DNA from: an uncultured Nitrospirales bacterium
GTDB lineage: Bacteria; Nitrospirota; Nitrospiria; Nitrospirales; UBA8639
Direction of reading: 5' to 3'
Length of the DNA stretch: 64,000 nt
Assembly: GCA_958295805.1 (NCBI GenBank)
Contig: OY282373.1
Location: 467,001 to 531,000, forward strand
In this document: in pieces, positions 1-64,000 of the stretch
Numbering within the stretch: the stretch's first letter is position 1
Layout: every line of letters starts with the position of its first letter
Translations under genes and position numbers: made by a program
The notes under the pieces: generated by a model
What the model was told of the DNA's origin: nothing
Databases searched by the model: none
Seen by the model: only the letters and a program-made list of their open reading frames with translations

Positions 1-769
1 GGAGCGTCGTGGCCAGAAAACCGATTTCGAGAGCCGTAAGCCAACGCTTCGCGGTCTGCTGCGTGATCCCGACGTCGCCGGCCAGCGTGCTCAGGTTGAG
101 TTCCTGGGCCGTGTGCGCGGCGGCCAGCCGCACGAACCGCTCGAAGCTTCGTTGATCGGCGATCTGCATGACTTCGCGGAGGTCACGGTCGACGTAAGTA
201 CGAACATAGTCCGCCAACCATTCCCCGGCCGGGATGCTCCGGTCGTGAATGCGGGGATAGAAGCCGTCGAGAAGCGTGTCCCAAAGCCCCTTGTGCGGTA
301 GCCGGCCCTTGGGACTCCTCTTGCTCACGTCGGGACGGTCGAGATGCAGGGGATCAAGCGGAGGCCTCCCGTGTAACTCTGAGAGCGACAGCGGATACAA
401 CCGGAGAAACGCCGTGCGGCCCGCAAGCGTCTGGGACACCGATTCCATCAGGAGAAGGTTCTGTGAACCGGTCAGAATGAAACGCCCTGGCCGGCTGTCT
501 GTATCGACGAGATCCTGAATGTAGGAGAGCAACTCGGGGACACGCTGGATTTCGTCCAAAATCAGACGGTCTCCTTGCGTGAGAAAACTCCGCGGATCTT
601 CGATTGCCCGGGCTCGCACATCCGGTGTTTCGAGCGAGAGGTAATGATAATTGCCAAAGAGTGCCCGAACCAGTGTGGTTTTGCCCGATTGCCGGGGACC
701 CGTGAGCGTGACAACCGGGTAGGTCGCGGCAGCGGCTTTCAGTGCGTCGGTCAAGTGGCGGCTTAGCAT
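1..769 (-). CDS. AAA_14/DUF4143 family ATPase, 3' end outside window
   Basis: Reading the minus strand from the ATG at 769 gives an open frame of 256 codons running off the window edge, so the C-terminus is missing. The N-terminus carries a Walker A motif (GPRQSGKTTL, about residues 24-33) and a Walker B-like segment (LILDEIQRVPEL), followed by a sensor-like LTGSQN. After residue 180 it enters the region typical of DUF4143 (ADYVRTYVDRDLREV), then a winged-helix-like stretch (TAQELNLSTLAGDVGIT). This AAA_14+DUF4143 layout is common in prokaryotic ATPases of unclear function that often travel with mobile DNA. An AAGG sequence lies before the start but overlaps a predicted -10 box. Family call is firm; biological role unknown. 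Confidence 0.85.
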   Translation of the reverse strand, partial: MLSRHLTDALKAAAATYPVVTLTGPRQSGKTTLVRALFGNYHYLSLETPDVRARAIEDPRSFLTQGDRLILDEIQRVPELLSYIQDLVDTDSRPGRFILTGSQNLLLMESVSQTLAGRTAFLRLYPLSLSELHGRPPLDPLHLDRPDVSKRSPKGRLPHKGLWDTLLDGFYPRIHDRSIPAGEWLADYVRTYVDRDLREVMQIADQRSFERFVRLAAAHTAQELNLSTLAGDVGITQQTAKRWLTALEIGFLATTL

Positions 770-776
770 CCCACTG

Positions 777-822
777 ACCTTAGCAACTTGCCTGTGTCGT
801 GTCAATTTAATGATGGCATCAT
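777..822 (-). promoter_or_regulatory. putative promoter and palindrome upstream of the DUF4143 ATPase
   Basis: On the minus strand TTGACA (805-800) is followed after 17 bp by TAAGGT (782-777). Only 7 bp separate the -10 box from the ATG at 769, so the transcript could be leaderless. A 13-bp palindrome, ATGATGGCATCAT (810-822), lies just upstream of the -35 box and could be a regulator site. Read by eye only. Confidence 0.4.
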
Positions 823-861
823 CAATAAAGCATTTTCTCTGGTACTTCGTGGACGATCCCC

Positions 862-1311
862 TTACCGCTCGGGAGGCTGGCTGGGGAGGACAGATTCACG
901 CGACAGAAGACGACGCAACAATTCGAGCAGCACTGCCGTAATCAGGCCGAACAGGACCAGGCCGTTGGCTGCGCTGATGCCTGCCAGTAATCGCCAGGGC
1001 GTCGGCAGGACGATGTCGCCGAACCCCAGAGTGGTGAAGGCCACAACGGAAAAATACAGCGCCGTCTCGAGATCACTGAAGATTCCAAGTCCAAGATAGG
1101 TCACGGCCCAGAGCCAGACGCTCACGCTCAACGCCAGGATCAACCAGATCGTCACGCACGTGAGAACGACGCCGGTCTTGAGCAGGCTAGGCGAGGTCGC
1201 AAGCCAGGGACCGATGCGGGTCAACGCGCGAACGACAAGCCCGATGAATGTCGCCGTCATCGCAACGCTCACGGCGATCACGCCCGTTCCGATCAAGAGT
1301 TGAGACAGCAT
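862..1311 (-). CDS. two-helix potassium channel family protein
   Basis: Small integral membrane protein of 149 residues. Hydrophobic segments lie at about 5-27, 46-70 and 110-130. Between the last two is a pore loop with TTLGFGD (residues 93-99), a variant of the TVGYGD potassium selectivity filter. This matches the Ion_trans_2 family with one extra N-terminal helix. There is no RCK or cyclic-nucleotide domain, so gating cannot be predicted. It lies downstream of the RND permease gene on the same strand, about 85 bp away, and may be read through from that operon. Phe replaces the usual Tyr in the filter, which is tolerated in some K+ channels; selectivity is inferred. Confidence 0.8.
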   Translation of the reverse strand: MLSQLLIGTGVIAVSVAMTATFIGLVVRALTRIGPWLATSPSLLKTGVVLTCVTIWLILALSVSVWLWAVTYLGLGIFSDLETALYFSVVAFTTLGFGDIVLPTPWRLLAGISAANGLVLFGLITAVLLELLRRLLSRESVLPSQPPER

Positions 1312-1395
1312 GGTTCAGTCTTCGCAAACCCCGGAGCGGTTCACGGGGGAGACGTTCCATCTGACGTCACGGTTGCCCCGTTTCTTCTCGATGGT

Positions 1396-4300
1396 TCACT
1401 TCCGAACCCCAAGCTCTGACGCTGAGGCGATCTCTCGGGTGGGGCCGCGCCATTCACTCAGCCGCTGCATGACGACGTAGAGCGGTGGAGCAAACACCAC
1501 GACGAGCACCGTTGCCGCGACCAGACCACCGAACACCGCGGTGCCCAAGGAGCGGCGACCGGCCGCGCCGGCTCCCGTGGCAATGACCAGCGGAACCATG
1601 CCCAGCAACGTTGAACAGGCGGTCATGAGAATGGGGCGGAAGCGTAACCGGGCGGCTTCGAGCGCGGCATCGAGAATTCCCTGACCCGCGGCGCGCTGCT
1701 CACGGGCAAATTCGACGATCAGAATCGCGTTTTTACTGGCCAAGGCAATGAGCAGCACGATCCCGATCTGCACGTAAGTGTCGTTGGCCATCGAACGCAT
1801 CATCAAGGCAAGCACCGTCCCCGACAGCGCCAGCGGCACCGCAAGAATGATGGCCGCGGGACTCGTCCAGCTTTCGTATTGCGCCGCCAGCACTAGATAG
1901 ACCAACACGACGGCCAGGGCGAAAATCAACAGGGCTTCAGAGCCGACTTGCTTCTCCTGATACGCCACTCCGGTCCACTCATAGCCCATGGCCGCGGGCA
2001 ATTTCTGGTCGGCCATGTGCTCCATGACGGCGAGGGCCTGCCCGGAGCTGTATCCAGGCGCCGCTTGGCCGATAATGGAGGAAGAGGGATAGAGGTTATA
2101 GCGCGTGACGATCTGCGGGCCAAACGAATCCTTCACCGTCATCAGGGTGCCGAGCGGCACCATCTTGCCCTGACGGGTGCGCACATCCAGACGGCGAATA
2201 TCGTCCGGGTCGGATCGAAACGCCGGATCGGCCTGCACGCGCACTTGATACGTGCGGCCGAATTTATTGAAGTCGTTGACGTACGCCGATCCCAGATACG
2301 CCTGAAGCGTGCCGAAGACGGTACTGAGCGGGATATCAAGGCTTTTCGCTTTGACGCGGTCCACGTCGGCAAAGAGTTGCGGCACGTTGGAGCGGAAACT
2401 GCCGTAGAGTCCGGTCAGTCCGTTCTGAGCGTTACCGTCTTGCACGAGTTCCTCCGTCACACGTTGCAGGGTCGTCAGGCCGATCCCTCCACGATCTTGC
2501 AGTCGGAGATCAAACCCACTCGCGTTTCCAAGTCCGCTGATTGGCGGCGGCGCGAACGGCAGGACGACGGCTTCTTGAATCTGCTGATACGAGGCGAACA
2601 GACGCTTGACAATCGCGCTGGCGTGCAAGTGGGATTCGGTGCGCTCCTCCCACGGCGTCAGCGAGATAAAAAAGGTGGCCGCGTTGGAAGCGTTGGTCCC
2701 CGACAACAGGGAGAAGCCCCCGATCGCCGTGGCGTGTTCGACCCCAGGGGTATTGGCCAGAATCGTATTGACTTGGTCGATGACTGTGCTCGTCCTCGCT
2801 TGGGACGCGCCATCCGGAAGCTGGATGTTGGTGAAGAGAATACCCTGGTCTTCTTGCGGCAGAAACCCGGTGGGCAACCTTGTCATGCCCCATCCCGCCA
2901 CGGCCACAATGACGAGGTACAGCACGACCGTCAGGATGCCGCGTCGCACCGTGGCGCCGACCACCTGGGAATAGGTAGTCGTGCCGAGCGTGACGAGCGC
3001 ATTGAAGCCGCGAAACAGCGGATTGTGCCGGGTTGAAGACGGCCGCAAGATGAGCGCGCTGAGCGCGGGACTGAGGGTCAGCGCATTCACCGTGCTGAAC
3101 ACGGTGGTGGCCGCAATGGTCAAGGCGAACTGTCGATAGAGTTCCCCGGTGAGTCCCGGGAGAAAGGCCGCCGGAATAAACACCGCCATGAGCACCAGTG
3201 AGGTGGCGACCACCGGGCCCGAGACTTCCTCCATCGTGCGCAGCGCCGCCTCTCTGGGGCCCAGGTGATGGTCATTCATCAGACGGGTGACGTTCTCAAC
3301 GATGACAATGGCGTCATCGACCACAATGCCAATCGCCAACACCAACCCGAACAAGGTCAGCGTGTTAATGGAAAATCCCAGCATCCCCATCACGACAAAC
3401 GTGCCGATCAGCGAGACGGGAATGGTGACGGCTGGGATGACCGTGGCGCGCCAATCTTGAAGAAAAAGAAAGATCACGCCCAGGACCAGCGCGGCCGCAA
3501 TGAACAGGGTCTCATATACCTCGTTGATGCCGGCCTCGACAAACTTGGTGGTGTCGAATGGCACCGCGTAATCCATGCCTCCGGGGAAGGCTTGCTTCAG
3601 CCGGTCCATGGTCTGGCGAATCTGGTCGGCGACGTTGAGCGCATTGGCCCCGGGACGTTGAAAAATGGCAAGGCTGGCGGACGGGTTGCCGTCCAGGAGC
3701 GAAAACATGTCGTAATTTTGCGCCCCCAGTTCCACCCTCGCGATGTCTTTGATCCGGGTCACTCGGCCATCATCCGCGGTTTTGACGATAATTTGCTCAA
3801 ATTGCCCCACTTCACTCAGGCGGCCGAGCATGGTGACGGTATATTGAAAGGGTTGGTCCGCTGGCGCGGGGGGCTGACCAATCCGGCCCGCGGCTACCTG
3901 AACGTTTTGCTCTCGCACGGCGTCAAGCACGTCCTGGGTCGTGAGATTGCGGGACTTGAGCTGGCGCGGGTCCAACCAGATGCGCATGCTGTAATCGCTG
4001 CTGCCGAAAATCGTGATATCGCCGACCCCCTCGATCCGGCTCAACTCATTTTGTAAGCGCAACGTGGCATAGTTGCTCAGATAGAGACTGTCGTATTGCC
4101 CCTCCGTCGAAAACAAACTGACCAGGAGCAGAATATTGGGGGATTGGGGCTTGGTGGTGACGCCTTGTCGGATGACCGCCTCCGGCAGTGACGAGGTGGC
4201 CACGTTGACGCGATTTTGCACCAGGACCGCGGCTTGTTCGAGGTCCGTCCCCACCTCGAACGTAATCGTCAGCCTGTACACGCCGTCACTGGATGAGGTC

Positions 4301-4542
4301 GAGGCCATGTACACCATGCCTGCGACGCCGTTGACCTGCTGTTCAATCGGCGCCCCCACGGTCTCGGCTACAACCTGCGCACTCGCACCCGGATACACGG
4401 CCTGCACCTGCACGGTCGGCGGCGTAATTTCGGGAAATTGGGCAATCGGCAAGCCGCGAAGCATGACCACCCCGGCAATGACGATCACCATGGAGAGCAC
4501 GGTGGCGAAAACCGGGCGATAGATAAAAAATCGAGAAAACAT
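1396..4542 (-). CDS. RND multidrug efflux permease, HAE-1 (AcrB/MexF-like)
   Basis: The 1048-residue length is standard for AcrB-type inner-membrane proton/drug antiporters. The N-terminus ([14 protein letters not shown]) is the classic RND start. The proton relay is present: [12 protein letters not shown] in TM4 (the paired Asp residues near 405-410) and [12 protein letters not shown] in TM10 (the Lys near 940). Two large periplasmic loops sit between TM1-2 and TM7-8, as expected for porter and docking domains. It is last in an outer membrane factor-adaptor-permease operon, 45 bp after the adaptor gene. The intact charged relay argues for drug (HAE) rather than metal (HME) transport. Exact substrates cannot be read from sequence. 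Confidence 0.95.
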
Positions 4543-4587
4543 GGGCGATCTTGCTCAGGATGAAGAGTGGCCGACATCCTTGAGAAG

Positions 4588-5784
4588 TTATGGCAATGGC
4601 GTCGTGGAACTCGAAATCCGTGACGCCGTCTCCTGACGCCGGGGGCTTACGGTGGCCCCTGGTCGCGCCCGCAACAGCCCCTTGACCACGACCCAGGCAT
4701 CCGGCTGCAATCCCTTCTCAATGACTCGCATCTGGTCAAGTGAGGCGCCGACTTCCACCGAACGGTATTCCACGACGTTGTCCTCGTTGACCACGAGCAC
4801 GTAGCGGCCGCCCTGGTCTGCGCCCAACGCGCGCTCGGAGACGAGCAGCGCCGCTTCCCGCGTATCGACGGGGGCACGAATGCGGACGAACATGCCCGGC
4901 AAAATAGTGTGAGGGGCGGGATTGGCGAAACTGGCCCGCAGGAGAAACGTACCGGTCTCGGGGTCAACGCTTTGATCGACAAAATCGAGCCGGCCTTCGT
5001 GGGGATACCCGGCCTCATTCGCCAGCCCCAGATAGACCACCTTCTCCTCTTCCCGTTGTGCCGGCCCTTCGGCGTGCCGTTTCTGATATTGCTGTCGTAA
5101 GGACAGGAGGTCCCGTTCGTTCAAACTGAAATAGACCCAGATCGGATCGTATTGCACCAGCGTGGTCAACAGCGTGTTTTCGCTTGCTCCCACCAGGTTC
5201 CCCACGCTCACCAAGTTGCGCCCGATCCGTCCACTGATGGGGGCGCGGATCTTGGTATACCCGAGATTCAGCTTGGCTTCGGCAAGAACCGCCCGAGCCG
5301 CCGCGACGTCCGCTTGTCCCATGTACCAGTCCGCTTTGGCCTTGACGAACTCCGCCTTCGGCCGTGCCTTTTGTTTATACAGCGTCTCGATGCGCCGATA
5401 GTTTGCCTGGGCCAATGCGAACTCTGCCCGTTTGCGACGCAGGTCGGCAATGGCCTTGTTGAACTGCGCTTGAAACGGTCTGGGATCGATCACGTACAGC
5501 AAGTCGCCTTTCTGCACGTCGGTGGCTGCTTCAAAATGCACGCGTTCCAAAAAGCCGCGGACGCGCGCCCGAATTTCGACGAGTTGCACGGCTTGAGCGT
5601 TGCCGGTGAATTCAAGGTAATCCGTGACGTCGCGTTGGACCGGCTGACTGACGGTGACGGTGGGTGGCGGTGGCGCTACGTAGTCGTCGGAAGAGGGTTG
5701 ACACGCGCCGATCGTCATGCCCGTGAGCGCGTTCATAAGAACGAGCGCGACGGTGGTCCACGGCTTCGGCTTGACGGGTTTCAT
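4588..5784 (-). CDS. RND periplasmic adaptor (membrane fusion) lipoprotein
   Basis: 398-residue membrane fusion protein of the AcrA/MexE type that bridges the RND permease to the outer membrane channel. The N-terminus has a lipoprotein signal ending in IGAC, with the acylated Cys at residue 28. The order of elements is usual: barrel-sandwich half motif (VEIRARVRGFLERVHF), a coiled-coil hairpin of about residues 100-170, the second lipoyl half (LGYTKIRAPISGRIG), then the beta-barrel domain (LDFVDQSVDPETGTF) and a C-terminal membrane-proximal domain. It is the middle gene of the efflux operon, about 42 bp after the outer membrane factor gene. Confidence 0.93.
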   Translation of the reverse strand: MKPVKPKPWTTVALVLMNALTGMTIGACQPSSDDYVAPPPPTVTVSQPVQRDVTDYLEFTGNAQAVQLVEIRARVRGFLERVHFEAATDVQKGDLLYVIDPRPFQAQFNKAIADLRRKRAEFALAQANYRRIETLYKQKARPKAEFVKAKADWYMGQADVAAARAVLAEAKLNLGYTKIRAPISGRIGRNLVSVGNLVGASENTLLTTLVQYDPIWVYFSLNERDLLSLRQQYQKRHAEGPAQREEEKVVYLGLANEAGYPHEGRLDFVDQSVDPETGTFLLRASFANPAPHTILPGMFVRIRAPVDTREAALLVSERALGADQGGRYVLVVNEDNVVEYRSVEVGASLDQMRVIEKGLQPDAWVVVKGLLRARPGATVSPRRQETASRISSSTTPLP

Positions 5785-5826
5785 GATCGTGCAGCACCTT
5801 CGCGGAAGGGCTTCAACGATTGAACG

Positions 5827-7230
5827 TTAAGAAGATGTGTGAGGCTGGGTTTCAAACGACCCTCCGAGCGCCAGATGCAAATTGACGCGCTGTTTCAATC
5901 GCTCCACTTGCACTTGAAGCAAGTTATTGCGCGCCGTGAAATACTGTCGTTTGACTTGGTTCAGGCTCAGCAGATCAACGTCACCGGCGTTATAGCGCAA
6001 CTGGGTAAGGCGGACGGCTTGGCCCAACTCCCCAACCACCATCGTCAGCCGCTCCTCTCGCACCTGGAGAACCCGCTCATTCGTCAACGCCGTTTCTACC
6101 TCCTGAAACGCCGTGAGGGCGGTGCCGGCGTATGCGGCTAATGCTTGTTCTTGCTGAGCCGTGCGGATCTCGACCTCGGCTAGGCGGCGACCGCCGTCAA
6201 AAATCGGCGCAAGCAGATTGCCCCCGACGGTCCACGCCACGTGAGAAGGGTTGAGGATATTTCCGAGGGAACGGCTCGCTCCACCGATCTCGCTGGTCAA
6301 GGCCAACCGCGGGAGCCGGGCGGCGCGGGCGGATTGCGTCCGGTTAAAGGCCGCCGCCACCTGACGATCCCTCGCGATCAGGTCAGGCCGGCGCTCCAAT
6401 ATCTCGGACGGCAACCCTGCTGGGGCCGGGCTGGGAATCGGGGGGAGTGCATTGGCAATCTGCAACTCGGCCGCGGGGTAGCGTCCCAGCAACACTTCCA
6501 GGCTGCGCACGGCCTCGGTCAGATTGCCGTGATTGCGCGCGACGCTCTCTTGCGCCCGGGCCACGTCCGCCCGGGCCACGTTGAGATCGACCTGAGACAC
6601 GGCGCCGGCGTCAACTCTTGCCCGCACGACGTCTTGAGTTCCGCGTTCAATCATCAGCCTGTTCTCTTCCAAGGCGAGTTGCAATTTGTTTCCCACCGTC
6701 ACGAACCACGATTCGGCCACCTGAGCGGCAAGTGACTGACGCGCAAACTTGAAATCAGCCGCCGCGGCAACGGCATCCAGAACTTCCGCCCGCGTGGCGC
6801 TGCGCAGCCGCCCCCACAGATCGACTTCCCACGACACCTTGATCCCTAAATTCACGTTGCTCCGAATTCCGCCGGCGTTCACCGTGCCGGAACCGGTTGA
6901 GCCAGCGGACAAGTCAATGGTCGGGAGGAGCGCGGCCCCGGCTTGGCGGGCCCGCGCTTCGGCTTCAGCCACTTTCGCAGCGCTGCCACGGAGATCGCGA
7001 TTGTTTCGCAGGGCTTCCTCAACCAGCCAGGACAGTCGTGGATCCTGGAAGCTTGCGAGCCATCCGTCATCCACGAGACGCGGCTCCGCGTCTCCTCCGG
7101 CTTGCCACGTATTCGCAATCGGGAGATGTGCCTGCCGGCGGGCAGGCGAAGACTGAGGCGTGGCACAACCGGCGAGCAGGACAATCACCACGCCAAGGCG
7201 GACCATACTGGAAACGAATCTACATCGCAT
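5827..7230 (-). CDS. NodT/OprM-family outer membrane efflux lipoprotein
   Basis: 467-residue outer membrane factor that forms the exit duct of the tripartite pump. A lipobox, LLAGC, places the acylated Cys at residue 22. The family marks are visible: DPRLSWLVEEALRNNRDL near the N-terminus, WEVDLWGRLR at mid-protein, and the repeat of the fold in the second half (RRPDLIARDRQVAAAFN, then APIFDGGRR). It is the first gene of the operon, so transcription probably starts in the 140-bp gap to the divergent CBS gene. Outer membrane factor first, adaptor and permease after, is less usual than the adaptor-permease-channel order. Confidence 0.92.
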   Translation of the reverse strand: MRCRFVSSMVRLGVVIVLLAGCATPQSSPARRQAHLPIANTWQAGGDAEPRLVDDGWLASFQDPRLSWLVEEALRNNRDLRGSAAKVAEAEARARQAGAALLPTIDLSAGSTGSGTVNAGGIRSNVNLGIKVSWEVDLWGRLRSATRAEVLDAVAAAADFKFARQSLAAQVAESWFVTVGNKLQLALEENRLMIERGTQDVVRARVDAGAVSQVDLNVARADVARAQESVARNHGNLTEAVRSLEVLLGRYPAAELQIANALPPIPSPAPAGLPSEILERRPDLIARDRQVAAAFNRTQSARAARLPRLALTSEIGGASRSLGNILNPSHVAWTVGGNLLAPIFDGGRRLAEVEIRTAQQEQALAAYAGTALTAFQEVETALTNERVLQVREERLTMVVGELGQAVRLTQLRYNAGDVDLLSLNQVKRQYFTARNNLLQVQVERLKQRVNLHLALGGSFETQPHTSS

Positions 7231-7374
7231 AGGGTCGCCGTATATTCGTTAACGGCCACGTGCTCTGTCAACAATTTCCCGTACGATTCAAGCGTCAACT
7301 CCGTGCGTGCTTGATCTTCCGCGGCTAATGGCGTTTAATGCGTGGTCTTGCGTCAATAAAGAAAGAGGAACGAT

Positions 7375-7764
7375 ATGGCGACCGTCGGACAATTGATGAA
7401 CAGCGACCTGAGCGTCATTACGGAGGATGTCACGCTGAGACAGGCTGCCGGACACATGCAGGCCGAACGTATCGGATCGTTGTTGGTGAAAAGAGGGGAG
7501 GACTTTTGCGGAATTATTACGGAAACGGACGTCGTCCGGGCCGTGGCTGAACACGATGAGGTGCGTGGGATTTCCGTTGCTCAGGTGATGTCCAGCCCCA
7601 TTCTGAGCGTTGAGAAAAAGCTGTCGCCCCACTATGCCAGAGATTTCATGGCCTCCAAACGCATTCGTCACTTGGCCGTGACCGAGGAGGGGAACATCGT
7701 GGGCATTATTTCCGTGCGTGACCTTTTGGCCTATTTTAAGACCGTCTCCAAAGAAATTTCGTAA
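7375..7764 (+). CDS. tandem CBS-domain protein
   Basis: 129 residues made almost entirely of two CBS motifs (about 1-60 and 66-125), a Bateman module that usually binds adenosine nucleotides. Typical CBS signatures are seen twice: IGSLLVKRGEDFCGIITETD and IRHLAVTEEGNIVGIISVRD, each ending in an Asp that often contacts ribose. There is no fused catalytic or transport domain, so it is likely a stand-alone energy-state sensor acting on an unknown partner. GAAAGAGGA lies before the ATG. It is divergent from the efflux operon and convergent with sdhE, so it stands alone. Confidence 0.9.
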   Translation: MATVGQLMNSDLSVITEDVTLRQAAGHMQAERIGSLLVKRGEDFCGIITETDVVRAVAEHDEVRGISVAQVMSSPILSVEKKLSPHYARDFMASKRIRHLAVTEEGNIVGIISVRDLLAYFKTVSKEIS

Positions 7765-7768
7765 GAGC

Positions 7769-7795
7769 TGGATTCCCTCGTGCGCGGGAATGACG
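7769..7795. repeat. dispersed palindromic repeat (ATTCCC..GGGAAT type)
   Basis: A palindrome, ATTCCC-TCGTGC-GCGGGAAT, followed by GACGG lies between two convergent genes. Related copies occur near 13331, 17755, 18870 and 45773. This looks like a member of the widespread intergenic repeat class that encodes peptides such as IPAHAGIQ or FPRTRESR when it falls into a reading frame. It may also act as a bidirectional terminator here. Confidence 0.65.
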
Positions 7796-7817
7796 GAGGG
7801 GATTCGGCTGCGCGTGG

Positions 7818-8699
7818 TTACGCCACGTTGAGTTTTTGCAACACCGCCCCCGTTGAAACGAGATTGCGATCCAAGCCGAGGGCCTTCGGCTCCATTCCCA
7901 TGGCGAGCCCAAGGAATTGCGGGAGATGGAAAATCGGCAGATCAATTGCCCTGTTCGTCTGGCCGGCGGCGGTGGATTGAAGCCCGTCAAGGTTCAGGTG
8001 GCATAACGGGCAGGGGGTTACCATCACGTCGGCCCCATGGGCTTTGGCATCGGTGGTATGATTGGCCACCATCTGCATGGAGTTGGATTTATTGATGGTC
8101 AACAGGGGGAACCCACAACACCGGCTCTTGCCGGGGAAATCCACGACTTCCGCTCCGAGCAAGGTCATCACCGTTTCCAATGATTCGGCGCGGGACGGCT
8201 GCTCGTCAAATCCAAGTGCCTCGCTCGGTCGCTGTAAGTAGCATCCATAAAACGGGGCCGCGCGCAACCCGGTGAGAGGTCGCTTGACCGATTGTCGAAT
8301 CGTTTCCTCCCCCACGTCTTCTAAAAGGATCCACACAAAATGTTTCACCGTTGTGGTGCCGTGGTAGGTGAGTCCCTCTTCTCCTAAAGCCCGATTGATT
8401 TCGGCCAGATAGTCTGGATTCGTCTTCAGCCGATGATTGGCCTGACTCATCACGCCTTGACACGTGCTGCAAATGGTCATTATGGGCAAACCCTGCCGTT
8501 CGGCCAGGGCCAACGTATGGGCGTTCAAGAGATCGCCCAAGCGCAGGTCTTTCTCCTGCAACACGCCGGCCCCCGTACAAGCCGCCGTGGTCATTTCTTC
8601 CAGATCAATCCCTAATGGCGGATAGACCTGCCTCACGGATTGATACAGTTCGGGACAGCCGCCTTTTGACACGCATCCCGGGAAAAAGGCGTAGGTCAT
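7818..8699 (-). CDS. succinate dehydrogenase/fumarate reductase subunit E-like (HdrB-type CCG protein)
   Basis: 293-residue protein of the HdrB/SdhE family with two cysteine-rich CCG domains. The second is complete: GCYLQRPSE, then SRCCGFP, then CPLCHLNLD. The first is partly degenerate (PGCVSKGGC, then ACTGAG, then CSTCQG). In class E succinate:quinone oxidoreductases and in archaeal thiol:fumarate reductase this subunit replaces the heme b membrane anchor and links the soluble SdhAB part to the membrane or to a thiol electron donor. It is the last gene of sdhA-sdhB-sdhE and overlaps sdhB by 4 nt (ATGA), so translation is coupled. No transmembrane helix is evident. Confidence 0.88.
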   Translation of the reverse strand: MTYAFFPGCVSKGGCPELYQSVRQVYPPLGIDLEEMTTAACTGAGVLQEKDLRLGDLLNAHTLALAERQGLPIMTICSTCQGVMSQANHRLKTNPDYLAEINRALGEEGLTYHGTTTVKHFVWILLEDVGEETIRQSVKRPLTGLRAAPFYGCYLQRPSEALGFDEQPSRAESLETVMTLLGAEVVDFPGKSRCCGFPLLTINKSNSMQMVANHTTDAKAHGADVMVTPCPLCHLNLDGLQSTAAGQTNRAIDLPIFHLPQFLGLAMGMEPKALGLDRNLVSTGAVLQKLNVA

Positions 8700-9655
8700 G
8701 GCGTCTCCTTGCTCCGTTGAAACAATCGGCGAATTCGTGCAATGCCGGGTATCGGTCGATGAAACGGCCCGGCCTTGGGCAATTTTCTTCGGACCAAGGC
8801 ACGAAGGGTCATGGGAAGAAAGGACAGCAGACCCCCGACGTGACCGAGCCCGAACGTGCGAACGGCCAACATCGGCTCATCCAATCGTCCTTTTTGCTCA
8901 ATAAGATCCGCAAAGACTTCGGCGTGTCGTGAGCCGCAGGTGGACGGCACGCCCTGGTCAATCCCGTTGGCGCGAAGCGTCATGATGCGGTCCATGGCAC
9001 CCACGCCTTTTGGACACACTTCGATACATTCCATGCAGCGCGTGCAGTCCCACATCCCGCCCGGTTCATTCAGTGCCAGGAGACGTGAGGCACTTGCGCC
9101 GTCCCGCGGATCAGCCACAAACCGATAGGCCTTGGCCAACGCCGCCGGCCCAACGAAACGGGAGTCCACTTCCAAGGCCGCACAGTCCGACACGCACGCG
9201 CCACACATGATGCAGCCCATGACGCCGGTCAGGTGACTCATGGATTCGGGAGAAGCCAGATACTCGCCTTCGGGTTCCACGCCAGTCGGCTGGAGCCAAG
9301 GCTGCACCTGACGGACCTTTTCCCAGAATCCGGTCATGTCCGTCACCAGGTCTTTGATCACGGGCATGTTGTTCATGGGCTCGACGCGGACCGTGGTGCT
9401 TGAGGCGGTCGATGCCGCTATTTTGGTTTTGCATGACAAGGCGGCGTGGCCGTTGATCCGCATTCCGCAGGACCCGCAGATGGCTCCTCGACACGAACAG
9501 CGCAGGGTCAGCGATTCATCAACGGTTTCCCGGATTTTGATGAGCCCGTCAAGAATCGTATCGGACGGCTCGGTGTCGATGACGTACTCCTGGACATACG
9601 GCGCAGGGGCTGCCGATTCCGGATCAAAGCGGCGAATGCGAAACGTGGTGACCAT
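8696..9655 (-). CDS. sdhB: succinate dehydrogenase/fumarate reductase iron-sulfur subunit
   Basis: Carries electrons from the flavin subunit. I place the start at the ATG at 9655 because it overlaps the sdhA stop as TGATG; an upstream ATG at 9682 would overlap sdhA by 28 nt. From this start (319 residues) the [2Fe-2S] ligands are C55, C60, C63 and C75. The first [4Fe-4S] set is C148, C151, C154, C158. The second is C204, C207, C210, C214, i.e. CTRCMECIEVCP. In ordinary SdhB the last site is a [3Fe-4S] centre lacking one of these Cys; here all four are present, so a second [4Fe-4S] is predicted. That is the known signature of class E enzymes and fits the SdhE neighbour. Confidence 0.92.
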   Translation of the reverse strand: MVTTFRIRRFDPESAAPAPYVQEYVIDTEPSDTILDGLIKIRETVDESLTLRCSCRGAICGSCGMRINGHAALSCKTKIAASTASSTTVRVEPMNNMPVIKDLVTDMTGFWEKVRQVQPWLQPTGVEPEGEYLASPESMSHLTGVMGCIMCGACVSDCAALEVDSRFVGPAALAKAYRFVADPRDGASASRLLALNEPGGMWDCTRCMECIEVCPKGVGAMDRIMTLRANGIDQGVPSTCGSRHAEVFADLIEQKGRLDEPMLAVRTFGLGHVGGLLSFLPMTLRALVRRKLPKAGPFHRPIPGIARIRRLFQRSKETP

Positions 9656-11370
9656 CAGTAAACCCGAATTTGCGGTTCCCATTGGGTAATCCGAACGGGG
9701 AGAAAGTCGATTCGCGGGGGGCCGTCGGGATCATGATAAATCAGAATGTGTCGCAACCACCGGTCGTCGTCACGTTGGAGGTAATCCGTTCGAAAATGAG
9801 CGCCCCGACTTTCTTGGCGCGTCAGGGCGCCCAGCGCAATGGTTTCGGCACAATCCAGCATAAAGTCCAGTTCCAACGCACGAACGAGGCCGGTGTTAAA
9901 GATGCGTCCTTTGTCCTGAACGGCCACGCGGGTCCATCGGTTGCGGAGTTCGGCCACGGTCCGTTGCGCGAGGGTCATCCCTTCTTTGTGACGAAACACG
10001 CCAAAGCCCTCGTCCATGGTCACGCCCATCTCGTGGCGAATCGCGGCAGCGGTATCGGTGGTCTGCGGTCTGGCCGGGATGGCCTTGACGGCGTCTTCTT
10101 CCTGTTTGACGATTGTCTCAGACACTCGCGGATGAGGTCGAGTTTTCACGTATGCTCCGGCACAACGTCCGGCCCGGCGACCGAACACGACCGTATCCAA
10201 CAAGGAATTGGCTCCGAGCCGATTGCCCCCGTGCAGGCTCACGCACGCGGCCTCCCCGGCGGCAAAGAGTCCCCGGACTCCACCCCATGAGCCGTCGAGA
10301 GCCCAGCACCGTCCATCGACGTCCGTCTTCACCCCGCCCATCATGTAGTGCATGCCCGGGCAAATCGGAATCGGTTCCCTGGTTAAATCAACGTTGGCAA
10401 ACGACTTCGCCTCCTCAAAAATCTGGCTCAGGCGATCGTGAATCACGTCCTTACCTAAATGGCGACAATCCAGCAACACGCACCCGTCAACGTCTCGGCC
10501 TTCATTGATTTCCGTTTGCTCCGCCCGGGACACCACATCCCGCGAGGCCAACTCCATCATGTTCGGAGCATAGCTCTCCATGAAGCGTTCGCCGTTCTTA
10601 TTCAGCAAATATGCGCCTTCGCCTCGTGCCGCTTCACTCAGGAGCAACCCTTTGCCTTTCAAGGTCGTTGGATGATACTGCACCATTTCCATGTCCATGA
10701 GCGGGGCACCGGCCCGGTAGGCAATGGCAAGCCCGTCGCCGGTGCAAATCAAGGCATTGGTACTCGGCTCGAAGACGCGCCCCACGCCGCCGGCGGCCAT
10801 GATGACGGCCTTTGCCTTGATGAAGGCAAATTGTCCGGTTTGCAATTCAAACGCCGTGACTCCCGCACAGCACCCTTCGTCATCCTTGACCAACGCCGTG
10901 ACGAACCATTCCTCGAACACCGGCAGGCGGGCTTTCAGAATTTGCTCATACAGCACGTGCAACATGGCTTGGCCGGTAAAATCCGACACAAAAAACGTCC
11001 GTGCCCGTTTTTGGCCGCCGAAGCGACGGGTGCCCAACCGCCCGTCCTCGTTTCGATTAAAGATGACCCCCATGTGTTCCAAGGCGAGGATGTCCGCGCC
11101 CGCTTCCCGGGCCAGAATTTCCACGGCGTCCTGGTCACCCAGATAATCGCTGCCTTTGATCGTCTCGAAGGCGTGCTCTTCCCATTGATCCCCACGGTCG
11201 GTAAGCGCCGCGTTAATGCCTCCCTGAGCCGCATTGGAATGGCTGCGAACCGGATGCACCTTCGTGATGATCGCGACGGTCACTCCGGCTTCACGTGCCG
11301 CCAACGCGGCCCGCATCCCGGCCAAGCCGGCCCCCATCACGAGCACGTCAAATTCGTAAAAAGTCCCCAT
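9655..11370 (-). CDS. sdhA: succinate dehydrogenase/fumarate reductase flavoprotein subunit
   Basis: 571-residue catalytic subunit interconverting succinate and fumarate. The FAD-binding motif GAGLAG is at residues 13-18. The His that binds FAD covalently is H44 in RSHSNAAQGGINAAL. The substrate region HYMMGGVKTDVDGR and the FAD-contacting GGNRLGANSLLDTVVFGRRAG are intact. It opens the sdhA-sdhB-sdhE operon. The direction in vivo (TCA or reductive TCA) cannot be told from sequence. Only 17 bp separate it from the end of a TOPRIM gene on the same strand, and I see no clear ribosome binding site, so its promoter may lie inside the upstream gene or the defence pair may have been inserted here. 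Confidence 0.95.
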   Translation of the reverse strand: MGTFYEFDVLVMGAGLAGMRAALAAREAGVTVAIITKVHPVRSHSNAAQGGINAALTDRGDQWEEHAFETIKGSDYLGDQDAVEILAREAGADILALEHMGVIFNRNEDGRLGTRRFGGQKRARTFFVSDFTGQAMLHVLYEQILKARLPVFEEWFVTALVKDDEGCCAGVTAFELQTGQFAFIKAKAVIMAAGGVGRVFEPSTNALICTGDGLAIAYRAGAPLMDMEMVQYHPTTLKGKGLLLSEAARGEGAYLLNKNGERFMESYAPNMMELASRDVVSRAEQTEINEGRDVDGCVLLDCRHLGKDVIHDRLSQIFEEAKSFANVDLTREPIPICPGMHYMMGGVKTDVDGRCWALDGSWGGVRGLFAAGEAACVSLHGGNRLGANSLLDTVVFGRRAGRCAGAYVKTRPHPRVSETIVKQEEDAVKAIPARPQTTDTAAAIRHEMGVTMDEGFGVFRHKEGMTLAQRTVAELRNRWTRVAVQDKGRIFNTGLVRALELDFMLDCAETIALGALTRQESRGAHFRTDYLQRDDDRWLRHILIYHDPDGPPRIDFLPVRITQWEPQIRVY

Positions 11371-11387
11371 GGTTCAAATCCGGTCGC

Positions 11388-11942
11388 TCACAGACCGAGC
11401 ATTTCAAGTAGCTTTCTCAACTCTTCATCGTGCCGGGCTGCCCGCCGCACGTCGGATACGTCGAAGCGTCCGATCAATTGATCCGCGGTCAGCGATGACT
11501 TGCTGTACTCCGGCCAAACTTTCTGAAGTTCCGCCATTGAGTCGCCTGCCGCGATTTGCCGACTCTCATATCCTTCGTGCAGCCTGAGCAGCAGCCCTTC
11601 AAGATTCAGATTCTGAAAGATGATTTTCAACCCAGATTCGGACGCCACGGCTTGGGCGTCGCGTCCGGCTTGCCGGTCTCGCTTAATGCGGTCCCGGTCC
11701 AGCAACACCAGCTTGGCGCTAATATCCTTGTTGTCGAGATGTCTCGTCAAGTGGCGAGTAGTTGCCTTGACCACGTCTACGGAGTCGCCGCCATGTCCTG
11801 TTGCAATCTTCAAAGACAGGTGTAAGCCTTCCTTATCACAGCAGCGTTGGAGAAACTGCACAAAGGCCCGATCGTTCTTTCCCTCAACCCCGATGAAGAT
11901 GACTCGTCTGGGTTCGACCTGATTCGGTCTGCGGTGGGGCAT
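11388..11942 (-). CDS. TOPRIM-like effector of an AAA ATPase pair (RloB/AriB-like)
   Basis: 184 residues, no family recognised with certainty. The first strand VIFIGVEGKNDRAFV puts a conserved Glu at residue 20, and LVLLDRDRIKRD puts Asp at 82 and 84. This E...DxD layout is that of a compact TOPRIM nuclease domain, as found in RloB, AriB (DUF4435) and OLD-type effectors. It follows an AAA ATPase gene by 6 nt and is surely cotranscribed. In the known ATPase + TOPRIM defence pairs the ATPase senses infection and releases or activates the nuclease. Function as an antiphage effector is inferred from architecture and from the adjoining restriction genes. Confidence 0.65.
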   Translation of the reverse strand: MPHRRPNQVEPRRVIFIGVEGKNDRAFVQFLQRCCDKEGLHLSLKIATGHGGDSVDVVKATTRHLTRHLDNKDISAKLVLLDRDRIKRDRQAGRDAQAVASESGLKIIFQNLNLEGLLLRLHEGYESRQIAAGDSMAELQKVWPEYSKSSLTADQLIGRFDVSDVRRAARHDEELRKLLEMLGL

Positions 11943-11948
11943 CGCTTC

Positions 11949-13160
11949 TCAGCCGATCTTCGGGAGACCACCCAGCACCCCCGCCCGATACTTGGGATAG
12001 AGGCGGGCGTCACGGCGAAGGCCGCGCACGTCCTGGGCGCCGTAGACGCGAGTCGCGCCGTTGCGGTCCTTCTCCGTGATGAACACCTCCTCCTTCTCCA
12101 AGTCGTCAAGCAGGCCGACGTTGTGAGAAGTGACGAGAAGCTGCGCGTCGTTGGGATTCGTCTCTCGGGAGCGGAACCAGTTCAGAACTTCGCCGGCGAT
12201 ATCCACGTGCAGGTCGCCGTCGATCTCATCGAAGGCAACGGGAATACCGAAGTCGAGTGCGATATGGAATTGAGGCAGCAGATGAAACAGACGTTTTGTC
12301 CCGCTGGATTCGAAATCCAGAGGGATCGGTACGTCGAGTCCGTGATGCTTGAAGAATACGTTTTTTTCTTCGGAATCGTTGCGAATATCGAAACCTTGAA
12401 TCCCCAGGTCGCTGGATTGGATATGTTCCTTGGCCCAGGTACGTATCTCTGGATTCTGCTCGAACATCTGGATTATCGCCTTGGTCGGATGCTCCAATTT
12501 TGTGTGATAGACGGTATTGCTTGACCACAAGATCCGTCGCATTGTGTCCGCGATTCGCATGGCCAGGGGCACGTTGAACAGGGCGAGCGTGGCGACTACG
12601 GAGGCGTCCGCTCGAACCGCCTTGAGGCGGTCATCCTTGGGCTTGATCCCGAATTCGCTGGAAACGTATATGGGTTCTTGTGGACCGCGGCGCTCAAAAA
12701 GACGTCGGGGCCGGCCCTTCGGGAAGTAGGACATCGCTTCATAATGGAAGGAATTGTTCTGAGAGCCGGAGTCATTTCGTCCTACGACTAACTCGTAGCG
12801 GAACAGTTTGCGGGTTTTGTTTGGTGCCAACCAATCCGCCTCGAACTCCACGCAAAATCGTGTCGGTTCTTTTCTGGTCTCAGGAGAAAAGAAAGGGAGG
12901 AATGAATTGATCGGGTTGTTCTCCTCCGTAGGCGATGCTGATGAGGCGATGCGGGCCGTAGTGATCAACGCATTGAGCAACGTTGTCTTGCCCGACCCGT
13001 TGGGTCCGATGAGCACCACGACGGAAGGGAGTTTGATATCCGGCTTGGCCGCGCTACGCTGGAAGCGAGGCAGGTCGGGAGCAGTTCCGGGAATGCGCAG
13101 ATCGAGAACAACTTCTTCGCGTATCGAGTGATAGTTGGATACAGAAAATGTGTGAATCAT
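11949..13160 (-). CDS. AAA_15/AAA_21 ABC-like ATPase, partner of the TOPRIM protein
   Basis: ABC-like ATPase of about 403 residues, related to the RloA/AriA/OLD ATPase group. FSVSNYHSIREEVVLDL near the N-terminus is the usual start of these proteins. Walker A is GPNGSGKT (52-59). SSGTKRLFHLLPQ resembles an ABC signature region, and VAFDEIDGDLH serves as Walker B with the catalytic Glu, followed by a switch His in LLVTSHNVGLL. I prefer the ATG at 13160 over the GTG at 13193 because homologues begin at this point and a promoter overlaps the longer frame. It pairs with the downstream TOPRIM gene, 6 nt away. Confidence 0.82.
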   Translation of the reverse strand: MIHTFSVSNYHSIREEVVLDLRIPGTAPDLPRFQRSAAKPDIKLPSVVVLIGPNGSGKTTLLNALITTARIASSASPTEENNPINSFLPFFSPETRKEPTRFCVEFEADWLAPNKTRKLFRYELVVGRNDSGSQNNSFHYEAMSYFPKGRPRRLFERRGPQEPIYVSSEFGIKPKDDRLKAVRADASVVATLALFNVPLAMRIADTMRRILWSSNTVYHTKLEHPTKAIIQMFEQNPEIRTWAKEHIQSSDLGIQGFDIRNDSEEKNVFFKHHGLDVPIPLDFESSGTKRLFHLLPQFHIALDFGIPVAFDEIDGDLHVDIAGEVLNWFRSRETNPNDAQLLVTSHNVGLLDDLEKEEVFITEKDRNGATRVYGAQDVRGLRRDARLYPKYRAGVLGGLPKIG

Positions 13161-13166
13161 TTCTAG

Positions 13167-13195
13167 ATCATAACGACTTTTCGTCAAGATCACAA
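13167..13195 (-). promoter_or_regulatory. putative promoter of the ATPase-TOPRIM pair
   Basis: On the minus strand TTGTGA (13195-13190), a 17-bp spacer and TATGAT (13172-13167) match a sigma-70 promoter. Only 6 nt separate the -10 box from the ATG at 13160, with no Shine-Dalgarno sequence, so the mRNA may be leaderless. Confidence 0.45.
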
Positions 13196-13525
13196 TATAA
13201 AGTTCATATAACAGCCAATTCGTGAATCATTCATCTCCCGTCATTCACGTGCAAACGGAAATCCAGAAGAAGGGACATGCCCACAGTCCCCAGGCCCCAG
13301 TCCCCCGGCGGGTACGCGCACTGCGGTTGCTCTCTGGATTCCCGCTCCCCGATAACAAATGTCGGGGATAAGTTTCGCGGGAATGACGACGAGGAGACAG
13401 GGACGACGACGGGGCGATGAAAGTGACGAAGGGGGGGAACGGAAATGACGGCGTTTGGTGATGCTGTCGGCGAATGACGGAATTTTTACAATTCCTGATT
13501 ATCCAATGTTTCGTGTGACGGCTGC
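13196..13525. other. intergenic region with dispersed repeats
   Basis: No credible gene. It holds a repeat of the type CTGGATTCCCGC...GCGGGAATGACG (about 13331-13388) whose two halves are split by a short insert containing GATAACAAATGTCGGGGATAAG. The remaining sequence is low in coding signal. It separates the ATPase-TOPRIM pair from the end of the type III restriction gene. Confidence 0.5.
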
Positions 13526-16500
13526 CTATGAACCCAATGCGTGTGCAATCACCTGTTTCAGGCAGTCGGGTCGGTTCAGGAAATACACGCCGTCACCGTG
13601 CCAATCGTTTGATGAACGGGTACCGTCGTCGATCGTTTCAGGTGGGGTGACGGACAGGATGTACGCGCGCAGACGCAGGCTCGGCTCGGTTTTCCTGATC
13701 CGTTCTTCAACATCGTGGATGTCGCGGTGCAACTCGACCTTTTTGCGTTCTCTGGTCCCGTATCGACCCAAGCCTTTGGGATCGAGAAAAATGACGTACT
13801 GACAATCGGCACCGTTCAGCCAGACAATAAAGTCGGGATAATAGCCGAAATCGTCGAAGAATGAGACGCCCCGCCCTCGCGTCAGGTTACGGATCAGATA
13901 CAACTCCTTGCCCTGCAAACAAGCGTCACGGCTTTCGGCCACCTCCACCAGTTTTTCGACCACGATCTTTTCGTTCTCGTCCAAGGCGACCGGGCGGACG
14001 GTGACTTTGCAATCCTCCCCGGCATACACAAGAGGCTGGTAAGCGTGGGCGCCGGCCATGATAACGCCGAGTTTCAGATTGTGGAGATAGCCTGCCTGCA
14101 CGGTGGCCGCCAATTCGTGCAGGTCATCGATCAACCGGCTCTGCGTCGCGTCCGCGGATAACTCGTAAGCCTGCACGTTGTTGGGATCGTCCTCGTCCAG
14201 CGTCACCACCTTGATCTTGTCGCTCTCCCATCGTCGGCGTTGCGCGCGCCAGAATTGGTCGGTGTATTCGGTCATGAGATCAACGGCAACGTTTTTCAAA
14301 TCCTTCACGCTTCGAAAATCGTTCACATTCAGTTGTTCCGGCGGCATGTACAGCGTGTACCAGTCCTCATCCCGCAAGAGACGATCAACGGTCTCCGGTC
14401 TGATGACCAGATTGTGCCAGCCGTTCTGTTCTTTTCGCGTCAGCAGTGCGTCGTACAGACGGGTCCGGTTGAAAAAACCGGTGTGGCGTGGCTCAAGTTT
14501 GACCGAGGCTTTTTGTCGAACGGAGCCGGAAGACGTTTCACCGGAGGCCACGGATTGCAATTGCGAGTAGAGGTCCAGCGTCACAACTGGCCGGCCCGTT
14601 TCATCAGGGTTGGGAAGAACCGGGCGCTCGTCGGAGGAGGCAAACGTCCGGTCGGCCTGGAGACGGATCAATTTCAGGTGCGGTCTTTTGCCGAAGTTCC
14701 AGGTCACGGGCAGGTGGATCGTTTCCTGCTCGACGCGCATCCCCTCCTTTTCCAACAGGGTTCGGAAGGTCTGCATGTAGTTGGCGCGCAGCCCGAAGAT
14801 GTACAAGGTTTCCAGTTCCGTAAGGTCAGGACTGTCCTTCGGCAACTCGGCCTTACTTTTCCTGTGGCGTTTCAGACTCGTCTCCCAGCCTTTGAGTCGC
14901 ACGCCGCGTCCGAACGTCTGGATGATTTCCGGCCCTTCGCCCACGCCCACGTGCATCAGCCCCATCGTGCTCACCCGCCAGGAATTCCACCCGGCAATGA
15001 AACGCCGGGCGCCGATCACGACGTTCACCGGCGAATCCGGCCTGTCCACGTCGGCGAACAGCCGCTCCGCGAATCCCGCTTCCCGCTCAATGGAAACGTC
15101 GGGGTTGGCTTGCTCCACCAGCAGCTTATGGAGTGCCGTGGAGTCGCCGATATTGACCACGCCGAACACCGGGTTGTCCGCGCTACGCAGGTGCAACTCA
15201 CCTTCTCCCGCGGTCAGATAGACGACGTGGAGATTTCCCCGTCCGTGGAACAGGGTATCGCACAGATCGGCGTACAGGTCGTCCGTCGGGTTCCGTTTGA
15301 GATAGTCGAACCGGCCGGCAAAGTAGTCGTTGCCCTTCTCGTCCGGCAGGCCGGATTGCCCGGTGAGCAGACGGTCGATCATGGGCCGCACCGTGCTGCC
15401 GTTTGCCAGCACCCAGGCCAGAAAGTTCAGAATGAGCACCACGTCGGATTTTGTTTCCACGTCTGCTTTGCTGGAGCCGGTGACGGTCTTGCCCAGGAAC
15501 ACACAGAGCGGTTTGGTCACGTTGAAGGCCGCCCATTGCGCGCCCTTGTCCCGCCAGATTCGGCATTGCTGGTAGAAGGTCAGCAGACAACCCAGCAGGT
15601 ACACGTTGCTGTTCGCGTTTTCCATCCCGCTCGGCAGATTCGAGATCGCGTAATCCTTGCCGTAGCCGTCGTCGTGAAACTGGCGATAGGCGTAGTCGAA
15701 CAACAGGCCTTTGCCGTAGGCGTTCAGCAACTCCGCGTCTTTACCGGCTACCTGGTTGAACGTAGCCGAATACTCGAACGTAAAACCGCCGCGGGACAGT
15801 TCCTTCCGTCGCTCACGCCACACCCTGCCGGACGCGCCCAGGTGTCCCTCATCAACCAGCACCAGGTTGTTGTCGCCGAAGTCCTGCACGGCCACGCGCT
15901 TGACGCCCTTCTTCTCGGCCAGCTTGTTCAGATCAATGATCTCAACGTGTGAGAACAACTCGGCCCCGGCCTCGGCTGAAAACAACCGCGCCGACAGGCC
16001 GCTCGCCTGCAACTCGCGTTCGTGCTGCACCGACATCTGCTCGTTCGGCGTCAGCAGGACGACGTTGTTAAGCCGCCTGCCGGACCGGTCCAAGTAGTGC
16101 CGGAATTGTAGAATATGGGCGTGCATCAGGAGCGTCTTGCCGGAGCCGGTCGCGCTTTGAAAGGCGAGCGTGCGCAGGTCGTCCGGCTCATAATCCGGCA
16201 TGGCCGCGGTCAGCCGATTGTTGGCTTTGGCCACGTTCAGGTCGGCGCGCAGCCTTTCGGAATCGTTGAAATAGCGGTTCAGGTAGTGCTCGGTGAACAG
16301 CAGGGCGAGATATTGATAGGGCTTCCATGCCCGCCCGTGCTCACCGGTCATGCGCAACTTACGGCTGTGCGCGGCAATATTGGCGTCGTATGCGGAAAGC
16401 TGCTCTGAAGTGACAGTGGCGAGAGCCGGATTCAAATACAGCGCTCGGGCGTATTCGCTTTCCCCGCTGGCATCGAGGGTGGCCGGCACCGCCCGCAGCC

Positions 16501-16585
16501 GGTACAGCATGGCCCGCATGTCCTCGTAGCCGAACTCCCCGCAGACAAAGCGGTGCAGAATGAGACGATTGTGGAGGGGAGTCAT
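13526..16585 (-). CDS. type III restriction enzyme Res subunit-like helicase-nuclease
   Basis: 1019 residues, the size of type III Res subunits. An SF2 helicase core is visible: FQSATGSGKTLLM (Walker A, near residue 145), LVDEGHLG (DEAD-box-like motif II), FEYSATFNQ (motif III) and IQTFGRGVRLKGW (motif VI). Near the C-terminus YYPDFIVW followed by VIFLDPKG forms a PD-(D/E)XK nuclease site. It would translocate and cut unmodified DNA together with the methylase encoded at 19883-23053. The two genes are not adjacent: an IS30 element, an AbiJ-like gene and a higBA cassette lie between them, all on the same strand. The reading frame is intact. Confidence 0.88.
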   Translation of the reverse strand: MTPLHNRLILHRFVCGEFGYEDMRAMLYRLRAVPATLDASGESEYARALYLNPALATVTSEQLSAYDANIAAHSRKLRMTGEHGRAWKPYQYLALLFTEHYLNRYFNDSERLRADLNVAKANNRLTAAMPDYEPDDLRTLAFQSATGSGKTLLMHAHILQFRHYLDRSGRRLNNVVLLTPNEQMSVQHERELQASGLSARLFSAEAGAELFSHVEIIDLNKLAEKKGVKRVAVQDFGDNNLVLVDEGHLGASGRVWRERRKELSRGGFTFEYSATFNQVAGKDAELLNAYGKGLLFDYAYRQFHDDGYGKDYAISNLPSGMENANSNVYLLGCLLTFYQQCRIWRDKGAQWAAFNVTKPLCVFLGKTVTGSSKADVETKSDVVLILNFLAWVLANGSTVRPMIDRLLTGQSGLPDEKGNDYFAGRFDYLKRNPTDDLYADLCDTLFHGRGNLHVVYLTAGEGELHLRSADNPVFGVVNIGDSTALHKLLVEQANPDVSIEREAGFAERLFADVDRPDSPVNVVIGARRFIAGWNSWRVSTMGLMHVGVGEGPEIIQTFGRGVRLKGWETSLKRHRKSKAELPKDSPDLTELETLYIFGLRANYMQTFRTLLEKEGMRVEQETIHLPVTWNFGKRPHLKLIRLQADRTFASSDERPVLPNPDETGRPVVTLDLYSQLQSVASGETSSGSVRQKASVKLEPRHTGFFNRTRLYDALLTRKEQNGWHNLVIRPETVDRLLRDEDWYTLYMPPEQLNVNDFRSVKDLKNVAVDLMTEYTDQFWRAQRRRWESDKIKVVTLDEDDPNNVQAYELSADATQSRLIDDLHELAATVQAGYLHNLKLGVIMAGAHAYQPLVYAGEDCKVTVRPVALDENEKIVVEKLVEVAESRDACLQGKELYLIRNLTRGRGVSFFDDFGYYPDFIVWLNGADCQYVIFLDPKGLGRYGTRERKKVELHRDIHDVEERIRKTEPSLRLRAYILSVTPPETIDDGTRSSNDWHGDGVYFLNRPDCLKQVIAHALGS

Positions 16586-16609
16586 TTTCGTATGTGTTTA
16601 CTCATTCTT

Positions 16610-16648
16610 TCATCTCCCCCTGGAGGGAGAGGGCTAGGGTGAGGAGGA
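16610..16648. repeat. REP-like palindrome before the Res gene
   Basis: CATCTCCCCCTGGAGGGAGAGGGCTAGGGTGAGG-type palindrome (arms TCCCCC/GGGAGA) in the gap between the second higA and Res. It belongs to the same family as the repeats near 21725, 30490, 43590, 48440, 49180, 49290, 49395 and 50670. Confidence 0.6.
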
Positions 16649-16715
16649 AGAAAAAGGAATTTTGTAAAAGGTATCCTGACGGAAGAGGGCTCATTGTCGT
16701 AGGCCGAGGCAATCT

Positions 16716-17015
16716 TCAGGCAACGGCACGGCGGGGTTTGACACGTTGTGCGATTCGTTTGCCCGTCTTCATTTCCGCCACACGCAGTTCAAACGTCTTT
16801 TGCAGGTTCAGCCAGAACACCGGGGTAGCGTCAAGATAATGCGATAAGCGCAACGCCGTGCCAGCCGTGACGCCGCGCTGGCCGTTCAGAATTGCCGTAA
16901 TGCGATTGCCCTGAACGTCCAGGGACGAGGCAAAAGCCTTCGCCGACATTTCCATCTCGCCAAGTTCCTCACGCAGAACTTCGCCCGGATGCACGGGCCG
17001 CATCCCGTTCTTCAT
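16716..17015 (-). CDS. higA: HigA-family HTH antitoxin (second copy)
   Basis: 99 residues with the HigA signature: RPVHPGEVLREEL at the start, a helix-turn-helix with SAKAFASSLDVQGNRITAILNG, then TPVFWLNLQKTFEL. HigA antitoxins bind and neutralise HigB mRNA nucleases and repress their own operon. It overlaps the preceding higA-like gene by 4 nt (17012-17015), so it is the third gene of a higB-higA-higA cassette. Two tandem antitoxins for one toxin is unusual; this one may serve another partner or regulate the Res gene 130 bp downstream. The two proteins differ clearly in sequence, so this is not a recent duplication. Confidence 0.85.
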   Translation of the reverse strand: MKNGMRPVHPGEVLREELGEMEMSAKAFASSLDVQGNRITAILNGQRGVTAGTALRLSHYLDATPVFWLNLQKTFELRVAEMKTGKRIAQRVKPRRAVA

Positions 17016-17335
17016 GTCGGCGTCACTTCAGCCGGCTCTATTTTTTCCAGTTCGCTTTTCAACCCCCGCTCCATGCGCCACAAATCATAATGCTGTTGCA
17101 ACCTCAACCAGAGCCCGGGACCATTGCCGACCAGCTTGCCGATCCGCAACGCCATTTCTACCGTGATGGGATGAGTACAAGCCAAAATCCTATGGACCTG
17201 CTGGCGCGAAACACCCAACCGCCGCGCCGTCTCACTGGCCGATAACCCGAGCGCCGGTAGAACATCCTGTCGCAAAATTTCGCCCGGATGAATCGAGGGA
17301 CGTTTTAAGGGGCGTTTAACGTTATATTCAGTCAT
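17012..17335 (-). CDS. higA: HigA-family HTH antitoxin (first copy)
   Basis: 107 residues. RPSIHPGEILRQDVLPALGLSASETARRLGV is the classic HigA N-terminus, followed by the recognition helix region SRQQVHRILAC and the family end PGLWLRLQQHYDLW. It starts 9 nt after the higB stop and should be its direct antitoxin. Together they would repress the promoter-operator at 17628-17655. Confidence 0.92.
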   Translation of the reverse strand: MTEYNVKRPLKRPSIHPGEILRQDVLPALGLSASETARRLGVSRQQVHRILACTHPITVEMALRIGKLVGNGPGLWLRLQQHYDLWRMERGLKSELEKIEPAEVTPT

Positions 17336-17344
17336 TTCTCCTCC

Positions 17345-17620
17345 TTAGTGATATTGTTCAAGATTGACCTGAAGCACCTCGCCTGCTTGCCAGGCAAACG
17401 TGATGCACCAAGGGCCATTGACGTGGATGCTGTAGCGTTCCTGTGCTCCGTAAAGGCCGTGAAAATTGAATCCCGGAACGTTCAACTCAGTCAACGATTC
17501 GGTTTGATCCAGCACTTCCAGCCGACGTAAGCAACGTGCATGCAAACTCTGTTGGACGTGACGACTACGACCCCGTTGAAACAACTCGGCAAGACCCTTA
17601 TGTCGAAAACTCTTAATCAT
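17345..17620 (-). CDS. higB: HigB-family toxin (RelE/ParE fold mRNA nuclease)
   Basis: 91 residues, full length for HigB. MIKSFRHKGL starts the protein, LNVPGFNFHGL lies mid-protein and YSIHVNGPWCITFAW with LEQYH at the C-terminus are diagnostic of the family. HigB cleaves mRNA on the ribosome. The gene leads the cassette (toxin first, as is usual for higBA). Its promoter is strong and the -10 box ends 7 nt before the ATG. Confidence 0.93.
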   Translation of the reverse strand: MIKSFRHKGLAELFQRGRSRHVQQSLHARCLRRLEVLDQTESLTELNVPGFNFHGLYGAQERYSIHVNGPWCITFAWQAGEVLQVNLEQYH

Positions 17621-17627
17621 CCCGGTG

Positions 17628-17655
17628 ATTGTAACAAAGTATGTTACAATGTCAA
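17628..17655 (-). promoter_or_regulatory. higB promoter with overlapping palindromic operator
   Basis: On the minus strand TTGACA (17655-17650), a 16-bp spacer and TACAAT (17633-17628) form a near-consensus promoter. A 21-bp inverted repeat, TTGTAACA-5-TGTTACAA (17649-17629), fills the spacer and the -10 box, an ideal site for repression by HigA. The ATG follows the -10 box after 7 nt. Confidence 0.7.
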
Positions 17656-17754
17656 CTGCATTTGTCTACTTGTGCCCTTCGTCATTCCTGTATGTGTTCA
17701 CTCATTCGTTGCCAAAAATCATTTCTTGGTTTTGGGATTTGGCTGCCCCTTCTG

Positions 17755-18759
17755 TCATTCCCTCGCACGCGGGAATGTGGATTCACATTTCAAGTGCAAC
17801 ACTTGGTGGATAAAAATCTCCGCGGGGGTGGCATACCCGAGGCATTTCCGCGGGGTGTGGTTGTAAGCGTGAACCAGGTGATGAAACCGCTGGTCGGACA
17901 GGGTCGCCAAGTCGGTTTTGCGGGGCAGGGTGCGGCGCAGACGGCCGATGGCGTTCTCGACGCCCCCTTTCTGCCAGGGGGCGTAAAAGTCACAGAAGAA
18001 GGTCTCAATGCCGAGGGCATGGAGGCGGTGATGAAAGGCGAACTCCGTCCCATTGTCGAAGGTGACGGTCTGGCGGCCGTGAGGGGGCACGGGCGTGAGG
18101 AGGTGGGTGAGGGCGTGGGCGATGGGGGCGGCGGCCTTGCCCGGGGGACGCACGGCGAGGAGGAGGCGGGAGGTGCGTTCGTGGAGAGTGAGGCCGGCTT
18201 GGCCGTAGGTGCGGACGAGCATCAGATCGGCTTCCCAGTGGCCCGGGGTCTGGCGGTCGGCGGCGGCGGGGCGGTCGGCGAGGGGGCGGCGGTGAGCCAT
18301 CAAGGCAGCGGGGCTGCGACGTGTGCGTCGGCGGCCGCGGGTGGCTTTGGCGTGAGGGAGATAGTGGCGCCACGCATAGGTTTTCGTTCGAGCGATCTGG
18401 GCGTAGAGGAAGCGGTAGATGGTTTCGTAGGAGATAACCGGCCGTCCGGCGTCGCGGGCGAGGCGCCCGGCCACCTGCTCGGGGGTCCAGCCCTGTTGGA
18501 GGTGGGTGAGGACCGTGGTGCGGAGCGCGGCATCGCGGTCCAGTTTGGCACCGCGCCAACGGCGGGCGCGGGCCTGCTGCTCGGCATAGCCGGGCTGGTA
18601 GCCCTGGGTGCGAGAGCGATTGCGCTTCATCTCGCGAGCCACGGTTGATGGCGGGCGATCCAGAGTGGCCGCGATGTGCCGGAGCGAGCGCCCGGCGGCG
18701 TGTAAGCGGGCCAAGTCACATCGGTCTTCAAGGGTGAGGTGGTGATAGTGGGTTCCCAT
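17755..18759 (-). CDS. IS30-family transposase
   Basis: 334 residues, DDE transposase. The N-terminal helix-turn-helix (LTLEDRCDLARLHAAGRSL, then STVAREMKRN) binds the ends. The catalytic core shows HWEADLM (first Asp), TFDNGTEF (second Asp) and FCDFYAPWQKGGVENAIG (Glu in the last part), then KCLGYATPAEIF. The frame continues through the left inverted repeat and stops only in flanking DNA, so the last residues (from about TFPRARE) come from the insertion site. This IS seems to carry no stop codon of its own; the second copy behaves the same way. Confidence 0.92.
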   Translation of the reverse strand: MGTHYHHLTLEDRCDLARLHAAGRSLRHIAATLDRPPSTVAREMKRNRSRTQGYQPGYAEQQARARRWRGAKLDRDAALRTTVLTHLQQGWTPEQVAGRLARDAGRPVISYETIYRFLYAQIARTKTYAWRHYLPHAKATRGRRRTRRSPAALMAHRRPLADRPAAADRQTPGHWEADLMLVRTYGQAGLTLHERTSRLLLAVRPPGKAAAPIAHALTHLLTPVPPHGRQTVTFDNGTEFAFHHRLHALGIETFFCDFYAPWQKGGVENAIGRLRRTLPRKTDLATLSDQRFHHLVHAYNHTPRKCLGYATPAEIFIHQVLHLKCESTFPRARE

Positions 18760-18804
18760 GACAACACCTTAGCAAGGTGTTGCACTTCGTTTGTGAATTT
18801 AGGG
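17776..18804 (-). mobile_element. IS30-family insertion sequence, apparently intact copy
   Basis: About 1.03 kb with one transposase gene. Imperfect terminal inverted repeats are visible: ATTCACATTTCAAGTGCAAC on the left (from 17781) and its counterpart GTTGCACTTCGTTTGTGAAT on the right (to 18798). A second copy at about 49477-50498 shares sequence from TGTGGATTC to TTTAGGGAA, which sets the limits given. The left end abuts a dispersed ATTCCC/GGGAAT palindrome, a typical kind of target for IS30 elements. It sits between higB and the AbiJ-like gene, splitting the type III restriction locus. Confidence 0.85.
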
Positions 18805-18865
18805 AAGCCAGAGAATGGGCAGAACCGCGGACCACTGGCAGCCGGCAGGCCCGCGCCCCGAGGCG

Positions 18866-18902
18866 GATCCCTGGATTCCGGCTTGCGCCGGAATGACGGA
18901 AA
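18866..18902. repeat. dispersed palindromic repeat
   Basis: CTGGATTCCGGCTTGCGCCGGAATGACGG-type element (arms ATTCCGGC/GCCGGAAT) in the gap between the IS and the AbiJ-like gene. Same class as the repeats at 7769 and 45773, with a different stem centre. The rest of this gap shows no gene. Confidence 0.6.
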
Positions 18903-18938
18903 GAAGCGGTTCAGGGCGAGGCGGTTTTGGAGAGGGTG

Positions 18939-19886
18939 TCATTGACCGTGGTCTTTCTGTACCTGCATTTTACGGTGTTTGTTTACGAGATAAGCGGCAA
19001 AGGACGCACACGCCCCGAACATGAACATGGCTTCATCCAAGTCAACATCCGGCGAGTTTTTATCGAGTAGTGCGTGCCGAATCCCTTGTTTATCACTTGT
19101 GTAGCCGTACAGTTTAGAGAACGCTTTCTTGATCGCTGGATGTTCCAGCAACTTGGCATGTTCAAGGGAATCGAGTGCTGGGCCGAGGGTTTTGTTGGCT
19201 TTCGGGTCGATCATACATGCGACGGATTCAACGGCATGGATACTGTCCGCAATCAAATCCGGATATTGTTGCATGTTGATATGTTCCGCTTGACGCAAGT
19301 GCGTCGCCGCCCCTCTCATGTCGGCGTCTTGTATTACCTGGATGGCCTGCTGCGTTGCTTTACCGGATTCCTTGCTCATCCGTGGCATGATGGTGAAACG
19401 TCCGTTTACTTTTTTAACGAAATAAGCAACAGGAGCATTATCAAAGGCGGCAATCAAGGCCTTGCGTAGATTTTTTGAACAGTATTGATGCCGTAGGACA
19501 GATTCAATCAGTGTCAGGACTTCATGGTAATTCCTTCCGGTTATCCATTCCTTAAAAAATTGTGCCAATTTTACCGGTCGGTACTCTTCTATTTCATCAT
19601 GCAACGTGCCTAGGACATTGAATTTGTACCAATTCACAATGGAGCCCAAATGCTGCTCAATGGAAAATTCTCCTCCTCTTACTCCAAAATGATAATCGTA
19701 GTCATGGTTCAGACCATAATAACCATTGCTCGATTCACAAATTTCTCCGTCTATGACTTGCCACACTAACTGTCTGAATCTTTGTGGGATGTGTTCCAGT
19801 TGCATCGGCTCGGGCAACGGGACTTTGCCTTCTCGTTGTGAAAAGGTCAGGTTGGAGAAATCATCGTCGTTTTCGTGTGTCATCAC
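18939..19886 (-). CDS. AbiJ-like (HEPN-type) abortive infection candidate
   Basis: 315 residues, no enzyme motif I can name with certainty. The C-terminal half (SIHAVESVACMI, LEHPAIKKAFSKLYGYTSD, GIRHALLD, DEAMFMFGACASFAAYLVNKHR) resembles the domain shared by AbiJ-NTD4-type abortive infection proteins, which carry a HEPN-like helical fold. The N-terminal half (PQRFRQLVWQVIDGEICESSNGYY) resembles the AbiJ N-terminal region. That assignment is from memory of the family. The start overlaps the mod stop by 4 nt (ATGA), so it is translated with the type III methylase and was probably a third arm of that operon. HEPN proteins are often RNases, but I do not see a clear RxxxxH motif. Confidence 0.55.
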   Translation of the reverse strand: MMTHENDDDFSNLTFSQREGKVPLPEPMQLEHIPQRFRQLVWQVIDGEICESSNGYYGLNHDYDYHFGVRGGEFSIEQHLGSIVNWYKFNVLGTLHDEIEEYRPVKLAQFFKEWITGRNYHEVLTLIESVLRHQYCSKNLRKALIAAFDNAPVAYFVKKVNGRFTIMPRMSKESGKATQQAIQVIQDADMRGAATHLRQAEHINMQQYPDLIADSIHAVESVACMIDPKANKTLGPALDSLEHAKLLEHPAIKKAFSKLYGYTSDKQGIRHALLDKNSPDVDLDEAMFMFGACASFAAYLVNKHRKMQVQKDHGQ

Positions 19887-22800
19887 GCTTCTCTTTTGAA
19901 CATCAATTCCCGGAATACCGGTTCGATGGTCTTGGCGGTCCAGCTTTCGTCTTTCTGCCTCAGGGCATTCAGAGTGTGGTCGCTGTTGGTGTAGATGATA
20001 TTCGGGTTTTTGAAGTTCTCTCGGTGTTGGGTGAACCAGTTGCTGAGCGTGGAGTTATTTGTTTTGTGCAGGTTGCGCCAGAGGATGAGGCAGTTGCGGC
20101 CTTCGGCGTCCGTGCCCGTGATGGCGAGTACGCCGTTGATCCGTCGGCGGGATTCGACGCGCAGGCCGATGAGGTAGTTGAAGGTTTCGGGTAGATCGAC
20201 ATGGACCTCTCGGCGCGTGCCGTTGCGCACGGCGGAGAGGGTGTAGGCGAAGGGGTCGGCGAAGTTTTTGCCCAGCAGGCAGGCGCTGCCGGTTGTTTCT
20301 TCGCCAAGGGCGTAGCGCAGACGGTAATCCTCGGCCAGAGCTGGATTTCCGGCCAGCAAGTCTTGTTGTGCGGAATCAGGCGGCGTCAGTTCGAGGCTGT
20401 CCAGCGTGTCTTCGTAAGATTCGAGACGGACGTATTTGAAGAATTGCGTGATGCCCTTGCGCGAGACCGGTTTGCCGTCTTTCCAGTCCGGTGAATAGAC
20501 AACCTTCTTCAGGCGCGGCAGCAGCACCGTGTCGAAGTGGTGGCCGACCTCCACCAGCATATATTTGCGGCATCCCTCGTCCTCCCGATTGAGATCGACG
20601 ACCGCATGGCTGGTCGTGCCGGAACCGGCAAAATAGTCGAGTACGGTTCCTGAACTATCGAAATTGCAAATGTACTTAGCCAATGCCAATGGCTTCATGG
20701 TCTCGAAGGTCACTCCTATGGATTCTGATTCCGCGTCAGAACTACCACCGAAATCGAATACAGATGCCACGTTTTCAAACATGTTTTCCGCCAAAAGATA
20801 TTTTCTTTGAGGTTGGGTTGTTTCATCTGGTCCGAACACAATCAGGTCTTCATCTAATAGCTCTTTCATTTTTCTGGGAGTATTTCTCCAACCCCTTTTG
20901 GGTACGGGGCACGCTTTACCGGTGAGGGGATGGATTAACGGTTTGAAGTATTCATCCGGCGCCTTGTTTTTGTTCGGCCATGCCATTGAAACCGTCCGGA
21001 ATACTCGACCTGTATCATCCAAAAATTTATAGGCCAATTCCCCGCCGGAAAAATTCTGAACTTTCAGCCAATCAGAAAACTTGCTTCCTGCCTCATTCAA
21101 ATCGCTTGACGTTTTGACGCATTTCCGTGCCACGTCCAACATCTTCTCTGCGTTCCTTTTAGGGCGGCGCAAATCCTTTTCGTCAGAAGATAAAATATCA
21201 GCATCTTTGACTGCCCATAATATGGATTCATGTTGAATGGCTAAACCTTTCGCGTCTCCCTTCGGATTTCGCTTGTTCCATATCATCGATCCCAAGTAAT
21301 TGTCGGAGCCAAAAATTTTGTCCATCAACCGATGCAAATTTTCGCCTTCGTTTTCGTCAATGTGTGCCACAAGTTGCCCATCGCGGGACATCAAGCGACG
21401 CGAAAGAGCTATTCTGTCCGACATGGCCGAAAGCCAACTGGAAGAACGATAACCATCCTTGTACGCAAAGTCTTCTTCACCTGTATTAAAAGGCGGATCG
21501 ATGTACACGCATTTCACCTGTCCCCGATACCTCGTCTGCAACAGATTCAGTGCCTGGAAATTCTCGCCATGAATCAGTAGCCCGTCCAACTGTTCGTCCA
21601 GCGGCCCGGCGTTGGATAGCGCGGTCAACAGTTTGTCCGTGAAATCGCGGTCGAAGTGGCGGGTGTCCAATACCAGATAGGGATTGGCTTTGAGAAATTC
21701 TACGGTCAACGGGTTGGTGTAGGGCGCACCCTCACCCTGGCCCTCTCTCAGAGGGAGAGGGGAGGAATATGTGGGCTCGTTGTTACCTGCGTCAATGGCG
21801 AACAGTTTGACCCATTCCTCACGTTGCGCTTTGTTGACGGCTATCTCGGCATAGAGGGTTTCCGGCACGCGGTCGAGGGTGACGCAGTATTGTGTTTCCA
21901 GCACGAATTTCTTCTTGAGCCAGAGTTGCTTTTGATAGTCCTCCAGTTGCGCGAGAAAGGCGATGATTTTCTCTGCCACGTGCCGAACTGCCCGCGTCCG
22001 GGCCAGCGCCCGGTTCAGCCTGGCCGCGTCGCCTAGGGCTAAATCGTCCAGGTTCAGCACGTCGCATTTCAGGTAGAAATCCAATTCGCGGCGCAGGAAG
22101 CCGCCCAGGTCTTTATGAATGAAGTAGTCGAAGCTGTTTTTGGCCGTGTACGCGGCAAGGTGTTTGTCCAGCACGGTGCGGTCCGGGTTGTTCTCCGTCG
22201 GTGCAGCAATGGCGAGCAGGGCTACCCAATCCGGTTCCAAGGTTTTCAGGATTCGTTGACGGGCCGCTTCGTTGATGTGGCGTTGTTGCTTGTTGCCGTT
22301 GCCCGGGCAGGTTTTCTTTTCTTGTTTCGTCAACGGCCGGTGTTCGAAGCGGACGATGAGATCACCGCCATTGAGTTCGACGGTCTCTACGTCTTTGCCT
22401 TCCGCCAACAGGAAACGGCGCTGCTTGCCGTTCGTTTCCTTGACGTTGTCCTGTTCGTTATCCGCCGTGGATATCTCGAACCGCACGCGCCGTTTTTCCG
22501 TGCCCGTGCCCACGGTGAACACATAAGAGGCGTAGTTCTCGGTTGACTTGATGTAGTATTGGTCCGCGTTGGCCCAGTGCAGCTTGACTTCTTCGCCGTC
22601 GTAGGGGATCAGATAGGTCGTTCGCCCGCCACCCGAATAGCGGCGCAGTGACATGAAGTCGCCCTCGTCGTAATACCGGGCGAAGAAGTTGGCGAGATAG
22701 TTGTAGACGTCGGTTTCCGCTGCTGCGTCGGCTTTGGCCGTGTAGAGCCGTTGGCGCAAGTCGCAGACCATCGGCGTGGTTTCAGGGTCAACGCCTAACC

Positions 22801-23053
22801 CTCTGGCCTGTTCATGGGCTTGAGTCAGTTCCCTTTCCAATTCGGCTAGCCTGCCGGCGGTATTCCCCTCCAGCGCCGTCTTCACCTGCGGCAACAGGTC
22901 GTTGTCAAGGAACTCTTCGATTTCCGCCGCTTTCAGGTTCATGATCCGGTACAACCCGAAATCGAGGTCCCCTCTGTCAAGCTGAAACATCTCGCGCAGG
23001 ATGGCCTTCAGCCGATCGAATTTTTCTGTGGATTGGGGAGTTGGGTCGCTCAT
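19883..23053 (-). CDS. type III DNA adenine methyltransferase Mod
   Basis: 1056 residues from the ATG at 23053, chosen because it overlaps the upstream HTH stop as ATGA; a longer frame from 23230 lies inside that gene. The methylation motif CVYIDPPFNTGEEDFAYKD (motif IV, DPPF, N6-adenine class) is at mid-protein. The SAM-binding motif TVLDYFAGSGTTSHAVVDLN follows it, the beta-class order. Together with Res it would make a type III restriction-modification system. At about residues 430-442 (SSPLPLREGQGEGAP) the protein contains an in-frame REP-like palindrome, see 21728-21766. Downstream genes are the coupled AbiJ-like gene and an IS30. Confidence 0.9.
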   Translation of the reverse strand: MSDPTPQSTEKFDRLKAILREMFQLDRGDLDFGLYRIMNLKAAEIEEFLDNDLLPQVKTALEGNTAGRLAELERELTQAHEQARGLGVDPETTPMVCDLRQRLYTAKADAAAETDVYNYLANFFARYYDEGDFMSLRRYSGGGRTTYLIPYDGEEVKLHWANADQYYIKSTENYASYVFTVGTGTEKRRVRFEISTADNEQDNVKETNGKQRRFLLAEGKDVETVELNGGDLIVRFEHRPLTKQEKKTCPGNGNKQQRHINEAARQRILKTLEPDWVALLAIAAPTENNPDRTVLDKHLAAYTAKNSFDYFIHKDLGGFLRRELDFYLKCDVLNLDDLALGDAARLNRALARTRAVRHVAEKIIAFLAQLEDYQKQLWLKKKFVLETQYCVTLDRVPETLYAEIAVNKAQREEWVKLFAIDAGNNEPTYSSPLPLREGQGEGAPYTNPLTVEFLKANPYLVLDTRHFDRDFTDKLLTALSNAGPLDEQLDGLLIHGENFQALNLLQTRYRGQVKCVYIDPPFNTGEEDFAYKDGYRSSSWLSAMSDRIALSRRLMSRDGQLVAHIDENEGENLHRLMDKIFGSDNYLGSMIWNKRNPKGDAKGLAIQHESILWAVKDADILSSDEKDLRRPKRNAEKMLDVARKCVKTSSDLNEAGSKFSDWLKVQNFSGGELAYKFLDDTGRVFRTVSMAWPNKNKAPDEYFKPLIHPLTGKACPVPKRGWRNTPRKMKELLDEDLIVFGPDETTQPQRKYLLAENMFENVASVFDFGGSSDAESESIGVTFETMKPLALAKYICNFDSSGTVLDYFAGSGTTSHAVVDLNREDEGCRKYMLVEVGHHFDTVLLPRLKKVVYSPDWKDGKPVSRKGITQFFKYVRLESYEDTLDSLELTPPDSAQQDLLAGNPALAEDYRLRYALGEETTGSACLLGKNFADPFAYTLSAVRNGTRREVHVDLPETFNYLIGLRVESRRRINGVLAITGTDAEGRNCLILWRNLHKTNNSTLSNWFTQHRENFKNPNIIYTNSDHTLNALRQKDESWTAKTIEPVFRELMFKREA
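21728..21766. repeat. REP-like palindrome in frame inside mod
   Basis: CACCCTCACCCTGGCCCTCTC followed by TCAGAGGGAGAGGGG matches the intergenic repeats of this genome but lies inside the coding frame without disturbing it. It encodes PLPLREGQGEG, a peptide unlike the rest of the protein, in a stretch before TNPLTVEFLK. Confidence 0.7.
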
Positions 23054-23340
23054 GATGTCACCCTTTTTGCCTTGCTCTCTCTTGCGCGATACCGCTGATA
23101 GTCTTTTTCGATACCGAGCCAGATGTCTGCATCGACTCCCAAGACTTTCTCGAATTCCCGCGCGGTTTCCGGTGCAACCGGCGCCTTCCCCGAGATGATC
23201 TCGCTGATGAGTTTTGCGGAACGGCCGCACCGCCGGGGGAATTCGGCACGTGGGATGCCGCGTGCCTCAATGTGCTCCTTCAAGATTGATCCTAGTGGAA
23301 CAGCGTAATTTGGTCGGTATTCATTGGTTTCCGTCATCAT
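23050..23340 (-). CDS. HigA-like HTH regulator heading the type III locus
   Basis: 96 residues (or 95, a second ATG follows at once). VPLGSILKEHIEARGIPRAEFPRRCGRSAKLISEIISGKAPVA is a HigA-like XRE helix-turn-helix, followed by PETAREFEKVLGVDADIWLGIEKDYQRY. It overlaps the mod start by 4 nt (ATGA). A lone HigA-type protein as first gene of a restriction operon could act as a controller that delays restriction, or be the antitoxin half of a lost pair; no higB lies next to it. Confidence 0.82.
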   Translation of the reverse strand: MMTETNEYRPNYAVPLGSILKEHIEARGIPRAEFPRRCGRSAKLISEIISGKAPVAPETAREFEKVLGVDADIWLGIEKDYQRYRARESKAKRVTS

Positions 23341-23486
23341 GTCGTTCCTCTCCGTCAGTGATAATCAGCGGGTTTGATTTATCTGAAACAGACGCAGAAA
23401 AACAAGTTGGTGTCGTCCACTTATGACACTCGGGTTGGTTGATGAGGTCGGGAGCAGTGTCACAGGTTTCTGGACATAGGTCGTGC

Positions 23487-23524
23487 TTGACGCTTTTCCA
23501 TATCTGAGGTATGGTTTTCCATAT
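23487..23524 (+). promoter_or_regulatory. vapB promoter with direct-repeat operator
   Basis: TTGACG (23487-23492), a 17-bp spacer and TATGGT (23510-23515) form a promoter whose -10 ends 7 nt before the ATG at 23523. TTTTCCATAT occurs twice, at 23494-23503 and 23515-23524, spaced by 21 bp (two helical turns). The copies flank the -10 box, a plausible cooperative VapB site. Confidence 0.55.
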
Positions 23525-23762
23525 GAAGACGACTCTCAACATTGATGACCACGTCATGCGACAGTTGCGCGAAGAGGCAGCCCGACGGCGAACGACCATG
23601 TCCGAACTCGTGGAAGCGGGGTTACGACGCATTCTGGCCGATGCTTCTCCTGGAGACAACAGGGAAACCGCCCGCCCCGTGCTCCCTACTTGGCGCGGTG
23701 GCGGGACACTCGTGGACTTGTCGAATCGTGCCGAGCTTTATTCGGCGATGGAAGAGTCCTGA
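23523..23762 (+). CDS. VapB-type antitoxin
   Basis: 79 residues from the ATG at 23523; an earlier ATG at 23511 falls inside the -10 box and is rejected. MKTTLNIDDHVMRQLREEAARRRTTMSELVEAGL splits into a beta strand plus helix-turn-helix-like ribbon typical of VapB antitoxins. The C-terminal tail RPVLPTWRGGGTLVDLSNRAELYSAMEE is the toxin-binding part seen in many VapB proteins of this group. The stop directly abuts the vapC start. Confidence 0.85.
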   Translation: MKTTLNIDDHVMRQLREEAARRRTTMSELVEAGLRRILADASPGDNRETARPVLPTWRGGGTLVDLSNRAELYSAMEES

Positions 23763-24200
23763 TTGCTGGTTCTCGACACCAACGTCCTGCTGTACGCCGC
23801 GGATGAGCAATCCGAATTCCATGGGCCGTGCCGTACCCTTATTGAGCAATGCCTGGATGACCCGGCGCCTGACTTTCTTACCTGGAACATTTGTTACGAA
23901 TTCCTTCGAGTCAGCACGCATCCTCGGGTGTTTCGATCACCCTGGAATGCCAATGACGCTTGGCGATTCATTGAAGCAATGCTGGCGTCACCCTCGATTG
24001 ACGTGCTTGTGCCGACGGCGCGTCATGCGGACGTCTTGAGTCTCGTCGTGCGTGAACTCCCCGACTCTCGGGGTAATTTCGTCCACGACCTTCACACCGC
24101 CGTGTTGATGCGTGAGCACGGGGTCAGTCGGATTTGCACTCGCGACACTGATTTTCACCGATTCCCTTTCCTCACCGTGATTGATCCATTACGAACGTAG
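23763..24200 (+). CDS. VapC-type PIN-domain ribonuclease toxin
   Basis: 145 residues, starting with TTG immediately after the vapB TGA, with GGAAGAG upstream. The PIN-domain acidic residues are visible: LVLDTNVLLYAA (first Asp), the Glu in CYEFLRV, the Asp in NFVHDLHTAVLMREHG and RDTDFHRF near the end. Such toxins cut tRNA or rRNA and are held inactive by VapB. It forms a complete vapBC module at the edge of the restriction island. Confidence 0.9.
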   Translation: MLVLDTNVLLYAADEQSEFHGPCRTLIEQCLDDPAPDFLTWNICYEFLRVSTHPRVFRSPWNANDAWRFIEAMLASPSIDVLVPTARHADVLSLVVRELPDSRGNFVHDLHTAVLMREHGVSRICTRDTDFHRFPFLTVIDPLRT

Positions 24201-24230
24201 GCGTACCAATTTTTTCTTTTCGCGTCCGTT

Positions 24231-24346
24231 CTCTGGGCCGCATGAGATGCGGCACTACAGGTGGACATCCGGTCTCTGGGCCGCATGAGATGTGGCCCTA
24301 CAGGTGGACATCCGGTCCCTGGGCTGCATGAGATGCGGCCTTACAG
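24231..24346. repeat. 43-bp tandem repeat with hairpin units, three copies
   Basis: Copies start at 24231, 24274 and 24317 (period exactly 43 bp; the last is partial). Each holds GGCCGCAT-GAG-ATGCGGCC or a close variant, a stem-loop with a 3-nt loop, and a spacer containing CTACAGGTGGACATCCGGT. It fills most of the 24201-24439 gap. There is no cas gene and no variable spacer, so this is not CRISPR. Confidence 0.8.
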
Positions 24347-24439
24347 CTTTACCGTTCTGCCTTGCGACTTGGTTGGCGCATCGTGTAGGCTGGTTTTTTC
24401 GGTATCGGCCATGGCGTCTTTACATTCTGGTGCGATTTG

Positions 24440-25159
24440 ATGGGTTTCGTTCACGCGCCCCCCTCCAATGTCGAATCCCTTGTGGAGGAACTGCAAGGGC
24501 ATCCGGTGAATACCAACGAATTTTTCCGAACGTTTCAGGCACGCACGCTTTCTCCTCAATGCCTTCGGGTTTTTATCCGGCAATACCATTACTTCTGCTT
24601 CCACTTCGTCAAAGTTCTCGAAGGGCTGTTGTATCACACGCCGATTCACGAAGTGGACATGCGCGTCGAATTGGCCAAGACCCTGTACTCTGAATTAGGC
24701 AGCGGTTCGCCCGACCGCGTTCACATTCGGCAACTTGAGCGATTTGCCTGCGCCGTTGGACTCAACCGTCGGGATTTGGACGATACCATCCCTTTGCCGG
24801 AAGTCACGACCTACCTTGATACGTTGCGACGCTTCTTTCTGCACTCGGGATATTTAACGGCCCTGGGAGCGGAGTTGGCGGTTGAAACCACCGCGGTTTC
24901 AGAATTCCGCTGTCTGTCGGCGGGTCTGCAACGCTATGAACGGTTTGATCGGCAAGACGTCGCGTTTTTTGAATCGCACGTGGCGGAAGAACAAGACCAT
25001 AGCGATTGGTTGGTTGAAGCCGTTCGCAAGACCATCCGATCAGAGCGTGATTTCCATCAGGTGGCCGTCGGTGCTCGGGAAACCGCCGATGCCTGGTTTG
25101 AGTTCTGGGCCGGTCAGTATCGGGCGGTCTTTGATGCCAACCCCGCCGTCATTGACTGA
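24440..25159 (+). CDS. heme-oxygenase-like/TenA-like metalloenzyme
   Basis: 239 residues, all-helical, of the iron-containing redox enzyme family (TenA/CADD/heme-oxygenase-like fold). VFIRQYHYFCFHFVKVLEGL, LAKTLYSELG, LGAELAVETT and FFESHVAEEQDHSDWLVEA provide Glu and His residues in the pattern of a diiron oxidase or oxygenase; ESHVAEEQDH is the most telling part. Substrate unknown. Its stop abuts the ATG of the next gene (TGAATG), a PqqD-like/methyltransferase fusion, so the two enzymes are made together, probably to modify one compound or peptide. I start at the ATG at 24440; a TTG precedes it. Confidence 0.75.
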   Translation: MGFVHAPPSNVESLVEELQGHPVNTNEFFRTFQARTLSPQCLRVFIRQYHYFCFHFVKVLEGLLYHTPIHEVDMRVELAKTLYSELGSGSPDRVHIRQLERFACAVGLNRRDLDDTIPLPEVTTYLDTLRRFFLHSGYLTALGAELAVETTAVSEFRCLSAGLQRYERFDRQDVAFFESHVAEEQDHSDWLVEAVRKTIRSERDFHQVAVGARETADAWFEFWAGQYRAVFDANPAVID

Positions 25160-26644
25160 ATGACCTCCTCCCGCGTCGCATCGTTTCAGCCGCTTGCCCT
25201 GGAGGGCGAGATTCTTCAACAACGAGCTTGGCGGATGCCGGACCTGGTGGTCTACCAGCATGGGCCTGATGAATGGTGGGTGGCGCCTCTTGATGAAGAT
25301 CTGCCCGTAGTCCGGCTGAACCGAATGGGCGCCTCGCTTCTTGGGGCCATGGACGGCCGGCTTTCGATTCAGGCGCTCCTCAATCAATTCGGCAAATGGA
25401 TCTGCGGTCCGAATCAGGAAACCGGCCGGTGGTTTCTGGAACGGTGGTCCTTGCCGCGCTATTCGTTGTGTTATTTCGGGACGGACCCGCCCAGTGGTCA
25501 CAACGTCAACGCCAAATGGGACCTGCTGTTGCAAAAGGTTCGTGAACACTGGCATGAAAACGTGACGGTCGAAAGTGAAACCCACCTCACGGCGTTTCAT
25601 CATCAAGGGATTCAACACCATCACGGCCATTTTGAGATCGTCGAAACGACCGTCTCCCATCTCTTGCGAGAACCCTGTGAGGCGCTGAACGGGTTTTCGT
25701 ATGGTCAATTATTGGCGAAAACCTTCAGGCAATTGGGATGGTGGAGTCCGAAACCTCGGCGTATCGTTGAGGTGGGCGCCGGCTTAGGCTATCTGTCTCA
25801 GGAAATGGCCAAGGAACTCTCACCCCTGGAACGCCGCGGCGTGGAGTATTTCTTCTTGGATCTTACCCGTCCCTTTCTTCATTCACAATTAACGTTAGCC
25901 GCTCACGCCGGCTGGGACGCGCGCGCCGTGAACGCGAACGCGGAGCGACTGCCGTTCGCCGATGCCACCGTGGACTTGGTCATTGACAATGAAAACCTGG
26001 CGGATATGACGCCCACCCGCTTGTCCAAGGAAGAATTGGACGCGCGCGTGGGCAAGACGCCCGAGCATCAGCAGTGTCTGGATTTAATTCACACACTCCG
26101 TTTGAATCTGGATGCGCCCTACCCGGACGACGCGATCGTGAATTCCGGGGCGATGCACTTTTTGATGGAACTGTGGCGGGTTCTCAGACCCGGCGGGCGA
26201 GCGTTACTCGTCGAATTCGGCATCGACGCGGGCTGGCCGGACCCCGTTCGGCTTCCCGGTCATACGGAATATGAAGTGCAGTTTTCCCATCTGCGCCACG
26301 TGGCCCAATGGCTGGGGTTTCGGGAACAGTATTGCGCGCTGCCCCAACTGCTCTCGATTCGACGGGATACGCAAGTCCTCTGCACCGGTGCCGCGTATGC
26401 CATCCGACGGTTGCAGGAAGCAGAGGGAAAAACGTTTGCCGTGCGGGCGTATACTGAATCGGAGTTACAACGCACGCTCGGGGAGACGCTCGCCAGATTC
26501 ACCGGCCTGCATTATCACCACGTCCTTGACCCAGCCTGGTTCGGCTTGTGGGACTTTAAGGCCTTGATCCTGGAAAAACCCGGCGGCATGCCCCGCCCCG
26601 CCTATAAAGAATCCCAGGGTTTCCGTTGGTATAGTCAGCGGTAA
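25160..26644 (+). CDS. PqqD-like domain + SAM-dependent methyltransferase fusion
   Basis: 494 residues. The N-terminal region (about residues 45-80, VVRLNRMGASLLGAMDGRLSI) resembles PqqD-like peptide-recognition domains. The middle carries a class I methyltransferase: IVEVGAGLGYLSQEMAKEL (SAM-binding motif I), AERLPFADATVDLVIDNEN (motifs II-III) and ELWRVLRPGGRALLVEFG (motif IV-V region). The C-terminal 120 residues are not recognised. PqqD-like domains bind ribosomal peptide precursors or metabolites; with the coupled heme-oxygenase-like enzyme this suggests a small modification pathway. No precursor peptide gene is seen nearby. Confidence 0.75.
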   Translation: MTSSRVASFQPLALEGEILQQRAWRMPDLVVYQHGPDEWWVAPLDEDLPVVRLNRMGASLLGAMDGRLSIQALLNQFGKWICGPNQETGRWFLERWSLPRYSLCYFGTDPPSGHNVNAKWDLLLQKVREHWHENVTVESETHLTAFHHQGIQHHHGHFEIVETTVSHLLREPCEALNGFSYGQLLAKTFRQLGWWSPKPRRIVEVGAGLGYLSQEMAKELSPLERRGVEYFFLDLTRPFLHSQLTLAAHAGWDARAVNANAERLPFADATVDLVIDNENLADMTPTRLSKEELDARVGKTPEHQQCLDLIHTLRLNLDAPYPDDAIVNSGAMHFLMELWRVLRPGGRALLVEFGIDAGWPDPVRLPGHTEYEVQFSHLRHVAQWLGFREQYCALPQLLSIRRDTQVLCTGAAYAIRRLQEAEGKTFAVRAYTESELQRTLGETLARFTGLHYHHVLDPAWFGLWDFKALILEKPGGMPRPAYKESQGFRWYSQR

Positions 26645-26816
26645 GTCAGGATTTGCTTTCCCTTGAGGGGGAGAATAAACAGACTGTTCTCAGCTTTCAG
26701 GTGACGGCGAAAAGCCTGGACGAATGGATTTTCCTTTTCTACCTGAGATCGCCTGAGAATCAGCGACCACACCGATGTATCAACGACGAGATTCACGACC
26801 ACGGCGATCAGCCGTG
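26635..26816 (-). pseudogene. truncated VapC (PIN domain) remnant
   Basis: From the GTG at 26816 the frame gives MNLVVDTSVWSLILRRSQ, then FVQAFRRHLKAENSLFILPL, a good PIN-domain start with the first catalytic Asp. After about 45 residues similarity to VapC is lost and the frame stops at residue 60, within the 3' end of the methyltransferase gene. About half of the usual 130 residues, including the other acidic residues, are missing. The loss point lies at CCCTTGAGGGGGAG, the core of a repeat seen elsewhere in the window. Its start overlaps the vapB stop. Confidence 0.75.
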
Positions 26817-26992
26817 TAATCCCAATCCTTGCGAAACTCAAGCGTCCCGAACGCACGTAGGACGTTACGCTGCTGCCGCCGTTGGATAAATTCTTCCAAG
26901 GCTTTCGTCACCGTCTCTTTTTTCGTGCGGAGTCCGGCTACCTGAACGGCTTTCTTCAACAACCGGTCATCAATGGCTAAATTCGTCGCCAT
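26780..26992 (-). CDS. VapB-type antitoxin without functional toxin
   Basis: 70 residues from the ATG at 26992, which has GGAGG 7-8 nt upstream. MATNLAIDDRLLKKAVQVAG followed by KKETVTKALEEFIQRR is a ribbon-helix-helix VapB of the DUF2191 type; FRKDWDYTADRR is the usual toxin-binding tail. The partner gene overlapping its 3' end is truncated, so this may be an orphan antitoxin, possibly still repressing its own promoter. Confidence 0.85.
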   Translation of the reverse strand: MATNLAIDDRLLKKAVQVAGLRTKKETVTKALEEFIQRRQQRNVLRAFGTLEFRKDWDYTADRRGRESRR

Positions 26993-27004
26993 CAGAAACC
27001 TCCA

Positions 27005-27028
27005 TGTGTCGAGTTGACACACGTCAAC
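27005..27028 (-). promoter_or_regulatory. overlapping inverted repeats upstream of the orphan vapB
   Basis: Two interlocked palindromes, TGTGTC-5-GACACA (27005-27021) and GTTGAC-4-GTCAAC (27013-27028), lie just upstream of the vapB Shine-Dalgarno sequence. The second contains a TTGAC -35-like core. A likely autoregulatory operator. Confidence 0.5.
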
Positions 27029-27075
27029 GATGGTTGCGCAGGACCACCTTATCAAATCTTCAGAGATGAAAGAAT

Positions 27076-28014
27076 TCAGGCCCCATGGTGCAAAAGACGA
27101 TTCAGATGCACCAGCACGCCTTCTCGTAATCCGTATTCACTAACGAGACAGCGTTGGGCCTTCAGTTCTTCCATGATGCAGCGAAGAATGAGGGTGCCCG
27201 CGGCAATCACTTCTTCACGGCCCGCTTCCAAGCCGGGTATCCCGACTCGGTCTGCTTTCGTTTTGCTGAACACGTCGTGTTCGACGTGCTGAATGGCCGA
27301 CGGGTTCAACTCATAATTCTGAATCCGCGCCGGATCATAGATGCGTAATTGCTGGGCCATTGCCGCCAACGAGGTGATGGTGCCCGCGGTGCCTACCAAC
27401 GTCAGATCCGTGACGTCTCCGATTTTCCGGAGCGCGCCTCGGGCAAGCGTTCGGACGATGCCTTCCGCTTCATGAATGTCCTGGGCACTCGGCGGATCAT
27501 GTTTCAAGACCCGTTCTGATAATCGCACCACGCCAACGTCAATCGACGTCACGTGGGGAGTCTGTCCCCGTCGGCTGGCAATGAATTCCGTACTCCCGCC
27601 GCCGATATCCAGACCCAGGATGTTTTCAACGTCTGAAGACAGCCCGGAGCGAATCCCCAGTAAGGTTCGTCTCGCTTCCTCTTCTCCGTCAATGACTTCA
27701 ATCTCGACGCCTGTTTTTTGCCTGACGGCACTGACAAACTCTTCTCCATTCCGGGCTTCTCGAACGGCGCTGGTGGCCACGGCACGATACTGTTCCACCG
27801 CATGGCTCTCGATGATCCGTTTCCACTCACGAATCGTCTCAATCACGCGCGACGTGGCCTCCGGTCTGAGTCGTCCGGTGTGATCGACGCCTTCCCCCAA
27901 CCGCAGAATTTTGCGACCCGAATACAGGGGATGAACCGGGCCTTCAGGTGGAACCTCGGCCACCAGGACCCGACAGGTCAGCGTGCCGATATCAATGCCG
28001 GCTAATCGCCTCAT
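27076..28014 (-). CDS. Ppx/GppA family phosphatase
   Basis: 312 residues of the exopolyphosphatase/guanosine pentaphosphate phosphatase family (ASKHA fold). LAGIDIGTLTCRVLVAEV is the phosphate-1 motif. ATSAVREARNGEEFVSAV, GLDIGGGSTEFI (phosphate-2 motif) and LVGTAGTITSLAAM follow in order. At 312 residues it has only the two N-terminal catalytic domains, like short GppA/Ppx proteins, without the C-terminal HD extension. It starts 3 nt after the recG stop and is probably cotranscribed. Whether polyphosphate or pppGpp is the substrate cannot be told. Confidence 0.92.
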   Translation of the reverse strand: MRRLAGIDIGTLTCRVLVAEVPPEGPVHPLYSGRKILRLGEGVDHTGRLRPEATSRVIETIREWKRIIESHAVEQYRAVATSAVREARNGEEFVSAVRQKTGVEIEVIDGEEEARRTLLGIRSGLSSDVENILGLDIGGGSTEFIASRRGQTPHVTSIDVGVVRLSERVLKHDPPSAQDIHEAEGIVRTLARGALRKIGDVTDLTLVGTAGTITSLAAMAQQLRIYDPARIQNYELNPSAIQHVEHDVFSKTKADRVGIPGLEAGREEVIAAGTLILRCIMEELKAQRCLVSEYGLREGVLVHLNRLLHHGA

Positions 28015-28017
28015 GGT

Positions 28018-30957
28018 TTATCCGATGGATTTCAATTCCAATTTGGTTTGCCATCGCCGCAACATGGTGGCTTTGAGGAATTGATGGTCAGGGTGTGACA
28101 ACTCGGGGTCCTGTTCCACCAGGGCATGGGCGTCTGCCCGAGCGCGTTCCAGCAACGCGGCGTCCCGAACCAGATCCGCCACGCGAAATTCGGGTATCCC
28201 CCATTGTCGAGTTCCCAACATGTCGCCGGGCCCGCGAATATTCAGATCCTGTTCGGCAATCGCAAATCCATCAGAGCACTGCACCATGGCTTTCAGGCGT
28301 TGCTCGCCGGTCTGGGTCGGCTTGGCCACCGGCGGGGGCGCGGACGCCGTTCCCTTCTCGAACTGCAAGCCCGTCCTGAGCCTGCCTTGGGCTTGCCCTG
28401 AGCTTGCCCTGAGCTTGCCCTGAGCTTGCCCTGAGCCTCGAAGTGCCGCGAAGGGACTCGAAGGATCGAAACGGGAGGGAGCCTCTCTCCCGGATGCCGA
28501 TGGTTCCGTGCCGTGAAGGTCGTGGTGCTTCGTTTTTCTTCCTGCTGAACTGATTAAGAGACAATACGACCGTTGCAGGCCGCGGCCCACTCTGCCGCGA
28601 AGTTGGTGGAGTTGGGCGAGCCCGAACCGGTCGGCGTGTTCAATCACCATGACCGCCGCATTGGGGACATCCAACCCCACTTCGATGACCGTGGTCGCCA
28701 CAAGGACGTGAATCTCTCCCGCCTTGAAGGCTTTCATAATGGCGGCTTTCTCATCCGACTTCATCCGTCCGTGGAGGAGCCCCAGTTTCCACGTAGGAAA
28801 TTCCTCCGTCTGTAAGCGTTCCGCGGCCAGGATTGCGGCTTCCAGATCGAGTTTTTCCGATTCCTCCACCAGTGGATACACGATGTAGGCCTGCCGCCCC
28901 TTGTTGACTTCTTTCCGCACCAACTCATAGGCCCGGTGACGCGCCTGATGGCGAAAGACCCGGGTCTGAATGGGAGTCCGGCCCGGCGGCAATCCATCAA
29001 TGATGGACACGTTGAGGTCTCCGTAGACCGTCATGGCCAAGGTACGGGGGATCGGGGTGGCCGTCATGACCAGGACGTCCGGCTGTTGTCCTTTTTCTCG
29101 CAGTTTCCCTCGCTGCAACACGCCGAATTTGTGTTGTTCATCCACGACGACCAAGCCTAACCGATGAAATTGGACGTTCTGCTCCAAGAGCGCGTGCGTC
29201 CCCACGACGACCCGTATGTCCCCGTGAGCGACGGATTCCAAGATCCGTGCCCGCTCCTTTTGCGATGTCCCTCCCGTCAGCAGGGCCACGGAAACGTCAA
29301 GCGGTTCGAGGTATTGCTGAATGGTCAAAAAATGCTGCTCGGCCAGAATTTCCGTTGGAGCCATTAAGACGGCCTGGTATCCGTCTCCGCACGCCGCCAA
29401 CATGGCATGAAGGGCGACGACGGTTTTCCCCGATCCCACGTCTCCTTGAATGAGCCGATTCATGGGTTGGGGCGTGCTCATGTCTCTTTCGATCTCGGCA
29501 ATCACGCGTTGTTGAGCGTCGGTCAACTGAAACGGCAAATGATCGTACAACTTGGTGGTCAACGTTCTCGTGAGACGAAAGGCAATGCCCGGGACCGCTT
29601 GGTGAGTTCGTTGTCGGATGGCCAAGGCAAGCTGAAGCAGGAAACACTCTTCGAAGGCCAAACGCCGGCGGGCCGCCGTCTGTCCGCTGTTGAGCAGGGT
29701 AACGTCCTCGGTCTTGCTTGGAAAATGGCTCTCTGCAATCGCCGCGTGGAACGAGGGCCAATGATGTCGCTCAAGGAGACTCGCGGGGAGCGGATCCGGT
29801 AAGTGGGCGTCATGAGCTTCCAGAAGAGCCTGCATGATCCAGCGAAGTTGGCGGGAACTCAGCCCCCGCGTTTCATGATAGATCGGCACGATGCGGCCCA
29901 CGTGAAGGAGCAAGTCTTCATCCGCGCCGACTAATTCATATTGAGGGCTTTTCATCTGGACCCCGTTCACGTAGCGAGGGTGTGCCGCGACCGGACCGCT
30001 CAGCACGACGCGCAATCCGCTTTTGAGCACGCTTTCGAGGTACGGTTGATTGAAAAACACCACGTCCACGGTACCCGTGTCATCACGAACCGACATGGTC
30101 AGCAGGGTCATGGACCGCCGCCGCGTCCGCTGGAGCCGGGCTTGGTGAATGGTGCCGGCAATGGTGGCTTTTTCGTCGGGGACCAGTTTGCCGATGGGCA
30201 CGATGTGAGATCGATCTTCATACCGCCAAGGTAAAAACCACAACGCGTCTTCAATCGTGCGAATCCCCAGTTTTTCCAATAACGCGGCCCGCTTGGGTCC
30301 CACCCCTTTCGCAAACCGGATGTCGATCTCGTGGGGAAGCTCCCCCCCCATCCCTCCCTGGTGGGGGCGGGATGGGGAGGAGTGTCTGGTTGTCTCTTTG
30401 ACCTGTTCTGGATTGATCGTCACATGGCGAGCATGACCCGGTTCTGAATCGGGTGCCGACTCGAACGGCCCAGGCTCCCCTTCCACCCTTCCCTCTCCCA
30501 CCGGGAGAGGGCCAGGGTGAGGGCGAAGGGCCATGGTTGATAAACGGTCCAGGATTTCTTTAGCCGCGGCTAATCGGTTCCTGGCCCGTTCCTGCCCTGA
30601 GCCTCGAAGAGTTCCCCTGAGGCTTGCCCTGAGCCTCGAAGGGTTCCCCTGAGCCTCGAAGGGTCTCGAAGTGCCTCGAAGGGAGCCGCCTTCTTGCTCG
30701 TGGTCTTGAAACAAGGAGCACAGAACGAGTAACTCCGCTTCAACTTGCCGCGGGAACACGTGTTTCCCCAAGGCGTTGACGACGTGGGTGGAAAGAAACG
30801 AGTGAAGCCGTTTGATGGTTGAGGCAGAATGGTCCTCGTTCCGATAGGCGACCTGAACGGGGCCACCCAATCGGTTGACCAACTCCTGTAATCCCGGGTC
30901 ATGGTCCGGGACGTGTTCATCAGGGTTGTGCGCGTCTGTCGGAGAGGAACTTGCCAC
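28018..30957 (-). CDS. recG: ATP-dependent DNA helicase RecG with in-frame repeat insertions
   Basis: 979 residues, far above the usual 680-850. RecG remodels stalled replication forks. The wedge domain start (KGVGPKRAALLEKLGI), Walker A (GDVGSGKTVVAL), DEQHKFG, the motif VI region (LRGRVGRG) and the RecG-specific RGPGDMLGTRQWG are intact. Extra length comes from low-complexity segments encoded by genomic repeats: about residues 88-122, 140-160, 188-207 and a long loop of about 80 residues (near 815-890) between LLISSAG and RLKAMVQC. The start is a GTG with no visible Shine-Dalgarno sequence. The gene pairs with ppx/gppA downstream. Confidence 0.93.
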   Translation of the reverse strand: MASSSPTDAHNPDEHVPDHDPGLQELVNRLGGPVQVAYRNEDHSASTIKRLHSFLSTHVVNALGKHVFPRQVEAELLVLCSLFQDHEQEGGSLRGTSRPFEAQGNPSRLRASLRGTLRGSGQERARNRLAAAKEILDRLSTMALRPHPGPLPVGEGRVEGEPGPFESAPDSEPGHARHVTINPEQVKETTRHSSPSRPHQGGMGGELPHEIDIRFAKGVGPKRAALLEKLGIRTIEDALWFLPWRYEDRSHIVPIGKLVPDEKATIAGTIHQARLQRTRRRSMTLLTMSVRDDTGTVDVVFFNQPYLESVLKSGLRVVLSGPVAAHPRYVNGVQMKSPQYELVGADEDLLLHVGRIVPIYHETRGLSSRQLRWIMQALLEAHDAHLPDPLPASLLERHHWPSFHAAIAESHFPSKTEDVTLLNSGQTAARRRLAFEECFLLQLALAIRQRTHQAVPGIAFRLTRTLTTKLYDHLPFQLTDAQQRVIAEIERDMSTPQPMNRLIQGDVGSGKTVVALHAMLAACGDGYQAVLMAPTEILAEQHFLTIQQYLEPLDVSVALLTGGTSQKERARILESVAHGDIRVVVGTHALLEQNVQFHRLGLVVVDEQHKFGVLQRGKLREKGQQPDVLVMTATPIPRTLAMTVYGDLNVSIIDGLPPGRTPIQTRVFRHQARHRAYELVRKEVNKGRQAYIVYPLVEESEKLDLEAAILAAERLQTEEFPTWKLGLLHGRMKSDEKAAIMKAFKAGEIHVLVATTVIEVGLDVPNAAVMVIEHADRFGLAQLHQLRGRVGRGLQRSYCLLISSAGRKTKHHDLHGTEPSASGREAPSRFDPSSPFAALRGSGQAQGKLRASSGQAQGRLRTGLQFEKGTASAPPPVAKPTQTGEQRLKAMVQCSDGFAIAEQDLNIRGPGDMLGTRQWGIPEFRVADLVRDAALLERARADAHALVEQDPELSHPDHQFLKATMLRRWQTKLELKSIG
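28306..28512. repeat. repeat array in frame inside recG, with 11-bp tandem units
   Basis: The motif CCCTGAGCTTG is repeated about four times head to tail (28386-28432), flanked by CCCTGAGCCTCGAAG and GGGACTCGAAGGATCG. Because 11 is not a multiple of 3, three units encode an 11-residue peptide period (GQAQGKLRASS type). The stretch sits in a loop between helicase motif VI and the RecG C-terminal motif and keeps the frame open. Confidence 0.8.
30335..30385. repeat. palindromic repeat in frame inside recG
   Basis: GCTCCCCCCCCATCCCTCCC and its near-complement TGGTGGGGGCGGGATGGGGA form a long inverted repeat. It encodes SSPSRPHQGGMGGELPHE just before the RecG wedge domain. Confidence 0.65.
30480..30527. 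repeat. REP-like palindrome in frame inside recG
   Basis: CCCTTCCCTCTCCCACCGGG followed by AGAGGGCCAGGGTGAGGGCG. It is close to the intergenic copies near 48440 and encodes RPHPGPLPVGEGRVEGEP. Confidence 0.75.
30594..30690. repeat. CCCTGAGCCTCGAAGGG repeat cluster in frame inside recG
   Basis: About four imperfect copies of (C)CCTGAGCCTCGAAG(GG) follow each other here. Single copies occur at 41275-41298 (end of lolA) and in ftsK (near 42000, 43540, 43800). The cluster encodes residues rich in R, G, S and L (LRGTSRPFEAQG, LRASLRGTLRG) in the N-terminal part of RecG. Confidence 0.7.
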
Positions 30958-31146
30958 GAGGCGAATACTACAAAGTGTGGCAACGGATTTCCAGAAGGCT
31001 CAGCATTTTCTGCCGGAACGGGGAAAATCCACGGGAAGGCTTGTCAGACGAATGACGGGTATGGTAACAAAGGTGTCCACTTCAGCGATTGTATCTTGTA
31101 GCTGCGCGACCTCATCGCGCCCCACTGAGTGAAAGGACCTCTCACC

Positions 31147-31335
31147 ATGGCGTTTGCATGTTCGATTTGTGGAAAAAAACGCATGACCGGCCATAACGTC
31201 AGTCATGCGAATAATAAAACCAAGCGGGTGTTTCGCCCCAACCTGCAAACCGTTCGGGCGTTGGTGAACGGTGTGGCTCAACGCCTTCGGGTCTGTACCC
31301 GTTGTCTCCGTTCGGGACGCATTCAAAAAGCGTAA
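31147..31335 (+). CDS. rpmB: large ribosomal subunit protein bL28
   Basis: 62 residues from the ATG at 31147 (AAAGGA lies upstream); an in-frame ATG at 31129 would add six residues outside the family. [32 protein letters not shown] is the bL28 signature. CSIC near the start and CTRC near the end form a zinc-ribbon pair, i.e. the Zn-binding (C+) form. It is divergent from recG. Confidence 0.95.
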
Positions 31336-31574
31336 GACCTCCCGTAGCGCAAGACCTTCCCTTCAGTCAGGGCTTCCCGCTCCTTCGCCAGAGTCTCATC
31401 CTGCTTTTCCCATAGCGATCCCGCTTCTCCCGTAGCCATTTCGCTTTTCCCATAGCCATCCTGACCCCCATTGTCATTCTGAGCAAAGCGAAGAATCTGC
31501 TTCCATCTTCTCCCCCACGTCCACCCATTCCAACGGGCATCGCTCTTTTCAACCCCCGTTCTTCCCGCTACGCG
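31336..31574. other. intergenic region with short direct repeats
   Basis: No gene seen. It holds imperfect direct repeats of a CTTTTCCCATAGCCATC-type unit (31410-31465) and a copy of the dispersed element TCATTCTGAGCAAAGCGAAG (31475-31500), also found near 50577 and 56655. Confidence 0.6.
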
Positions 31575-32075
31575 TTATGCCGGCCGAAATTGAAGTGCCG
31601 CGGAATTGATACAATACCGCAGGCCGGTCGGTGGCGGCCCATCATTGAACACGTGGCCCTGGTGTCCGCCGCACCGTACACAATGAACCTCGTTTCTGGG
31701 GTAGAACAAATACCAATCCGTTTTCCGGCCGACCACGGTGGGTGAGAGCGGCTCGTAAAAACTCGGCCACCCCGTCTTGCTGTCATACTTGGCTTCGGAC
31801 GAAAACAGCGCCAGATCACATCCCGCACAATGATACGTGCCCGCCGCCTTGTGTTGATGATAGGCGTTGTGGAAGGGCGGCTCGGTCCCTTCTTCCCGAA
31901 GCACGTGATATTGTTCCGGCGTCAACAGGGCTTTCCATTCTTCATTGGTTTTCACGACCTTCCCCCATTCCGTCTCTTCCCTGGCCCCGGCAGACAGGAG
32001 GCCCAGGGGATTTACCATCATGCCTACTCCCGCCACGACCCCAAGCTTCAACACGGTTCGTCTTCCGATTTCCAT
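31575..32075 (-). CDS. msrB: peptide-methionine (R)-S-oxide reductase, Tat-exported
   Basis: 166 residues from the ATG at 32075, fixed by GGAGG 8 nt upstream; the frame extends further but without support. The N-terminus MEIGRRTVLKLG is a Tat signal (twin Arg) followed by a hydrophobic stretch, so the enzyme probably works in the periplasm. The zinc-binding CAGC and CVRC pairs, GWPSFYEP, GGHQGHVFNDGP and the catalytic Cys in LRYCINSAAL are all present. It reduces methionine-R-sulfoxide in oxidised proteins. It stands alone in a divergent context. Confidence 0.94.
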   Translation of the reverse strand: MEIGRRTVLKLGVVAGVGMMVNPLGLLSAGAREETEWGKVVKTNEEWKALLTPEQYHVLREEGTEPPFHNAYHQHKAAGTYHCAGCDLALFSSEAKYDSKTGWPSFYEPLSPTVVGRKTDWYLFYPRNEVHCVRCGGHQGHVFNDGPPPTGLRYCINSAALQFRPA

Positions 32076-32123
32076 CTTTATACCTCCTATACGTACACGA
32101 TCAACAGTCAACAATCCTGACAC

Positions 32124-32593
32124 AAATTTTACGCTAAAGCCAGTCTACTCCCTTCCCAAGCCGTTTGAACAGGGTGGATTAAGGCGAGAAGGGGGAAGCA
32201 AATGCAAATCGTCGGCGTGGGTGGTAAGCGGGCGGTTGGGCTCAAGCTCAACGTTGCGGGGTAGGATGTTGACCGTTACGATGGATTGCAAGTTGGTAGG
32301 TGGTAGTGCAGGCCAAGGAGATGAAGAATCTGTGGTGCCTTTTTGTAGTAAGTGCATTAGGAGGGACAGGCACGCTCATCCGATAGTGCGCCAAGCGTTG
32401 GGGGCGAGACAAATTTCGCTACATCAAGGGGATGCTGCTAGCACTGTGGCTATAGCATTGATCTTGCTGTTCAGACCGGCGGGCGGGAACTTAGAGTACG
32501 ACCGATGTTGAAGACGAATACGATCAAACGACGCACACATTCGCTGTTACGCCAGAGTTTGATGTTTTATGAGCACTGAACCAGGAGAGGAAA
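32124..32593. other. intergenic boundary of the accessory cassette
   Basis: About 470 bases with no convincing gene, RNA or repeat that I can identify. Composition becomes AT-richer toward its right end, which is where the six-gene accessory cassette begins. AGGAGAGG lies immediately before the first start codon. A left junction of a transferred segment probably lies here, but I see no tRNA, integrase or obvious direct repeat. Confidence 0.4.
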
Positions 32594-33628
32594 ATGGTCG
32601 AAAAACACACAATGCTGAACGTCGAATCTGTGTCCTTCGATACTGATAACCCTAGAATAAAAATGGCATTGGAGAAATATGGAGATCAGCTAAATGCTGA
32701 GCGTATTCACTTCGCTTTGCGTTCGGCTACAGATGGGGCAGCGGGTACTTCCTCTTATTCTTCTCTTAGAGATTCAATCCGTGCCAGTGGTGGGGTGATG
32801 TCCCCGATTACCGTTATAAATAAAGGCGTCGGATATGTTTGCATTGATGGAAATACCAGGCTTGCTATCTATAAAGAATTTCTTAGAGATGCTATAGAAG
32901 GGCCTTGGTCTGAGATCAAAGCAATAGTTTTGGCCGATGCGGACCAACGCGATATTGAGACAATTCGTGTGTCGGCGCACTTGGTTGGTTCCAGAGAATG
33001 GCCTGCCTACGAAAAGGCAAGGTATCTTCATTATCTACGCAACAGCAGATTCATGGATTATGGTGAAATGATAATGCTCTGTGGTGGCAACAAAACCAAC
33101 ATAGAGCGTCAGATTGATGCTTATCATGACATGAATGAATATTATCGTGATGTGGTTGATGACACGGCGTTTCATATCGACAGGTTTAGCGGTTTTGTTG
33201 AATTGCAGAAACCGAGGGTTAAGGAGGCCATATTCGATGCTGGTCTAGACCTGAAAGATTTTGGGGAATGGATTCGTGATGGAAAAATATACCGTTTGGA
33301 AGATGTACGGCAGTTGCCCAAAGTTCTTCGTAACGATGAAGCAAAAAAAGCATTCCTTGCCGGAGGCCCTCGCTCTATAGAAACGGCCATCAACCTACTT
33401 GACCGACAAGCAGAAAAAGATCCGTCTCAAAAAGATAGTGAGATTATACTGGAAACCGCATCTGTGCATCAGCTAGCCGAGGTTCTTGCTCGACGCATCA
33501 ACGATTTGCCCTATTCTGAATTGCGAGCACTAAGAGACAAAAAACGAGACGACGTTGCGGAGCAGATAAGCACCCTGGAGGATTTGTCAGCACGGCTACA
33601 TGGGCTGCTTGAAGATGTCTCAGAGTGA
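32594..33628 (+). CDS. ParB/Srx-fold protein, first gene of the six-gene cassette
   Basis: 344 residues, AT-rich gene. The N-terminal third has a ParB/sulfiredoxin-like layout: DTDNPRIKMALEKYGDQ, then SLRDSIRASGGVMSPITVIN and GYVCIDGNTRLAIYKEF, the GNTRL motif corresponding to the ParB box II. REWPAYEKARYLHYLR follows, then a helical region that could hold a helix-turn-helix, and a charged C-terminus. ParB folds bind CTP or ATP and DNA, or act as nucleases; which applies is unknown. A close structural cousin is the fourth gene of the cassette. AGGAGAGG precedes the ATG, and the 3' end overlaps the next gene. Confidence 0.6.
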   Translation: MVEKHTMLNVESVSFDTDNPRIKMALEKYGDQLNAERIHFALRSATDGAAGTSSYSSLRDSIRASGGVMSPITVINKGVGYVCIDGNTRLAIYKEFLRDAIEGPWSEIKAIVLADADQRDIETIRVSAHLVGSREWPAYEKARYLHYLRNSRFMDYGEMIMLCGGNKTNIERQIDAYHDMNEYYRDVVDDTAFHIDRFSGFVELQKPRVKEAIFDAGLDLKDFGEWIRDGKIYRLEDVRQLPKVLRNDEAKKAFLAGGPRSIETAINLLDRQAEKDPSQKDSEIILETASVHQLAEVLARRINDLPYSELRALRDKKRDDVAEQISTLEDLSARLHGLLEDVSE

Positions 33629-34058
33629 CCAGCACAGAAATCTGGCAATTCAGGTGGTGAAAGCGCTTGAGTCCCGATATCCACTGATGTCGTTTATTGC
33701 TGACGTGCAGCAGAAGCCCGGCGACCCAGTGCCTCCCGTAATTGATGGGTTCCACCCGGATGTGTATGCCACCCAAAAGTCAGGCAGTTCGATTGTCATT
33801 GCTGAGGCCAAGACTGATGGCGACCTTGACAACAAACATACCAACAACCAAGTAGTGTCTTTTGTCAATTATCTTGAACGAAGAAGAAATGGTTTTTTCT
33901 TCTTGTCGGTAACTGGTTGCGGAGCTAATCGTGCCAAGACCTTATTGCGGTTTGTATGTCAAGTCACGCATGTGACGAGTACAGCCATTGGAGTATTCGA
34001 TGGCTGTGACTTTTGGTCGCTAGATTCAAGGAACAGGGCAACGTGGCATTTAAGCTAA
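33600..34058 (+). CDS. small PD-(D/E)XK nuclease-like protein
   Basis: 152 residues (147 if the ATG at 33615 is used). I recognise no family. The segment DGFHPDVYATQ followed by SIVIAEAKTDGDLDN fits a PD-(D/E)XK nuclease core, with Asp, then Glu-x-Lys, followed by a helix (NNQVVSFVNYLE). The size fits a single nuclease domain, as in Vsr- or Hjc-like folds. It overlaps the upstream ParB-like gene by 29 nt and the helicase gene by 16 nt, so all three are translated together. A nuclease beside a SNF2 helicase suggests a split restriction-like machine. Catalysis is inferred from motif only. Confidence 0.5.
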   Translation: MGCLKMSQSDQHRNLAIQVVKALESRYPLMSFIADVQQKPGDPVPPVIDGFHPDVYATQKSGSSIVIAEAKTDGDLDNKHTNNQVVSFVNYLERRRNGFFFLSVTGCGANRAKTLLRFVCQVTHVTSTAIGVFDGCDFWSLDSRNRATWHLS

Positions 34059-35509
34059 GAAAATCGCCCATGCTGAGCGCCAAATATGACGCTTACCCAT
34101 ATCAGCTTGATGCTGTCAGGGCAGTGCAATCTTTGTCGCACGCTGCGATATTTCATGAACAGGGACTAGGCAAGACAAAAATCGCGATTGATCTGATGTT
34201 GTTATGGCTAAGCGAAGATGTTGTCGATACCGTGTTCGTGGTCACCAAAAAGACGTTGGTTCAAAATTGGTTTGATGAATTGGTGTCACACTCGCATGTC
34301 ACACCTAGAATTCTGTCAGATAACCGTCGAGAAAACAGCATTGCCTTGAACTCGCCAGTACTGGTTTACATCATGAACTACGAAGTTGTATCGACAAACC
34401 TTGATCTCATACGTGAGTTCCTTGGAACCTGCCAAGTGGGAGCAATCCTGGACGAAAGTCAGAAGATTAAGAACCCAGAATCAAAGCTCTCGGTCTGTTT
34501 TCATTCCATAGCCGACAAATTTGTGCGTCGCATCATCATGACCGGAACTCCTGTGGCTAATCGCCCCTATGACATTTGGTCCCAAATCAAGTTTCTCGAC
34601 AATGGTAAATCGCTTGGTGATTCGTTTGCCGAATTCAAAACAGCACTTGATTTGCCACTTAGATCTGTTTCGGTGTCTGAGTATGGCAGGCGGTTAGCTG
34701 ATGTTATGGGCAGGATCAAGCATTTCTCGGTACGAGATACAAAGCGCACAGCAGGTATCGAACTTCCTGATAAAACCATTCTAACTCATTTTGTCGAACT
34801 GGCACCTCACCAATCTGCAATATATATTGCTTACAGAGACGAGATGGCTTACGAGTTTGATGGCGTCGGCGGTCTTGTCATTGATGACGCCGAAGATATT
34901 TTGAAACGTCTGTTGCGCTTGGTGCAATGCGCATCGAATCCTGCTCTTGTGGATGAAACCTATAATGAGCTTCCTGGAAAATATCCGAAGCTGGTTGAGT
35001 TATTTGGTGATATTGATCTTCAGTCGAACAAAGCTATTATATGGACCGGATTTGTCAACAATGTCGAATGGTTGAACAAAAAACTAAACCAGTTCATGCC
35101 GCAGATGGTGCATGGCTATATGTCCGTTTCTGATCGAAACGAATCAATTAGAAAATTCAAGACGGATAATGGTTGCAGAATTTTGTTAGCTACTCCAGGC
35201 GCAGCAAAGGAAGGATTGACCTTAACCGTTGCGAATCACGCAATATTCTATGACCGCGGATTTAGCCTTGATGACTATCTTCAAGCACAGGATCGCATCC
35301 ATCGAATTTCACAAGCTGAAGAGTGTTTCGTGCATAATCTCATCGCTAAGGACACCATTGATGAGTGGGTGGACATGTTGCTTAATGCCAAGTATCAAGC
35401 CGCTCAGTTAACGCAGGGCGATATACTGCGCGAGGAATTTGGCGCGATGTTTACGTGTGATCTGTCAGAGGCATTGACACAAATACTTTCACCTCCCGGA
35501 CATTCGTAA
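34043..35509 (+). CDS. SNF2-family DNA helicase/translocase
   Basis: 488 residues from the GTG at 34043, chosen for AAGGA 10 nt upstream; a TTG at 34013 and an ATG at 34070 are alternatives. The core is complete: PYQLDAVRAV (Q-like), HEQGLGKTKIAIDL (Walker A), VVTKKTLVQNW (Ia), AILDESQKIKN (motif II, DESQ), IMTGTPVAN (III), KAIIWTGF (IV), LLATPGAAKEGLTL (V) and QAQDRIHRISQ (VI). This is a compact SNF2 protein without accessory domains. Such proteins translocate on duplex DNA in several defence systems (DISARM, Dpd). The gene is AT-rich like its neighbours. Confidence 0.88.
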   Translation: MAFKLRKSPMLSAKYDAYPYQLDAVRAVQSLSHAAIFHEQGLGKTKIAIDLMLLWLSEDVVDTVFVVTKKTLVQNWFDELVSHSHVTPRILSDNRRENSIALNSPVLVYIMNYEVVSTNLDLIREFLGTCQVGAILDESQKIKNPESKLSVCFHSIADKFVRRIIMTGTPVANRPYDIWSQIKFLDNGKSLGDSFAEFKTALDLPLRSVSVSEYGRRLADVMGRIKHFSVRDTKRTAGIELPDKTILTHFVELAPHQSAIYIAYRDEMAYEFDGVGGLVIDDAEDILKRLLRLVQCASNPALVDETYNELPGKYPKLVELFGDIDLQSNKAIIWTGFVNNVEWLNKKLNQFMPQMVHGYMSVSDRNESIRKFKTDNGCRILLATPGAAKEGLTLTVANHAIFYDRGFSLDDYLQAQDRIHRISQAEECFVHNLIAKDTIDEWVDMLLNAKYQAAQLTQGDILREEFGAMFTCDLSEALTQILSPPGHS

Positions 35510-35534
35510 CATTTGTTATGGAGGATCACAAAGC

Positions 35535-36545
35535 ATGAGAGAGAAAGATATGAAAATTCTTGGTGAAACCATCCAGCTAACCAATGACTACCTCGAAATA
35601 AGTAATCTCAAGTTCCTGAAAGATAACCCGAGAGTATATGCCTGTACGCATGGTGAACCCAATTTCGATGACCTAACTGATGAAGAACAACAAGACAAAA
35701 TATTTCAAAAGCTCCTGCAAGAGCCGAGCGTCAAGAATTTGAAGCCCGAAGTGAAACGACATGACGGTCTTATGGAGCCGATATTAGTTCGCCACGACAC
35801 CCAAGAAGTCATAGAGGGTAATTCCCGATTGGCTGTTTATCGACAACTGCAGCAGGAGAAGGCTGAGGGTGAATGGGGACTTATTCCTTGTGACATAGTA
35901 AGCAGTCTGACAGATGAGCAACAAGCAGCTTTCCTAAATCAGATTCATGTCAAAGGCAAAACATCGTGGTCTGCTTACGAGAAGGCCAATTTTGCTTTTG
36001 TACGATTCCACCGCGAAATTAGCATTAAAAAGATTGCAGAGACATTTGGCGAAACGGAACTCGAGATCAAAAAAAGAGTCGAAATTATTTCCAAGATGCA
36101 AGAAAACGGAGATAATGACATATCTCATTTCGCCTATTACGATGTGCTTGTGCGAAATCGGCAGATATCTGTGTCGATAACTGACAATATCGAATTGCGA
36201 GACTTTCTTTTAAAAAATATCAAGGAGCTTAGTCCTGATGACAGTGAAGTTGAATTTACTTCACAAGATCTTCGGGATAAGTTGCCGACGATTATTTCCA
36301 AACCGAAAGTACTGAAAAAGTACATTAACGGTACGGTGACTCTTGACGAAGGCTATCAAGATGCGAAGATCAGTGGCGCACATGAGAGAGTCAAACAGGC
36401 ACATCAACGTCTAAGTGATATTACGGAAAAAGAGCTTAAACAGCTAGATAACAATGCATTGAATTCATTGGAGCAGGATGTTCGCAAATTAAACAGAACC
36501 GTTCAGCGTATCAATGACATGATTGGGAAGATCAAAGATGGATGA
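35535..36545 (+). CDS. second ParB/Srx-fold protein of the cassette
   Basis: 336 residues, ATG at 35535 with GGAGG about 11 nt upstream. ISNLKFLKDNPRVYA, then LMEPILVRHDTQEVIEGNSRLAVYRQL gives the ParB-like fold with a GNSRL box. KGKTSWSAYEKANFAFVRFH matches the WPAYEKARYLHY stretch of the first cassette gene at the same relative position, so the two are distant paralogues. KKIAETFGETELEIKKRVEI looks like a helix-turn-helix. The C-terminus (LKQLDNNALNSLEQDVRKLN) is a probable coiled coil. The two proteins may form a heteromer around DNA with the SNF2 enzyme. Function unknown. Confidence 0.6.
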   Translation: MREKDMKILGETIQLTNDYLEISNLKFLKDNPRVYACTHGEPNFDDLTDEEQQDKIFQKLLQEPSVKNLKPEVKRHDGLMEPILVRHDTQEVIEGNSRLAVYRQLQQEKAEGEWGLIPCDIVSSLTDEQQAAFLNQIHVKGKTSWSAYEKANFAFVRFHREISIKKIAETFGETELEIKKRVEIISKMQENGDNDISHFAYYDVLVRNRQISVSITDNIELRDFLLKNIKELSPDDSEVEFTSQDLRDKLPTIISKPKVLKKYINGTVTLDEGYQDAKISGAHERVKQAHQRLSDITEKELKQLDNNALNSLEQDVRKLNRTVQRINDMIGKIKDG

Positions 36546-36634
36546 GTCAGTTCAAAATACTACCGACAGCATTTGGCTAAATAAAATTTGCACCGGATAA
36601 AATTTCTACGCTTACTAAAGTAACAAGCAACCTC

Positions 36635-38278
36635 ATGAATCCGAAAAACATCCTGCTAATTGAACCCGGGTATCCGAATAAGTACCCACCGCTTGGCTTG
36701 ATGAAGTTGGCTGCGTACCACGGCCCCCGTGGTCGGGGTGACCGTGTAAAGTTCGTGAAGGGTGCAACACCTGCGATATTGGATCAAGCGTGGGACCGTG
36801 TCTACGTGACCACGCTGTTCAGCTTCGAATGGGCACGGACGGCGGGAGCGATCGATTTCGCTATTCTGGCGGCGGGTAACCAATCGGAACGGGTCTTTGT
36901 TGGTGGCATCGCTGCCTCACTGATGTATGATGAGTTCGTGAAAGAGCCGCGATGGGCGGGCGTCCGCTTTATCAAGGGACTGTTGGACCGCCCACCAGCG
37001 TTGGCACTGGCCTTATCAGCGACCGATGGGGATTTCGGCGTTGACGACTTGGGTGGCATGCCTATTGAGGAGCGGGTGCCGGATTACAGTATTCTTGACC
37101 AGATTGACTACCGCTATCCGGTGCATGATGCGTATTTTGGCTACGCCTCGCGGGGCTGCGTCAGACAATGTGCCTTCTGTGGCGTTCCGAAACTGGAAGG
37201 GGCGCAACGGGAAATGCCCCCACTAGCGAGGCTCGTCAACGGAATCGATGTCGCGCATGGGACGAAAAAAGACCTCGTGTTGATGGATAACAACATCACA
37301 GCCTCCGCACGGTTCAAGGAAGTGATGGCCGAAATCCGTGCCCTCGGGTTCACCGCAGGGGCAAAACTCAGCCGCAATGGCAGGCAGCCCGTCAAGCGCC
37401 GGGTCGATTTCAACCAGGGAGTCGATGCCCGTATTCTCGCTAAGACCCCGATGTTTTTGCGCGAGATGGCGACCATCTGCATCAACCCGTTGAGGGTCGC
37501 GTTTGACCATATCGGTCTCAGGACGGTCTATGAAACATCTGTCCGCATGGCGGTCGATCATGGTATTACGGCCTTGTCCAACTATTTGCTGTACAATTTT
37601 ATGGACACCCCTGCTGATTTGTATGAACGGATGAGGCTCAATATTCGCATGAATGAGGAATTGGGAATCCGTATTTGGTCGTTCCCGATGCGGTATCAGC
37701 CTATCACCCTGAAAGACCGCTCGCATGTCGGAGAGCACTGGAATCGGTATGTTCTTCGTTCTTTCCAGATCATGCTGCAAGCCACTCGCGGTATTGTCAG
37801 CGGAAGCCAGTCCTTCTTCATGCGGGCCTATGGTGATGACCGGCGGGCGTTCGAGCGATTATTGAGTCTTCCGCACGCCTTCATTTTTCACCGTGACTAC
37901 TATGAGAAGGGTGCAGGACAGCCGGTCCGTGACGAATACATGGCGTTACGTCGCCGCTTCTCGGAACGTCAAGAACGGGAATTGATCCATCTTCTGTCTG
38001 TACCTACGGAAGCGACGGAACTCCGGCGTGACTATTACCAGCGGTTGGCCAAAGACCGCGGGCTTGATCCCCTCATCCGACGAGTTCTGCGGTTTCACAT
38101 CCTGGATACCAAGGACGGACCGATGGCCGACGGCATATCCGATTTGCCACGGTTTCTCACGTTCGATTCAGACCTCAGTATGCCTGAACAGTCTGAGACC
38201 GTTGAAGATGCCGGCCTGTTCGACCATGAACACGTGCTGGAACAGGATGACAAGCGTCGAGTGAAGACGGCGAACTGA
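36635..38278 (+). CDS. radical SAM enzyme with B12-binding-like N-terminus
   Basis: 547 residues. The N-terminus (ILLIEPGYPNKYPPLGLMKLAAYH) resembles the cobalamin-binding-like domain of B12-dependent radical SAM proteins, although no clear DxHxxG is seen. The cluster motif is SRGCVRQCAFCGVPKLEG, i.e. CxxxCxxC at about residues 172-179. LVLMDNNITAS is the next beta strand of the barrel, and RVDFNQGVDARIL follows as in MiaB/MTase-like members. The substrate is unknown; base, protein or small-molecule modification are all possible. It has higher GC than the four genes before it and starts about 90 bp after them. Radical SAM enzymes are rare in defence loci. Confidence 0.75.
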   Translation: MNPKNILLIEPGYPNKYPPLGLMKLAAYHGPRGRGDRVKFVKGATPAILDQAWDRVYVTTLFSFEWARTAGAIDFAILAAGNQSERVFVGGIAASLMYDEFVKEPRWAGVRFIKGLLDRPPALALALSATDGDFGVDDLGGMPIEERVPDYSILDQIDYRYPVHDAYFGYASRGCVRQCAFCGVPKLEGAQREMPPLARLVNGIDVAHGTKKDLVLMDNNITASARFKEVMAEIRALGFTAGAKLSRNGRQPVKRRVDFNQGVDARILAKTPMFLREMATICINPLRVAFDHIGLRTVYETSVRMAVDHGITALSNYLLYNFMDTPADLYERMRLNIRMNEELGIRIWSFPMRYQPITLKDRSHVGEHWNRYVLRSFQIMLQATRGIVSGSQSFFMRAYGDDRRAFERLLSLPHAFIFHRDYYEKGAGQPVRDEYMALRRRFSERQERELIHLLSVPTEATELRRDYYQRLAKDRGLDPLIRRVLRFHILDTKDGPMADGISDLPRFLTFDSDLSMPEQSETVEDAGLFDHEHVLEQDDKRRVKTAN

Positions 38279-38299
38279 CCAGTATTCCGGGGGGATGAA

Positions 38300-39841
38300 A
38301 TGCCAAACGCAGACGCACCGGAATCGTTGGTAGGCGGCGACTTATTCAACCTCATCACTGCGGGTCTGTACGACAATCCACTGGTCATCTATCGTGAATA
38401 CATCCAGAATGCGGCTGACGCAATCGTCTCCGCTGGGGACACGGTGAACGGGAAGGTCGAGGTCGACATTGATCCGTCTGGGTTGCGCGTGAAGATTCGA
38501 GACAACGGGTCTGGCTTGTCACACGAAGCAGCAGTCAGGGAACTGCTACCCATCGCTAGGAGCCAAAAGCGACGAAAAACCGATAGAGGGTTTCGCGGAA
38601 TTGGACGCTTGTCGGGACTCGCTTTCGCTGAGTCTGTGACGTTCTTAACACGTGCCGAAAGTGAACGTCCTGCCACCCGTATCGTCTGGAATGGCCCCAA
38701 ACTCCGCAAGTGCATCACTGAGACTGGAAAGATAGAACGCGCGATTCGTGAGTGCGTCAGAATTGAGACCGTGGCTGGCTTGGACTATCCCGCCCATTTC
38801 TTCGAGGTTGAAGTCGGCGGTGTCGGGCGGCACGCTGCGGGGCTGATACTTAACCGGGAAGCCGTCCGAACGTACATTGGGGAAGTTTGTCCCGTTCCGA
38901 TGGCGACGATATTCCCATTCGCGTCAGACATCGAAAACCTCTTCGGAGAGAATGAGGCACCACTGGCGCTAGATATCATCTTTGACGGCGAATGCATGCC
39001 CATCACGCGACGATATGGCGAGATGATTCGATTGTCGCAAGACCGACAGGACTGCTTCAGGGAATTTGAAGAAATCGACATTCCCTCTGCAGACAGAAGC
39101 GAAAGTGCTGCCGTTGGCTGGGTCGCTCATTCATCATACCTCGGCGCGATACCAAAAGAGGCTGGGATTCGGGGCGTTCGAGCACGTGTAGGAAACATAC
39201 AGATTGGCAGTGAGTCTGTTTTTGATCGCCTCTTTCAAGATGAAAGATTCAATCGCTGGTGCGTCGGCGAGATTCACATTGTGGACCCGCGTATCGTTCC
39301 GAACGGACGACGCGATTACTTTGAACCTGGGCCGCACACGCGAAATCTTGAAAATCAGCTTGCCGCCGTTATCCATAGAATAGTGACTCGATGCCGGAAG
39401 GCATCGGCGATGCGCAACAAAAAGCGGAAGTTTCTGTCTACACTACGCCAAATGGAGGAAACCTATGATCTTGCGGTCTCCGGATATCTATTACCTAAAG
39501 ATGCGAAAGCCATGGTCAGACAGGTGTTGAACCGTCTCCGGGATATCCGCGATGAGAACCTCGATCCAAAAAATGGCCACACGAAAGATGATCTTGAGCA
39601 GCTAGAGGCGATGGGGATGAAATTGGACAACTTCAAACCTAGGACTAGCCGGCCGATATTCAGAAATATCACGGATTCTGAGATATCGACCTACCGAAAG
39701 ATTTTTCAAACCTTGGCGGAGGTATCGCAATCACCACACGCCGCAAAAGAAATGATTGAGGCCATCCTGTCGCACACCCATGAAATTGGTTCCTCCAATA
39801 TTGCCGCCCGATCGAGTCGCACCTTCCGGTCGAAGGGATGA
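38300..39841 (+). CDS. HSP90-like GHKL ATPase
   Basis: 513 residues, start 21 nt after the radical SAM stop. The Bergerat ATP-binding fold is complete at the N-terminus: YREYIQNAADAI (N box, with Glu, Asn and Asp), IRDNGSGL (G1, DxGxG) and GFRGIGRLSGLAFA (G2). The layout follows the HSP90/HtpG N-terminal and middle domains: IHIVDPRIVPNGRRDYFE resembles the middle-domain catalytic loop with an Arg. The C-terminal 150 residues are helical and unrecognised. HSP90-like proteins act as ATP-driven clamps; one could regulate or load the cassette enzymes. Another GHKL protein is encoded at 63325. Confidence 0.78.
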   Translation: MPNADAPESLVGGDLFNLITAGLYDNPLVIYREYIQNAADAIVSAGDTVNGKVEVDIDPSGLRVKIRDNGSGLSHEAAVRELLPIARSQKRRKTDRGFRGIGRLSGLAFAESVTFLTRAESERPATRIVWNGPKLRKCITETGKIERAIRECVRIETVAGLDYPAHFFEVEVGGVGRHAAGLILNREAVRTYIGEVCPVPMATIFPFASDIENLFGENEAPLALDIIFDGECMPITRRYGEMIRLSQDRQDCFREFEEIDIPSADRSESAAVGWVAHSSYLGAIPKEAGIRGVRARVGNIQIGSESVFDRLFQDERFNRWCVGEIHIVDPRIVPNGRRDYFEPGPHTRNLENQLAAVIHRIVTRCRKASAMRNKKRKFLSTLRQMEETYDLAVSGYLLPKDAKAMVRQVLNRLRDIRDENLDPKNGHTKDDLEQLEAMGMKLDNFKPRTSRPIFRNITDSEISTYRKIFQTLAEVSQSPHAAKEMIEAILSHTHEIGSSNIAARSSRTFRSKG

Positions 39842-39987
39842 GGTGATACGCACTCAAACCCCTTTTAAGAAAGTGATCGATCTTTTCTGGTATGGAAACG
39901 CGAATTCATGCGATTGATGATCTTTTCTGGGGATACAAAGAGAGAAGAAATGGGGTTGAATAGTTCGATGTTTGATAAAGAGAGACA

Positions 39988-40656
39988 CTACCCCACCAAG
40001 AACGAAACAAGGTCGTTCGGGCTTTCGCAGTAATAATCGGGATGCAAGGCCAGGACTTTTTCTCGGTGGCCGTAGCCGTAGCCGATGGCGCATGAAGAGA
40101 TTCCGGCGGCTTGGGCGGCGCGGATGTCGTTTGTACTGTCTCCTACGAATATGGCTTCTTCCGGGCGAACGGCGAGTTTGTCCAGCGTGCGTAACACCAT
40201 GCCCGGATCGGGTTTTAAGTCCGTCTGGTCCAACGGGCCTTCGATGGATGCAAACTGCTCCTGGACCTTCAACCCCTCAACGATTCGTAAGGTGTATTCC
40301 AACGATTTATTGGTGGCCAGGGCTTTGAGCTGTGTCTCCATCATGTGGCCGAAGAGGCGTTCAAGTCCCGGGTAGAGTTGCGTGGTATCCAGACAATGGG
40401 TCAGATAATGCCGTCGGAAGATGCGCAGCGACTCTTCATAGCGTGCGTCATTTTCTTCCCCGACGGCTGACCGCAACAACCGCTTGACCCCGTCGCCGAC
40501 GAAGGTAAAAATTTCTTCAGGTGCCCGCGTGGGCAACGCCAGGTCGCTGAGCGTGAGATTGACGGACGTGGCAATGTCATGCTTGGAATCGATGAGGGTG
40601 CCGTCAACATCAAAAATCACCAACCGCACGGCTTCGGGAAGAACGCCGGGCGTCAC
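39988..40656 (-). CDS. HAD hydrolase, phosphoglycolate phosphatase-like
   Basis: 222 residues. The HAD motifs are complete: VIFDVDGTLIDS (motif I nucleophile Asp), LKALATNK (motif II Thr), LKPDPGMV (motif III Lys) and AIFVGDSTNDIRAAQAAG (motif IV Asp pair). A helical cap lies between motifs I and II. This is the Gph/PpaX type that removes phosphate from phosphoglycolate or related small molecules. It overlaps the upstream 195-residue gene by 4 nt, and is the last gene of a run ftsK-lolA-unknown-HAD on the minus strand. Confidence 0.88.
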   Translation of the reverse strand: MTPGVLPEAVRLVIFDVDGTLIDSKHDIATSVNLTLSDLALPTRAPEEIFTFVGDGVKRLLRSAVGEENDARYEESLRIFRRHYLTHCLDTTQLYPGLERLFGHMMETQLKALATNKSLEYTLRIVEGLKVQEQFASIEGPLDQTDLKPDPGMVLRTLDKLAVRPEEAIFVGDSTNDIRAAQAAGISSCAIGYGYGHREKVLALHPDYYCESPNDLVSFLVG

Positions 40657-41240
40657 GGGTTGCCGGCCTTTTCGACGTCTGCTCTGAGTTTGTCCAACAA
40701 CTGGATTCGCGTTTCATCACGTTCTTGCAAAGCGACGTCTTTCACGAAGTTCATGACGCGCTTGTGTCCGACGTGAGGAGGAAACATCGGCTCGATCATG
40801 CGCCAACGATTGTCAACGGCTCGAATGCGAACGGCGTGTGCTTCTTCCTTGGGATCCGGCACAAACGTCGCGGTTTCCCAATCGACGATCCCGAGAACCT
40901 GAAAGGTGACGGGAATGACGGCTTCCGTGCTGCTGACGATGTCCCATTGCGTGACGTCGTCGTTGACCGAGAATTCCTGAATTACCACGAAGTGCTCCCA
41001 TGCCGGCTCTTCATCCCACGCCACGTAGGGTCTGACGGATTCGTAGGATGGGGCCGTGAGCCGCGCCCCGCGATGGTCCAACGACAGATATTTTTTGATC
41101 ACGTCGGCCGGGTCATTGGTCAGATCACCCGTCAGACCCATGGCGGCCGGGGGAACGAGCCATCCTCCCGTCAGGAACAGGAGCAAGAACACCGTGGCCA
41201 GTGACCAGTGGTCAGTGGTCCGTGACTGGTCACCGGTCAC
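40653..41240 (-). CDS. exported protein of unknown function
   Basis: 195 residues, family not recognised. A hydrophobic segment (LATVFLLLFLTGGWLVPPAAM) is a probable signal peptide or anchor. The rest is soluble: PADVIKKYLSLDHRGARL, VTFQVLGIVDWETATF and WRMIEPMFPPHVG suggest a small beta-rich fold like NTF2-related proteins, only a guess. The first 15 residues (MTGDQSRTTDHWSLA) come from a dispersed GGTCACTGGCCACTGG-type repeat, so the natural start could lie further inside. It overlaps lolA by 4 nt upstream and the HAD gene downstream. Confidence 0.7.
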   Translation of the reverse strand: MTGDQSRTTDHWSLATVFLLLFLTGGWLVPPAAMGLTGDLTNDPADVIKKYLSLDHRGARLTAPSYESVRPYVAWDEEPAWEHFVVIQEFSVNDDVTQWDIVSSTEAVIPVTFQVLGIVDWETATFVPDPKEEAHAVRIRAVDNRWRMIEPMFPPHVGHKRVMNFVKDVALQERDETRIQLLDKLRADVEKAGNP

Positions 41241-41300
41241 TGGCCACCGGCCTCTGTTGAGGAAGAACGTCCCTGCCCTGAGCCTCCGAAGGGTTCGACA
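41195..41300. repeat. dispersed GACCAGTGGCCAC and CCTGAGCCTCCGAAGGG repeats at the lolA end
   Basis: GTGACCAGTGGTCAGTGG, GACTGGTCACCGGTCACTGG and CCACCGGCC form overlapping palindromes, followed by CCCTGAGCCTCCGAAGGGTT. Related tracts lie at 53055-53095 and 56598-56615. Here they are read as protein at both the end of LolA and the start of the next gene. Confidence 0.6.
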
Positions 41301-41983
41301 ATGACGACCCCTTCCGGCGGATTCAACGTCAACACGGTTTCATCCAATCCTGTATTGGCCTTGAAATTGGAAAACCGAAACGTGGACACGTTTCCATTGC
41401 TCTCATGCAAGGCGAGAGACCGAATGAAATAGGTCTCGCGTTGGATGTCCGACACAATCCTGGTCATTGATGAAGGCGCCGAATCGCGGTCGGTTTTGGG
41501 GATGAGCGTCAGCAACGGTAATCCGTCTTCACCGACTTCCCCGTCGCCGGTAGGATGCACGGAAAAATGTTCGGTGATGCGTCCAACCCCCTGCAACAGT
41601 TGAAGGGGCGCTTTGGTCGCCACCATCATGTTCAGGTTGCCTTTGACCACTTGATTATGATGAGGCACGTACACGGCCAACCGATCGTCATGGACGTAAA
41701 TGTGCTCAACCGTCGGTTCCAGATAATCCCATCGGAGGCGACCGGGTTTTTTCAGGTACACGCGCCCGGCCGACCGAATCGGCGTGTCGAAGCCTTCAAT
41801 GCGTAGTTCCTGAGTGAAGTCCGCCTGGAAATCTTCGGTTTGTGCGTATCGGGCCTCCACGTGGCCGATCAACGTCTGAATGGTCTCGTTCTCTTCAAGA
41901 CTCAGGGCAGGTCCCTGGCCCCGTGCGAGCGTGGGCACGAACAAACAACAGACGCATCCCAGCACGATCACGCGGGGCGTCAT
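41237..41983 (-). CDS. lolA: outer membrane lipoprotein carrier protein LolA
   Basis: 248 residues. A signal peptide (VIVLGCVCCLFVPTLARG) precedes the LolA core: FQADFTQELR, GRVYLKKPGRLRWDYLEP, HNQVVKGNL and FRFSNFKANTGLDETVLTLNPPEGV. LolA takes lipoproteins from LolCDE across the periplasm. The last about 19 residues (from EPFGGSGQG on) are encoded by a dispersed genomic repeat and go beyond the family end. It overlaps the ftsK stop by 4 nt (ATGA). Confidence 0.92.
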   Translation of the reverse strand: MTPRVIVLGCVCCLFVPTLARGQGPALSLEENETIQTLIGHVEARYAQTEDFQADFTQELRIEGFDTPIRSAGRVYLKKPGRLRWDYLEPTVEHIYVHDDRLAVYVPHHNQVVKGNLNMMVATKAPLQLLQGVGRITEHFSVHPTGDGEVGEDGLPLLTLIPKTDRDSAPSSMTRIVSDIQRETYFIRSLALHESNGNVSTFRFSNFKANTGLDETVLTLNPPEGVVIVEPFGGSGQGRSSSTEAGGQ

Positions 41984-44427
41984 CCGACTCCCTCCTTTCG
42001 AGGCTCAGGGGAGGCTTCAAGCGCCATTTGCCTGTCCAGCACTTCACGGCGGCCGTCGCGTCCGGGCGTACTTACCAAGCCTTCTTCTTCCATCCGTTCG
42101 ACCATTCGAGCGGCCCGGGGATAGCCCACCCGCAACCGACGTTGGATCAGTGAGGCCGAGGCCTGTCCCGAGGAGAGCACGATTTCTCTGGCTTGCTCAT
42201 AGACCTCGTCTCGCTCTTGTTCGTCTTCGACGTTCACGGAATCGTGCAGGACGGTTTCTTCGCAATAATCGGGTCCGGCCTCCGCCTTGACGTGCTGAAC
42301 CACGCGCAGGACTTCGTCATCGGAGACGTAGGACCCGTGGAGGCGAATCAGGCGTCCACCCGGCGCTAAATATAGCATGTCCCCGAGCCCAAGCAACGCT
42401 TCGGCGCCGTTGGCGTCCAGGATGGTTCGAGAGTCGATTTTGGAAGACACCTGAAAGGCAATGCGGGCTGGAAAGTTGGCCTTGATGAGGCCGGTGACCA
42501 CGTCGACCGACGGCCGTTGGGTAGCGAGAATCAGATGGATTCCCGAGGCTCGCGCCTTTTGAGCCAGTCGCGCGATTTTTTCTTCGACTTCTTTGGGCGA
42601 CATCATCATCAGATCGGCAAATTCATCAACGACGACCACGATATACGGGAGCGGTTCAGGATCGCCGGCGTCCTCATCTTCATGATCGCGATCAAGCGGT
42701 GGCACCGGCCGGACGGGGACGGCGGCCTGCTTCTTGCCCACCTTGAGATTATAGTCCCGAATGTCGCGCACGCCGTGCTCGGCCAGCAGGTGATAGCGGC
42801 GCTCCATTTCCTGCACGACCCACGTCAATCCACGAGCCGCAGCTTTTGGATCCGTCAACACCGGGTGCAACAGATGGGGAATCCCGTCGTACAATTTGAG
42901 TTCCAGGACCTTAGGATCAATCAGCATGAGCTTCACTTCGTCGGGATGCGCGGCAAAGAGAAGGCTGAGTAACATGCTGTTCAGCCCGACGCTTTTTCCG
43001 GCTCCCGTGGCTCCGGCCACCAAGAGATGAGGCATTTTTTTCAAGTCGGCCACGTAGGGCCGTCCAACGATATCTTTTCCCAAAGCCAGCGTTAATCGCG
43101 ATTGAGACCGGACGTATGGGTCGCTGGTTAGAATTTCCTGCAAGGCCACGGTTTCTCTCACGGGGTTGGGGACTTCGATGCCGACCGTGGATTTTCCCGG
43201 CAATGGCGCCACAATGCGGACACTGCCGGCCTTCAAGGCCATAGCTAACTCATGGGCAAGACTCACGATCCGTGCGACTTTGATGCCTGGCCCGGGCTCA
43301 AATTCATACATGCTGATGACTGGACCCGGATGCACTTCCGTGATCTTTCCCGCGATACCGAAGTTGTGCAACGTATTCGCAAGAATCTTGGACGCCGACT
43401 CCAGAATTTGATCCGTCTGCTGCGTAGTGGAAGCAGGAGGAGGGTCAAGCAGGTCTTGCGGATCAGGTAAATGATAGCCTGCCGCCACCTTCCGCGTGAC
43501 GTCGCGTCGAAGGGGTGGCGACTTCTCTCCGTCGCGGCTCAGGGCGGGCTCAGGCGCGTCCGGGTCAACCATATCCGGCTCATCCAACCCTTTCCCTTTC
43601 CCGTGGAGAGAGGGAGCGGGTGAGGGGCCGTTTTCACCCTTCCCCTTTAATGGTTCATCCTTCCTGAACAACGAGAAAGACCCGCTTTGTGCATTGAGCA
43701 TGCGATTGATTTTGACCGGTTTGTTGGCCCTGGGTTTTCGATTGTGTCGAAACCGGGAAAGCCAGCCAAAGGAGAGACGCGGGACGACGCTTCCCATCAC
43801 TTTGAGGCTCAGGGCAAGTTTCCCGATTTTCTCAACGCCGCGAGGGATGCGTCCGAACGTGGCGGCAATGGAGAACGGGGCGACGAGCCGGATGGAGATG
43901 AGCAGAATCGCCGTCAACAACACCGTGCTTCCCAGTCGGGCAAACAAGGGGTCCACGGCCTCTGCGATCCAGGTCCCCGTCTGACCGGCATAAAGGTCGG
44001 TGGTGATTCCCTCATGCAACGCGTGAATGGAGGACGGATGATGCAGGTGGATGAGCGTGCTCGCGCTCAGGACCAGCAGCCCGGAACCCAGGAAACTGCG
44101 GGTTTTCTCGGACCAGCGTTCTTCTTGAAAGACGCGAATCCCTTGCAGCAGGATTAAAAAAGGAATCGTCAGTGCAGCGGTGCCCAAGAACCCGATCAAC
44201 CCTGCGGCAATCAAGGCCCCCACCAGCCCCACCCAGTTGTGCGGGCTCGCTCCATCGCTTGGCCCGAACCAGCCGCCGTCTAGGATCGAAAACGACCACA
44301 GGCTGAGAAACACCAGGACGGCCAGGGTAATCAGAAAAATACCCAGAATTTCGCGGCGGAGTCTGGAAGGAGGGGAGGGCACTGCCCGCTTGTTGGGGCT
44401 CTTCGCGGACCTCTGAAAGATCCTCAT
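41980..44427 (-). CDS. ftsK: DNA translocase FtsK
   Basis: 815 residues. The N-terminal part has about four transmembrane helices (first about 30-50). The motor domain begins near residue 330: KITEVHPGPVISMYEFEPG, Walker A GATGAGKSVGLNSM, Walker B PYIVVVVDEFADLMM and the C-terminal gamma winged helix (QRRLRVGYPRAARMVERMEEEGL) that reads KOPS sites. FtsK moves chromosome ends to the septum and activates XerCD. The linker at about 255-310 contains peptides encoded by REP-like and CCTGAGCC-type repeats (GENGPSPAPSLHGKGKGLD), and the last residues also come from such a repeat. Confidence 0.95.
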   Translation of the reverse strand: MRIFQRSAKSPNKRAVPSPPSRLRREILGIFLITLAVLVFLSLWSFSILDGGWFGPSDGASPHNWVGLVGALIAAGLIGFLGTAALTIPFLILLQGIRVFQEERWSEKTRSFLGSGLLVLSASTLIHLHHPSSIHALHEGITTDLYAGQTGTWIAEAVDPLFARLGSTVLLTAILLISIRLVAPFSIAATFGRIPRGVEKIGKLALSLKVMGSVVPRLSFGWLSRFRHNRKPRANKPVKINRMLNAQSGSFSLFRKDEPLKGKGENGPSPAPSLHGKGKGLDEPDMVDPDAPEPALSRDGEKSPPLRRDVTRKVAAGYHLPDPQDLLDPPPASTTQQTDQILESASKILANTLHNFGIAGKITEVHPGPVISMYEFEPGPGIKVARIVSLAHELAMALKAGSVRIVAPLPGKSTVGIEVPNPVRETVALQEILTSDPYVRSQSRLTLALGKDIVGRPYVADLKKMPHLLVAGATGAGKSVGLNSMLLSLLFAAHPDEVKLMLIDPKVLELKLYDGIPHLLHPVLTDPKAAARGLTWVVQEMERRYHLLAEHGVRDIRDYNLKVGKKQAAVPVRPVPPLDRDHEDEDAGDPEPLPYIVVVVDEFADLMMMSPKEVEEKIARLAQKARASGIHLILATQRPSVDVVTGLIKANFPARIAFQVSSKIDSRTILDANGAEALLGLGDMLYLAPGGRLIRLHGSYVSDDEVLRVVQHVKAEAGPDYCEETVLHDSVNVEDEQERDEVYEQAREIVLSSGQASASLIQRRLRVGYPRAARMVERMEEEGLVSTPGRDGRREVLDRQMALEASPEPRKEGVG
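43530..43645. repeat. REP-like and CCTGAGCC repeats in frame inside ftsK
   Basis: CGGCTCAGGGCGGGCTCAGG is followed by CCCTTTCCCTTTCCCGTGGA and GAGAGGGAGCGGGTGAGGGG, the latter a REP-like palindrome. They encode part of the FtsK linker between membrane and motor domains. Confidence 0.65.
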
Positions 44428-44458
44428 GCGATCAATCTAGCACAGAGGGTTCGGTTTA

Positions 44459-45376
44459 TCAATCAACAGACGTAGGCGTCTCCGTTTCGGAATCATTGGG
44501 AGTTCCGCACGACGTTGCGCGTGACGCGAGATGGGAAGACACGGCCTTCGCCAACGCCGTAAACTCCTGGACCGTGATGGTTTCAGCCCGCCGCCGTGGG
44601 TCAATGTGGGTGCGTTCCAAGGCTTGTTGAATCACGGGCTGGTCCCAACCTGCGTCCCGATACGAGTTCATCACGGTTTTGCGCCGATGCGCAAACGCAC
44701 CCCGGACGATCTTCATCAACGTCCGATCAAACTGTTCATCCGGGCGTCGTCGCGATCGACTCGTGAGGTGGACCACGGCCGAGTCCACGACCGGCACGGG
44801 CCGAAAACATCTCCCCGGCACGGTAAACGCCTTGCGTGCTTCGGCATGGTACTGGCTCATGACGGACAAGACGCCGTAATCGCGTGAACCGGGTTGCGCG
44901 ACGATGCGCGTGACCACTTCATCCTGCAACGTCAACACCAGTCGGTGAAGGCGATCACGGTGCCGCAGCAACCGAAACAACAGAGGCGTGGACACGTTGT
45001 ACGGCAAATTCGCAATGACCACCGTTCCCATGGGCAGCGTGTCGTAGGGAAACTCCAGGGCGTCGCCGTGGTGCAATTCCAAACGATCGTTCACGCGGAG
45101 GGCGGAAAGATAGCGGACGAGTCGGAGATCGAGTTCCACGGCAATGACGTGAGCCGCGCGTTCACACAACAACTGCGTCAAAGCCCCGCGTCCGGGCCCG
45201 ATTTCAAAGATGATGTCCTGTGGCCGGACCTCGGCGACCTTCAGAATTTTTCGGACGACGTGACGATCAACGAGAAAATGTTGCCCAAGGCGTTTGTACG
45301 GCGGGGGAGGAGGGGGCATTGCGGGCGTGGGATTTGTGATTGCTGATTGGTTCAATCTGGAATCGACCATCGACAC
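44459..45376 (-). CDS. rsmA: 16S rRNA dimethyladenosine transferase RsmA (KsgA)
   Basis: 305 residues. KRLGQHFLVDRHVVRKI, IIFEIGPGRGALTQLL (SAM motif I), VIAVELDLRLV (acidic motif II) and VVIANLPYNVSTPLLF (NLPY catalytic motif IV) are diagnostic. It dimethylates two adjacent adenines in helix 45 of 16S rRNA. The open frame begins at a GTG (45376); an ATG two codons later, or the Met before PPPPPPYKRLG, are alternatives since the first 20 residues are not conserved. ftsK starts 32 bp downstream. Confidence 0.95.
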   Translation of the reverse strand: MSMVDSRLNQSAITNPTPAMPPPPPPYKRLGQHFLVDRHVVRKILKVAEVRPQDIIFEIGPGRGALTQLLCERAAHVIAVELDLRLVRYLSALRVNDRLELHHGDALEFPYDTLPMGTVVIANLPYNVSTPLLFRLLRHRDRLHRLVLTLQDEVVTRIVAQPGSRDYGVLSVMSQYHAEARKAFTVPGRCFRPVPVVDSAVVHLTSRSRRRPDEQFDRTLMKIVRGAFAHRRKTVMNSYRDAGWDQPVIQQALERTHIDPRRRAETITVQEFTALAKAVSSHLASRATSCGTPNDSETETPTSVD

Positions 45377-45399
45377 TCAGCCATGTCTCATGATCGGCG

Positions 45400-45744
45400 T
45401 CAGGCCGAGGGGGACTCTGCCGAATCAGAGGCGGGAAGCCCCTGGGTTTCGATCTCTTTCGAGAGGGCGTAGAGATGCCGGAGGCACATTTCAATGTCGT
45501 CACTCAATTCATCGTACATATCCGCTCCGGCAAACGTCGTTTCCAACCAATCTTTGGATAATCGTCGTTGGTACGCGGGGTCCACGTGTTCTCCGAGCTG
45601 ATGCACCACCTGCTTTTTCCATTTCGCAAACTGTTCTTTTGCCAACACCGCGTTCACCGCTTGCACTAAATGCGGTTGAATAATTTTGAGTTCCTGAATT
45701 TGCTTGGCAAGAAAGGCCAAGGCTTGCCTGGTTTGGTTGTTCAT
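45400..45744 (-). CDS. conserved small protein coupled to fmt
   Basis: 114 residues from the ATG at 45744, which overlaps the fmt stop by 4 nt (ATGA) and has AAGGA upstream. A longer frame to 45810 is read out of a dispersed repeat (IPAHAGIQ peptide) and is rejected. The protein is helical and charged: LAFLAKQIQELKIIQPHLV, then KWKKQVVHQLGEHVDPAYQRR. No family recognised. Coupling to fmt and proximity to rsmA suggest a housekeeping role. Confidence 0.75.
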   Translation of the reverse strand: MNNQTRQALAFLAKQIQELKIIQPHLVQAVNAVLAKEQFAKWKKQVVHQLGEHVDPAYQRRLSKDWLETTFAGADMYDELSDDIEMCLRHLYALSKEIETQGLPASDSAESPSA

Positions 45745-46766
45745 GCCGATGATCCTTGCTCGTTGACCCTTCTGGATTCCCGCGTGCGCGGGAATGACGG
45801 GCTTGGACAACCGGAGGGCTGCGAGCCGAACGTCTCATGCACGTGAAGCGCGTGTCCTTGAAGAAAACGTTCCACCGACGTGCGTGTTTTATTCGCGGGT
45901 TGAACGTTGAGGATTTCCACGCTGCCTTCACACGTTGCCACCCAGAATGATTTCGGTCCCACCGCCAGTATCGTCCCCGGCGGGTGCCCATTGTTTCTGA
46001 CCGGGGCGTCCCGTCCCGCCACCCGGCATTTCCAAATAATCAGCCGCTGCTGTTGATAAAAGGTATAAGACCCGGGCCAAGGGGACAGGCCTCGAATCCT
46101 GTTGGTCACGTCCGTGCTTGACCGGCTCCAATCAATCACGCCGTCTTCTTTTTTCAACGAGGGGGCATACGTGGCCCGGGTATGATCTTGTGGGTGAGCC
46201 GTCACCGATTGCGTTTCTAAACGGTTGAGGGTTTCCACCAACAGCGCCCCGCCGACTTTCGCCAATCGGTCTCCCAATTCTGCGGCGGTTTCGTCAGGGT
46301 CAATGGTCACCGATTGCCGGAGCAGCATATCACCCGTATCCATCCCTTCATCCATGAACATGGTGGTGAGACCCGTTTCCGATTCCCCGTGAATGAGTGC
46401 CCACTGAATCGGCGCGGCTCCTCGATATTTGGGTAACAAGGACCCATGAACGTTCACGCAGCCCAGGGGCGGCAAATCCAGAATGGCCTTGGGAAGAATC
46501 CGACCGAACGCCGTGACGGCGATGAGATCCGGTCTCCACTCGGAGAGTTGACGAAGGAATTCCGGGCTTTTCATGTGCGTCGGTTGAATCACGGGCAACC
46601 CCTGGGACAAGGCCGACACTTTCACGGGAGACGGCATGGTCACCTGTCCTCTTCCTTTAGGCCGGTCCGGCTGCGTGACCACCCCCACCACCTCAGAGTG
46701 CGCTGCAACGAGGGCTTCAAGCGAAGGCACGGCAAAAGCAGGTGTTCCCATAAAGACAATGCGCAT
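45741..46766 (-). CDS. fmt: methionyl-tRNA formyltransferase
   Basis: 341 residues from the ATG at 46766, which has GGAG 8 nt upstream and matches the family start (MRIVFMGTPAFAVPSLEAL); the frame is open for 85 further codons upstream without support. The catalytic region CVNVHGSLLPKYRGAAPIQWALIHG and the later SxxLP-type loop are intact, as is the C-terminal tRNA-binding domain. It formylates initiator Met-tRNA. The last about 25 residues (SFPRTRESR and after) are encoded by an ATTCCC/GGGAAT repeat at 45773-45800, so the natural C-terminus has been replaced or extended. Confidence 0.94.
   Translation of the reverse strand: MRIVFMGTPAFAVPSLEALVAAHSEVVGVVTQPDRPKGRGQVTMPSPVKVSALSQGLPVIQPTHMKSPEFLRQLSEWRPDLIAVTAFGRILPKAILDLPPLGCVNVHGSLLPKYRGAAPIQWALIHGESETGLTTMFMDEGMDTGDMLLRQSVTIDPDETAAELGDRLAKVGGALLVETLNRLETQSVTAHPQDHTRATYAPSLKKEDGVIDWSRSSTDVTNRIRGLSPWPGSYTFYQQQRLIIWKCRVAGRDAPVRNNGHPPGTILAVGPKSFWVATCEGSVEILNVQPANKTRTSVERFLQGHALHVHETFGSQPSGCPSPSFPRTRESRRVNEQGSSA
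45773..45800. repeat. dispersed palindromic repeat at the 3' end of fmt
   Basis: CTGGATTCCCGCGTGCGCGG plus GAATGACGG. The stem is ATTCCCGCG-TG-CGCGGGAAT. In the fmt frame it encodes SFPRTRESR. Confidence 0.8.
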
Positions 46767-46963
46767 GGACATTTCTCCAAATCCGCTACCGTCGCCGGTC
46801 CCAGTAAATAAAAACTTTTTCCATTTCGCCTCTCCGTTGTTCGCGTGAGTCACACGCGTTGTTGCCTGATGCTGAACGTGTTGTCCGCGTATTGTGCCGG
46901 GGCAAACCCTGCCGTGCAAGGCGTGCCGTGCGTCCGTCAAGCGTACCGGCGTGTTGCAACGAC

Positions 46964-46978
46964 TGGATTTGCTATGAT
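46964..46978 (+). promoter_or_regulatory. putative extended -10 promoter of yebC
   Basis: TTTGCTATGATAC supplies TGnTATGAT, an extended -10 box (TATGAT at 46973-46978), about 40 bp before the yebC ATG. The -35 region is weak (GTGTTG). The 253-bp gap between fmt and yebC otherwise shows no gene. Confidence 0.45.
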
Positions 46979-47019
46979 ACAAGCCAACCGAGTTTTTTCT
47001 TGAAGAAGGACACGCGAGC

Positions 47020-47772
47020 ATGGGCGGTCATAGTCACTGGTCAACGATCAAACGTCATAAAGCCGGGGTCGATGCCAAACGGGGAAAGCTGTTTACCAAG
47101 CTCCTCCGCGAACTCACCGTGGCCGCCCGTGCGGGTGGAGACTCCGATGCGAATCCGAGCCTGCGGACTGCCGTGGCCAAAGCCAAAGACGCCAACATGC
47201 CGGCCGAGACCATTAAACGCGCCATTCAGCGAGGCACCGGAGAATTGCCGGGCGTCCACTATGAGGAATTGACGTTGGAAGGGTACGGTCCCGGTGGAAC
47301 CGGACTGCTGATCGAGACCATGACGGATAATCGGAATCGGACGGTCGCGGAAATTCGCAGTATGCTCGGAAAAAATCACGGGACCATGGCCGAAGCCGGG
47401 GCGGTGGCGTGGCAGTTTGACAAAAAGGGACTGTTCCTCGTGGAAGGAAACGCGGTTGAGGAAGACCAACTCCTGGGTATTGCCCTGGAAGCCGGAGCCG
47501 ACGATGTCAAAAAGTCCGGGGCCGGCTTTGAACTGACCACCGAGGTGTCCGTGTTTGACGCGGTCAAGACGGCACTGCAACGTGCCAACGTTGACGCCTC
47601 GCTTGCTGAAATTACCTATCTGCCTCAGAATCATGTCCGTCTCGATGAAAAACCCGCCGAGCAAATGTTGAAATTAATGGAAATCCTGGACGATCATGAC
47701 GACGTCCAGAAAGTTCATGCCAACTTTGACATCCCGGACGACGTGATGGAAAAAGTCGCGGGATCCGGGTAA
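47020..47772 (+). CDS. yebC: YebC/PmpR family protein
   Basis: 250 residues, full length. MGGHSHWSTIKRHKAGVDAKRGKLFTKL is the universal start, followed by NPSLRTAVAKAKDANMPAETIKRAI and YEGYGPGGTGLLIE-like strands. YebC proteins are ribosome-associated or transcription-factor-like; members relieve ribosome stalling at proline runs or regulate genes. Often placed next to ruvA and ruvC; ruvA follows here by 29 bp. AAGGA precedes the ATG. Confidence 0.95.
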   Translation: MGGHSHWSTIKRHKAGVDAKRGKLFTKLLRELTVAARAGGDSDANPSLRTAVAKAKDANMPAETIKRAIQRGTGELPGVHYEELTLEGYGPGGTGLLIETMTDNRNRTVAEIRSMLGKNHGTMAEAGAVAWQFDKKGLFLVEGNAVEEDQLLGIALEAGADDVKKSGAGFELTTEVSVFDAVKTALQRANVDASLAEITYLPQNHVRLDEKPAEQMLKLMEILDDHDDVQKVHANFDIPDDVMEKVAGSG

Positions 47773-47801
47773 CCGCCGTCGTTTTTGACGCGCGCCCTTC
47801 C

Positions 47802-48413
47802 ATGATTGCCACCTTGACGGGAACATTAGCCGCCAAAGACCCGTCACGAATCATTCTCAACGTCCACGGAGTCGGATATGAGGTGTTGATCCCGCTCAGC
47901 ACCTATTTCGCGTTACCCGAACCTCAAACGCCGCTGACGCTTCAGATTTTCACCGCCATGAAAGAAGACGCCATTCAATTGTTCGGGTTCCTCACGTTGG
48001 TGGAAAAAGACGCCTTTCTATTGCTGACCAAAATTTCCGGGGTGGGCGGCAAATTGGCCCTGAGCATCTTGTCCACCTTGGCGGTCCCCGACCTGACCGG
48101 TGCCATTCAAAACAATGACCTTGAGAAACTGGCGTCGGTGCCGGGAATCGGGAAAAAATCCGCGGGCCGCATTGTCCTGGAACTCAAAGATAAAATCGCC
48201 CTCTTGCAGGAGGGAGGGCAGGAAGACGACACGCTGGCACTGCCGGGGGCGTTGCGCGATTTTCAGAACGATGCCGTTTCAGCGTTGGTCAACCTGGGAT
48301 ACCGGCCGCGAGAGGTCAAGGATGCCGTCAAACACGTGAGCCGAATGAGTCCTCCGCCGACCTCACTTGATGAACTGATTCGGGAAGGACTGAAAATTCT
48401 CTCAAAGCCATAA
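47802..48413 (+). CDS. ruvA: Holliday junction branch migration protein RuvA
   Basis: 203 residues. The N-terminal OB fold (MIATLTGTLAAKDPSRIILN, then GVGYEVLIPLST), the double helix-hairpin-helix (LLTKISGVGGKLALSILS, LASVPGIGKKSAGRIVLEL) and the C-terminal domain III (DAVSALVNLGYRPREVKDAV) are all present. RuvA tetramers bind four-way junctions and recruit RuvB. ruvB and ruvC are not in the window. Confidence 0.95.
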   Translation: MIATLTGTLAAKDPSRIILNVHGVGYEVLIPLSTYFALPEPQTPLTLQIFTAMKEDAIQLFGFLTLVEKDAFLLLTKISGVGGKLALSILSTLAVPDLTGAIQNNDLEKLASVPGIGKKSAGRIVLELKDKIALLQEGGQEDDTLALPGALRDFQNDAVSALVNLGYRPREVKDAVKHVSRMSPPPTSLDELIREGLKILSKP

Positions 48414-48436
48414 GCCGTTCAAGATTACCGACTCCC

Positions 48437-48485
48437 TCCCTCTCCCTCTCACTCCCCCCGGGAGAGGGCCGGGGTGAGGGAGACG
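48437..48485. repeat. REP-like palindrome downstream of ruvA
   Basis: CCCTCCCTCTCCCTCTCACT and CCGGGAGAGGGCCGGGGTGA make an inverted repeat with a GGTGAGGG tail, the reference intergenic form of the element that also lies in frame in recG, mod and ftsK. Confidence 0.7.
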
Positions 48486-48540
48486 GGGTCCGGGAGAGAA
48501 ATTGACACCGCGTCATGCACCAGGATAGACTTCAACAACC

Positions 48541-48981
48541 ATGAGCACCCTCATTTATGACACCCACAAGTTTATCACCAAGATGACCAAGGCTGGAATG
48601 CCGCAACCACAAGCCGAGGTCTTGGCCGAATCCCACGTGGAATTGATGGAGACCACGCTAGCCACAAAGCAGGACTTGAAAGACCTCAAAGCCGAACTCA
48701 CCGGCGAGATGAAAGACCTCAGAGCCGAGCTCACCGGCGAGATGAAAGACCTCGAAGGCAAGCTCACCGGCGAGATGAAAAACCTCGAAGGCAAGCTCAC
48801 CGGCGAAATGAAAGACCTCGAAGGCAGACTAAACAGCGAAATGAAAAACCTCAGAGGCGAGATGAAAGACCTCAAAGCCGAGCTCACCAGTAAGATCGAT
48901 AAAGCCATCATCAAGATCATCGGAACCATCACCGCGGTCATGGTTGGCTTGGCCGCGATCATGGCCTTCCTGAAATTCTAA
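48541..48981 (+). CDS. coiled-coil protein with 11-residue repeats and C-terminal membrane anchor
   Basis: 146 residues, similar in layout to DUF1640/CCDC90-type proteins. A conserved head (YDTHKFITKMTKAGMPQPQAEVLAESHVE) is followed by about five near-identical 11-residue units (ELTGEMKDLRA, ELTGEMKDLEG, KLTGEMKNLEG, ...) that match a right-handed or hendecad coiled coil. One transmembrane helix closes the protein (IIGTITAVMVGLAAIMAFLKF). At DNA level the units are 33 bp long and nearly identical, so copy number is likely variable. Function unknown; membrane-attached trimer is inferred. Confidence 0.85.
   Translation: MSTLIYDTHKFITKMTKAGMPQPQAEVLAESHVELMETTLATKQDLKDLKAELTGEMKDLRAELTGEMKDLEGKLTGEMKNLEGKLTGEMKDLEGRLNSEMKNLRGEMKDLKAELTSKIDKAIIKIIGTITAVMVGLAAIMAFLKF
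48696..48850 (+). repeat. 33-bp tandem repeats inside the coiled-coil gene
   Basis: Units of the form GAGCTCACCGGCGAGATGAA AGACCTC(A/G)... repeat every 33 bp, about five copies, with few differences between them. Confidence 0.8.
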
Positions 48982-49476
48982 CCCCACCCAAAACCAGCTC
49001 CCGATGAAGCTCCGCACCCCAAGCTTCACCGAGCAACTTCACATCCGCCTTACACCCGCCGAGCAACACAACCGGCTTGCCCACGTCAAGAAATGAGGGA
49101 TGCCGTAGACGGCGTCGACGTGGAGATGCCGCGTCAGGCTCAATACCCTCAATGCCCTCAAGCAGACTTCATAATCCCCCTCTTCCTCAAAGGGAGAGGG
49201 AGCCAAGCGACCGCGCACAGCGTCTCGGTTCGCCTAAGCTGGCAGTGGTAGTTGGAACATCCCGGGAGCAGAGACCCCCCACCCCCGCCCTCTCCCTCAA
49301 GGGGAGAGGGAACCAGGCGACCGCACACGGCGTCTCGGTTTGGTTGGGGTGGCAGTGGTAGCTTGATGATTCTGCCCCCTCACCCTGTTTCCCTCACCCC
49401 GACCCTCTCGCGGGGGAGAGGGAGACAGAAGGGGGTTGGGGAGGAAGGGGGCTTTCCCTCCATTGTGACTCACCCT
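48982..49476. other. intergenic region with REP-like and long direct repeats
   Basis: No gene seen. A direct repeat of about 74 bp occurs at 49178-49251 and 49288-49361 (offset exactly 110 bp); each starts with a palindrome of the CCTCTCCCTCAAGGGGAGAG type and ends in GGCAGTGGTAG. A third palindrome of the REP class lies at 49380-49432, followed by the dead IS30 copy. Confidence 0.7.
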
Positions 49477-50498
49477 TGTGGATTCACATTTCAAGTGCCA
49501 CACTTGGTGGATAAAAATCTCCGCGGGCGTGGCATACCCGAGGCACTTCCGCGGGGTGTGGTTGTAAGCGTGAACTAGGTGATGAAACCGCTGGTCAGAG
49601 AGGGTGGCCAGGTCGGTTTTGCGGGGCAGGGGGCGGCGCAGACGGCCGATGGCGTTCTCGGCGCCGCCTTTCTGCCAGGGGGCGTAAAGGTCACAGAAGA
49701 AGGTCTCAATGCCGAGGGCATGGAGGCGGTGATGAGAGGCGAACTCCGTCCCATTGTCGAAGGGGACGGTCTGGCGGCCGTGAGGTGGGACGGGAGCAAG
49801 GAGGTGAGTCAGGGCGTGGGCGATAGGGGCGGCGGCTTTGCCCGGGGGGCGCACGGCAAGGAGGAGGCGGGAGGTGCGCTCGTGGAGAGTAAGGATGGCT
49901 TGGCCATAGGTGCGGAAGAGCATCAGATCGGCTTCCCCGTGGCCCGGGGTCTGGCGGTCAGCGGCTGCGGCGGGGCGCTCAACGAGGGGGCGGCGGTGAG
50001 CCATCAAGGCGGCGGGGCGGCGGCGGCCGCGGGTGGCTTTGGCTCGGGGCAGAGAGTGGCGCCAGGCATAGGTTTTCGTCCGGGCGATCTGAGCGTAGAG
50101 GAAGCGGTAGATGGTTTCGTGAGAAATAACCGGCTGCCCGGCGTCGAGGGCGAGGCGCCCGGCCCCCTGCTCGGGGGTCCACCCCTGCTGGAGGCGGGTG
50201 AGGACCGTGGTGCGGAGGGGGGCATCACGGGCCAGTTTGGCTCTGCGCCACCGGCGGGCGCGGGCCTGCTGCTCGGCATACCGGGGCTGGGATCCCTAGG
50301 TGTGGGAGCGATTGCGCTTCAGTTCGCGAGCCACGGTTGATGGCGGGCGATCCAGAGTTGCCGCAAGATGTGCCGGAGCGAGAGCCCGGCGGCATGTAGG
50401 TGGGCCAGGTCACATCGGTCTTCCAGGGTGAGGTGGTGAGAGTGGGTTCCCATGACAACACCTTAGCAAGGTGTTGCACTTCGTTTGTGAATTTAGGG
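49477..50498 (-). mobile_element. IS30-family insertion sequence, degenerate second copy
   Basis: Same orientation and ends as the copy at 17776-18804 (left ATTCACATTTCAAG, right TTCGTTTGTGAAT). About 1.02 kb and highly similar throughout, but its transposase frame is broken. The left flank ends a set of REP-like repeats. Confidence 0.85.
49482..50453 (-). pseudogene. inactivated IS30 transposase
   Basis: The start MGTHSHHLTLEDRCDLAHLHAAG matches the intact copy. Compared with it there is a 2-nt insertion near 50365 (CCGCAAGATG instead of CCGCGATG on the plus strand) and an in-frame TAG near 50296-50298. The catalytic part (FDNGTEF, APWQKGGAENAIG) is still open downstream but cannot be expressed as one protein. 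The C-terminal frame again reads through the inverted repeat into flanking DNA. Confidence 0.88.
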
Positions 50499-50914
50499 AA
50501 TGACAGGGATGATGCCGTGTATGTTTAGGGCGTGTCCTCCGCCATTCCGCCTTCCTCCGCCATTCTCCCTCCTCTGTCATTCTGAGCGCAGCGAAGAATC
50601 TGGCTTCCCGTTGGTACGGGCATGACGCCGGGGGCGTGGGACAGAGGATCGAGTACGGGCATTTCTTCCCCTCACCCCAGCCCTCTCCCTCAAGGGGAGA
50701 GGGAGGAAGAGAGGGATTCTCCCGCCATTTTGAATCACCCCGCGAAAGGGGGAATCCAGCGTCTTTTCCCTCTTGCCACGCGGCGGAGGGCTGCCTCGCA
50801 CCGGGCATCCGGTTCGCGCCCGCGGGAAGCTAAAGAGGGACCTGGAGACCTCCGGCTGCCTCTGGCTTCCCGTTGCCATGGGCATGACGGCGGCAACGTG
50901 AGGGCGAACACTGG
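50499..50914. other. intergenic region with dispersed repeats
   Basis: No gene seen. It holds TCATTCTGAGCGCAGCGAAG (about 50577-50600), a REP-like palindrome CCCTCTCCCTCAAGGGGAGA (50682-50710) and two copies of GGCTTCCCGTTG-4-GGGCATGACG (about 50602 and 50868). Confidence 0.6.
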
Positions 50915-52306
50915 TTAGGAAGAAGGCAAGAGTTCGAGGGGTGCGACCGGCAGGAGAAATGCCATGGTCGTGCCTTTGCCGTATTCACTGGCAATCTGAA
51001 GGGTGCCGCCGTGTAACTGAACGAGATGTTTCACGATGGCGAGGCCCAGGCCGGTTCCGCCTTCTCCGCGGGAACGTGCTTTATCGACCCGGTAAAACCG
51101 TTCCGTGATGCGCGGCAACTCACTTGCCGGAATGCCTTGGCCGGTATCCTGAATTGCGAGCCGAACGTGGCCGGTTTCTGCCGTTGCCAGAAACAGCACG
51201 TGTCCTCCTTTCGGCGTGTACTTGACCGCGTTGTCCACGAGATTTACCAAAATTTGAGACAGCCGGTCAGGGTCGGCCTGCACGGATAGATCGGCCGGCA
51301 CCCGGTTCACCAGGTGTACGCCTTTTTTCACCGCGTCCCGTGCAAACATGGCCGCCGTTTCGCTTACGAAGGCTCTGAGAGGAATGGCACGGGGATAGAG
51401 CACGACCTTCCCCGTCTCAATGTCGGACAGATGCAGCAGGTCATTCACGAGACGTCCCAATCGTTCCGCGTGGCTGTTCGCGACCTCGAGAAATCGCCGG
51501 TGCGTGGCCGATGGCGGCGGCGCTTCATCAAGTACGGTCTCCAGACATCCCTTGATGGCCGTGAGCGGGGTTCGCAATTCATGCGACACGTTTGCCACGA
51601 ATTCAGCACGGACGGTTTCTAAACGCCGGAGTTCGGTCACGTCGTGGAAGACCAGCAACACGCCTTTGGCCTGAGAAGAAAACGGCACCGGCATGGCGTT
51701 GACTTCAAGCACTCTCAAGGAGGGCACGTGCCATTCGATTTCTCGTTTGCACGGTTCCGCGTGCTCGCGGGACTGACACCGTTCGATTAACTCAGCCAAT
51801 CCCCGATTGCGTACCACTTCCAACAGGGTGCGCGTTTCTCCTGAATCGTCACGAACATTCAGAATCCGTCGTGCGGCAGGATTCATCAGAACAATGTGAC
51901 CGTGTTCATCCAAGGCGATTACGCCTTCGGTCATGCTGTCCAGGATGGCGGTGCTTTTGGCCCGTTCCGTTTCCAGCAGTTGAAACCGTTCCCGGGAGTG
52001 AGTCGTGATGTACTGCACCGCCTTTCTCAACCCGAGCCATTCGTCTGTTTCGGCGTTCGACTCGTTCTCCTTCCAGCCCGTCAACGCTCGCTCAACGTCG
52101 GTTTGAATGTCATTGACCGGCTTCACGAGCCGTTTCCCCAACCACAGGCCGACGGCAAGCAGCAACGCCACCGTCACCATGGCGCCAAACCAGCGTGCGC
52201 CCCCCGTGGCGTCGGAAGAAAGCAGCAGCCAGGTGGCCCCCATTCCCGCCACCGTCATGAGGCTCAACGCCAACCCGAAACGAGAGATCAACCGGCTTTT
52301 CCACAT
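50915..52306 (-). CDS. PhoR-like sensor histidine kinase
   Basis: 463 residues. Two N-terminal transmembrane helices (about 8-30 and 40-57) with no large periplasmic domain between them, a HAMP-like linker (KRLVKPVNDI), a PAS domain (STAILDSMTEGVIALDEHG), then HisKA with ANVSHELRTPLTAIKG (phosphorylated His) and a HATPase with N box (LVNLVDNAVKYTP), G1 (DTGQGIP) and G2 (GGTGLGLAIV). GGAGG precedes the ATG. It follows the response regulator gene by 14 bp. The arrangement is that of PhoR, but no pst or phoU gene is nearby, so the phosphate role is only likely. Confidence 0.9.
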   Translation of the reverse strand: MWKSRLISRFGLALSLMTVAGMGATWLLLSSDATGGARWFGAMVTVALLLAVGLWLGKRLVKPVNDIQTDVERALTGWKENESNAETDEWLGLRKAVQYITTHSRERFQLLETERAKSTAILDSMTEGVIALDEHGHIVLMNPAARRILNVRDDSGETRTLLEVVRNRGLAELIERCQSREHAEPCKREIEWHVPSLRVLEVNAMPVPFSSQAKGVLLVFHDVTELRRLETVRAEFVANVSHELRTPLTAIKGCLETVLDEAPPPSATHRRFLEVANSHAERLGRLVNDLLHLSDIETGKVVLYPRAIPLRAFVSETAAMFARDAVKKGVHLVNRVPADLSVQADPDRLSQILVNLVDNAVKYTPKGGHVLFLATAETGHVRLAIQDTGQGIPASELPRITERFYRVDKARSRGEGGTGLGLAIVKHLVQLHGGTLQIASEYGKGTTMAFLLPVAPLELLPSS

Positions 52307-52320
52307 GAGAACGTCCTCCG

Positions 52321-53010
52321 TTATCCTTCAGTTTCGAAGCGATAGCCCACGCCCTTGACCGTCACGATTCGGTGACTTTCATCACGGAGTTTTTCTCGCA
52401 GGCGTCGGACGTGGACGTCAACCGTTCTTGATTCAATGTCCACGGCATTGGCGTATCCCCACACCACTTCCAGAATTTGCTCCCGATTCAACACTCGCCC
52501 CTTGGCTTGCATCAGCACGGAGAGGAGATCAAACTCTTTCACCGTGAGATCGACGACTCGGCCCGCCAGACGGACCTGATGTTTTGCATCATCGACTTCG
52601 ATCGTGCCGATGCGCTGAACGGTTCCGGTTTGAGGATCTCGCCCCCGCCGTAACACGGCCTTCACCCTGGCCACCAACTCTCGAGGACTGAACGGTTTGA
52701 CCACGTAATCATCCGCTCCCATCTCCAAGCCCACCACGCGGTCCACTTCTTCCGCCTTGGCCGTCAGCATAATGATCACCATGGCCGCGGTCGCCGGCTC
52801 ACGACGAAGCAACCGGCAAATTTCCAATCCGTCAATGCCGGGCAACATGAGGTCCAGCACCAGCAAATCCGGGCGTTCGGTCCGTGCAAGCTGGAGAGCG
52901 GTCTCGCCTTCAGACGCCTCCAGGCAAACAATGCCTTCTTTCTCCATGTGATGGCGGACGAGATCCACGATGGCTTGTTCATCATCGACAACTAAGGCTT
53001 TGAGTGCCAT
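52321..53010 (-). CDS. PhoB-like OmpR-family response regulator
   Basis: 229 residues. The receiver domain has the acidic pair in VVDDEQ, the phosphoacceptor Asp in LLVLDLMLPG (near 53) and the Lys in VVKPFSPREL. The winged-helix DNA-binding domain follows (VVDLTVKEFDLLSVLM, SRTVDVHVRRLREKL, IVTVKGVGYRFE). It is the first gene of a regulator-kinase operon, as in phoBR. Confidence 0.92.
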   Translation of the reverse strand: MALKALVVDDEQAIVDLVRHHMEKEGIVCLEASEGETALQLARTERPDLLVLDLMLPGIDGLEICRLLRREPATAAMVIIMLTAKAEEVDRVVGLEMGADDYVVKPFSPRELVARVKAVLRRGRDPQTGTVQRIGTIEVDDAKHQVRLAGRVVDLTVKEFDLLSVLMQAKGRVLNREQILEVVWGYANAVDIESRTVDVHVRRLREKLRDESHRIVTVKGVGYRFETEG

Positions 53011-53049
53011 GAATCCCCCTCTCTTTTATCGTCCGTGTCCCCCGTGCTC

Positions 53050-53100
53050 CGCGCATCATGGGCCACTGGTCACGGGCCACTAGCCACCGGCCACATAAAG
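53050..53100. repeat. dispersed GGCCACTGGTCAC-type palindromes
   Basis: GGGCCACTGGTCACGGGCCA and CTAGCCACCGGCCAC lie in the divergent gap between the response regulator and the ABC transporter genes; similar tracts at 41195-41250 and 56598. Confidence 0.6.
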
Positions 53101-53189
53101 AGTATGACAATTTTTTCGCTTTGTGAATAGTTGTATCTCCTTCCACTTAAGGGTATTCTTCTAGTGAAACGTTCAACGGGATTCCATCC

Positions 53190-54758
53190 ATGCGTTCGGA
53201 CGCACGCACACCGGTTCACCGCGATCCTCAAGCAATCGGGAAAGCAATCGGGAAGCTGAGGCCGTTTCTGAAACGACTGCTCCTGCTCTTGTTCATGATG
53301 CTGGCCGGTTCGGCGTGTACCGACGGCTCTTCCGACGCGCTCCGCTTTGGTCTGGCCGGGGCGCCGGCCAACCTGGACCCGCGCTTTGCCACGGATGCGA
53401 CTTCCGCCCGAATCAACCGCCTGCTCTATGACCGGTTAGTGGAGTTGAACGACGCATTCGAACCGATCCCCGCCTTGGCCCGGTGGGAAAAGCTGTCATC
53501 CACCCGTTATCGCTTTTATCTGAATCCCGACCCGCGCCCCTTTCACGACGGCGCCATGATGACCGCCCATGATATCAAAGCCACCTACGAGTTTATCTTG
53601 AACGAACGCAACGCTTCTCCACACCGGGCCTCGTTGGCCGTGATCGACGCCGTCACCGTACACGATGAAACGAGTCTCGACTTCGTTCTGCATCGGCCGG
53701 AACCGCTCTTTCCCTGTTATCTCGTGATCGGCATCGTGCCCGCCCGTCTGATTGCCGCTGACCACCCCTTCCACGCTCGCCCCGTGGGAAACGGACCGTT
53801 TTCATTCATTTCCCGGCCGGATGAAACGCGGCTGCACCTTCTGCGGATTCGGGATGGCCAACGCTTCGAGTTCATCACCGTGCCCGACCCCACGGTCCGG
53901 GCACTCAAACTGCTGGCCGGGGAAATCGACATGCTTCAGAACGACCTGCCCCCGGAACTCATCGCCTATCTGGAAAAAGACGACGCACTCCAGGTCCACC
54001 GAGCCTCCGGGACGAACGTTTCGTACCTGGGATTCAGCTTTGACGACGCCGTGACCCGACAAGCCCCCATCCGACGGGCCATTGCCCATGCCGTCGATCG
54101 CGCAGCAATCATTCGCTACGTCCTGAGAGGCGCGGCCAGACCCGCGCAATCGATCTTGCCGCCCAACCATTGGGCCGGCGCACGCGATCTCAAGCCGATC
54201 GCACATGATCCGGAACGCGCACGGGCGCTCATCCGACAAGCCGGCTACTCGATTGAGCGACCACCCCACGTCGTCTATAAAACCTCCAGCGATCCCTTCC
54301 GCGTCCGACTGGCCACCATTCTTCAACGGCAACTGGCGCAAGTCGGGATTGCCGTAGACGTCCGCAGTTACGATTGGGGCACCTTTTACGGAGACATCAA
54401 AGCCGGACGATTTCAGATGTACAGTCTCTCATGGGTGGGCATTCAGACTCCCGATATTTTCGACTACGTGTTCCATAGCCGGTCGGTTCCCCCGCAGGGG
54501 GCCAATCGCGGCCGATTTCACAGTCCGCGTGCCGATGCGATCATCGAACAAGCCCGGGCCGCACTCGACGTACACGACAAACGACGCTTGTACGTCCAAC
54601 TCCAACGTCATCTGGCGGAGGCGCTCCCCTACGTTCCCCTCTGGTACGAGGATCACGTTTTTGTGGCGCGTCGGGAGATCGAAGGCTTTGCCGTGGCCAA
54701 GGACGGGAATTATGACGGCCTGAAGCAGGTACGCCGCCGGCGCTCCGTTCCTTCATGA
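53190..54758 (+). CDS. peptide/oligopeptide ABC transporter substrate-binding protein
   Basis: 522 residues of the SBP_bac_5 (DppA/OppA) family. A hydrophobic segment (LLLLLFMMLAGSAC) may be a lipoprotein signal, though the lipobox is atypical. The core is clear: LRFGLAGAPANLDPRFATDA, ARWEKLSSTRYRFYLNP, GNGPFSF, then DRAAIIRYVLRGAARPA and YSLSWVGIQTPDIF. It would deliver peptides or similar ligands to the permeases encoded next, overlapping the first by 4 nt. The first 25 residues contain a duplicated AIGK unit from a short DNA repeat and may not be translated. Confidence 0.9.
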   Translation: MRSDARTPVHRDPQAIGKAIGKLRPFLKRLLLLLFMMLAGSACTDGSSDALRFGLAGAPANLDPRFATDATSARINRLLYDRLVELNDAFEPIPALARWEKLSSTRYRFYLNPDPRPFHDGAMMTAHDIKATYEFILNERNASPHRASLAVIDAVTVHDETSLDFVLHRPEPLFPCYLVIGIVPARLIAADHPFHARPVGNGPFSFISRPDETRLHLLRIRDGQRFEFITVPDPTVRALKLLAGEIDMLQNDLPPELIAYLEKDDALQVHRASGTNVSYLGFSFDDAVTRQAPIRRAIAHAVDRAAIIRYVLRGAARPAQSILPPNHWAGARDLKPIAHDPERARALIRQAGYSIERPPHVVYKTSSDPFRVRLATILQRQLAQVGIAVDVRSYDWGTFYGDIKAGRFQMYSLSWVGIQTPDIFDYVFHSRSVPPQGANRGRFHSPRADAIIEQARAALDVHDKRRLYVQLQRHLAEALPYVPLWYEDHVFVARREIEGFAVAKDGNYDGLKQVRRRRSVPS

Positions 54759-55699
54759 TGCCCGCCGTGTTCATTCGATTCGTCATTCCGCGAGTCTTGA
54801 CGGCCGTCGCCGTCATCCTGGGCGTCGTCTGCCTCGTGTTTGTTCTCCTGCACCTCGTCCCCGGCGACCCCGTGGAAGTGATGCTGGGGGAATCCGCACA
54901 ACCCGCGGACAAAGAAAGTCTTCGACGGGCGTTGGGGTTGCACCGGCCGCTGTACGTTCAGTTCGGACGCTACCTGACGGACCTGGTTCACTTCGACCTG
55001 GGCACCTCACTGTATTCCAAACGACCGATCAGTCAAGTGTTACTGGAACGACTGCCGGCCACGGTTGAACTCGGGATCGTGTCCCTGCTGTTTGCCGTGC
55101 TGTCGGCCGTTCCGCTCGGGATACTGGCGGCACTCAAAAAACATACCGCGTGGGACGTTGGAGCCATGGGGGTTGCCCTCGTCGGCGTCTCCATTCCCAA
55201 TTTCTGGATGGGGCCCATGCTGATTGTCGTCGGAGCGTTATGGCTGGGATGGTTTCCGGTAAGCGGACGCGCAGGAGTTTCGTCTCTCGTGCTGCCCGCG
55301 CTGACCCTCGGCACGGCAATGGCGGCCGTGCTCTCCCGCATGATCCGAAGCGCCCTTCTCGAAGTCCTGACGGAAGATTTCATTCGCACCGCGCGCAGCA
55401 AAGGCCTGTCCGACTGGGCCGTCACCGTTCGCCACGGGTTACGGAACGCGTTGCTCCCCGTCGTCACGTTGATGGGCTTACAACTCGGGGCCTTGATGAG
55501 TGGGGCCGTCATTACGGAAACCGTGTTTTCCTGGCCGGGGATCGGCTCGCTCGTCATCGAAGCCATTCACCGGCGGGACTATCCCGTCGTGCAAGCCACG
55601 GTGTTGGTGATCAGCGTGGCCTACGTGATGATTAACCTGTTGACGGATCTCGTGTACGCCTGGATCGATCCGCGGATACGGTTGGGAGCACGCGAATGA
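54755..55699 (+). CDS. DppB/OppB-type ABC transporter permease
   Basis: 314 residues with about six transmembrane helices. LVFVLLHLVPGDPVEVMLG is the typical start after TM1. The ABC-contact EAA loop reads RTARSKGLSDWAVTVRHGLRNALLPVVTL, and VFSWPGIGSLVIEAIHRRDYPVVQ is diagnostic of DppB. It overlaps the neighbours on both sides by 4 nt. Confidence 0.93.
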   Translation: MMPAVFIRFVIPRVLTAVAVILGVVCLVFVLLHLVPGDPVEVMLGESAQPADKESLRRALGLHRPLYVQFGRYLTDLVHFDLGTSLYSKRPISQVLLERLPATVELGIVSLLFAVLSAVPLGILAALKKHTAWDVGAMGVALVGVSIPNFWMGPMLIVVGALWLGWFPVSGRAGVSSLVLPALTLGTAMAAVLSRMIRSALLEVLTEDFIRTARSKGLSDWAVTVRHGLRNALLPVVTLMGLQLGALMSGAVITETVFSWPGIGSLVIEAIHRRDYPVVQATVLVISVAYVMINLLTDLVYAWIDPRIRLGARE

Positions 55700-56508
55700 G
55701 ACACGTCCGGGTGCCGCTGGGCATCGTGCTGCTGTGGATGCTCGTCGCGCTCCTTGTGCCGGTGTTGCCCTTGTCGCCGCACGCTATTGACCTGCCCAAT
55801 GTCCTTGCGTCGGGAAGCCTTGACGAATGGTTGGGCTACGATGACCTGGGGCGACCGATTCTGGACCGCTTGGTGGTGGGGGCAAGAACGTCCTTGTTCG
55901 TGGCGGTTGCCGTCGTCGGCATGTCGCTCGTCGTCGGGAGTCTGGTGGGAACCATCGGCGCGTACATCGGGGGATGGACCGATTTCCTCCTGGTTCGCCT
56001 CATCGACGTCTTCCTGGCCTTCCCGGGTATCCTGCTGGCCATTGCCCTGGCCGGCGTGCTGGGGCCGGGCATTGAAAACGTCGTGATGGCGTTGTCGGCC
56101 GTGGGATGGGTGGGCTACGCGCGATTAGCCCGCGCCCAAGTGCTCTCCATCAAAGAACGGGATCACGTCCACGCGGCCGTGGCCATTGGCACGTCAACGC
56201 CGACCATCGTCGTCCGGCATCTGCTTCCGCTCATCAGCGCGCCGTTGATCGTCGAAGCCAGTTTCGGAACGGCGAGCGTCATCATCGGCGAGGCCGGGTT
56301 GTCATTTTTAGGAGTCGGCGTCCAACCACCGAACGCATCCTGGGGAAGCATGATTCGGGACGGCACGCGATACATGCTGGTGGCTCCCCACGTGGTCATT
56401 GCGCCGGGCTTGACGCTGATGGGCGTGGTACTCGCCCTCAACGTCCTTGGCGACCGTCTGCGCGATTGGTTGGACGTCAAAAGGCACACAAGAATGACCG
56501 GAGCGTGA
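55696..56508 (+). CDS. DppC/OppC-type ABC transporter permease
   Basis: 270 residues, partner of the preceding permease. WLGYDDLGRPILDRLVVGAR is the DppC start region, the EAA loop is AVAIGTSTPTIVVRHLLPLI, and EAGLSFLGVGVQPPNASWG is diagnostic. No DppD/DppF-like ATPase gene follows; after this gene come repeats and unrelated genes, so ATPases must be encoded elsewhere. Confidence 0.93.
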   Translation: MRHVRVPLGIVLLWMLVALLVPVLPLSPHAIDLPNVLASGSLDEWLGYDDLGRPILDRLVVGARTSLFVAVAVVGMSLVVGSLVGTIGAYIGGWTDFLLVRLIDVFLAFPGILLAIALAGVLGPGIENVVMALSAVGWVGYARLARAQVLSIKERDHVHAAVAIGTSTPTIVVRHLLPLISAPLIVEASFGTASVIIGEAGLSFLGVGVQPPNASWGSMIRDGTRYMLVAPHVVIAPGLTLMGVVLALNVLGDRLRDWLDVKRHTRMTGA

Positions 56509-56795
56509 CCTGAAGCACGCGTCGTCCCCCCACTCCACGCCGCTCGCGTCACCCCCGCTTCATTGAGCCCCTTGCCCAACGTCACCCTGAGCTCCCAAGG
56601 TGGCCAGTGACCAGCAGCCCGAGCCCGCAAGGGCAGCCTCCACACCCTCTGTCATCCTGAGCGAAGCGAAGGATCTGCTTTTTCCTTCCACCGAAGGATT
56701 CACCTATCCCCGTAACGAACCAGATTCTTCCCTTCGCGAAGAATGACAAAGGAAGCACGAAGGATGACGGAGAAGGCACGCTTGCAACGGTCTCG
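56509..56795. other. intergenic region with inverted dispersed repeats
   Basis: No gene seen. TCATCCTGAGCGAAGCGAAG at about 56652 and an inverted partner (CTTCGCGAAGAATGACA) at about 56735 face each other and could form a long hairpin between the converging genes. GGCCAGTGACCAG lies at 56601. Confidence 0.55.
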
Positions 56796-57785
56796 TCATT
56801 GAAAAAAATACTTGAGATTCAACGACACGCCCCAAAAGCTCAACGCATCGGTTTCAAGCCGGTAGTTGATGTCGTTCCGGGCGCCGGTCGGACATCCGGT
56901 TGGGGCGTTCTGCGGCGGACAGACCGTGGAACCGTGGCTTCTCAAGCGATCGTAGGCGTTGCGTTGGCTGAAATTCCCGCCCACGTCCGCGTAGCGTGCC
57001 TTGACTCCGACGAAAAGGTGATCGGTCAGGGCGTAATCGATTCCGGCCATGAACTGGTAGCCGAACAGAACGTCGGACAGGTCGTCGTCGTACAACGTGT
57101 CCGTGCCGGCCAAATCAGGGTTTTTGGGCCCCTTATCCGTGGTCGCCAAATTCGTGAAGAAGGTCTGACTCGTCTTCCTCAGATACTTCCCCGAGATTTC
57201 CATGCTTGTTTTCGTGACGCCGGCGCCCACGCCCACGTAAGGAATCACCTTGGGGAACAGGCCGTGGAAATCGTAATAGAGGTTGCCGAAGAAGTGATCC
57301 GCGCTCACGTCGCTGATGATTTCGCTGGCCTCTAGGAACTCGTTCGACTTGTAATCCAACGCGGACGGATCCTGCACGCCGCCTTTCTTTTCTCCACTGT
57401 GTTCGCGATGGAGGTACTCAACTTCAACGCGAAAACCTCGCCAGGCGTAGCCGAAATTCAGGCCAGCGAGGAGACCGTTGCCGAGATTAAAGCTGTTCGT
57501 CCAGTTGACGTCCCGCCGCTGGCAATCTTCCGAATTCGGCGAGAAAGGCACCGTCCACGTTCTATCTCCGTTTGTTATCTCGAACGGTTGGCCGTCCCGC
57601 GTCAGCCATTGATCGCAATTGGAAATGACGTCCGAATCACTGGATCAGGTTTTGAGCGTCTCAGGCAGCGCGATGCCGATATCCGCGCCGGCATACCAGC
57701 CTTGCCGCTCGGTCGCGGCCGCGGGCGTTGCGAGCAGCAGAACGATGACCCACAGAATGATGAAACTGAATCGTCTTTTAGCCAT
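56796..57785 (-). pseudogene. outer membrane beta-barrel protein gene with in-frame TGA
   Basis: The frame starts at the ATG at 57785 (MAKRRFSFIILWVIVLLLATPAAA, a signal peptide, then GWYAGADIGIALPETL, the first strand). It meets a TGA at 57647-57645 and continues in the same frame without shift (SDSDVISNCDQWL, ...) through GNGLLAGLNFGYAWRGFRVEVEYLH to the C-terminal LSFWGVSLNLKYFFQ, with terminal aromatic and Gln. Together about 330 codons of an opacity-like porin family. Only one base separates it from an intact gene, so it is a recent nonsense mutation, an assembly error, or readthrough. Confidence 0.75.
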
Positions 57786-57939
57786 GTGATTCTCCTTTCT
57801 CGATCCGTTGCGTTTCCTTCCCGTAGAGGAATTTTCTGTTTCCTGCCTAGTCACGTATAGTAGAAGCGATCGTAGACACTCCCACCCCTGGCACCCCCTG
57901 TACGGAGAGGCAAGGTGGGAGGAGAAGAGGCACCAAAAC

Positions 57940-58149
57940 GTGAAACGACGCATCATCGGTTTTCATCAAGATGAACTCGGTGATTGGGTCGCTGATCTTG
58001 AATGTGGCCACGGGCAACATGTCCGCCACAAGCCCCCTTGGAGCAATCGGCCATGGGTCATCACGCAACGGGGGAGAACGCAGAAATTGGGAGAAACGCT
58101 TCTCTGCAAACTGTGCGATGACGCATCATCGTCCAACGTTCAGTTCTGA
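57940..58149 (+). CDS. DUF3565 family protein
   Basis: 69 residues from the GTG at 57940, with AGAGG 9 nt upstream; the frame is open further upstream but lacks similarity. KRRIIGFHQDELGDWVADLECGHGQHVRHKPPW and LLCKLCDD match DUF3565, small proteins with a Cys-His set (C-G-H-x-Q-H, C-x-x-C) that could bind a metal. Role unknown. The 3' end overlaps the convergent gene by 10 bp. Confidence 0.75.
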   Translation: MKRRIIGFHQDELGDWVADLECGHGQHVRHKPPWSNRPWVITQRGRTQKLGETLLCKLCDDASSSNVQF

Positions 58150-58550
58150 CCCGGATCGTGCGGCCCATCCACCGGTGGGGGATTCACCGGGTCCCAATGC
58201 TGCAAGCGGTCAATCAACGGCCGGGCGTCCGGGCTGGTGGCTTGAGTGGGTTCACTGGGCTCATGATCCCAGGTCATTTGCGCGTAGCCGCGTTCATTCA
58301 GCGTGCTGCGGATGACTTCCACGAGCGCGTCAAGCGTCACGTCGTCCCCCTGCCGCAGATCCAACGTGCGCTGGCTGGGCTCCGTCGGCGGAGGCGTATC
58401 GTGAAGCAAGGCCCAGCAGCGATCAAACACCGTTCGACGAACGTCTTCCGGCACGTTCAAAGTCGGGATGTCCGCCGTACACAGGGCCACCACCATGAGG
58501 ACGAATTGCAGATCGGGAAGTTCGGAGTGATTGATGTCGAGTGTTTGCAT
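58140..58550 (-). CDS. hypothetical protein
   Basis: 136 residues from the ATG at 58550; the frame remains open to 59006 but that part is antisense to hsdM. LPDLQFVLMVVALCTADIPT, DDVTLDALVEVIRSTLNERG and a Pro-rich acidic tail are seen. No family recognised. It is convergent with the DUF3565 gene and divergent from hsdM. Confidence 0.6.
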   Translation of the reverse strand: MQTLDINHSELPDLQFVLMVVALCTADIPTLNVPEDVRRTVFDRCWALLHDTPPPTEPSQRTLDLRQGDDVTLDALVEVIRSTLNERGYAQMTWDHEPSEPTQATSPDARPLIDRLQHWDPVNPPPVDGPHDPGQN

Positions 58551-58658
58551 GATCGGATCGCAGGTTGTTGATTGTAGATTGAAAATCAAAATTCTACAAT
58601 GACAAATCTGACGGGAAGCGGAAAATCCCCGCGGTAGCCTGGGAGAAAGGAAACGTCC

Positions 58659-60296
58659 ATGGCGAGAGAACGACGAAAACAAGCCCGCCCCGACGCCGCA
58701 GCGAAGCCAACGCGCACGGGCCGACGTGATGGACAGACGGGTGCCGTTGCAGGCTGTGAAGCCGAACTCTGGCAGATGGCGGATGCCCTCCGCGGTTCGA
58801 TGGACGCCGCGGAATACAAACACGTCGTGCTCGGCCTCATTTTCCTGAAATACATCTCCGACGCCTTTGAAGAGACGCACGCCCGCCTCGCACGGCAGCA
58901 GGCCGAAGGTGCCGACCCGGAGGACCCGGATGAGTACCGCGCCACAAACGTGTTCTGGGTCCCGCCCGAGGCACGATGGACGCATCTCAAGGCTCAAGCC
59001 AGACAATCCACCATCGGCCGGTTTGTTGATGACGCGATGACCGGAATTGAGCGCGACAATCCGGCGATCAAGGACGTCTTACCCAAAGATTACGCCCGCC
59101 CGGCACTTGACAAACAGCGGCTCGGGCAATTGATTGACCTCATCAGCCACGTCAGGGTGGGCGACGAGGACGCTCGGTCCAAGGACGTGCTCGGCCGCGT
59201 GTATGAGTATTTCCTGTCGCAATTCGCCAGCGCAGAAGGCAAAAAAGGCGGCCAATTCTACACCCCGCGCTGCGTCGTCAAGTTGCTGGTCGAGATGCTG
59301 GAACCCTACCGGGGACGGGTGTACGACCCCTGCTGCGGGTCGGCCGGCATGTTCGTCCAGTCGGTCGAATTCATCAACGCGCACGCCACCGGCAACGGCA
59401 ATGGTGGAAAAACGCCCGGAGGCCCCAAGAAAGACATCTCGATTTACGGTCAGGAATCAAATCACACCACGTGGCGGCTGGCGAAAATGAACTTGGCCAT
59501 TCGCGGCATCGACGGCCAGATCGCCCAAGGCGACAGCTTCCTTAACGACCGCCATCCCGACCTCAAAGCCGACTTCATTCTCGCCAATCCGCCGTTCAAC
59601 GTCTCCGACTGGAGCGGCGAGCGGCTCCTCAACGACAAACGTTGGCGATACGGTGTGCCGCCCAAGGGCAACGCCAACTTTGCCTGGGTGCAGCACATCG
59701 TCCATCATCTGGCGCCCATCGGCGCTGCCGGCTTCGTGCTCGCCAACGGCTCCATGTCGTCGAACCAATCGAACGAAGGCGGTATTCGCAAGAACCTGAT
59801 TGAGGCGAACTTGGTGGACTGCATGGTGGCGTTGCCCGGACAACTCTTCTATTCGACCCAGATTCCCGCCTGCCTGTGGTTTCTCGCCCGCAACCGACGA
59901 CGCGACACGTTCCGTGACCGTCGCGGCGAAATCCTGTTCATTGACGCCCGCAAACTGGGCCGCATGGTGGACCGCACCCACCGGGAACTGACCGATGAAG
60001 ACGTCACCCGCGTCGCCAAGACCTACCACGCCTGGCGTGGCGAGGCCGGCGCCGGCGAATACGCGGACGTGCCTGGCTTCTGCAAAAGCGCGACGCTGGA
60101 GGAAGTCCGCAAACACGACCACGTCCTTACCCCGGGCCGCTACGTCGGCGCCGAAGCGCAGAAGGACGACGGCGAACCGTTCGAGGAAAAAATGAAGCGG
60201 CTGGTCGCCCAACTGCACGCGCAACAAGCCGACAGCGCCAAACTCGACGCGGCCATCAAGGAAAACCTGAACCGGCTTGGATTTGGAGAAGATTGA
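58659..60296 (+). CDS. hsdM: type I restriction-modification system methyltransferase subunit
   Basis: 545 residues. The helical HsdM_N domain ([36 protein letters not shown]) is followed by the N6-adenine methylase: [32 protein letters not shown] (SAM motif I) and [13 protein letters not shown] (NPPF catalytic motif IV). It modifies the target together with HsdS. AAGGA precedes the ATG. A higA-like gene and a HEPN-like gene separate it from hsdS. The hsdR gene is not in the window. Confidence 0.95.
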
Positions 60297-60401
60297 CGGC
60301 GACGGTCCAAAAAATAGAAAACACAATGCTTTGTCAATCGCAGATGAACGGCAATCGTGGCTCTTGGTGTTCCATCTCGGCTGGTTACACAAAAAATAAG
60401 G

Positions 60402-60704
60402 ATGAAGCCATCCATGTTCAAGCGAGCCGTTCATCCAGGTGAAATTCTGAAAGACGAACTTGCGGAGATGGGCGTGACCCCAACCACGTTTGCACGCCAG
60501 ATTGACGTACCGCCGAATCGCGTCAGCCAGATTATCGCCGGCAAACGTTCCGTGACCGGCGACACCGCCCTGCGGTTTGGGCACTGGTTCGGCGTCGAAC
60601 CCCAATTCTGGCTGAATCTCCAGACGCAATTTGACCTCGTCGTAGCCGACCAGCGAGTTGGTGCGGCCGTGTGCGAATTGCCGACCGCAGTCCGAAGCGC
60701 ATAA
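60402..60704 (+). CDS. HigA-family HTH protein inside the type I locus
   Basis: 100 residues from the ATG at 60402 (an ATG four codons later is also possible). KRAVHPGEILKDELAEMGVTPTTFARQIDVPPNRVSQIIAGKRSV and EPQFWLNLQTQFDL are the HigA pattern. No HigB gene lies beside it. It may be an orphan antitoxin or a regulator of the restriction genes, as at 23050. Confidence 0.85.
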   Translation: MKPSMFKRAVHPGEILKDELAEMGVTPTTFARQIDVPPNRVSQIIAGKRSVTGDTALRFGHWFGVEPQFWLNLQTQFDLVVADQRVGAAVCELPTAVRSA

Positions 60705-60811
60705 TGACGGGAACAGGAGGCCAGTCGGGGTTGGTAGAGTATCTCCGTATTCCGAAAGGGGAAGAAAATGACCGTTAGGGAATTGATTCAGATTCTGGAG
60801 GCTTCTTCGCC

Positions 60812-61240
60812 ATGAGCCTCGATTATTCCTCATTGGCAAGTGCGGTTACTCAACTACAAAAAAGCTTTGACTACCTTCACTCCGACGTGGCGCGGGAAGA
60901 CGTTGGTCTGCGCGAGCAGTTTCGGGCCGCGACCATTCAAGCGTTTGAATGTAGCTACGAATTGGCCATCAAAATGATCCAGAGACAACTCGCTCAAATC
61001 GTTGCCAACCCCGACGAGTTGTACAAAATCAGTTTCGCCGACCTGATGCGCAAGGCGACAGACGCCGGCATCATTCGCGATGCCCCACAATATATGCGTT
61101 ACCGGGAATTACGGAATAAAACTGTTCATACCTATGATGCGGACCGAGCAGAAACGACAGTGGCTTCGATGAATGATTTTCTGCACGACCTGCGTTTCCT
61201 GCTGAAGGAACTCGAAAGGCGCAATCGTGCAACCGATTGA
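60812..61240 (+). CDS. HEPN-like nucleotidyltransferase substrate-binding protein
   Basis: 142 residues, all-helical, of the HI0074/HEPN group. LASAVTQLQKSFDYL, then REQFRAATIQAFECSYELAIKMIQR and YRELRNKTVHTYD, where RxxxxH (RNKTVH) is the HEPN RNase motif. In MNT-HEPN toxin-antitoxin pairs this is the RNase toxin, silenced by AMP transfer from the MNT protein. Its stop overlaps the next frame, whose N-terminus is exactly such an MNT nucleotidyltransferase, but fused to HsdS. Confidence 0.88.
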   Translation: MSLDYSSLASAVTQLQKSFDYLHSDVAREDVGLREQFRAATIQAFECSYELAIKMIQRQLAQIVANPDELYKISFADLMRKATDAGIIRDAPQYMRYRELRNKTVHTYDADRAETTVASMNDFLHDLRFLLKELERRNRATD

Positions 61241-63335
61241 CATCAGCCCCGGCGACCTGAAGACGGTTCAGCATATTTTGCAGGAACACGTGCCGGAGTT
61301 GGAGGTCCGTGCCTTCGGCTCGCGCGTGTCTTGGACCGCCCGGGAGACTTCCGATCTCGACCTCGCGCTGATGACCACGGAGCCGTTGGACCTCCTGTGC
61401 GTGGCAGAGATGAGAGAAGCCTTCGATGAGTCCGATCTACCCTTCCGCGTCGACCTCGTGGATTGGGCCTCGACGTCTGAGAACTTTCGGAAGGTGATTG
61501 AACGCGAGTATGTGACGATAGCAGAAGGAAAAGAGCGGAATGCGATCGGTACTTGGCCGAACACGACCATTGGCGATTGCGCTTTGCTGGTGCGGGAGAC
61601 AATTTCACCTTCCGATGGAGAAGACGTACCTTACATCGGTCTTGAACACATCGGAGAAAACACTCTATCACTTCTGGGACATGGTACGGCAAGTGACGTC
61701 ACCAGTGTGAAAGCCTGCTTTCAGTCTGGCGATATTCTTTTCGGGAAACTCCGGCCTTATTTTCGCAAAGTTGTTCGAGCGCCTTTCGATGGGATTTGCT
61801 CAACGGATATTTGGGTTGTTCGTGCAAAAGAGAGAGCGGATCAAGGATTTCTCTACTATTGCATGGCATCCCAACCCTTTGTTGATTTTGCGACTTTGGG
61901 TTCCGAAGGCACACGGATGCCGAGAGCAAAATGGGAATATGTATCGCGATACGAAATTTCACTTCCGCCACTCCCCGAACAACGCGCCATCGCCCACGTC
62001 CTTGGCACCCTGGACGACAAGATCGAAGCAAACCGCCGCATGAACCAAACACTGGAGGCCATGGCGCAGGCGCTCTTCAAATCCTGGTTCATCGACTTCG
62101 ACCCCGTCCACGCCAAAGCCACCCTCAACAACCATCACTCCCCCCTTGAGGGGGAGTCGGCAAGACAAGGGCGAAGCCCGCAGTCGCGCCGGTGGGGGGC
62201 TATCCGACGCGGCTACACCCAACGCACCCTGACCACCGCCCAAACCCTCCGCTGCAACCGAACCGACGCCGAAGGGCTCCTTTGGCACTACCTGCGCAAC
62301 AACCAACTCGACGGCCACCGCTTCCGCCGCCAGCACCCCATCGGCCCCTATATCGTCGATTTCGCCTGCCTGGCCCGAAAAATCCTGATCGAACTCGACG
62401 GCAGCCAGCACGCGAAACGGCAAGACGACGACAAAAAACGAGACGCCTTCTTGCGCGCACGGGGCTACCGCGTCCTGCGCTTCTGGAACAACGAAGTCTT
62501 CGAGAACTGCTTCGGGGTTCTGGAGCGCGTATACGAAGCCGTCACGGAGACCCCCCCACCGGAGCCGCCTGCGCCTGACGGCTTGACGGCTCCGACTCCC
62601 CCTCAAGGGGGGAGTGATTGGACAGTCGAACGCGCCCGCGCCTATCTCGACAGCATGGACCCAGAAATCGCCGCCATGTTCCCCAACCGATTCGTGGACT
62701 CGGAATTGGGCAAGATACCGGAAGGGTGGGAAGTAGGATGTTTTGGTGATGTTGTTGACCAGATCTCCGACAAGGAAAATCCGTTCACTTCACCTGATAC
62801 TCTCTATCATCACTTCAGTATACCGGCTTTCGATGAAGACCAATGGCCCAAAACAGAGCATGGGGAGGACATTAAGAGCCAGAAATTGCGAGTGTTTCCC
62901 GGAGTCATTCTGTTATCGAAACTCAACCCGGAAATTGATCGAGTCTGGCTTGTGGACGTCCAGCAAGGGGATCAAGCCGTGTGTTCAACAGAATTTTTGG
63001 TTCTTCGCTCTCGGTCGCCATACGGGAATGCTTTTTCCTATTGTCTTGCACGCTTTCCTGTCTTCCGACGGGCACTATGTTCGCTCGTGACCGGAACTTC
63101 AAAGAGCCATCAGCGTGCACACGCCAATGCCGTCTTGGCACTACCCATCATTCTATCTCCCAAGTCCTTGGCTGAAGCATTCGAAATGGCAACCACGATC
63201 TGTTTGCAAAAGGTTCAGGTGAATCGCCGTGAATCCCGCACCCTCGCCGCCCTGCGGGACGTGTTGCTCCCAAAGTTAGTTTCCGACAAAATTCGGATGT
63301 CCAGAATTTCCAAGGAGAATAATGATGCCAAGTAG
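61227..63335 (+). CDS. hsdS: fusion of MNT nucleotidyltransferase, HsdS halves and a DUF559 nuclease
   Basis: 702 residues, GTG start. Residues 1-98 are an MNT nucleotidyltransferase: FGSRVSWTARETSDLDLAL (G31-S32, D43, D45) and RVDLVDW (D76). From about 103 (TIGDCALL) begins HsdS: TRD1 to about 250, then the conserved helix LPEQRAIAHVLGTLDDKIEANRRMNQTLEAMAQALFKSWFIDFDP. Residues about 303-464 are an inserted segment with a DUF559 endonuclease (AEGLLWHYLR, HRFRRQ, YIVDFAC, ILIELDGSQHA, YRVLRFWNNEV). HsdS resumes at VDSELGKIPEGWEV with TRD2 and ends normally. The frame is open throughout. Such a triple fusion may be cleaved, or may be a functional multi-enzyme; either is inference. Confidence 0.85.
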   Translation: MQPIDISPGDLKTVQHILQEHVPELEVRAFGSRVSWTARETSDLDLALMTTEPLDLLCVAEMREAFDESDLPFRVDLVDWASTSENFRKVIEREYVTIAEGKERNAIGTWPNTTIGDCALLVRETISPSDGEDVPYIGLEHIGENTLSLLGHGTASDVTSVKACFQSGDILFGKLRPYFRKVVRAPFDGICSTDIWVVRAKERADQGFLYYCMASQPFVDFATLGSEGTRMPRAKWEYVSRYEISLPPLPEQRAIAHVLGTLDDKIEANRRMNQTLEAMAQALFKSWFIDFDPVHAKATLNNHHSPLEGESARQGRSPQSRRWGAIRRGYTQRTLTTAQTLRCNRTDAEGLLWHYLRNNQLDGHRFRRQHPIGPYIVDFACLARKILIELDGSQHAKRQDDDKKRDAFLRARGYRVLRFWNNEVFENCFGVLERVYEAVTETPPPEPPAPDGLTAPTPPQGGSDWTVERARAYLDSMDPEIAAMFPNRFVDSELGKIPEGWEVGCFGDVVDQISDKENPFTSPDTLYHHFSIPAFDEDQWPKTEHGEDIKSQKLRVFPGVILLSKLNPEIDRVWLVDVQQGDQAVCSTEFLVLRSRSPYGNAFSYCLARFPVFRRALCSLVTGTSKSHQRAHANAVLALPIILSPKSLAEAFEMATTICLQKVQVNRRESRTLAALRDVLLPKLVSDKIRMSRISKENNDAK
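62134..62618 (+). mobile_element. candidate mobile DUF559 unit bounded by inverted repeats, inside hsdS
   Basis: Perfect 27-bp inverted repeats lie at 62134-62160 and 62592-62618 (core CCCCCCTTGAGGGGGAG). A second, inner inverted repeat of 11 bp (CCGGTGGGGGG at 62189-62199 and its complement at 62552-62562) is nested. Between them is little more than a DUF559 (Vsr/PD-(D/E)XK-superfamily) nuclease. The whole block is in frame with hsdS and sits in the linker between the two target recognition halves. It resembles a homing unit using REP-like ends. Confidence 0.7.
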
Positions 63336-64000
63336 AAACCGTCAATACAAGATGACCGTTGCTGGTCAACTTTTCAAACACCTTGGCCTCCAGATGTATT
63401 CCGGGGCCGTTCCCGCGATTTCTGAACTTATCTCAAATGCCTACGACGCAATGGCGAGAAACGTGTGGATCACAATTCCAACGGGACATTCAATTCAACA
63501 GATTGATGAAATCGTGGTCAAAGACGACGGCCACGGAATGAGTTTTGAGGAATGCAATTCGCTTTACCTGTTGGTGGGTAGGGACCGCCGTTCAGGTCAA
63601 AGCGAATGGACGAAAGCATATAATGGCGTGAGTCCCAGGAAAGTTCAAGGTCGGAAAGGTATCGGCAGACTTGCTGGATTCGGTATCGCCAACGGCATCG
63701 AGATCCAATCCGTCAAGGAAGAGGAAATAGCGCACTTCGCATTGGATTACGACGCGCTGACTAAGAATGACAACTTCGCGGACACCGAGGGATATACACC
63801 CGATACTTTATCTGATGATGGTAAGAGTACTACAGAAAAGCCTAACACAACCATAACGCTGTCCCGTCTGAAGATCAGCCGCGCTATTAAGGATGATGAG
63901 TTCAAACGGAGCATTGCTAGAAGGCTTCTCGTGCTCGATCAGAACTTTACGGTTCACGTGAACGGAACACCTATATCGAGGCAAGAAATTCCGTTTCAAT
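63325..64000 (+). CDS. GHKL (MORC/HSP90-like) ATPase, 3' end outside window
   Basis: Open frame from the ATG at 63325 (AAGGAG 7 nt upstream; an adjacent ATG at 63322 is less well spaced) to the window end, 225 residues so far. SGAVPAISELISNAYDAMA is the N box (Glu, Asn, Asp), VVKDDGHGMSF the G1 motif and GRKGIGRLAGFGIA the G2 motif. The first codons overlap the end of hsdS by 11 nt, so translation is coupled. GHKL ATPases of this type occur near restriction systems, often with a nuclease. Its identity beyond the ATPase domain is unknown. Confidence 0.82.
   Translation, partial: MPSRNRQYKMTVAGQLFKHLGLQMYSGAVPAISELISNAYDAMARNVWITIPTGHSIQQIDEIVVKDDGHGMSFEECNSLYLLVGRDRRSGQSEWTKAYNGVSPRKVQGRKGIGRLAGFGIANGIEIQSVKEEEIAHFALDYDALTKNDNFADTEGYTPDTLSDDGKSTTEKPNTTITLSRLKISRAIKDDEFKRSIARRLLVLDQNFTVHVNGTPISRQEIPFQ

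Follow-up and report, generated by a model that had tools for sequence, protein, structure and literature searches.

A six-gene cassette with a radical-SAM/GHKL core in a Nitrospirales genome as a candidate modular modification and restriction system

The window analyzed here is the whole stretch of 64,000 nucleotides at positions 467,001-531,000 of a 2.9-Mb single-contig genome from an uncultured Nitrospirales bacterium. An ORF check of the window places six ORFs, all on the + strand, at 32594-39841, within a segment inserted between msrB and gph. The features are as follows.

32124..39987, no strand: inserted segment, msrB to gph (msrB-gph spacing in congeners)
32594..33628, + strand: gene 1, ParB1, putative ParB/Srx-like protein with a GNTR motif, 344 aa (PHROGs, alignment motif)
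33600..34058, + strand: gene 2, predicted PD-(D/E)XK nuclease, 152 aa, with P53 D54, E69-x-K71 and Q84 (conserved motif, AF2 model)
34013..35509, + strand: gene 3, SNF2-type DNA translocase, 498 aa from TTG (Pfam, motifs)
35535..36545, + strand: gene 4, ParB2, putative ParB/Srx-like protein with an EGNSR motif, 336 aa (PHROGs, profile A4, motif)
36635..38278, + strand: gene 5, class B (cobalamin-binding-fold) radical-SAM enzyme, 547 aa, cluster C175/C179/C182 (phrog_9298, cysteines, AF2 model)
38300..39841, + strand: gene 6, GHKL1, Hsp90-like ATPase, 513 aa (HATPase_c_3, NCBIfam, profile A3, motifs)

These coordinates confirm the layout described in an earlier note on this DNA, namely six genes on one strand with overlaps or short gaps and with the first three overlapping. 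Genes 1 and 2 overlap by 29 bp and genes 2 and 3 by 46 bp, the latter being reduced to 16 bp when GTG at 34043, a plausible alternative start of gene 3, is used. The gaps are 25 bp between genes 3 and 4, 89 bp between genes 4 and 5, and 21 bp between genes 5 and 6. The GC content was 0.41-0.48 in genes 1-4, 0.53-0.55 in genes 5-6 and 0.577 in the remaining window, so that the first four genes are AT-richer and the last two nearer to the core genome, as the same note had observed.

In most congeners where both genes were seen, msrB and gph are separated by approximately 0.1-0.2 kb, and the spacing here is 7.9 kb. The same six-gene set was found at other sites in two congeners (G083 and G135), with 51-84% identity; two cassette-bearing congeners (L032, L041) are named as Nitrospirales/Nitrospira MAGs. 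Co-occurrence in the same order elsewhere was what the earlier note had looked to for a genuine unit, and because this order recurs in the two congeners and in other phyla, the set is not a product of chance. Among other genomes, G089 retains only the C-terminal part of the radical-SAM gene with the GHKL gene, and G104 only a fragment of ParB1. The cassette is a mobile, patchy and sometimes decaying insertion. The two insertion ends have no 10-mer or longer repeat in common, either direct or inverted. Of the composite transferred unit that had been suggested from base composition, modular assembly and horizontal transfer stand; a recent joining of genes 1-4 to genes 5-6 does not, because low GC in genes 1-4 is also seen in the closest relatives. 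A separate dnd-like locus is located elsewhere in the same genome.

Domain calls made earlier from the sequence held for the nuclease, the SNF2 protein, the radical-SAM enzyme and the GHKL ATPase, and the two ParB calls are less firm, their profile matches being weak. Profiles make the SNF2 and GHKL calls firm, and PHROGs together with the invariant cysteines do so for the radical-SAM call. In gene 3, Pfam finds SNF2-rel_dom (2.6e-26) and Helicase_C (7e-16), and the motifs GLGKT, DESQ and QAQDRIHRISQ are present; it thus has the SNF2_N and Helicase_C domains, Walker A, DExx and motif VI of SNF2 translocases. The candidate identities ZorD, DpdE and DrmD were rejected for this gene, the similarity being generic among SNF2 proteins. 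Gene 2 gave no match in family-profile searches and no nuclease match among sequences of solved structures. Its motif PD53-54...E69-A-K71...Q84 is nevertheless kept in 39-40 of 40 homologues, which have in common H12, P53-D54, E69-A-K71, D75 and Q84, and its AlphaFold (AF2) model (pLDDT 94) has restriction-endonuclease topology. The best structural matches of the model include the R.BspD6I small subunit (Z 9.2), SdaI, EndoMS and BstEII. With a conserved PD-X(n)-(D/E)XK motif lying on a restriction-endonuclease-like fold in the model, gene 2 is predicted with high confidence to encode a PD-(D/E)XK nuclease.

Genes 1 and 4 are less firmly assigned as ParB/Srx-like proteins. ParB1 matches a ParB-like family of PHROGs weakly (1e-4) and phrog_3694 at 1.5e-6, its Mesorhizobium orthologue has a weak Pfam match to ParB_N, and the GNTR motif is invariant across the ParB1 alignment (A2). 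A match of the ParB1 profile to a racemase (E 0.0017) was taken as spurious. ParB2 also matches the PHROGs ParB-like proteins weakly (1.7e-4), its profile A4 finds ParB family proteins among solved structures at a weak E of 0.05, and EGNSRLA is invariant in its relatives.

Gene 5 matches phrog_9298 at 1.1e-36, its Pfam match is under the cut-off, and sequences of solved structures gave weak radical-SAM matches only. Its AF2 model (pLDDT 86) consists of an N-terminal cobalamin-binding-type Rossmann domain, a radical-SAM barrel and a C-terminal helical region. The top structural matches are AprD4 (Z 16.3), MgmA (15.7), TsrM (15.5) and MiaB (14.4), followed by OxsB, TokK and CysS, and residues 1-135 resemble the B12 domains of AerR and methionine synthase as well as full-length TsrM, AprD4 and MgmA. 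The model therefore combines CxxxCxxC in a partial TIM barrel, the mark of the radical-SAM superfamily (Z up to 16), with the N-terminal Rossmann domain of the class B fold. In 60 radical-SAM sequences of the family, the CxxxCxxC ligands C175, C179 and C182 are invariant and no other cysteine is, so that a second cluster as in MiaB/RimO is not conserved in the family. The DxHxxG motif is absent from the family consensus; AprD4 has a cobalamin-type fold and is not known to use B12. The N-terminal domain (IEPGYxNKYPPLGLMK) and the segment RVDFNQGVDAR are strongly conserved, which points to a specific ligand or partner. Thus gene 5 has the Rossmann domain, barrel and CxxxCxxC of the class B enzymes TsrM, AprD4, MgmA and OxsB and of MiaB/RimO, but it is only 10-17% identical to them, lacks DxHxxG, has an extra C-terminal helical region and, unlike them, sits inside a defence-like module. 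To our knowledge, the solved relatives of this fold act on small molecules, peptides, protein or tRNA, and none on DNA.

Gene 6 matches HATPase_c_3 of Pfam (1.3e-8) and the HSP90 family of NCBIfam (2e-13), and its profile A3 matches HtpG at 9e-13. Its conserved motifs are the N box, DNGSG, GFRGIGR and NGRRD, and the N box, G1 and G2 of the Bergerat fold, which characterize GHKL/Hsp90-like proteins, are all present.

Relatives were collected by scanning a genome collection with the radical-SAM alignment, from which the best 80 of 230 were kept, and more were taken from plasmids and viral contigs; counts given out of 84 refer to dereplicated loci. The radical-SAM relatives are distributed over Nitrospirota, Proteobacteria, Chloroflexi, Acidobacteria, Gemmatimonadota, Verrucomicrobia, Latescibacterota and others. 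In 81 of the 84 loci the radical-SAM gene is followed immediately by GHKL1 in the same orientation, with a median gap of -4 bp, and of the three exceptions two are at contig ends and one (L078) is a true exception. Protein distances of the radical-SAM enzyme and GHKL1 correlated strongly (r = 0.92), compared with 0.34 for the radical-SAM enzyme and SNF2 (0.55 without four divergent SNF2 proteins). From this adjacency and correlation, the conserved core is the co-diverging radical-SAM/GHKL1 pair.

The ParB-PD-(D/E)XK-SNF2-ParB block accompanies the core in 42 of the 84 loci and occurs in four arrangements: on the same strand, upstream (27 loci, the arrangement of the window) or downstream (4 loci), and on the opposite strand, upstream (6 loci) or downstream (5 loci). 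The earlier note had named separate occurrence of genes 1-4 and genes 5-6 as evidence against a single cassette. This was found in one direction, since genes 5-6 are often without the block (42/84), but genes 1-4 are intact only beside genes 5-6. In plasmids, viral contigs and 247 class genomes there was no intact ParB block without the core, the lone copy being the G104 fragment; on all 7 plasmids and all 5 viral contigs that have ParB1, the core is no more than 10 kb away. Genomes of the class around Rhizobium had the system in the centre genome only, and it is therefore rare.

Other modules are found beside the core. PIN_8-GHKL2 is present in 17/84 loci and NurA-HerA-GHKL2 in 8/84, the latter never together with the ParB block; a few loci have a HerA/DndH-like ATPase with GHKL2 and an uncharacterised protein, and a HEPN_Swt1 domain was found in linked proteins. 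NurA and HerA were assigned through Marinitoga camini virus 1 (29% identity to its annotated HerA and 26% to its single-stranded exonuclease), which has a radical-SAM gene, 30% identical, near these two genes. Distant radical-SAM relatives are carried by phages. The core has a DndB-family (DGQHR) gene no farther than 2.5 kb away in 33/84 loci, and in plasmid loci this gene directly precedes the radical-SAM gene, the rhizobial plasmid version having the order ParB1-nuclease-SNF2-ParB2-DGQHR-radical-SAM-GHKL; Pfam assigns this partner to DndB, and its best PADLOC model is DpdB (5e-15). The clade of the window is mostly without it, which indicates that its absence here is a matter of architecture and not of recent loss.

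The surroundings of these loci are rich in defence genes. Taken together, the 105 proteins next to the systems had matches to 83 PADLOC models (cut-off E ≤ 1e-12), and Shango, PARIS, Gabija, an Ago-associated nuclease, Old and Septu were among these models; 90 control proteins from arbitrary regions of seven system-holding genomes matched 9. This enrichment is qualitative, as models and not independent genes were counted, and it agrees with the defence context expected earlier. The radical-SAM protein had no match in PADLOC at E ≤ 1, the Mesorhizobium radical-SAM and GHKL1 orthologues had none at E ≤ 0.01, and GHKL1 of the window had weak matches only (TmtA, 1e-4). Profile searches of the six proteins found no DndC, DndD or DndE of Dnd, and the DpdA transglycosylase of Dpd is not among them. 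DrmA, DrmB, DrmC and the methylase of DISARM and the ZorA and ZorB of Zorya are likewise missing from the cassette, gene 3 having only a generic SNF2 likeness to DrmD and ZorD. Accordingly, the absence of hallmark methylase, DpdA and sulfur genes reported before holds for all six proteins. The combination was also said to be unnamed, and neither the literature searched nor PADLOC 2023 has a description or model of the radical-SAM/GHKL pair.

We infer DNA modification with restriction as the function of the cassette, in keeping with the radical-SAM/B12 fold, the alternative nuclease modules and the DndB-like partner of many relatives. In this scheme GHKL1 would handle or load the radical-SAM enzyme as an ATP-driven clamp or chaperone, and the radical-SAM enzyme would mark host nucleic acid, most likely DNA, and in many relatives a DndB/DpdB-like protein may regulate the marking step. 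ParB1 and ParB2 would bind or read DNA and place the SNF2 motor, and on DNA without the proper mark SNF2 translocation would license cutting by the small PD-(D/E)XK nuclease. Other lineages would use HerA with NurA or a PIN RNase for the cutting, each with a second GHKL ATPase. DNA is considered the most likely substrate on two grounds: DNA motors with DNA nucleases make up most module partners, and relatives of DndB/DpdB otherwise go together with DNA modification. Several points count against parts of this scheme: none of the solved relatives of the gene 5 fold acts on DNA, the clade of the window mostly lacks the DndB-like gene, partners of PIN and HEPN type in other loci belong to RNase classes and would fit an RNA target, and the GHKL protein could be a client chaperone of the radical-SAM enzyme and not a DNA clamp. 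We put at about an even chance that the cassette represents one form of a modular system against foreign DNA that spreads horizontally and combines modification and restriction.

The main rival to DNA marking keeps the defence role and changes the substrate. The radical-SAM enzyme would modify tRNA, the ribosome or a protein, or synthesize a small signal or a chain-terminating nucleotide, and infection would trigger an abortive response of the GHKL and nuclease modules. The structural neighbours of gene 5 include MiaB, which acts on tRNA, and RimO and MgmA, which act on proteins, and PIN_8 and HEPN_Swt1 are RNase types; set against this are the pairing of DNA motors with DNA nucleases (SNF2 with PD-(D/E)XK, HerA with NurA) and the tie of DndB/DpdB relatives with DNA modification. 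We regard this explanation as rather unlikely. It is improbable that the system is instead a type IV-like one, in which the ParB/Srx proteins sense invader-modified bases, as DUF262 does in GmrSD and GrwAB, and the radical-SAM enzyme processes invader bases without marking self. DUF262 domains, which have the ParB/Srx fold, have been proposed as the sensors of several modification-dependent nucleases (PMC12137116), and the radical-SAM relatives in phages would suit such a role, but the core pair persists where the ParB block is absent, which indicates that the radical-SAM enzyme is central and not accessory.

In a role in maintenance of plasmids or mobile elements, or in competition between plasmids, the ParB-like proteins would serve segregation or the killing of competitors. 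Plasmids do carry many of the homologues, in some cases close to ParA or ScpB genes, and site-specific recombinases occur in about 14 loci. Chromosomal insertions such as the present one nevertheless stand alone without replicon genes, the core dispenses with the ParB block, and the neighbours are enriched in defence families, so we give this role little credence. The difference in GC between genes 1-4 and genes 5-6 could also reflect two unrelated operons that are adjacent by accident, a view contradicted by their recurrent linkage in four arrangements across phyla and hardly credible.

Returning to DNA marking with restriction, we consider the cassette a candidate variant of modification-restriction defence with a real chance of being a distinct class. 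More specifically, and tentatively, it may belong to an undescribed defence class in which a cobalamin-type radical-SAM enzyme, together with an Hsp90-like ATPase, modifies DNA to mark self, and interchangeable restriction modules read this mark. If so, restriction-modification based on a radical-SAM enzyme would be seen here for the first time, along with a new DNA modification chemistry, and restriction-type immunity would rest on radical chemistry with an Hsp90-like ATPase as near-fixed partner. The recruitment of both DNA-cutting and RNase-type effectors by one enzymatic core bears on the evolution of defence through module exchange. The system is spread over many phyla and is also carried by plasmids of rhizobia that can be cultured, which makes it directly testable; Rhizobium sophoriradicis CC511 and Mesorhizobium sp. 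NZP2077 have complete copies.

Among known systems, Dnd has a modification core with exchangeable restriction modules (PMC10853773, which covers DndB and nucleases and not the radical-SAM/GHKL pair). The present family resembles Dnd/Dpd in this organization, in the DndB/DpdB-family partner of many relatives and in motors of SNF2 (DpdE) and HerA (DndH) types, but the cassette lacks DndC, DndD, DndE and DpdA, and neither Dnd nor Dpd has an equivalent of its radical-SAM/GHKL pair. One alternative module of the family recalls HerA-NurA type systems, but here it is accompanied by the radical-SAM/GHKL core and by a further GHKL ATPase. The GHKL-Shedu protein VcSduA, a GHKL-gated PD-(D/E)XK nuclease, likewise couples the two activities and acts in phage defence, but it is a single fused protein with DUF4263 and without radical-SAM, SNF2 or ParB components (PMC12137116). 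GHKL ATPases, SF2 helicases and nucleases are known together in restriction-modification operons, and the cassette is similar to the MORC/paraMORC operons, in which a GHKL protein with an S5-like region is found with SF2 (including SNF2) helicases and PD-(D/E)XK-type nucleases (Iyer 2008, PMC2292703). Those operons commonly contain DNA methylases, whereas the cassette has no methylase and, in the present family, the GHKL protein is almost always partnered by a class B radical-SAM enzyme.

Decayed copies of the six-gene cassette were found in two congeners of the genome that carries the window. In G089 (L031 9519-11930), the radical-SAM gene is reduced to a C-terminal remnant beside an intact GHKL gene, and in G104 a fragment of ParB1 (G104:C29:105942-106121) marks a decayed copy of the cassette. 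These copies suggest that the cassette has been gained and lost repeatedly. When the cassettes and flanks of a Gammaproteobacteria MAG contig (L040) were compared with those of a Nitrospira MAG contig (L041), they were near-identical, reflecting either recent transfer or mis-binning.

Within the window, the RecG ORF (28018-30957) is, at 979 aa, unusually long. Stretches of low complexity run through it in frame, for example LRASSGQAQGRLRT, and look like inserted repeat elements.

On plasmid pNL1, the core pair of radical-SAM and GHKL1 genes is adjoined by a gene (L026 15183-17492) whose product combines a DndB domain with HEPN_Swt1 at the C-terminus; this protein may be Saro_3948. Saro_3948 is a ParB-HEPN fusion included in the list of PMC3710099. 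A protein resembling phage Gp37/Gp68 is encoded near the core in three loci (L066 8722-9633, L085 and L095).

The radical-SAM gene also has viral, phage and plasmid relatives. In the region L192 6998-10824 of Marinitoga camini virus 1, a 30% identical relative adjoins HerA and NurA genes homologous to those of the alternative module in the bacterial loci. Close to distant phage or plasmid relatives (L193 4957-7906, L196 6675-14176 and L195 8025-15054) lie PAPS-reductase-like genes, accompanied in L193 and L196 by DNA methyltransferase genes, and from these neighbours a link to sulfur or base modification is possible.

The genome of the window itself carries a dnd-like locus elsewhere:

G000:C1 about 2,577,300-2,584,000 (L228 9335-16028), dnd-like locus

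It encodes DndB (442 bits), a DndC-like PP-loop protein and a DndD-like SMC ATPase, together with a second protein of the DndB family (DGQHR) on the opposite strand.

Follow-up and report, generated by a model that had tools for sequence, protein, structure and literature searches.

The closest described systems are the HepT/MntA toxin–antitoxin pairs. In the characterized pair, MntA attaches AMPs covalently to HepT, and PMC7641770 describes this AMPylation mechanism with the motifs RX4HXY and GSX10DXD and counts PF08780-class HEPN proteins among HEPN/MNT pairs. The antitoxin of these pairs is a protein of about 100 aa, and the MNT gene is usually located 5′ of the HEPN gene (PMC3710099). An HEPN RNase, PrrC, is also found inside a type I restriction–modification (R-M) operon, where it is held silent by the complex PrrI (PMC3710099). 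As for in-frame insertions, PMC10969869 describes the Rickettsia palindromic elements as palindromic repeats that sit within unrelated genes without disrupting the frame.

We analyzed a 64,000-nucleotide stretch of DNA (the window) from an uncultured Nitrospirales bacterium, the genome of which is a single contig of 2,904,372 bp. According to an initial sequence-only reading, the window codes for an MNT antitoxin domain fused to HsdS, with its HEPN partner directly upstream. The features of this region are as follows.

58659–60296, + strand: hsdM, type I R-M methylase, 545 aa (PF02384 4.2e-109, PF12161 2.4e-29)
60357–60704, + strand: HigA-family antitoxin-like gene between hsdM and hepT (TIGR02607 88.2 bits, cut-off 47.7)
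60812–61240, + strand: hepT-like HEPN toxin gene, 142 aa, HI0074 family (PF08780, TIGR01987; 1jog HI0074 3.9e-22)
61227–63335, + strand: MNT–HsdS(DUF559) fusion gene, GTG start, 702 aa, one open frame (model pLDDT 77.8)
61227–61541, + strand: MNT antitoxin domain, GSX10DXD intact (PF18765; 1no5 HI0073 Z 19.8, rmsd 0.9 over 100, 53% identity)
61554–62133, + strand: first HsdS target-recognition domain and conserved coiled coil (PF01420; match to the PacII S subunit 7vs4)
62134–62160, + strand: left terminal inverted repeat, 27 bp, containing the hairpin ACTCCCCCCTTGAGGGGGAGT; copies dispersed in the genome
62229–62543, + strand: DUF559 (Vsr-like PD-(D/E)XK) nuclease domain, in frame inside HsdS (PF04480 1.1e-38; 3hrl 2.2e-25)
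62592–62618, + strand: 27-bp right terminal inverted repeat, perfectly complementary to the left one
62625–63332, + strand: second HsdS target-recognition domain and coiled coil (PADLOC Specificity_I stretch 479–700; model and structural matches)
63322–64000, + strand: 5′ part of a BbrUII/HgiDII-like HATPase restriction gene (NF050001 159.6 bits; cut-off 550 for the full protein)

A complete HsdS and an MNT domain are confirmed by the sequence to share one frame, as that at 61227–63335 has no internal stops and matches both families. Residues 13–100 correspond to MNT (PF18765, 35.9 bits; cut-off 26.9) and carry the catalytic motif GSRVSWTARETSDLD, which conforms to GSX10DXD; the fusion protein misses the cut-off of the NCBIfam MntA equivalog (35.6 of 60 bits). 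The HsdS part is detected by PF01420 (44.6 bits) and PADLOC Specificity_I (6.6e-79), and the structure of the PacII S subunit (7vs4) matches model residues 110–686 with a Z-score of 23.3 over 335 residues. Like the HsdS subunits of PacII and EcoKI, the protein has two target domains and two coiled coils, but it has in addition the N-terminal MNT and the internal DUF559 domain. The latter was absent from the sequence-only reading. That reading had allowed for an internal start yielding separate MNT and HsdS proteins. There is no in-frame ATG, GTG or TTG between residues 96 and 120, and the start codons at residues 120 and 122 are without a Shine–Dalgarno-like site. Therefore, no separate HsdS start is evident in this gene. 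Fusion residues 4–120 are aligned by the PADLOC profile PDLC03138 (Specificity_I) starting at profile position 2, so that the profile appears to include an unnamed MNT of the same sort. In the open-access literature we found no description of an MNT–HsdS fusion.

The HEPN partner was indeed found directly upstream. Its ORF matches PF08780 (1.5e-24) and TIGR01987 (75.5 bits, cut-off 55.8), and RX4HXY takes the form RNKTVHTY. GGAGG is present 10 nt upstream of its start, and the gene overlaps the fusion gene by 14 nt. An HEPN protein with RX4HXY and an adjoining MNT with GSX10DXD are the hallmarks of a type VII (HepT/MntA) system. Both domains, both motifs and the adjoining, overlapping genes are shared with HepT/MntA and with HI0074/HI0073, the latter being the nearest solved pair. 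The differences are that the antitoxin is here the N-terminus of HsdS rather than a small separate protein, and that the HEPN gene comes first. As for the proposed tie to the restriction system, the type I R-M operon is complete: hsdM, the hsdS within the fusion gene and hsdR (positions 11338–14475 of the longer stretch L009) are in one locus, an association that recurs across phyla. The BbrUII/HgiDII-like gene runs beyond the window and codes for 651 aa in L009. An HEPN RNase encoded in a type I R-M operon is a feature shared with PrrC/PrrI, and silencing by the complex would be a second one. However, PrrC, which the R-M complex masks, comes with an ABC ATPase of its own, whereas the HEPN ORF has HEPN-family matches alone, without the ABC NTPase coupling of the PrrC-like class; moreover, the predicted AMPylating domain is here joined covalently to HsdS. 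The system is most likely a covalent analogue of PrrC/PrrI.

The fusion is not confined to this genome. Among the best 80 named MNT relatives, 32 are MNT–HsdS fusions from about eight phyla, a prevalence that is biased upward because the query was built on fusions. HEPN is directly upstream of the fused gene at 31 of these 32 loci, and HsdM is present in the retrieved stretch at 29. GSX10DXD is kept in all 46 fused MNT sequences (four genes counted twice), and RX4HXY is found in 32/33 HEPN ORFs at fused loci versus 40/47 at free loci. Thirteen further Nitrospirota genomes have a like fusion, and a divergent one occurs in G174. A cultured carrier is Zymomonas mobilis ATCC 10988 (plasmid pZMOB01; HEPN ZMOB_RS09975, MNT–HsdS ZMOB_RS10260), and Acetobacter plasmids are among the other plasmid occurrences. 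The sequence-only reading had considered that relatives might encode separate MNT and HsdS proteins. This holds for L108, L123, L146 and L226, where the order hepT–mntA–hsdS is unfused (L226 reads hsdM–HEPN–MNT–hsdS–hsdR with overlaps of a few nt), but not for the dozens of genomes in which the two are fused. At L106, MNT is also fused to HsdM, and each of the two fusions has its own HEPN. On the MNT tree (102 columns; 46 of 92 inner branches open), parsimony requires 18 changes between fused and unfused states, at least four of them forced by starred branches. A single origin was accordingly rejected, and fusion or fission appears to be recurrent. HEPN was not found at three Nitrospirota MNT–HsdS loci (L054–L056), and its active-site motif is interrupted at a further one (L052); the tie between HEPN and the fusion can therefore evidently break while MNT–HsdS persists. 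This pattern, in which HEPN is missing or altered at some loci and every fused MNT keeps its motif, fits antitoxin logic.

We consider it probable that at this locus a type I restriction complex has incorporated a type VII (AMPylating) antitoxin. The toxin, HepT, would be encoded directly upstream of an HsdS bearing the AMPylating antitoxin as its N-terminal domain. As long as HsdS is made and assembled, we infer that HepT would be AMPylated on the tyrosine of RNKTVHTY and kept silent by the fused MNT. Loss or blocking of HsdS or of the complex (by allele replacement, locus loss or phage anti-restriction) may then leave newly made HepT unmodified, and this HepT would stop growth, as PrrC does for PrrI. 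The sequence-only reading is partly supported: the fusion, the intact catalytic motifs of both partners and the tie to a complete type I R-M operon hold, whereas release of the toxin on loss or altered stability of the specificity subunit is a prediction. Since AMPylation by MntA is covalent, loss of MNT would free HepT only where the toxin is newly made or has been de-AMPylated. Loss of HsdS would thus not by itself re-activate existing HepT, and an extra step would be needed.

Alternatively, the fusion may only make the R-M locus hard to lose, without any sensing of phage or anti-restriction: with MNT tethered, an hsdS allele swap or locus loss would also remove the antitoxin. The occurrence on plasmids (Zymomonas pZMOB01, Acetobacter) and the co-encoding of toxin and antitoxin in overlapping frames agree with such plain addiction. 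Unfused neighbors, however, would suffice for it, and the repeated fusion to HsdS, and once to HsdM, suggests that co-localization in the complex matters; hence we regard it as possible but rather doubtful. It might also be argued that the pair regulates restriction rather than being a toxin–antitoxin, with MNT modifying HsdS, HsdM or HsdR, or HEPN merely being a binding subunit. HI0073/HI0074 is titled a two-protein nucleotidyltransferase (1no5), and MNT–HsdS stays where HEPN is missing (L054–L056). Yet the conservation of RX4HXY, the RNase and AMP-acceptor motif, in all but one of the HEPN ORFs at fused loci makes this very unlikely. The chance that the fusion is an artefact, either a missed stop codon or the frameshift or assembly error near 61525 that the sequence-only reading had envisaged, is negligible. 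Unfused relatives do exist and no support was found beyond that, whereas the open frame lies in a one-contig genome and dozens of further assemblies, a RefSeq plasmid among them, have the fusion as well.

The DUF559 domain (fusion residues 335–439) resides between the two HsdS target domains and, in the model, resembles I-Bth0305I (3r3p, Z 13.1) and Vsr (1cw0, Z 10.1). It is hardly a normal part of HsdS, as the linker from FD to P-x-GW is 209 aa here compared with about 37–39 aa in most listed HsdS. The element that holds it has perfect 27-bp terminal inverted repeats and several genomic copies, the features of MITEs and palindromic elements. There are 19 hairpins of the same family in this genome and none in the reversed control; the family is dispersed across the genus as well, and short hairpin copies in the genome share both ends of the element. 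We read the segment as a putative in-frame mobile nuclease cassette, inserted into the HsdS linker and apparently tolerated there; the mechanism of its mobility we infer. Palindromic repeats in frame inside coding genes are also seen in Rickettsia palindromic elements and MITEs, but those encode short peptides, whereas the full-length element here carries a folded nuclease domain. The fold is that of Vsr-like (I-Bth0305I) and intein homing endonucleases, from which the window's DUF559 differs in that no intron or intein surrounds it and the domain stays in the host protein. The observations that point towards homing-type behavior are this fold and L221, where a DNA methylase has an intein-like insert and DUF559 sits in the position of its endonuclease. 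A 2009 paper reportedly described inteins with Vsr-like homing endonucleases. Both empty and filled hsdM sites are seen in congeners, where a clean target-site duplication could not be read off; for the hsdS site of the window, no closely related empty allele was found. Per genome, the window's DUF559 clade and its hairpins are both present in six, hairpins only in four and neither in four, and a link between their presence was not established.

Hairpins flank 38 of 49 DUF559 genes in two samples, compared with 0 of 169 control genes. Sinorhizobium LZK74_28985 also belongs to a hairpin-flanked locus. Those without hairpins (score under 14) comprise 7/27 genus loci, 4/22 loci in other genomes, 11/20 further Nitrospirota stretches and 2/10 plasmid-collection loci, and include an E. 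coli copy (L233). In-frame hosts include HsdM, HsdS, RecG, YgiQ, riboflavin synthase, CofE and an intein. Left uncounted were L178 (upstream frame not a recognized protein), L217 and L219 (DUF559 on the N-terminal side of a PAD_porph-family protein and lacking an inverted repeat) and L220 (located at the end of a contig). It might be argued that selection recruited the nuclease to the R-M complex without any mobile insert, as HsdM or HsdS make up 17 of the 22 identified in-frame hosts, in samples that came partly from R-M-bearing genomes and long frames, and a starred DUF559 clade of nine is found only in their genes. We think this unlikely, since hairpins of the same family occur scattered over the genus and stand in inverted orientation at the element ends, the window's own DUF559 clade also occurs outside hsdS (L069, L071, L073), the hosts extend to proteins such as RecG and riboflavin synthase, and most free-standing DUF559 genes are flanked by hairpins of the same kind. 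A broader proposal, on which we are evenly divided, is that DUF559 nucleases form a widespread class of mobile cassettes that insert in frame and do not splice. In each, inverted REP-like hairpins would enclose a Vsr/I-Bth0305I-like nuclease, which would enter protein-coding genes in the sense frame and remain in the host protein as a looped-out domain; short hairpin-only copies would also arise, and type I R-M subunits, here the antitoxin–HsdS fusion, would be preferred sites. RAYT transposases relate to REPs, and DUF559 would stand likewise to its palindromes. No report tying DUF559, PF04480, COG2852 or YcjD to palindromes was found in the open-access literature.

If the fused MNT silences HepT, the restriction specificity subunit would be the antitoxin, and the cell would be set to respond when restriction is disabled. 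The older idea that R-M systems have HEPN RNases as a backup would become directly testable in cultured Z. mobilis ATCC 10988. The insert, in turn, suggests that DUF559, a common ‘unknown’ family, has a role in mobility, and it points to a way in which housekeeping proteins, RecG and riboflavin synthase among them, may acquire folded nuclease domains with the frame kept.

The MNT antitoxin domain and the type I specificity subunit HsdS are encoded in a single open frame with a HEPN gene directly upstream, and both partners have intact motifs (RNKTVHTY in HEPN, GSRVSWTARETSDLD in MNT). The sequence-only reading had proposed this fusion; its domain picture stands for MNT and HsdS, and it overlooked a DUF559 domain in the same frame. 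The features of the locus are as follows.

58659-60296: hsdM, upstream of the HEPN and fusion genes
60357-60704: HigA-family antitoxin-like gene, between hsdM and hepT
60812-61240: HEPN gene, HI0074 family
61227-63335: MNT-HsdS(DUF559) fusion gene, open throughout from GTG start to stop, 702 codons
Residues 13-100 of the 61227-63335 frame: polymerase-beta/MNT domain
Residues 335-439 of the fusion protein: DUF559 domain (E 1.1e-38)
63322 to beyond the window: BbrUII/HgiDII-like HATPase restriction gene, the first of the three genes in L009 5323-8853 (L009 being the stretch that extends the locus downstream)

HsdS signatures are also present in the fusion frame, and the HEPN and fusion genes share 14 nt. 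As to a frameshift at the junction or an internal start yielding a separate HsdS, the frame is open, no in-frame start codon occurs in residues 96-120, and none near residue 120 has an SD-like site. The gene following the HigA-family antitoxin-like gene is HEPN, not a HigB toxin. The order downstream (L009) is the HATPase restriction gene, cytosine-methylase-like, Vsr-like and TPR-repeat genes and hsdR, the names from the methylase-like gene onward having been assigned by inspecting translations. The first three lie between hsdS and hsdR; the same three adjoin the MNT-HsdS gene of L045 (genome G185). The window genome consists of a single contig of 2,904,372 bases.

The fusion, with its motifs intact, is real and widespread. 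A query consisting of MNT and the first target-recognition domain of HsdS was matched in 102 of 395 genomes of the phylum. Sought in other genomes, the same fusion was found in 14 of the 20 promising Nitrospirota stretches fetched (13 close, and the divergent L060), the MNTs of the remaining stretches being free or otherwise extended. Ten of these 14 loci have an intact HEPN upstream; in L052 the HEPN active-site motif is interrupted, and no HEPN was found upstream of the fusion in L054-L056. In L058, L059 and L061 an MNT with a C-terminal extension other than HsdS likewise stands behind a HEPN gene. Among named genomes, 209 stretches encode an MNT relative. In the best 80 of these 209, MNT is fused to HsdS in 32 and unfused in 48, shares that do not represent prevalence because the query was built from fusions. 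Within the same best 80, 31 of the 32 fused loci have HEPN upstream and 29 have HsdM within the fetched stretch, and a separate HsdS was called in four of the 48 unfused stretches (L108, L111, L123 and L146). By record titles, fused loci occur in Fibrobacterota, Pseudomonadota, Nitrospirota, Rhodothermota, Gemmatimonadota, Planctomycetota, Kiritimatiellota and KSB1.

An MNT tree (95 rows, 102 columns) requires 18 state changes, at least four of them forced by starred branches, which indicates that fusion or fission of MNT and HsdS is recurrent. In a Magnetococcales MAG (L106 3458-5518), MNT is fused to HsdM (PF02384, 1.4e-102, plus NTP_transf_2); a second MNT there is joined to a short stretch that matches HsdS queries and to which Pfam gave no HsdS domain, and each fusion is preceded by its own HEPN. 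On plasmid pZMOB01 of Zymomonas mobilis ATCC 10988, HEPN and hsdR accompany a fused gene whose annotation reads simply restriction endonuclease subunit S. An unfused order, hsdM-HEPN-MNT-hsdS-hsdR, occurs in Acetobacter sp. AC2005. Residues 4-120 of the window protein align with the PADLOC Specificity_I profile PDLC03138; thus, MNT-HsdS proteins seem to be already in databases, unremarked.

MntA moves AMPs onto the tyrosine of the HepT RX4HXY motif via GSX10DXD, reducing toxicity (PMC7641770). The type I system PrrI keeps PrrC inactive, and PrrC acts once PrrI is inhibited (PMC3710099); sections 10 and 14 of that source link HEPN to restriction-modification without an MNT-HsdS fusion, and a text search of its main text gave no mention of HsdS or the specificity subunit. 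In the window system the AMPylating domain would travel with HsdS, and toxin silencing would hang on the subunit that also decides what is self DNA. Since AMPylation is covalent, release would require new HepT synthesis or AMP removal. It is plausible that the fusion ties cell survival to the restriction system.

The DUF559 segment is flanked by perfect 27-bp inverted repeats with a hairpin in each. In the AlphaFold2 model of the fusion protein (24 rows, mean pLDDT 77.8, pTM 0.55), MNT is well folded, the hinge at 102-108 scores below 50 and HsdS follows it; DUF559 stands apart as its own domain, joined through linkers of low confidence (305-330 and 444-462) that the end parts of the inserted element encode. 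The best solved matches to the model are the PacII S subunit (Z 23.3), HI0073 for the MNT part (Z 19.8, 53% identity), the DUF559 protein 3hrl (Z 16.3), the homing endonuclease I-Bth0305I (Z 13.1) and Vsr (Z 10.1).

A DNA search of the window genome with the segment gave 42 rows, one being the locus itself and the others matching only the segment end parts. The exact hairpin has 19 copies in this genome and occurs in 10 of 14 genus genomes at 6 to 35 copies each (reversed control 0 in both cases). The short copies have the two ends in common, together with some of the adjoining element sequence (74-97% over 66-155 nt), as would be expected of internal-deletion derivatives. In congeners, hsdM has two positions at which a short hairpin element is present in some genomes and absent from others; at one of them the window's hairpin is nested inside another element. 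The window hsdM carries no element at either position. In G197 (L052 6992-7456, minus strand) a short hairpin element lies in frame within the HEPN RX4HXY motif. Short hairpin elements with neighbouring sequence also form tandem arrays at L011 1520-2890 and L010 1261-2000, and in the latter the beginning of a UvrD-like helicase gene is duplicated as well.

Hairpin flanks were scored by searching 200 nt to each side of a DUF559 match for the best inverted repeat. Scores of at least 14 were reached by 20 of the 27 loci from the genus and 18 of the 22 from other genomes (27 of 32 and 22 of 39 match rows; weak or partial matches and rows lacking a locus were omitted), 8 of 10 plasmid-collection loci and 9 of 20 Nitrospirota stretches, mostly picked for long frames. 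The controls gave 0.2% of 3000 random windows and 0 of 169 HEPN, HsdM, HsdR and HsdS genes. DUF559 itself was matched at E 1e-20 or better in 101 of 295 genomes of a phylum sample. The Sinorhizobium meliloti pSymB DUF559 gene LZK74_28985 (L236 1430-1970) is flanked on either side by a 76-bp inverted repeat (72/76 matching).

Altogether, 22 in-frame hosts of DUF559 were counted.

HsdS (8): window, L048, L052, L054, L202, L207, L209, L214
HsdM (9): L074, L184, L200, L211, L212, L213, L215, L216, L218
RecG: L198
Radical SAM protein, YgiQ-type: L181
Riboflavin synthase: L188
F420 ligase, CofE-type: L204
Intein-like insert in a DNA methylase: L221

Hosts were identified from flank similarity alone in L209, L212, L215 and L216 and by Pfam or domain searches in the others; the YgiQ and CofE names were given on the basis of Pfam matches. 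In the less biased other-genome set, 7 of 22 loci lie in frame within another gene. In a DUF559 tree (69 rows), nine HsdM/HsdS copies form one starred clade, in the window's starred clade three copies are HsdS insertions and three lie outside hsdS, and members of different clades went into one and the same loop of HsdM (L074 and L218 versus L200). A single HsdM in L218 (2646-4718, minus strand) holds two in-frame insertions, one short palindromic and one DUF559. In L221 (1582-3921) the intein-like insert lies at DPT|CGSGTT of the methylase, with DUF559 replacing the homing endonuclease.

We read the insert as a nuclease cassette that would enter genes in frame and be tolerated in loops and linkers. 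Precedents are the Rickettsia palindromic elements (PMC10969869), a suggested PD-(D/E)XK_2-derived MITE of Thiomargarita (PMC4853749) and EDxHD homing endonucleases such as I-Bth0305I (PMC3943268, a text in which the word Vsr does not occur). In Caulobacter lacking a solitary cytosine methylase, a DUF559 protein provokes an SOS response (PMC12907096); therefore, the family can act on DNA. The cassette is a more surprising part of the fusion gene than the MNT-HsdS fusion. The MNT-HsdS gene with its insert presents known kinds in a new form, and the cassette class could itself be of a new kind.

Follow-up and report, generated by a model that had tools for sequence, protein, structure and literature searches.

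A DUF559 nuclease gene between inverted REP-type palindromes, inserted in frame in hsdS of a Nitrospirales bacterium, is a probable mobile element

The window analyzed here is a 64,000-nucleotide stretch of the genome of an uncultured Nitrospirales bacterium, and it contains an hsd locus in which the gene for the specificity subunit HsdS is interrupted, without loss of the reading frame, by a segment encoding a nuclease domain. The features of the locus are as follows.

58659 to 60296, + strand: hsdM of the same system, with N6_Mtase and HsdM_N profile matches
61227 to 63335, + strand: host ORF, a single uninterrupted frame of 702 amino acids that spans the insert and encodes an MNT-type nucleotidyltransferase, HsdS half 1, the inserted element, and HsdS half 2
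61611 to 62057, + strand: HsdS specificity domain 1 (Methylase_S), amino acids 129 to 277, by profile match
62134 to 62618, + strand: whole inserted element, 485 bp as delimited by its conserved ends
62134 to 62199, + strand: left terminal unit, with the palindrome ATCACTCCCCCCTTGAGGGGGAGTCGG, then an inner GC-rich hairpin, and then CCGGTGGGGGG
62229 to 62543, + strand: DUF559 (PF04480) Vsr-like nuclease domain, amino acids 335 to 439, E value 1.1e-38
62552 to 62618, + strand: right terminal unit, inverted, CCCCCCACCGG ... CCGACTCCCCCTCAAGGGGGGAGTGAT, kept in seven copies in the same genome
62619 to 63335, + strand: HsdS half 2, in which the same frame is taken up again, beginning DWTVERARAYLDSMD...

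The MNT part of the host ORF is MntA-antitoxin-like (NCBIfam, 6e-9). Positions 60812 to 61526 hold a HepT-like/NTase-substrate-binding gene (PF08780) followed by the MNT nucleotidyltransferase that is fused to the HsdS N terminus, and the MNT-HsdS fusion was also read in three further loci (L103, L104, and L105).

The earlier note on this DNA, made from its letters alone, had described a DUF559 unit lying in frame in the linker between the two HsdS halves and bounded by perfect 27-bp inverted repeats with a nested 11-bp pair, and each of these points was borne out. The 702-amino-acid ORF is open throughout; positions 62134 to 62160 are the inverse complement of positions 62592 to 62618 at 27 of 27 nucleotides, with 431 nucleotides between them; and the 11-bp pair (CCGGTGGGGGG at 62189 to 62199 and CCCCCCACCGG at 62552 to 62562) sits within a 29-nucleotide pair matching at 79% (62186 to 62214 and 62537 to 62565). 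A chance inverted repeat was rejected, as the 27/27 arms and their genome-wide recurrence are far above chance. The tips of the element are ATCACTCCCCCC and GGGGGGAGTGAT, and the palindrome bears no GTAG tag at its foot; by inspection, the window unit has no CGTC (or TGTC/CCTC) tag beside an 8- to 9-bp stem. The element codes for DUF559 alone, and a profile search found no Y1 (HUH) transposase in it.

The invariant DUF559 residues are all present in the nuclease domain, namely, E19, D48, E59 and D61 (E-x-D), and H65. Its predicted model (pLDDT 89) matches N. gonorrhoeae NGO0050 (3hrl), the catalytic domain of I-Bth0305I (Foldseek E value, 4.7e-5), and Vsr (E value, 0.015), and a profile match to the homing endonuclease I-Bth0305I (3r3p) was also obtained (0.0018), with profile and fold alike pointing to an endonuclease of a homing family. 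The value of dN is well below that of dS between copies, which indicates purifying selection on the DUF559 domain. In Caulobacter, the DUF559 protein VsrA (CCNA_02930) is blamed for DNA damage in cells without ScmA methylation, and it is described as a repair enzyme whose cellular role is tied to cytosine methylation (PMC12907096). The window nuclease shares its domain family with VsrA and differs from it in that VsrA is described as a repair enzyme; this cellular role counts against the mobile-element reading given below, and the damage attributed to VsrA suggests that DUF559 is an active nuclease family.

The catalytic fold is shared with I-Bth0305I and Vsr, and profile similarity is shared with I-Bth0305I, but the window copy is without an intron or intein, is bounded by REP-type palindromes, and recurs at unrelated sites. 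The earlier note had called the unit an intein-like or homing element, and what stands of this is an inserted nuclease unit with an I-Bth0305I fold, bounded by genomic palindromes; the likeness to an intein falls away because there is no splicing domain and the ends also occur alone. Strict homing, in which an allele lacking the insert is cut at one set position, is at most a possibility for the window element. That the insert is or was protein-spliced, as an intein or the remnant of one, is exceedingly improbable. The in-frame site in a DNA-modifying enzyme would suit an intein, and in another genome (G216) a DUF559 domain lies inside an apparent intein, recognized by eye, of a DNA methyltransferase (L115, 2834 to 3133), which may be a further mobile role of this nuclease. 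However, neither Pfam nor NCBIfam profiles detect a HINT domain in the 702-amino-acid protein, and the insert is edged by DNA palindromes, which are also found by themselves elsewhere in the genome; the intein was rejected on these grounds.

The core of the palindrome, CCCTTGAGGGGGAG, is found exactly at 26660, 62143, and 62596 (minus strand), and with up to two mismatches it has eight matches in the window versus 0.54 expected in shuffles. Pattern, DNA, and profile searches put the palindrome family at about 20 copies genome-wide, with the core at about 25 places in the 2.90-Mb genome and the 66-nucleotide left unit at 21, and the core copies stand mostly as inverted pairs or tandem arrays. 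The copy that had been placed near 26660 at vapC does, as claimed, coincide with the 3' end of a minus-strand ORF (26635 to 26856) that is short and, as recognized by eye, VapC-like; the repeat core CTTTCCCTTGAGGGGGAG there falls within 26635 to 26673.

Alignment of the copies reveals two distinct ends, the left consisting of the palindrome and GGCAAGACAAGGGCGAAGCCCGC...GCCGGTGGGGGG and the right consisting of CCCCCCACCG..GCCGCCGGCGCCGGACGGCTTG.CGG.. and the inverse palindrome. The HsdS element has both ends, and so do six shorter copies (255 to 292 bp), of which four (267 to 292 bp) lie at one locus (L038) and two (255 bp) at another (L033), all retaining the two differing ends. The similarity of the L038 interiors to both ends of the nuclease gene beats 300 of 300 dinucleotide shuffles each (z, 3.9 to 6.9), and therefore the short copies are read as deletion derivatives, in the fashion of MITEs; the four L038 copies in particular clearly hold vestiges of the nuclease gene. 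The L033 interiors resemble it weakly (5 and 9 of 300 shuffles). As with MITEs and other transposable elements, the copies are dispersed, share the same terminal inverted repeats, and include gene-less ones, in which both ends and gene remnants are kept; the difference is that there is no recognized transposase here. Neither the own-genome copies nor the junctions in the transpeptidase and HsdM genes described below show an obvious target-site duplication, and the insert-free homologs are diverged (58 to 91% identical).

Within the genus, 11 of 14 genomes have the 66-nucleotide left unit; of 34 other genomes of the family, none has it. Across the genus, REP-only copies are commoner than full copies, and REP arrays free of the nuclease exist (L035 and L357); both observations favor a reading in which REPs are moved by a RAYT or another transposase, with DUF559 as cargo or as a homing nuclease that has settled among them. 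However, the sole Y1/RAYT-like gene of the genome (2633184 to 2633519; L180, G000:C1) is embedded in its own array of GTAGGG...GCATGAGATGCGGCC-type repeats, a family different from the DUF559 ends, so a RAYT is an unlikely mover, and RAYT-driven REPs were rejected as an explanation.

Comparison of hsdS homologs with and without the segment, as the earlier note had proposed, recovered full, ends-only, and insert-free forms within the genus. The nuclease and its ends occupy the hsdS site in G000, G197, G173, and G248:C96; the ends alone are found there in G185 and G248:C84; and G245 and G249 are insert-free, with another linker. Plasmid HsdS sequences yielded insert-free relatives only, at <60% identity. 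An HsdS of this kind, complete with the element, is also encoded in three Candidatus Binatota genomes, which may reflect transfer of the entire hsdS gene. In addition, G147, G138, and G140 have DUF559 of a separate second lineage, with another repeat family, at this linker of HsdS. Fusions of HsdS and DUF559 without flanking repeats, which had been named as evidence against an inserted element, were not encountered, as the HsdS-DUF559 loci examined carry REP-type repeats, perfect or near perfect in the window clade and weaker in the other clade. Judged from these sequence comparisons, insertion of a DUF559-REP element into hsdS is well supported.

HsdS is not the only host of such elements. 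In-frame elements were also found in HsdM (L106, L110, L111, L112, L114, and L358), in HsdR (L360), in an XrtA-type amidotransferase/asparagine synthase (AsnB; L357), and in an L,D-transpeptidase (L372), and in the last two the insert splits the host domain profile in two. Insert-free relatives are available for HsdM (L181 to L190, 81 to 91% identical), the amidotransferase (L434 and others, 86%), and the L,D-transpeptidase (L417 to L426, 58 to 77%), and in two further species the transpeptidase site holds repeat units without the nuclease (L428 and L430). Frame was judged from flank homology rather than ORF length, and in the testable hsd, amidotransferase, and transpeptidase cases the host gene continues on the same strand and in the same frame as the nuclease; L111 and L112 are without an insert-free homolog in the set, L107 begins at a contig end, which makes its upstream frame number unsuitable for comparison, and antisense matches were found at L109, L121, and L395. 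At L357 (G593), two adjacent amidotransferase genes have repeat-derived coding arrays at the same loop, one of them with DUF559.

Type I restriction genes make up the majority of the intragenic copies in the sample, for which loci with long open frames were deliberately selected, so that the intragenic share is no population estimate. In the tree, the HsdS and HsdM labels need at least three changes each, and a clade of seven rows with support of 100/95 (L105, L106, L107, L108, L110, L114, and L360) comprises hsd genes only (HsdS, HsdM, and HsdR), which leaves room for a restriction-related function. DUF559 might then have been recruited as a nuclease or repair module of type I restriction, with the repeats as incidental linkers, and the strand and frame shared with the hsd gene and the purifying selection on the domain would be in keeping with such a fusion. 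This alternative is nevertheless very unlikely, because repeats alone stand at the same hsdS site in G185 and G248:C84, equivalent units lie in genes that have no part in restriction, and related genomes contain standalone DUF559 copies with up to 94% protein identity.

Among bacteria more widely, 104 of the 245 genomes from the phylum contain DUF559, as do, at an E value of ≤1e-15, 78 of 299 genomes sampled around a Lysobacter genome, and phage records gave few matches (2). Association with repeats was assessed by local alignment of 150-bp flanks, with an inverted repeat score of ≥14 counted. Over three samples, inverted REP-type hairpins surround 109 of 172 DUF559 genes (a total in which three loci, L211/L103, L213/L104, and L216/L117, are counted twice, and which becomes 109 of 198 with a Mesorhizobium-type clade that was excluded after its lack of repeats was seen) versus 4 of 330 neighboring genes. 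The numbers are 41 of 59 versus 2 of 55 in Nitrospirota, 39 of 60 versus 0 of 38 in Pseudomonadota, and 29 of 53 versus 2 of 237 in a named mixed set with the Mesorhizobium-type clade left out, and shifted-window controls are in accord with this excess. The pairing of DUF559 with inverted REP-type ends thus extends over bacterial phyla. That clade (L252 to L290, mostly Mesorhizobium), with inverted repeats at 0 of 26 DUF559 genes, may represent a form that has settled and no longer moves. Clear inverted repeats are absent around one-third or more of the DUF559 genes, and hence the domain also exists without such ends. The objection that the repeats might not be tied to DUF559 elsewhere, which the earlier note had raised against its own reading, fails on these counts.

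The repeats around DUF559 genes follow a common plan, with a C/G-rich hairpin such as CCCTCTCCC-loop-GGGAGAGGG, at times another hairpin, and a sequence like GGGTGAGGG. The more alike two nucleases are, the more alike their repeats tend to be (Mantel rho, 0.28; 0 of 999 permutations), a pattern that joint inheritance could produce as well. Both the excess of flanked DUF559 genes over neighbors and this correlation argue against DUF559 as passive cargo, and hitchhiking on, or nesting among, REPs moved by another enzyme is considered unlikely, if still a more serious alternative than the restriction fusion. In Escherichia coli, the DUF559 gene ycjD (L457 and L462) is flanked by sapF and fabI, and REP-type repeats lie downstream of it; no clean empty site was seen in the strains read that lack ycjD, because an efflux gene cluster follows sapF in them. 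The Azospirillum megaplasmids that share a DUF559 locus all have the gene, and none is insert-free.

The segment in hsdS is thus probably a copy, inserted there, of a mobile element in which a small Vsr/I-Bth0305I-like DUF559 gene lies between inverted REP-type units. We infer, as a further step, that the DUF559 nuclease itself may move the element. The nuclease would be translated as part of HsdS and would act on the palindromic ends, probably when these are folded into hairpins or cruciforms, cutting at or near them and/or the target DNA; repair would copy the element, or short derivatives of it, into the cut target, and the element would persist in genes where its frame fits and the loop that receives it is tolerant, the HsdS linker being one example.

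Rickettsia palindromic elements, likened here by description, also place palindromic DNA in frame within protein genes, but they are short and are not known to carry a nuclease, which the present element has. The resemblance to REP/RAYT (GTAG) systems lies in the inverted pairs of small palindromes, the flanked nuclease gene, and the short non-autonomous copies, whereas the enzyme here is a Vsr-like DUF559 protein, RAYTs being HUH/Y1 transposases, and no GTAG tag is present. CGTC-tagged REPs are likewise palindromes in head-to-head pairs and partly intragenic, they are reported to have no dedicated transposase, and RPE-4 and RPE-6 have been equated with CGTC families (PMC3733652). The units described here are not CGTC tagged, and a link between DUF559 and CGTC REPs is therefore an idea only.

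In the open-access literature searched, no description of the DUF559-REP association was found. The element is read as a REP element with a partner enzyme, and it may represent a categorically new element class. The broader proposal, to which we give somewhat less than even weight, is that DUF559 proteins are the dedicated mobilizing enzymes of a large orphan REP superfamily across phyla, of the Vsr/homing type rather than HUH or DDE, which can lie in frame in host proteins and be expressed from them. REP-type palindromes are common in bacterial genomes, and many families are without a known moving enzyme. With DUF559 between repeats in about two-thirds of the sample outside the Mesorhizobium-type clade, and with gene-less derivatives, the nuclease is a testable candidate for such a mover in the families encountered here, and a large class of bacterial repeats that lack an explanation may have DUF559 as their unrecognized partner and perhaps as the enzyme that moves them. 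If true, this would account for annotated bacterial proteins with DUF559 and proline-rich, repeat-derived tails.
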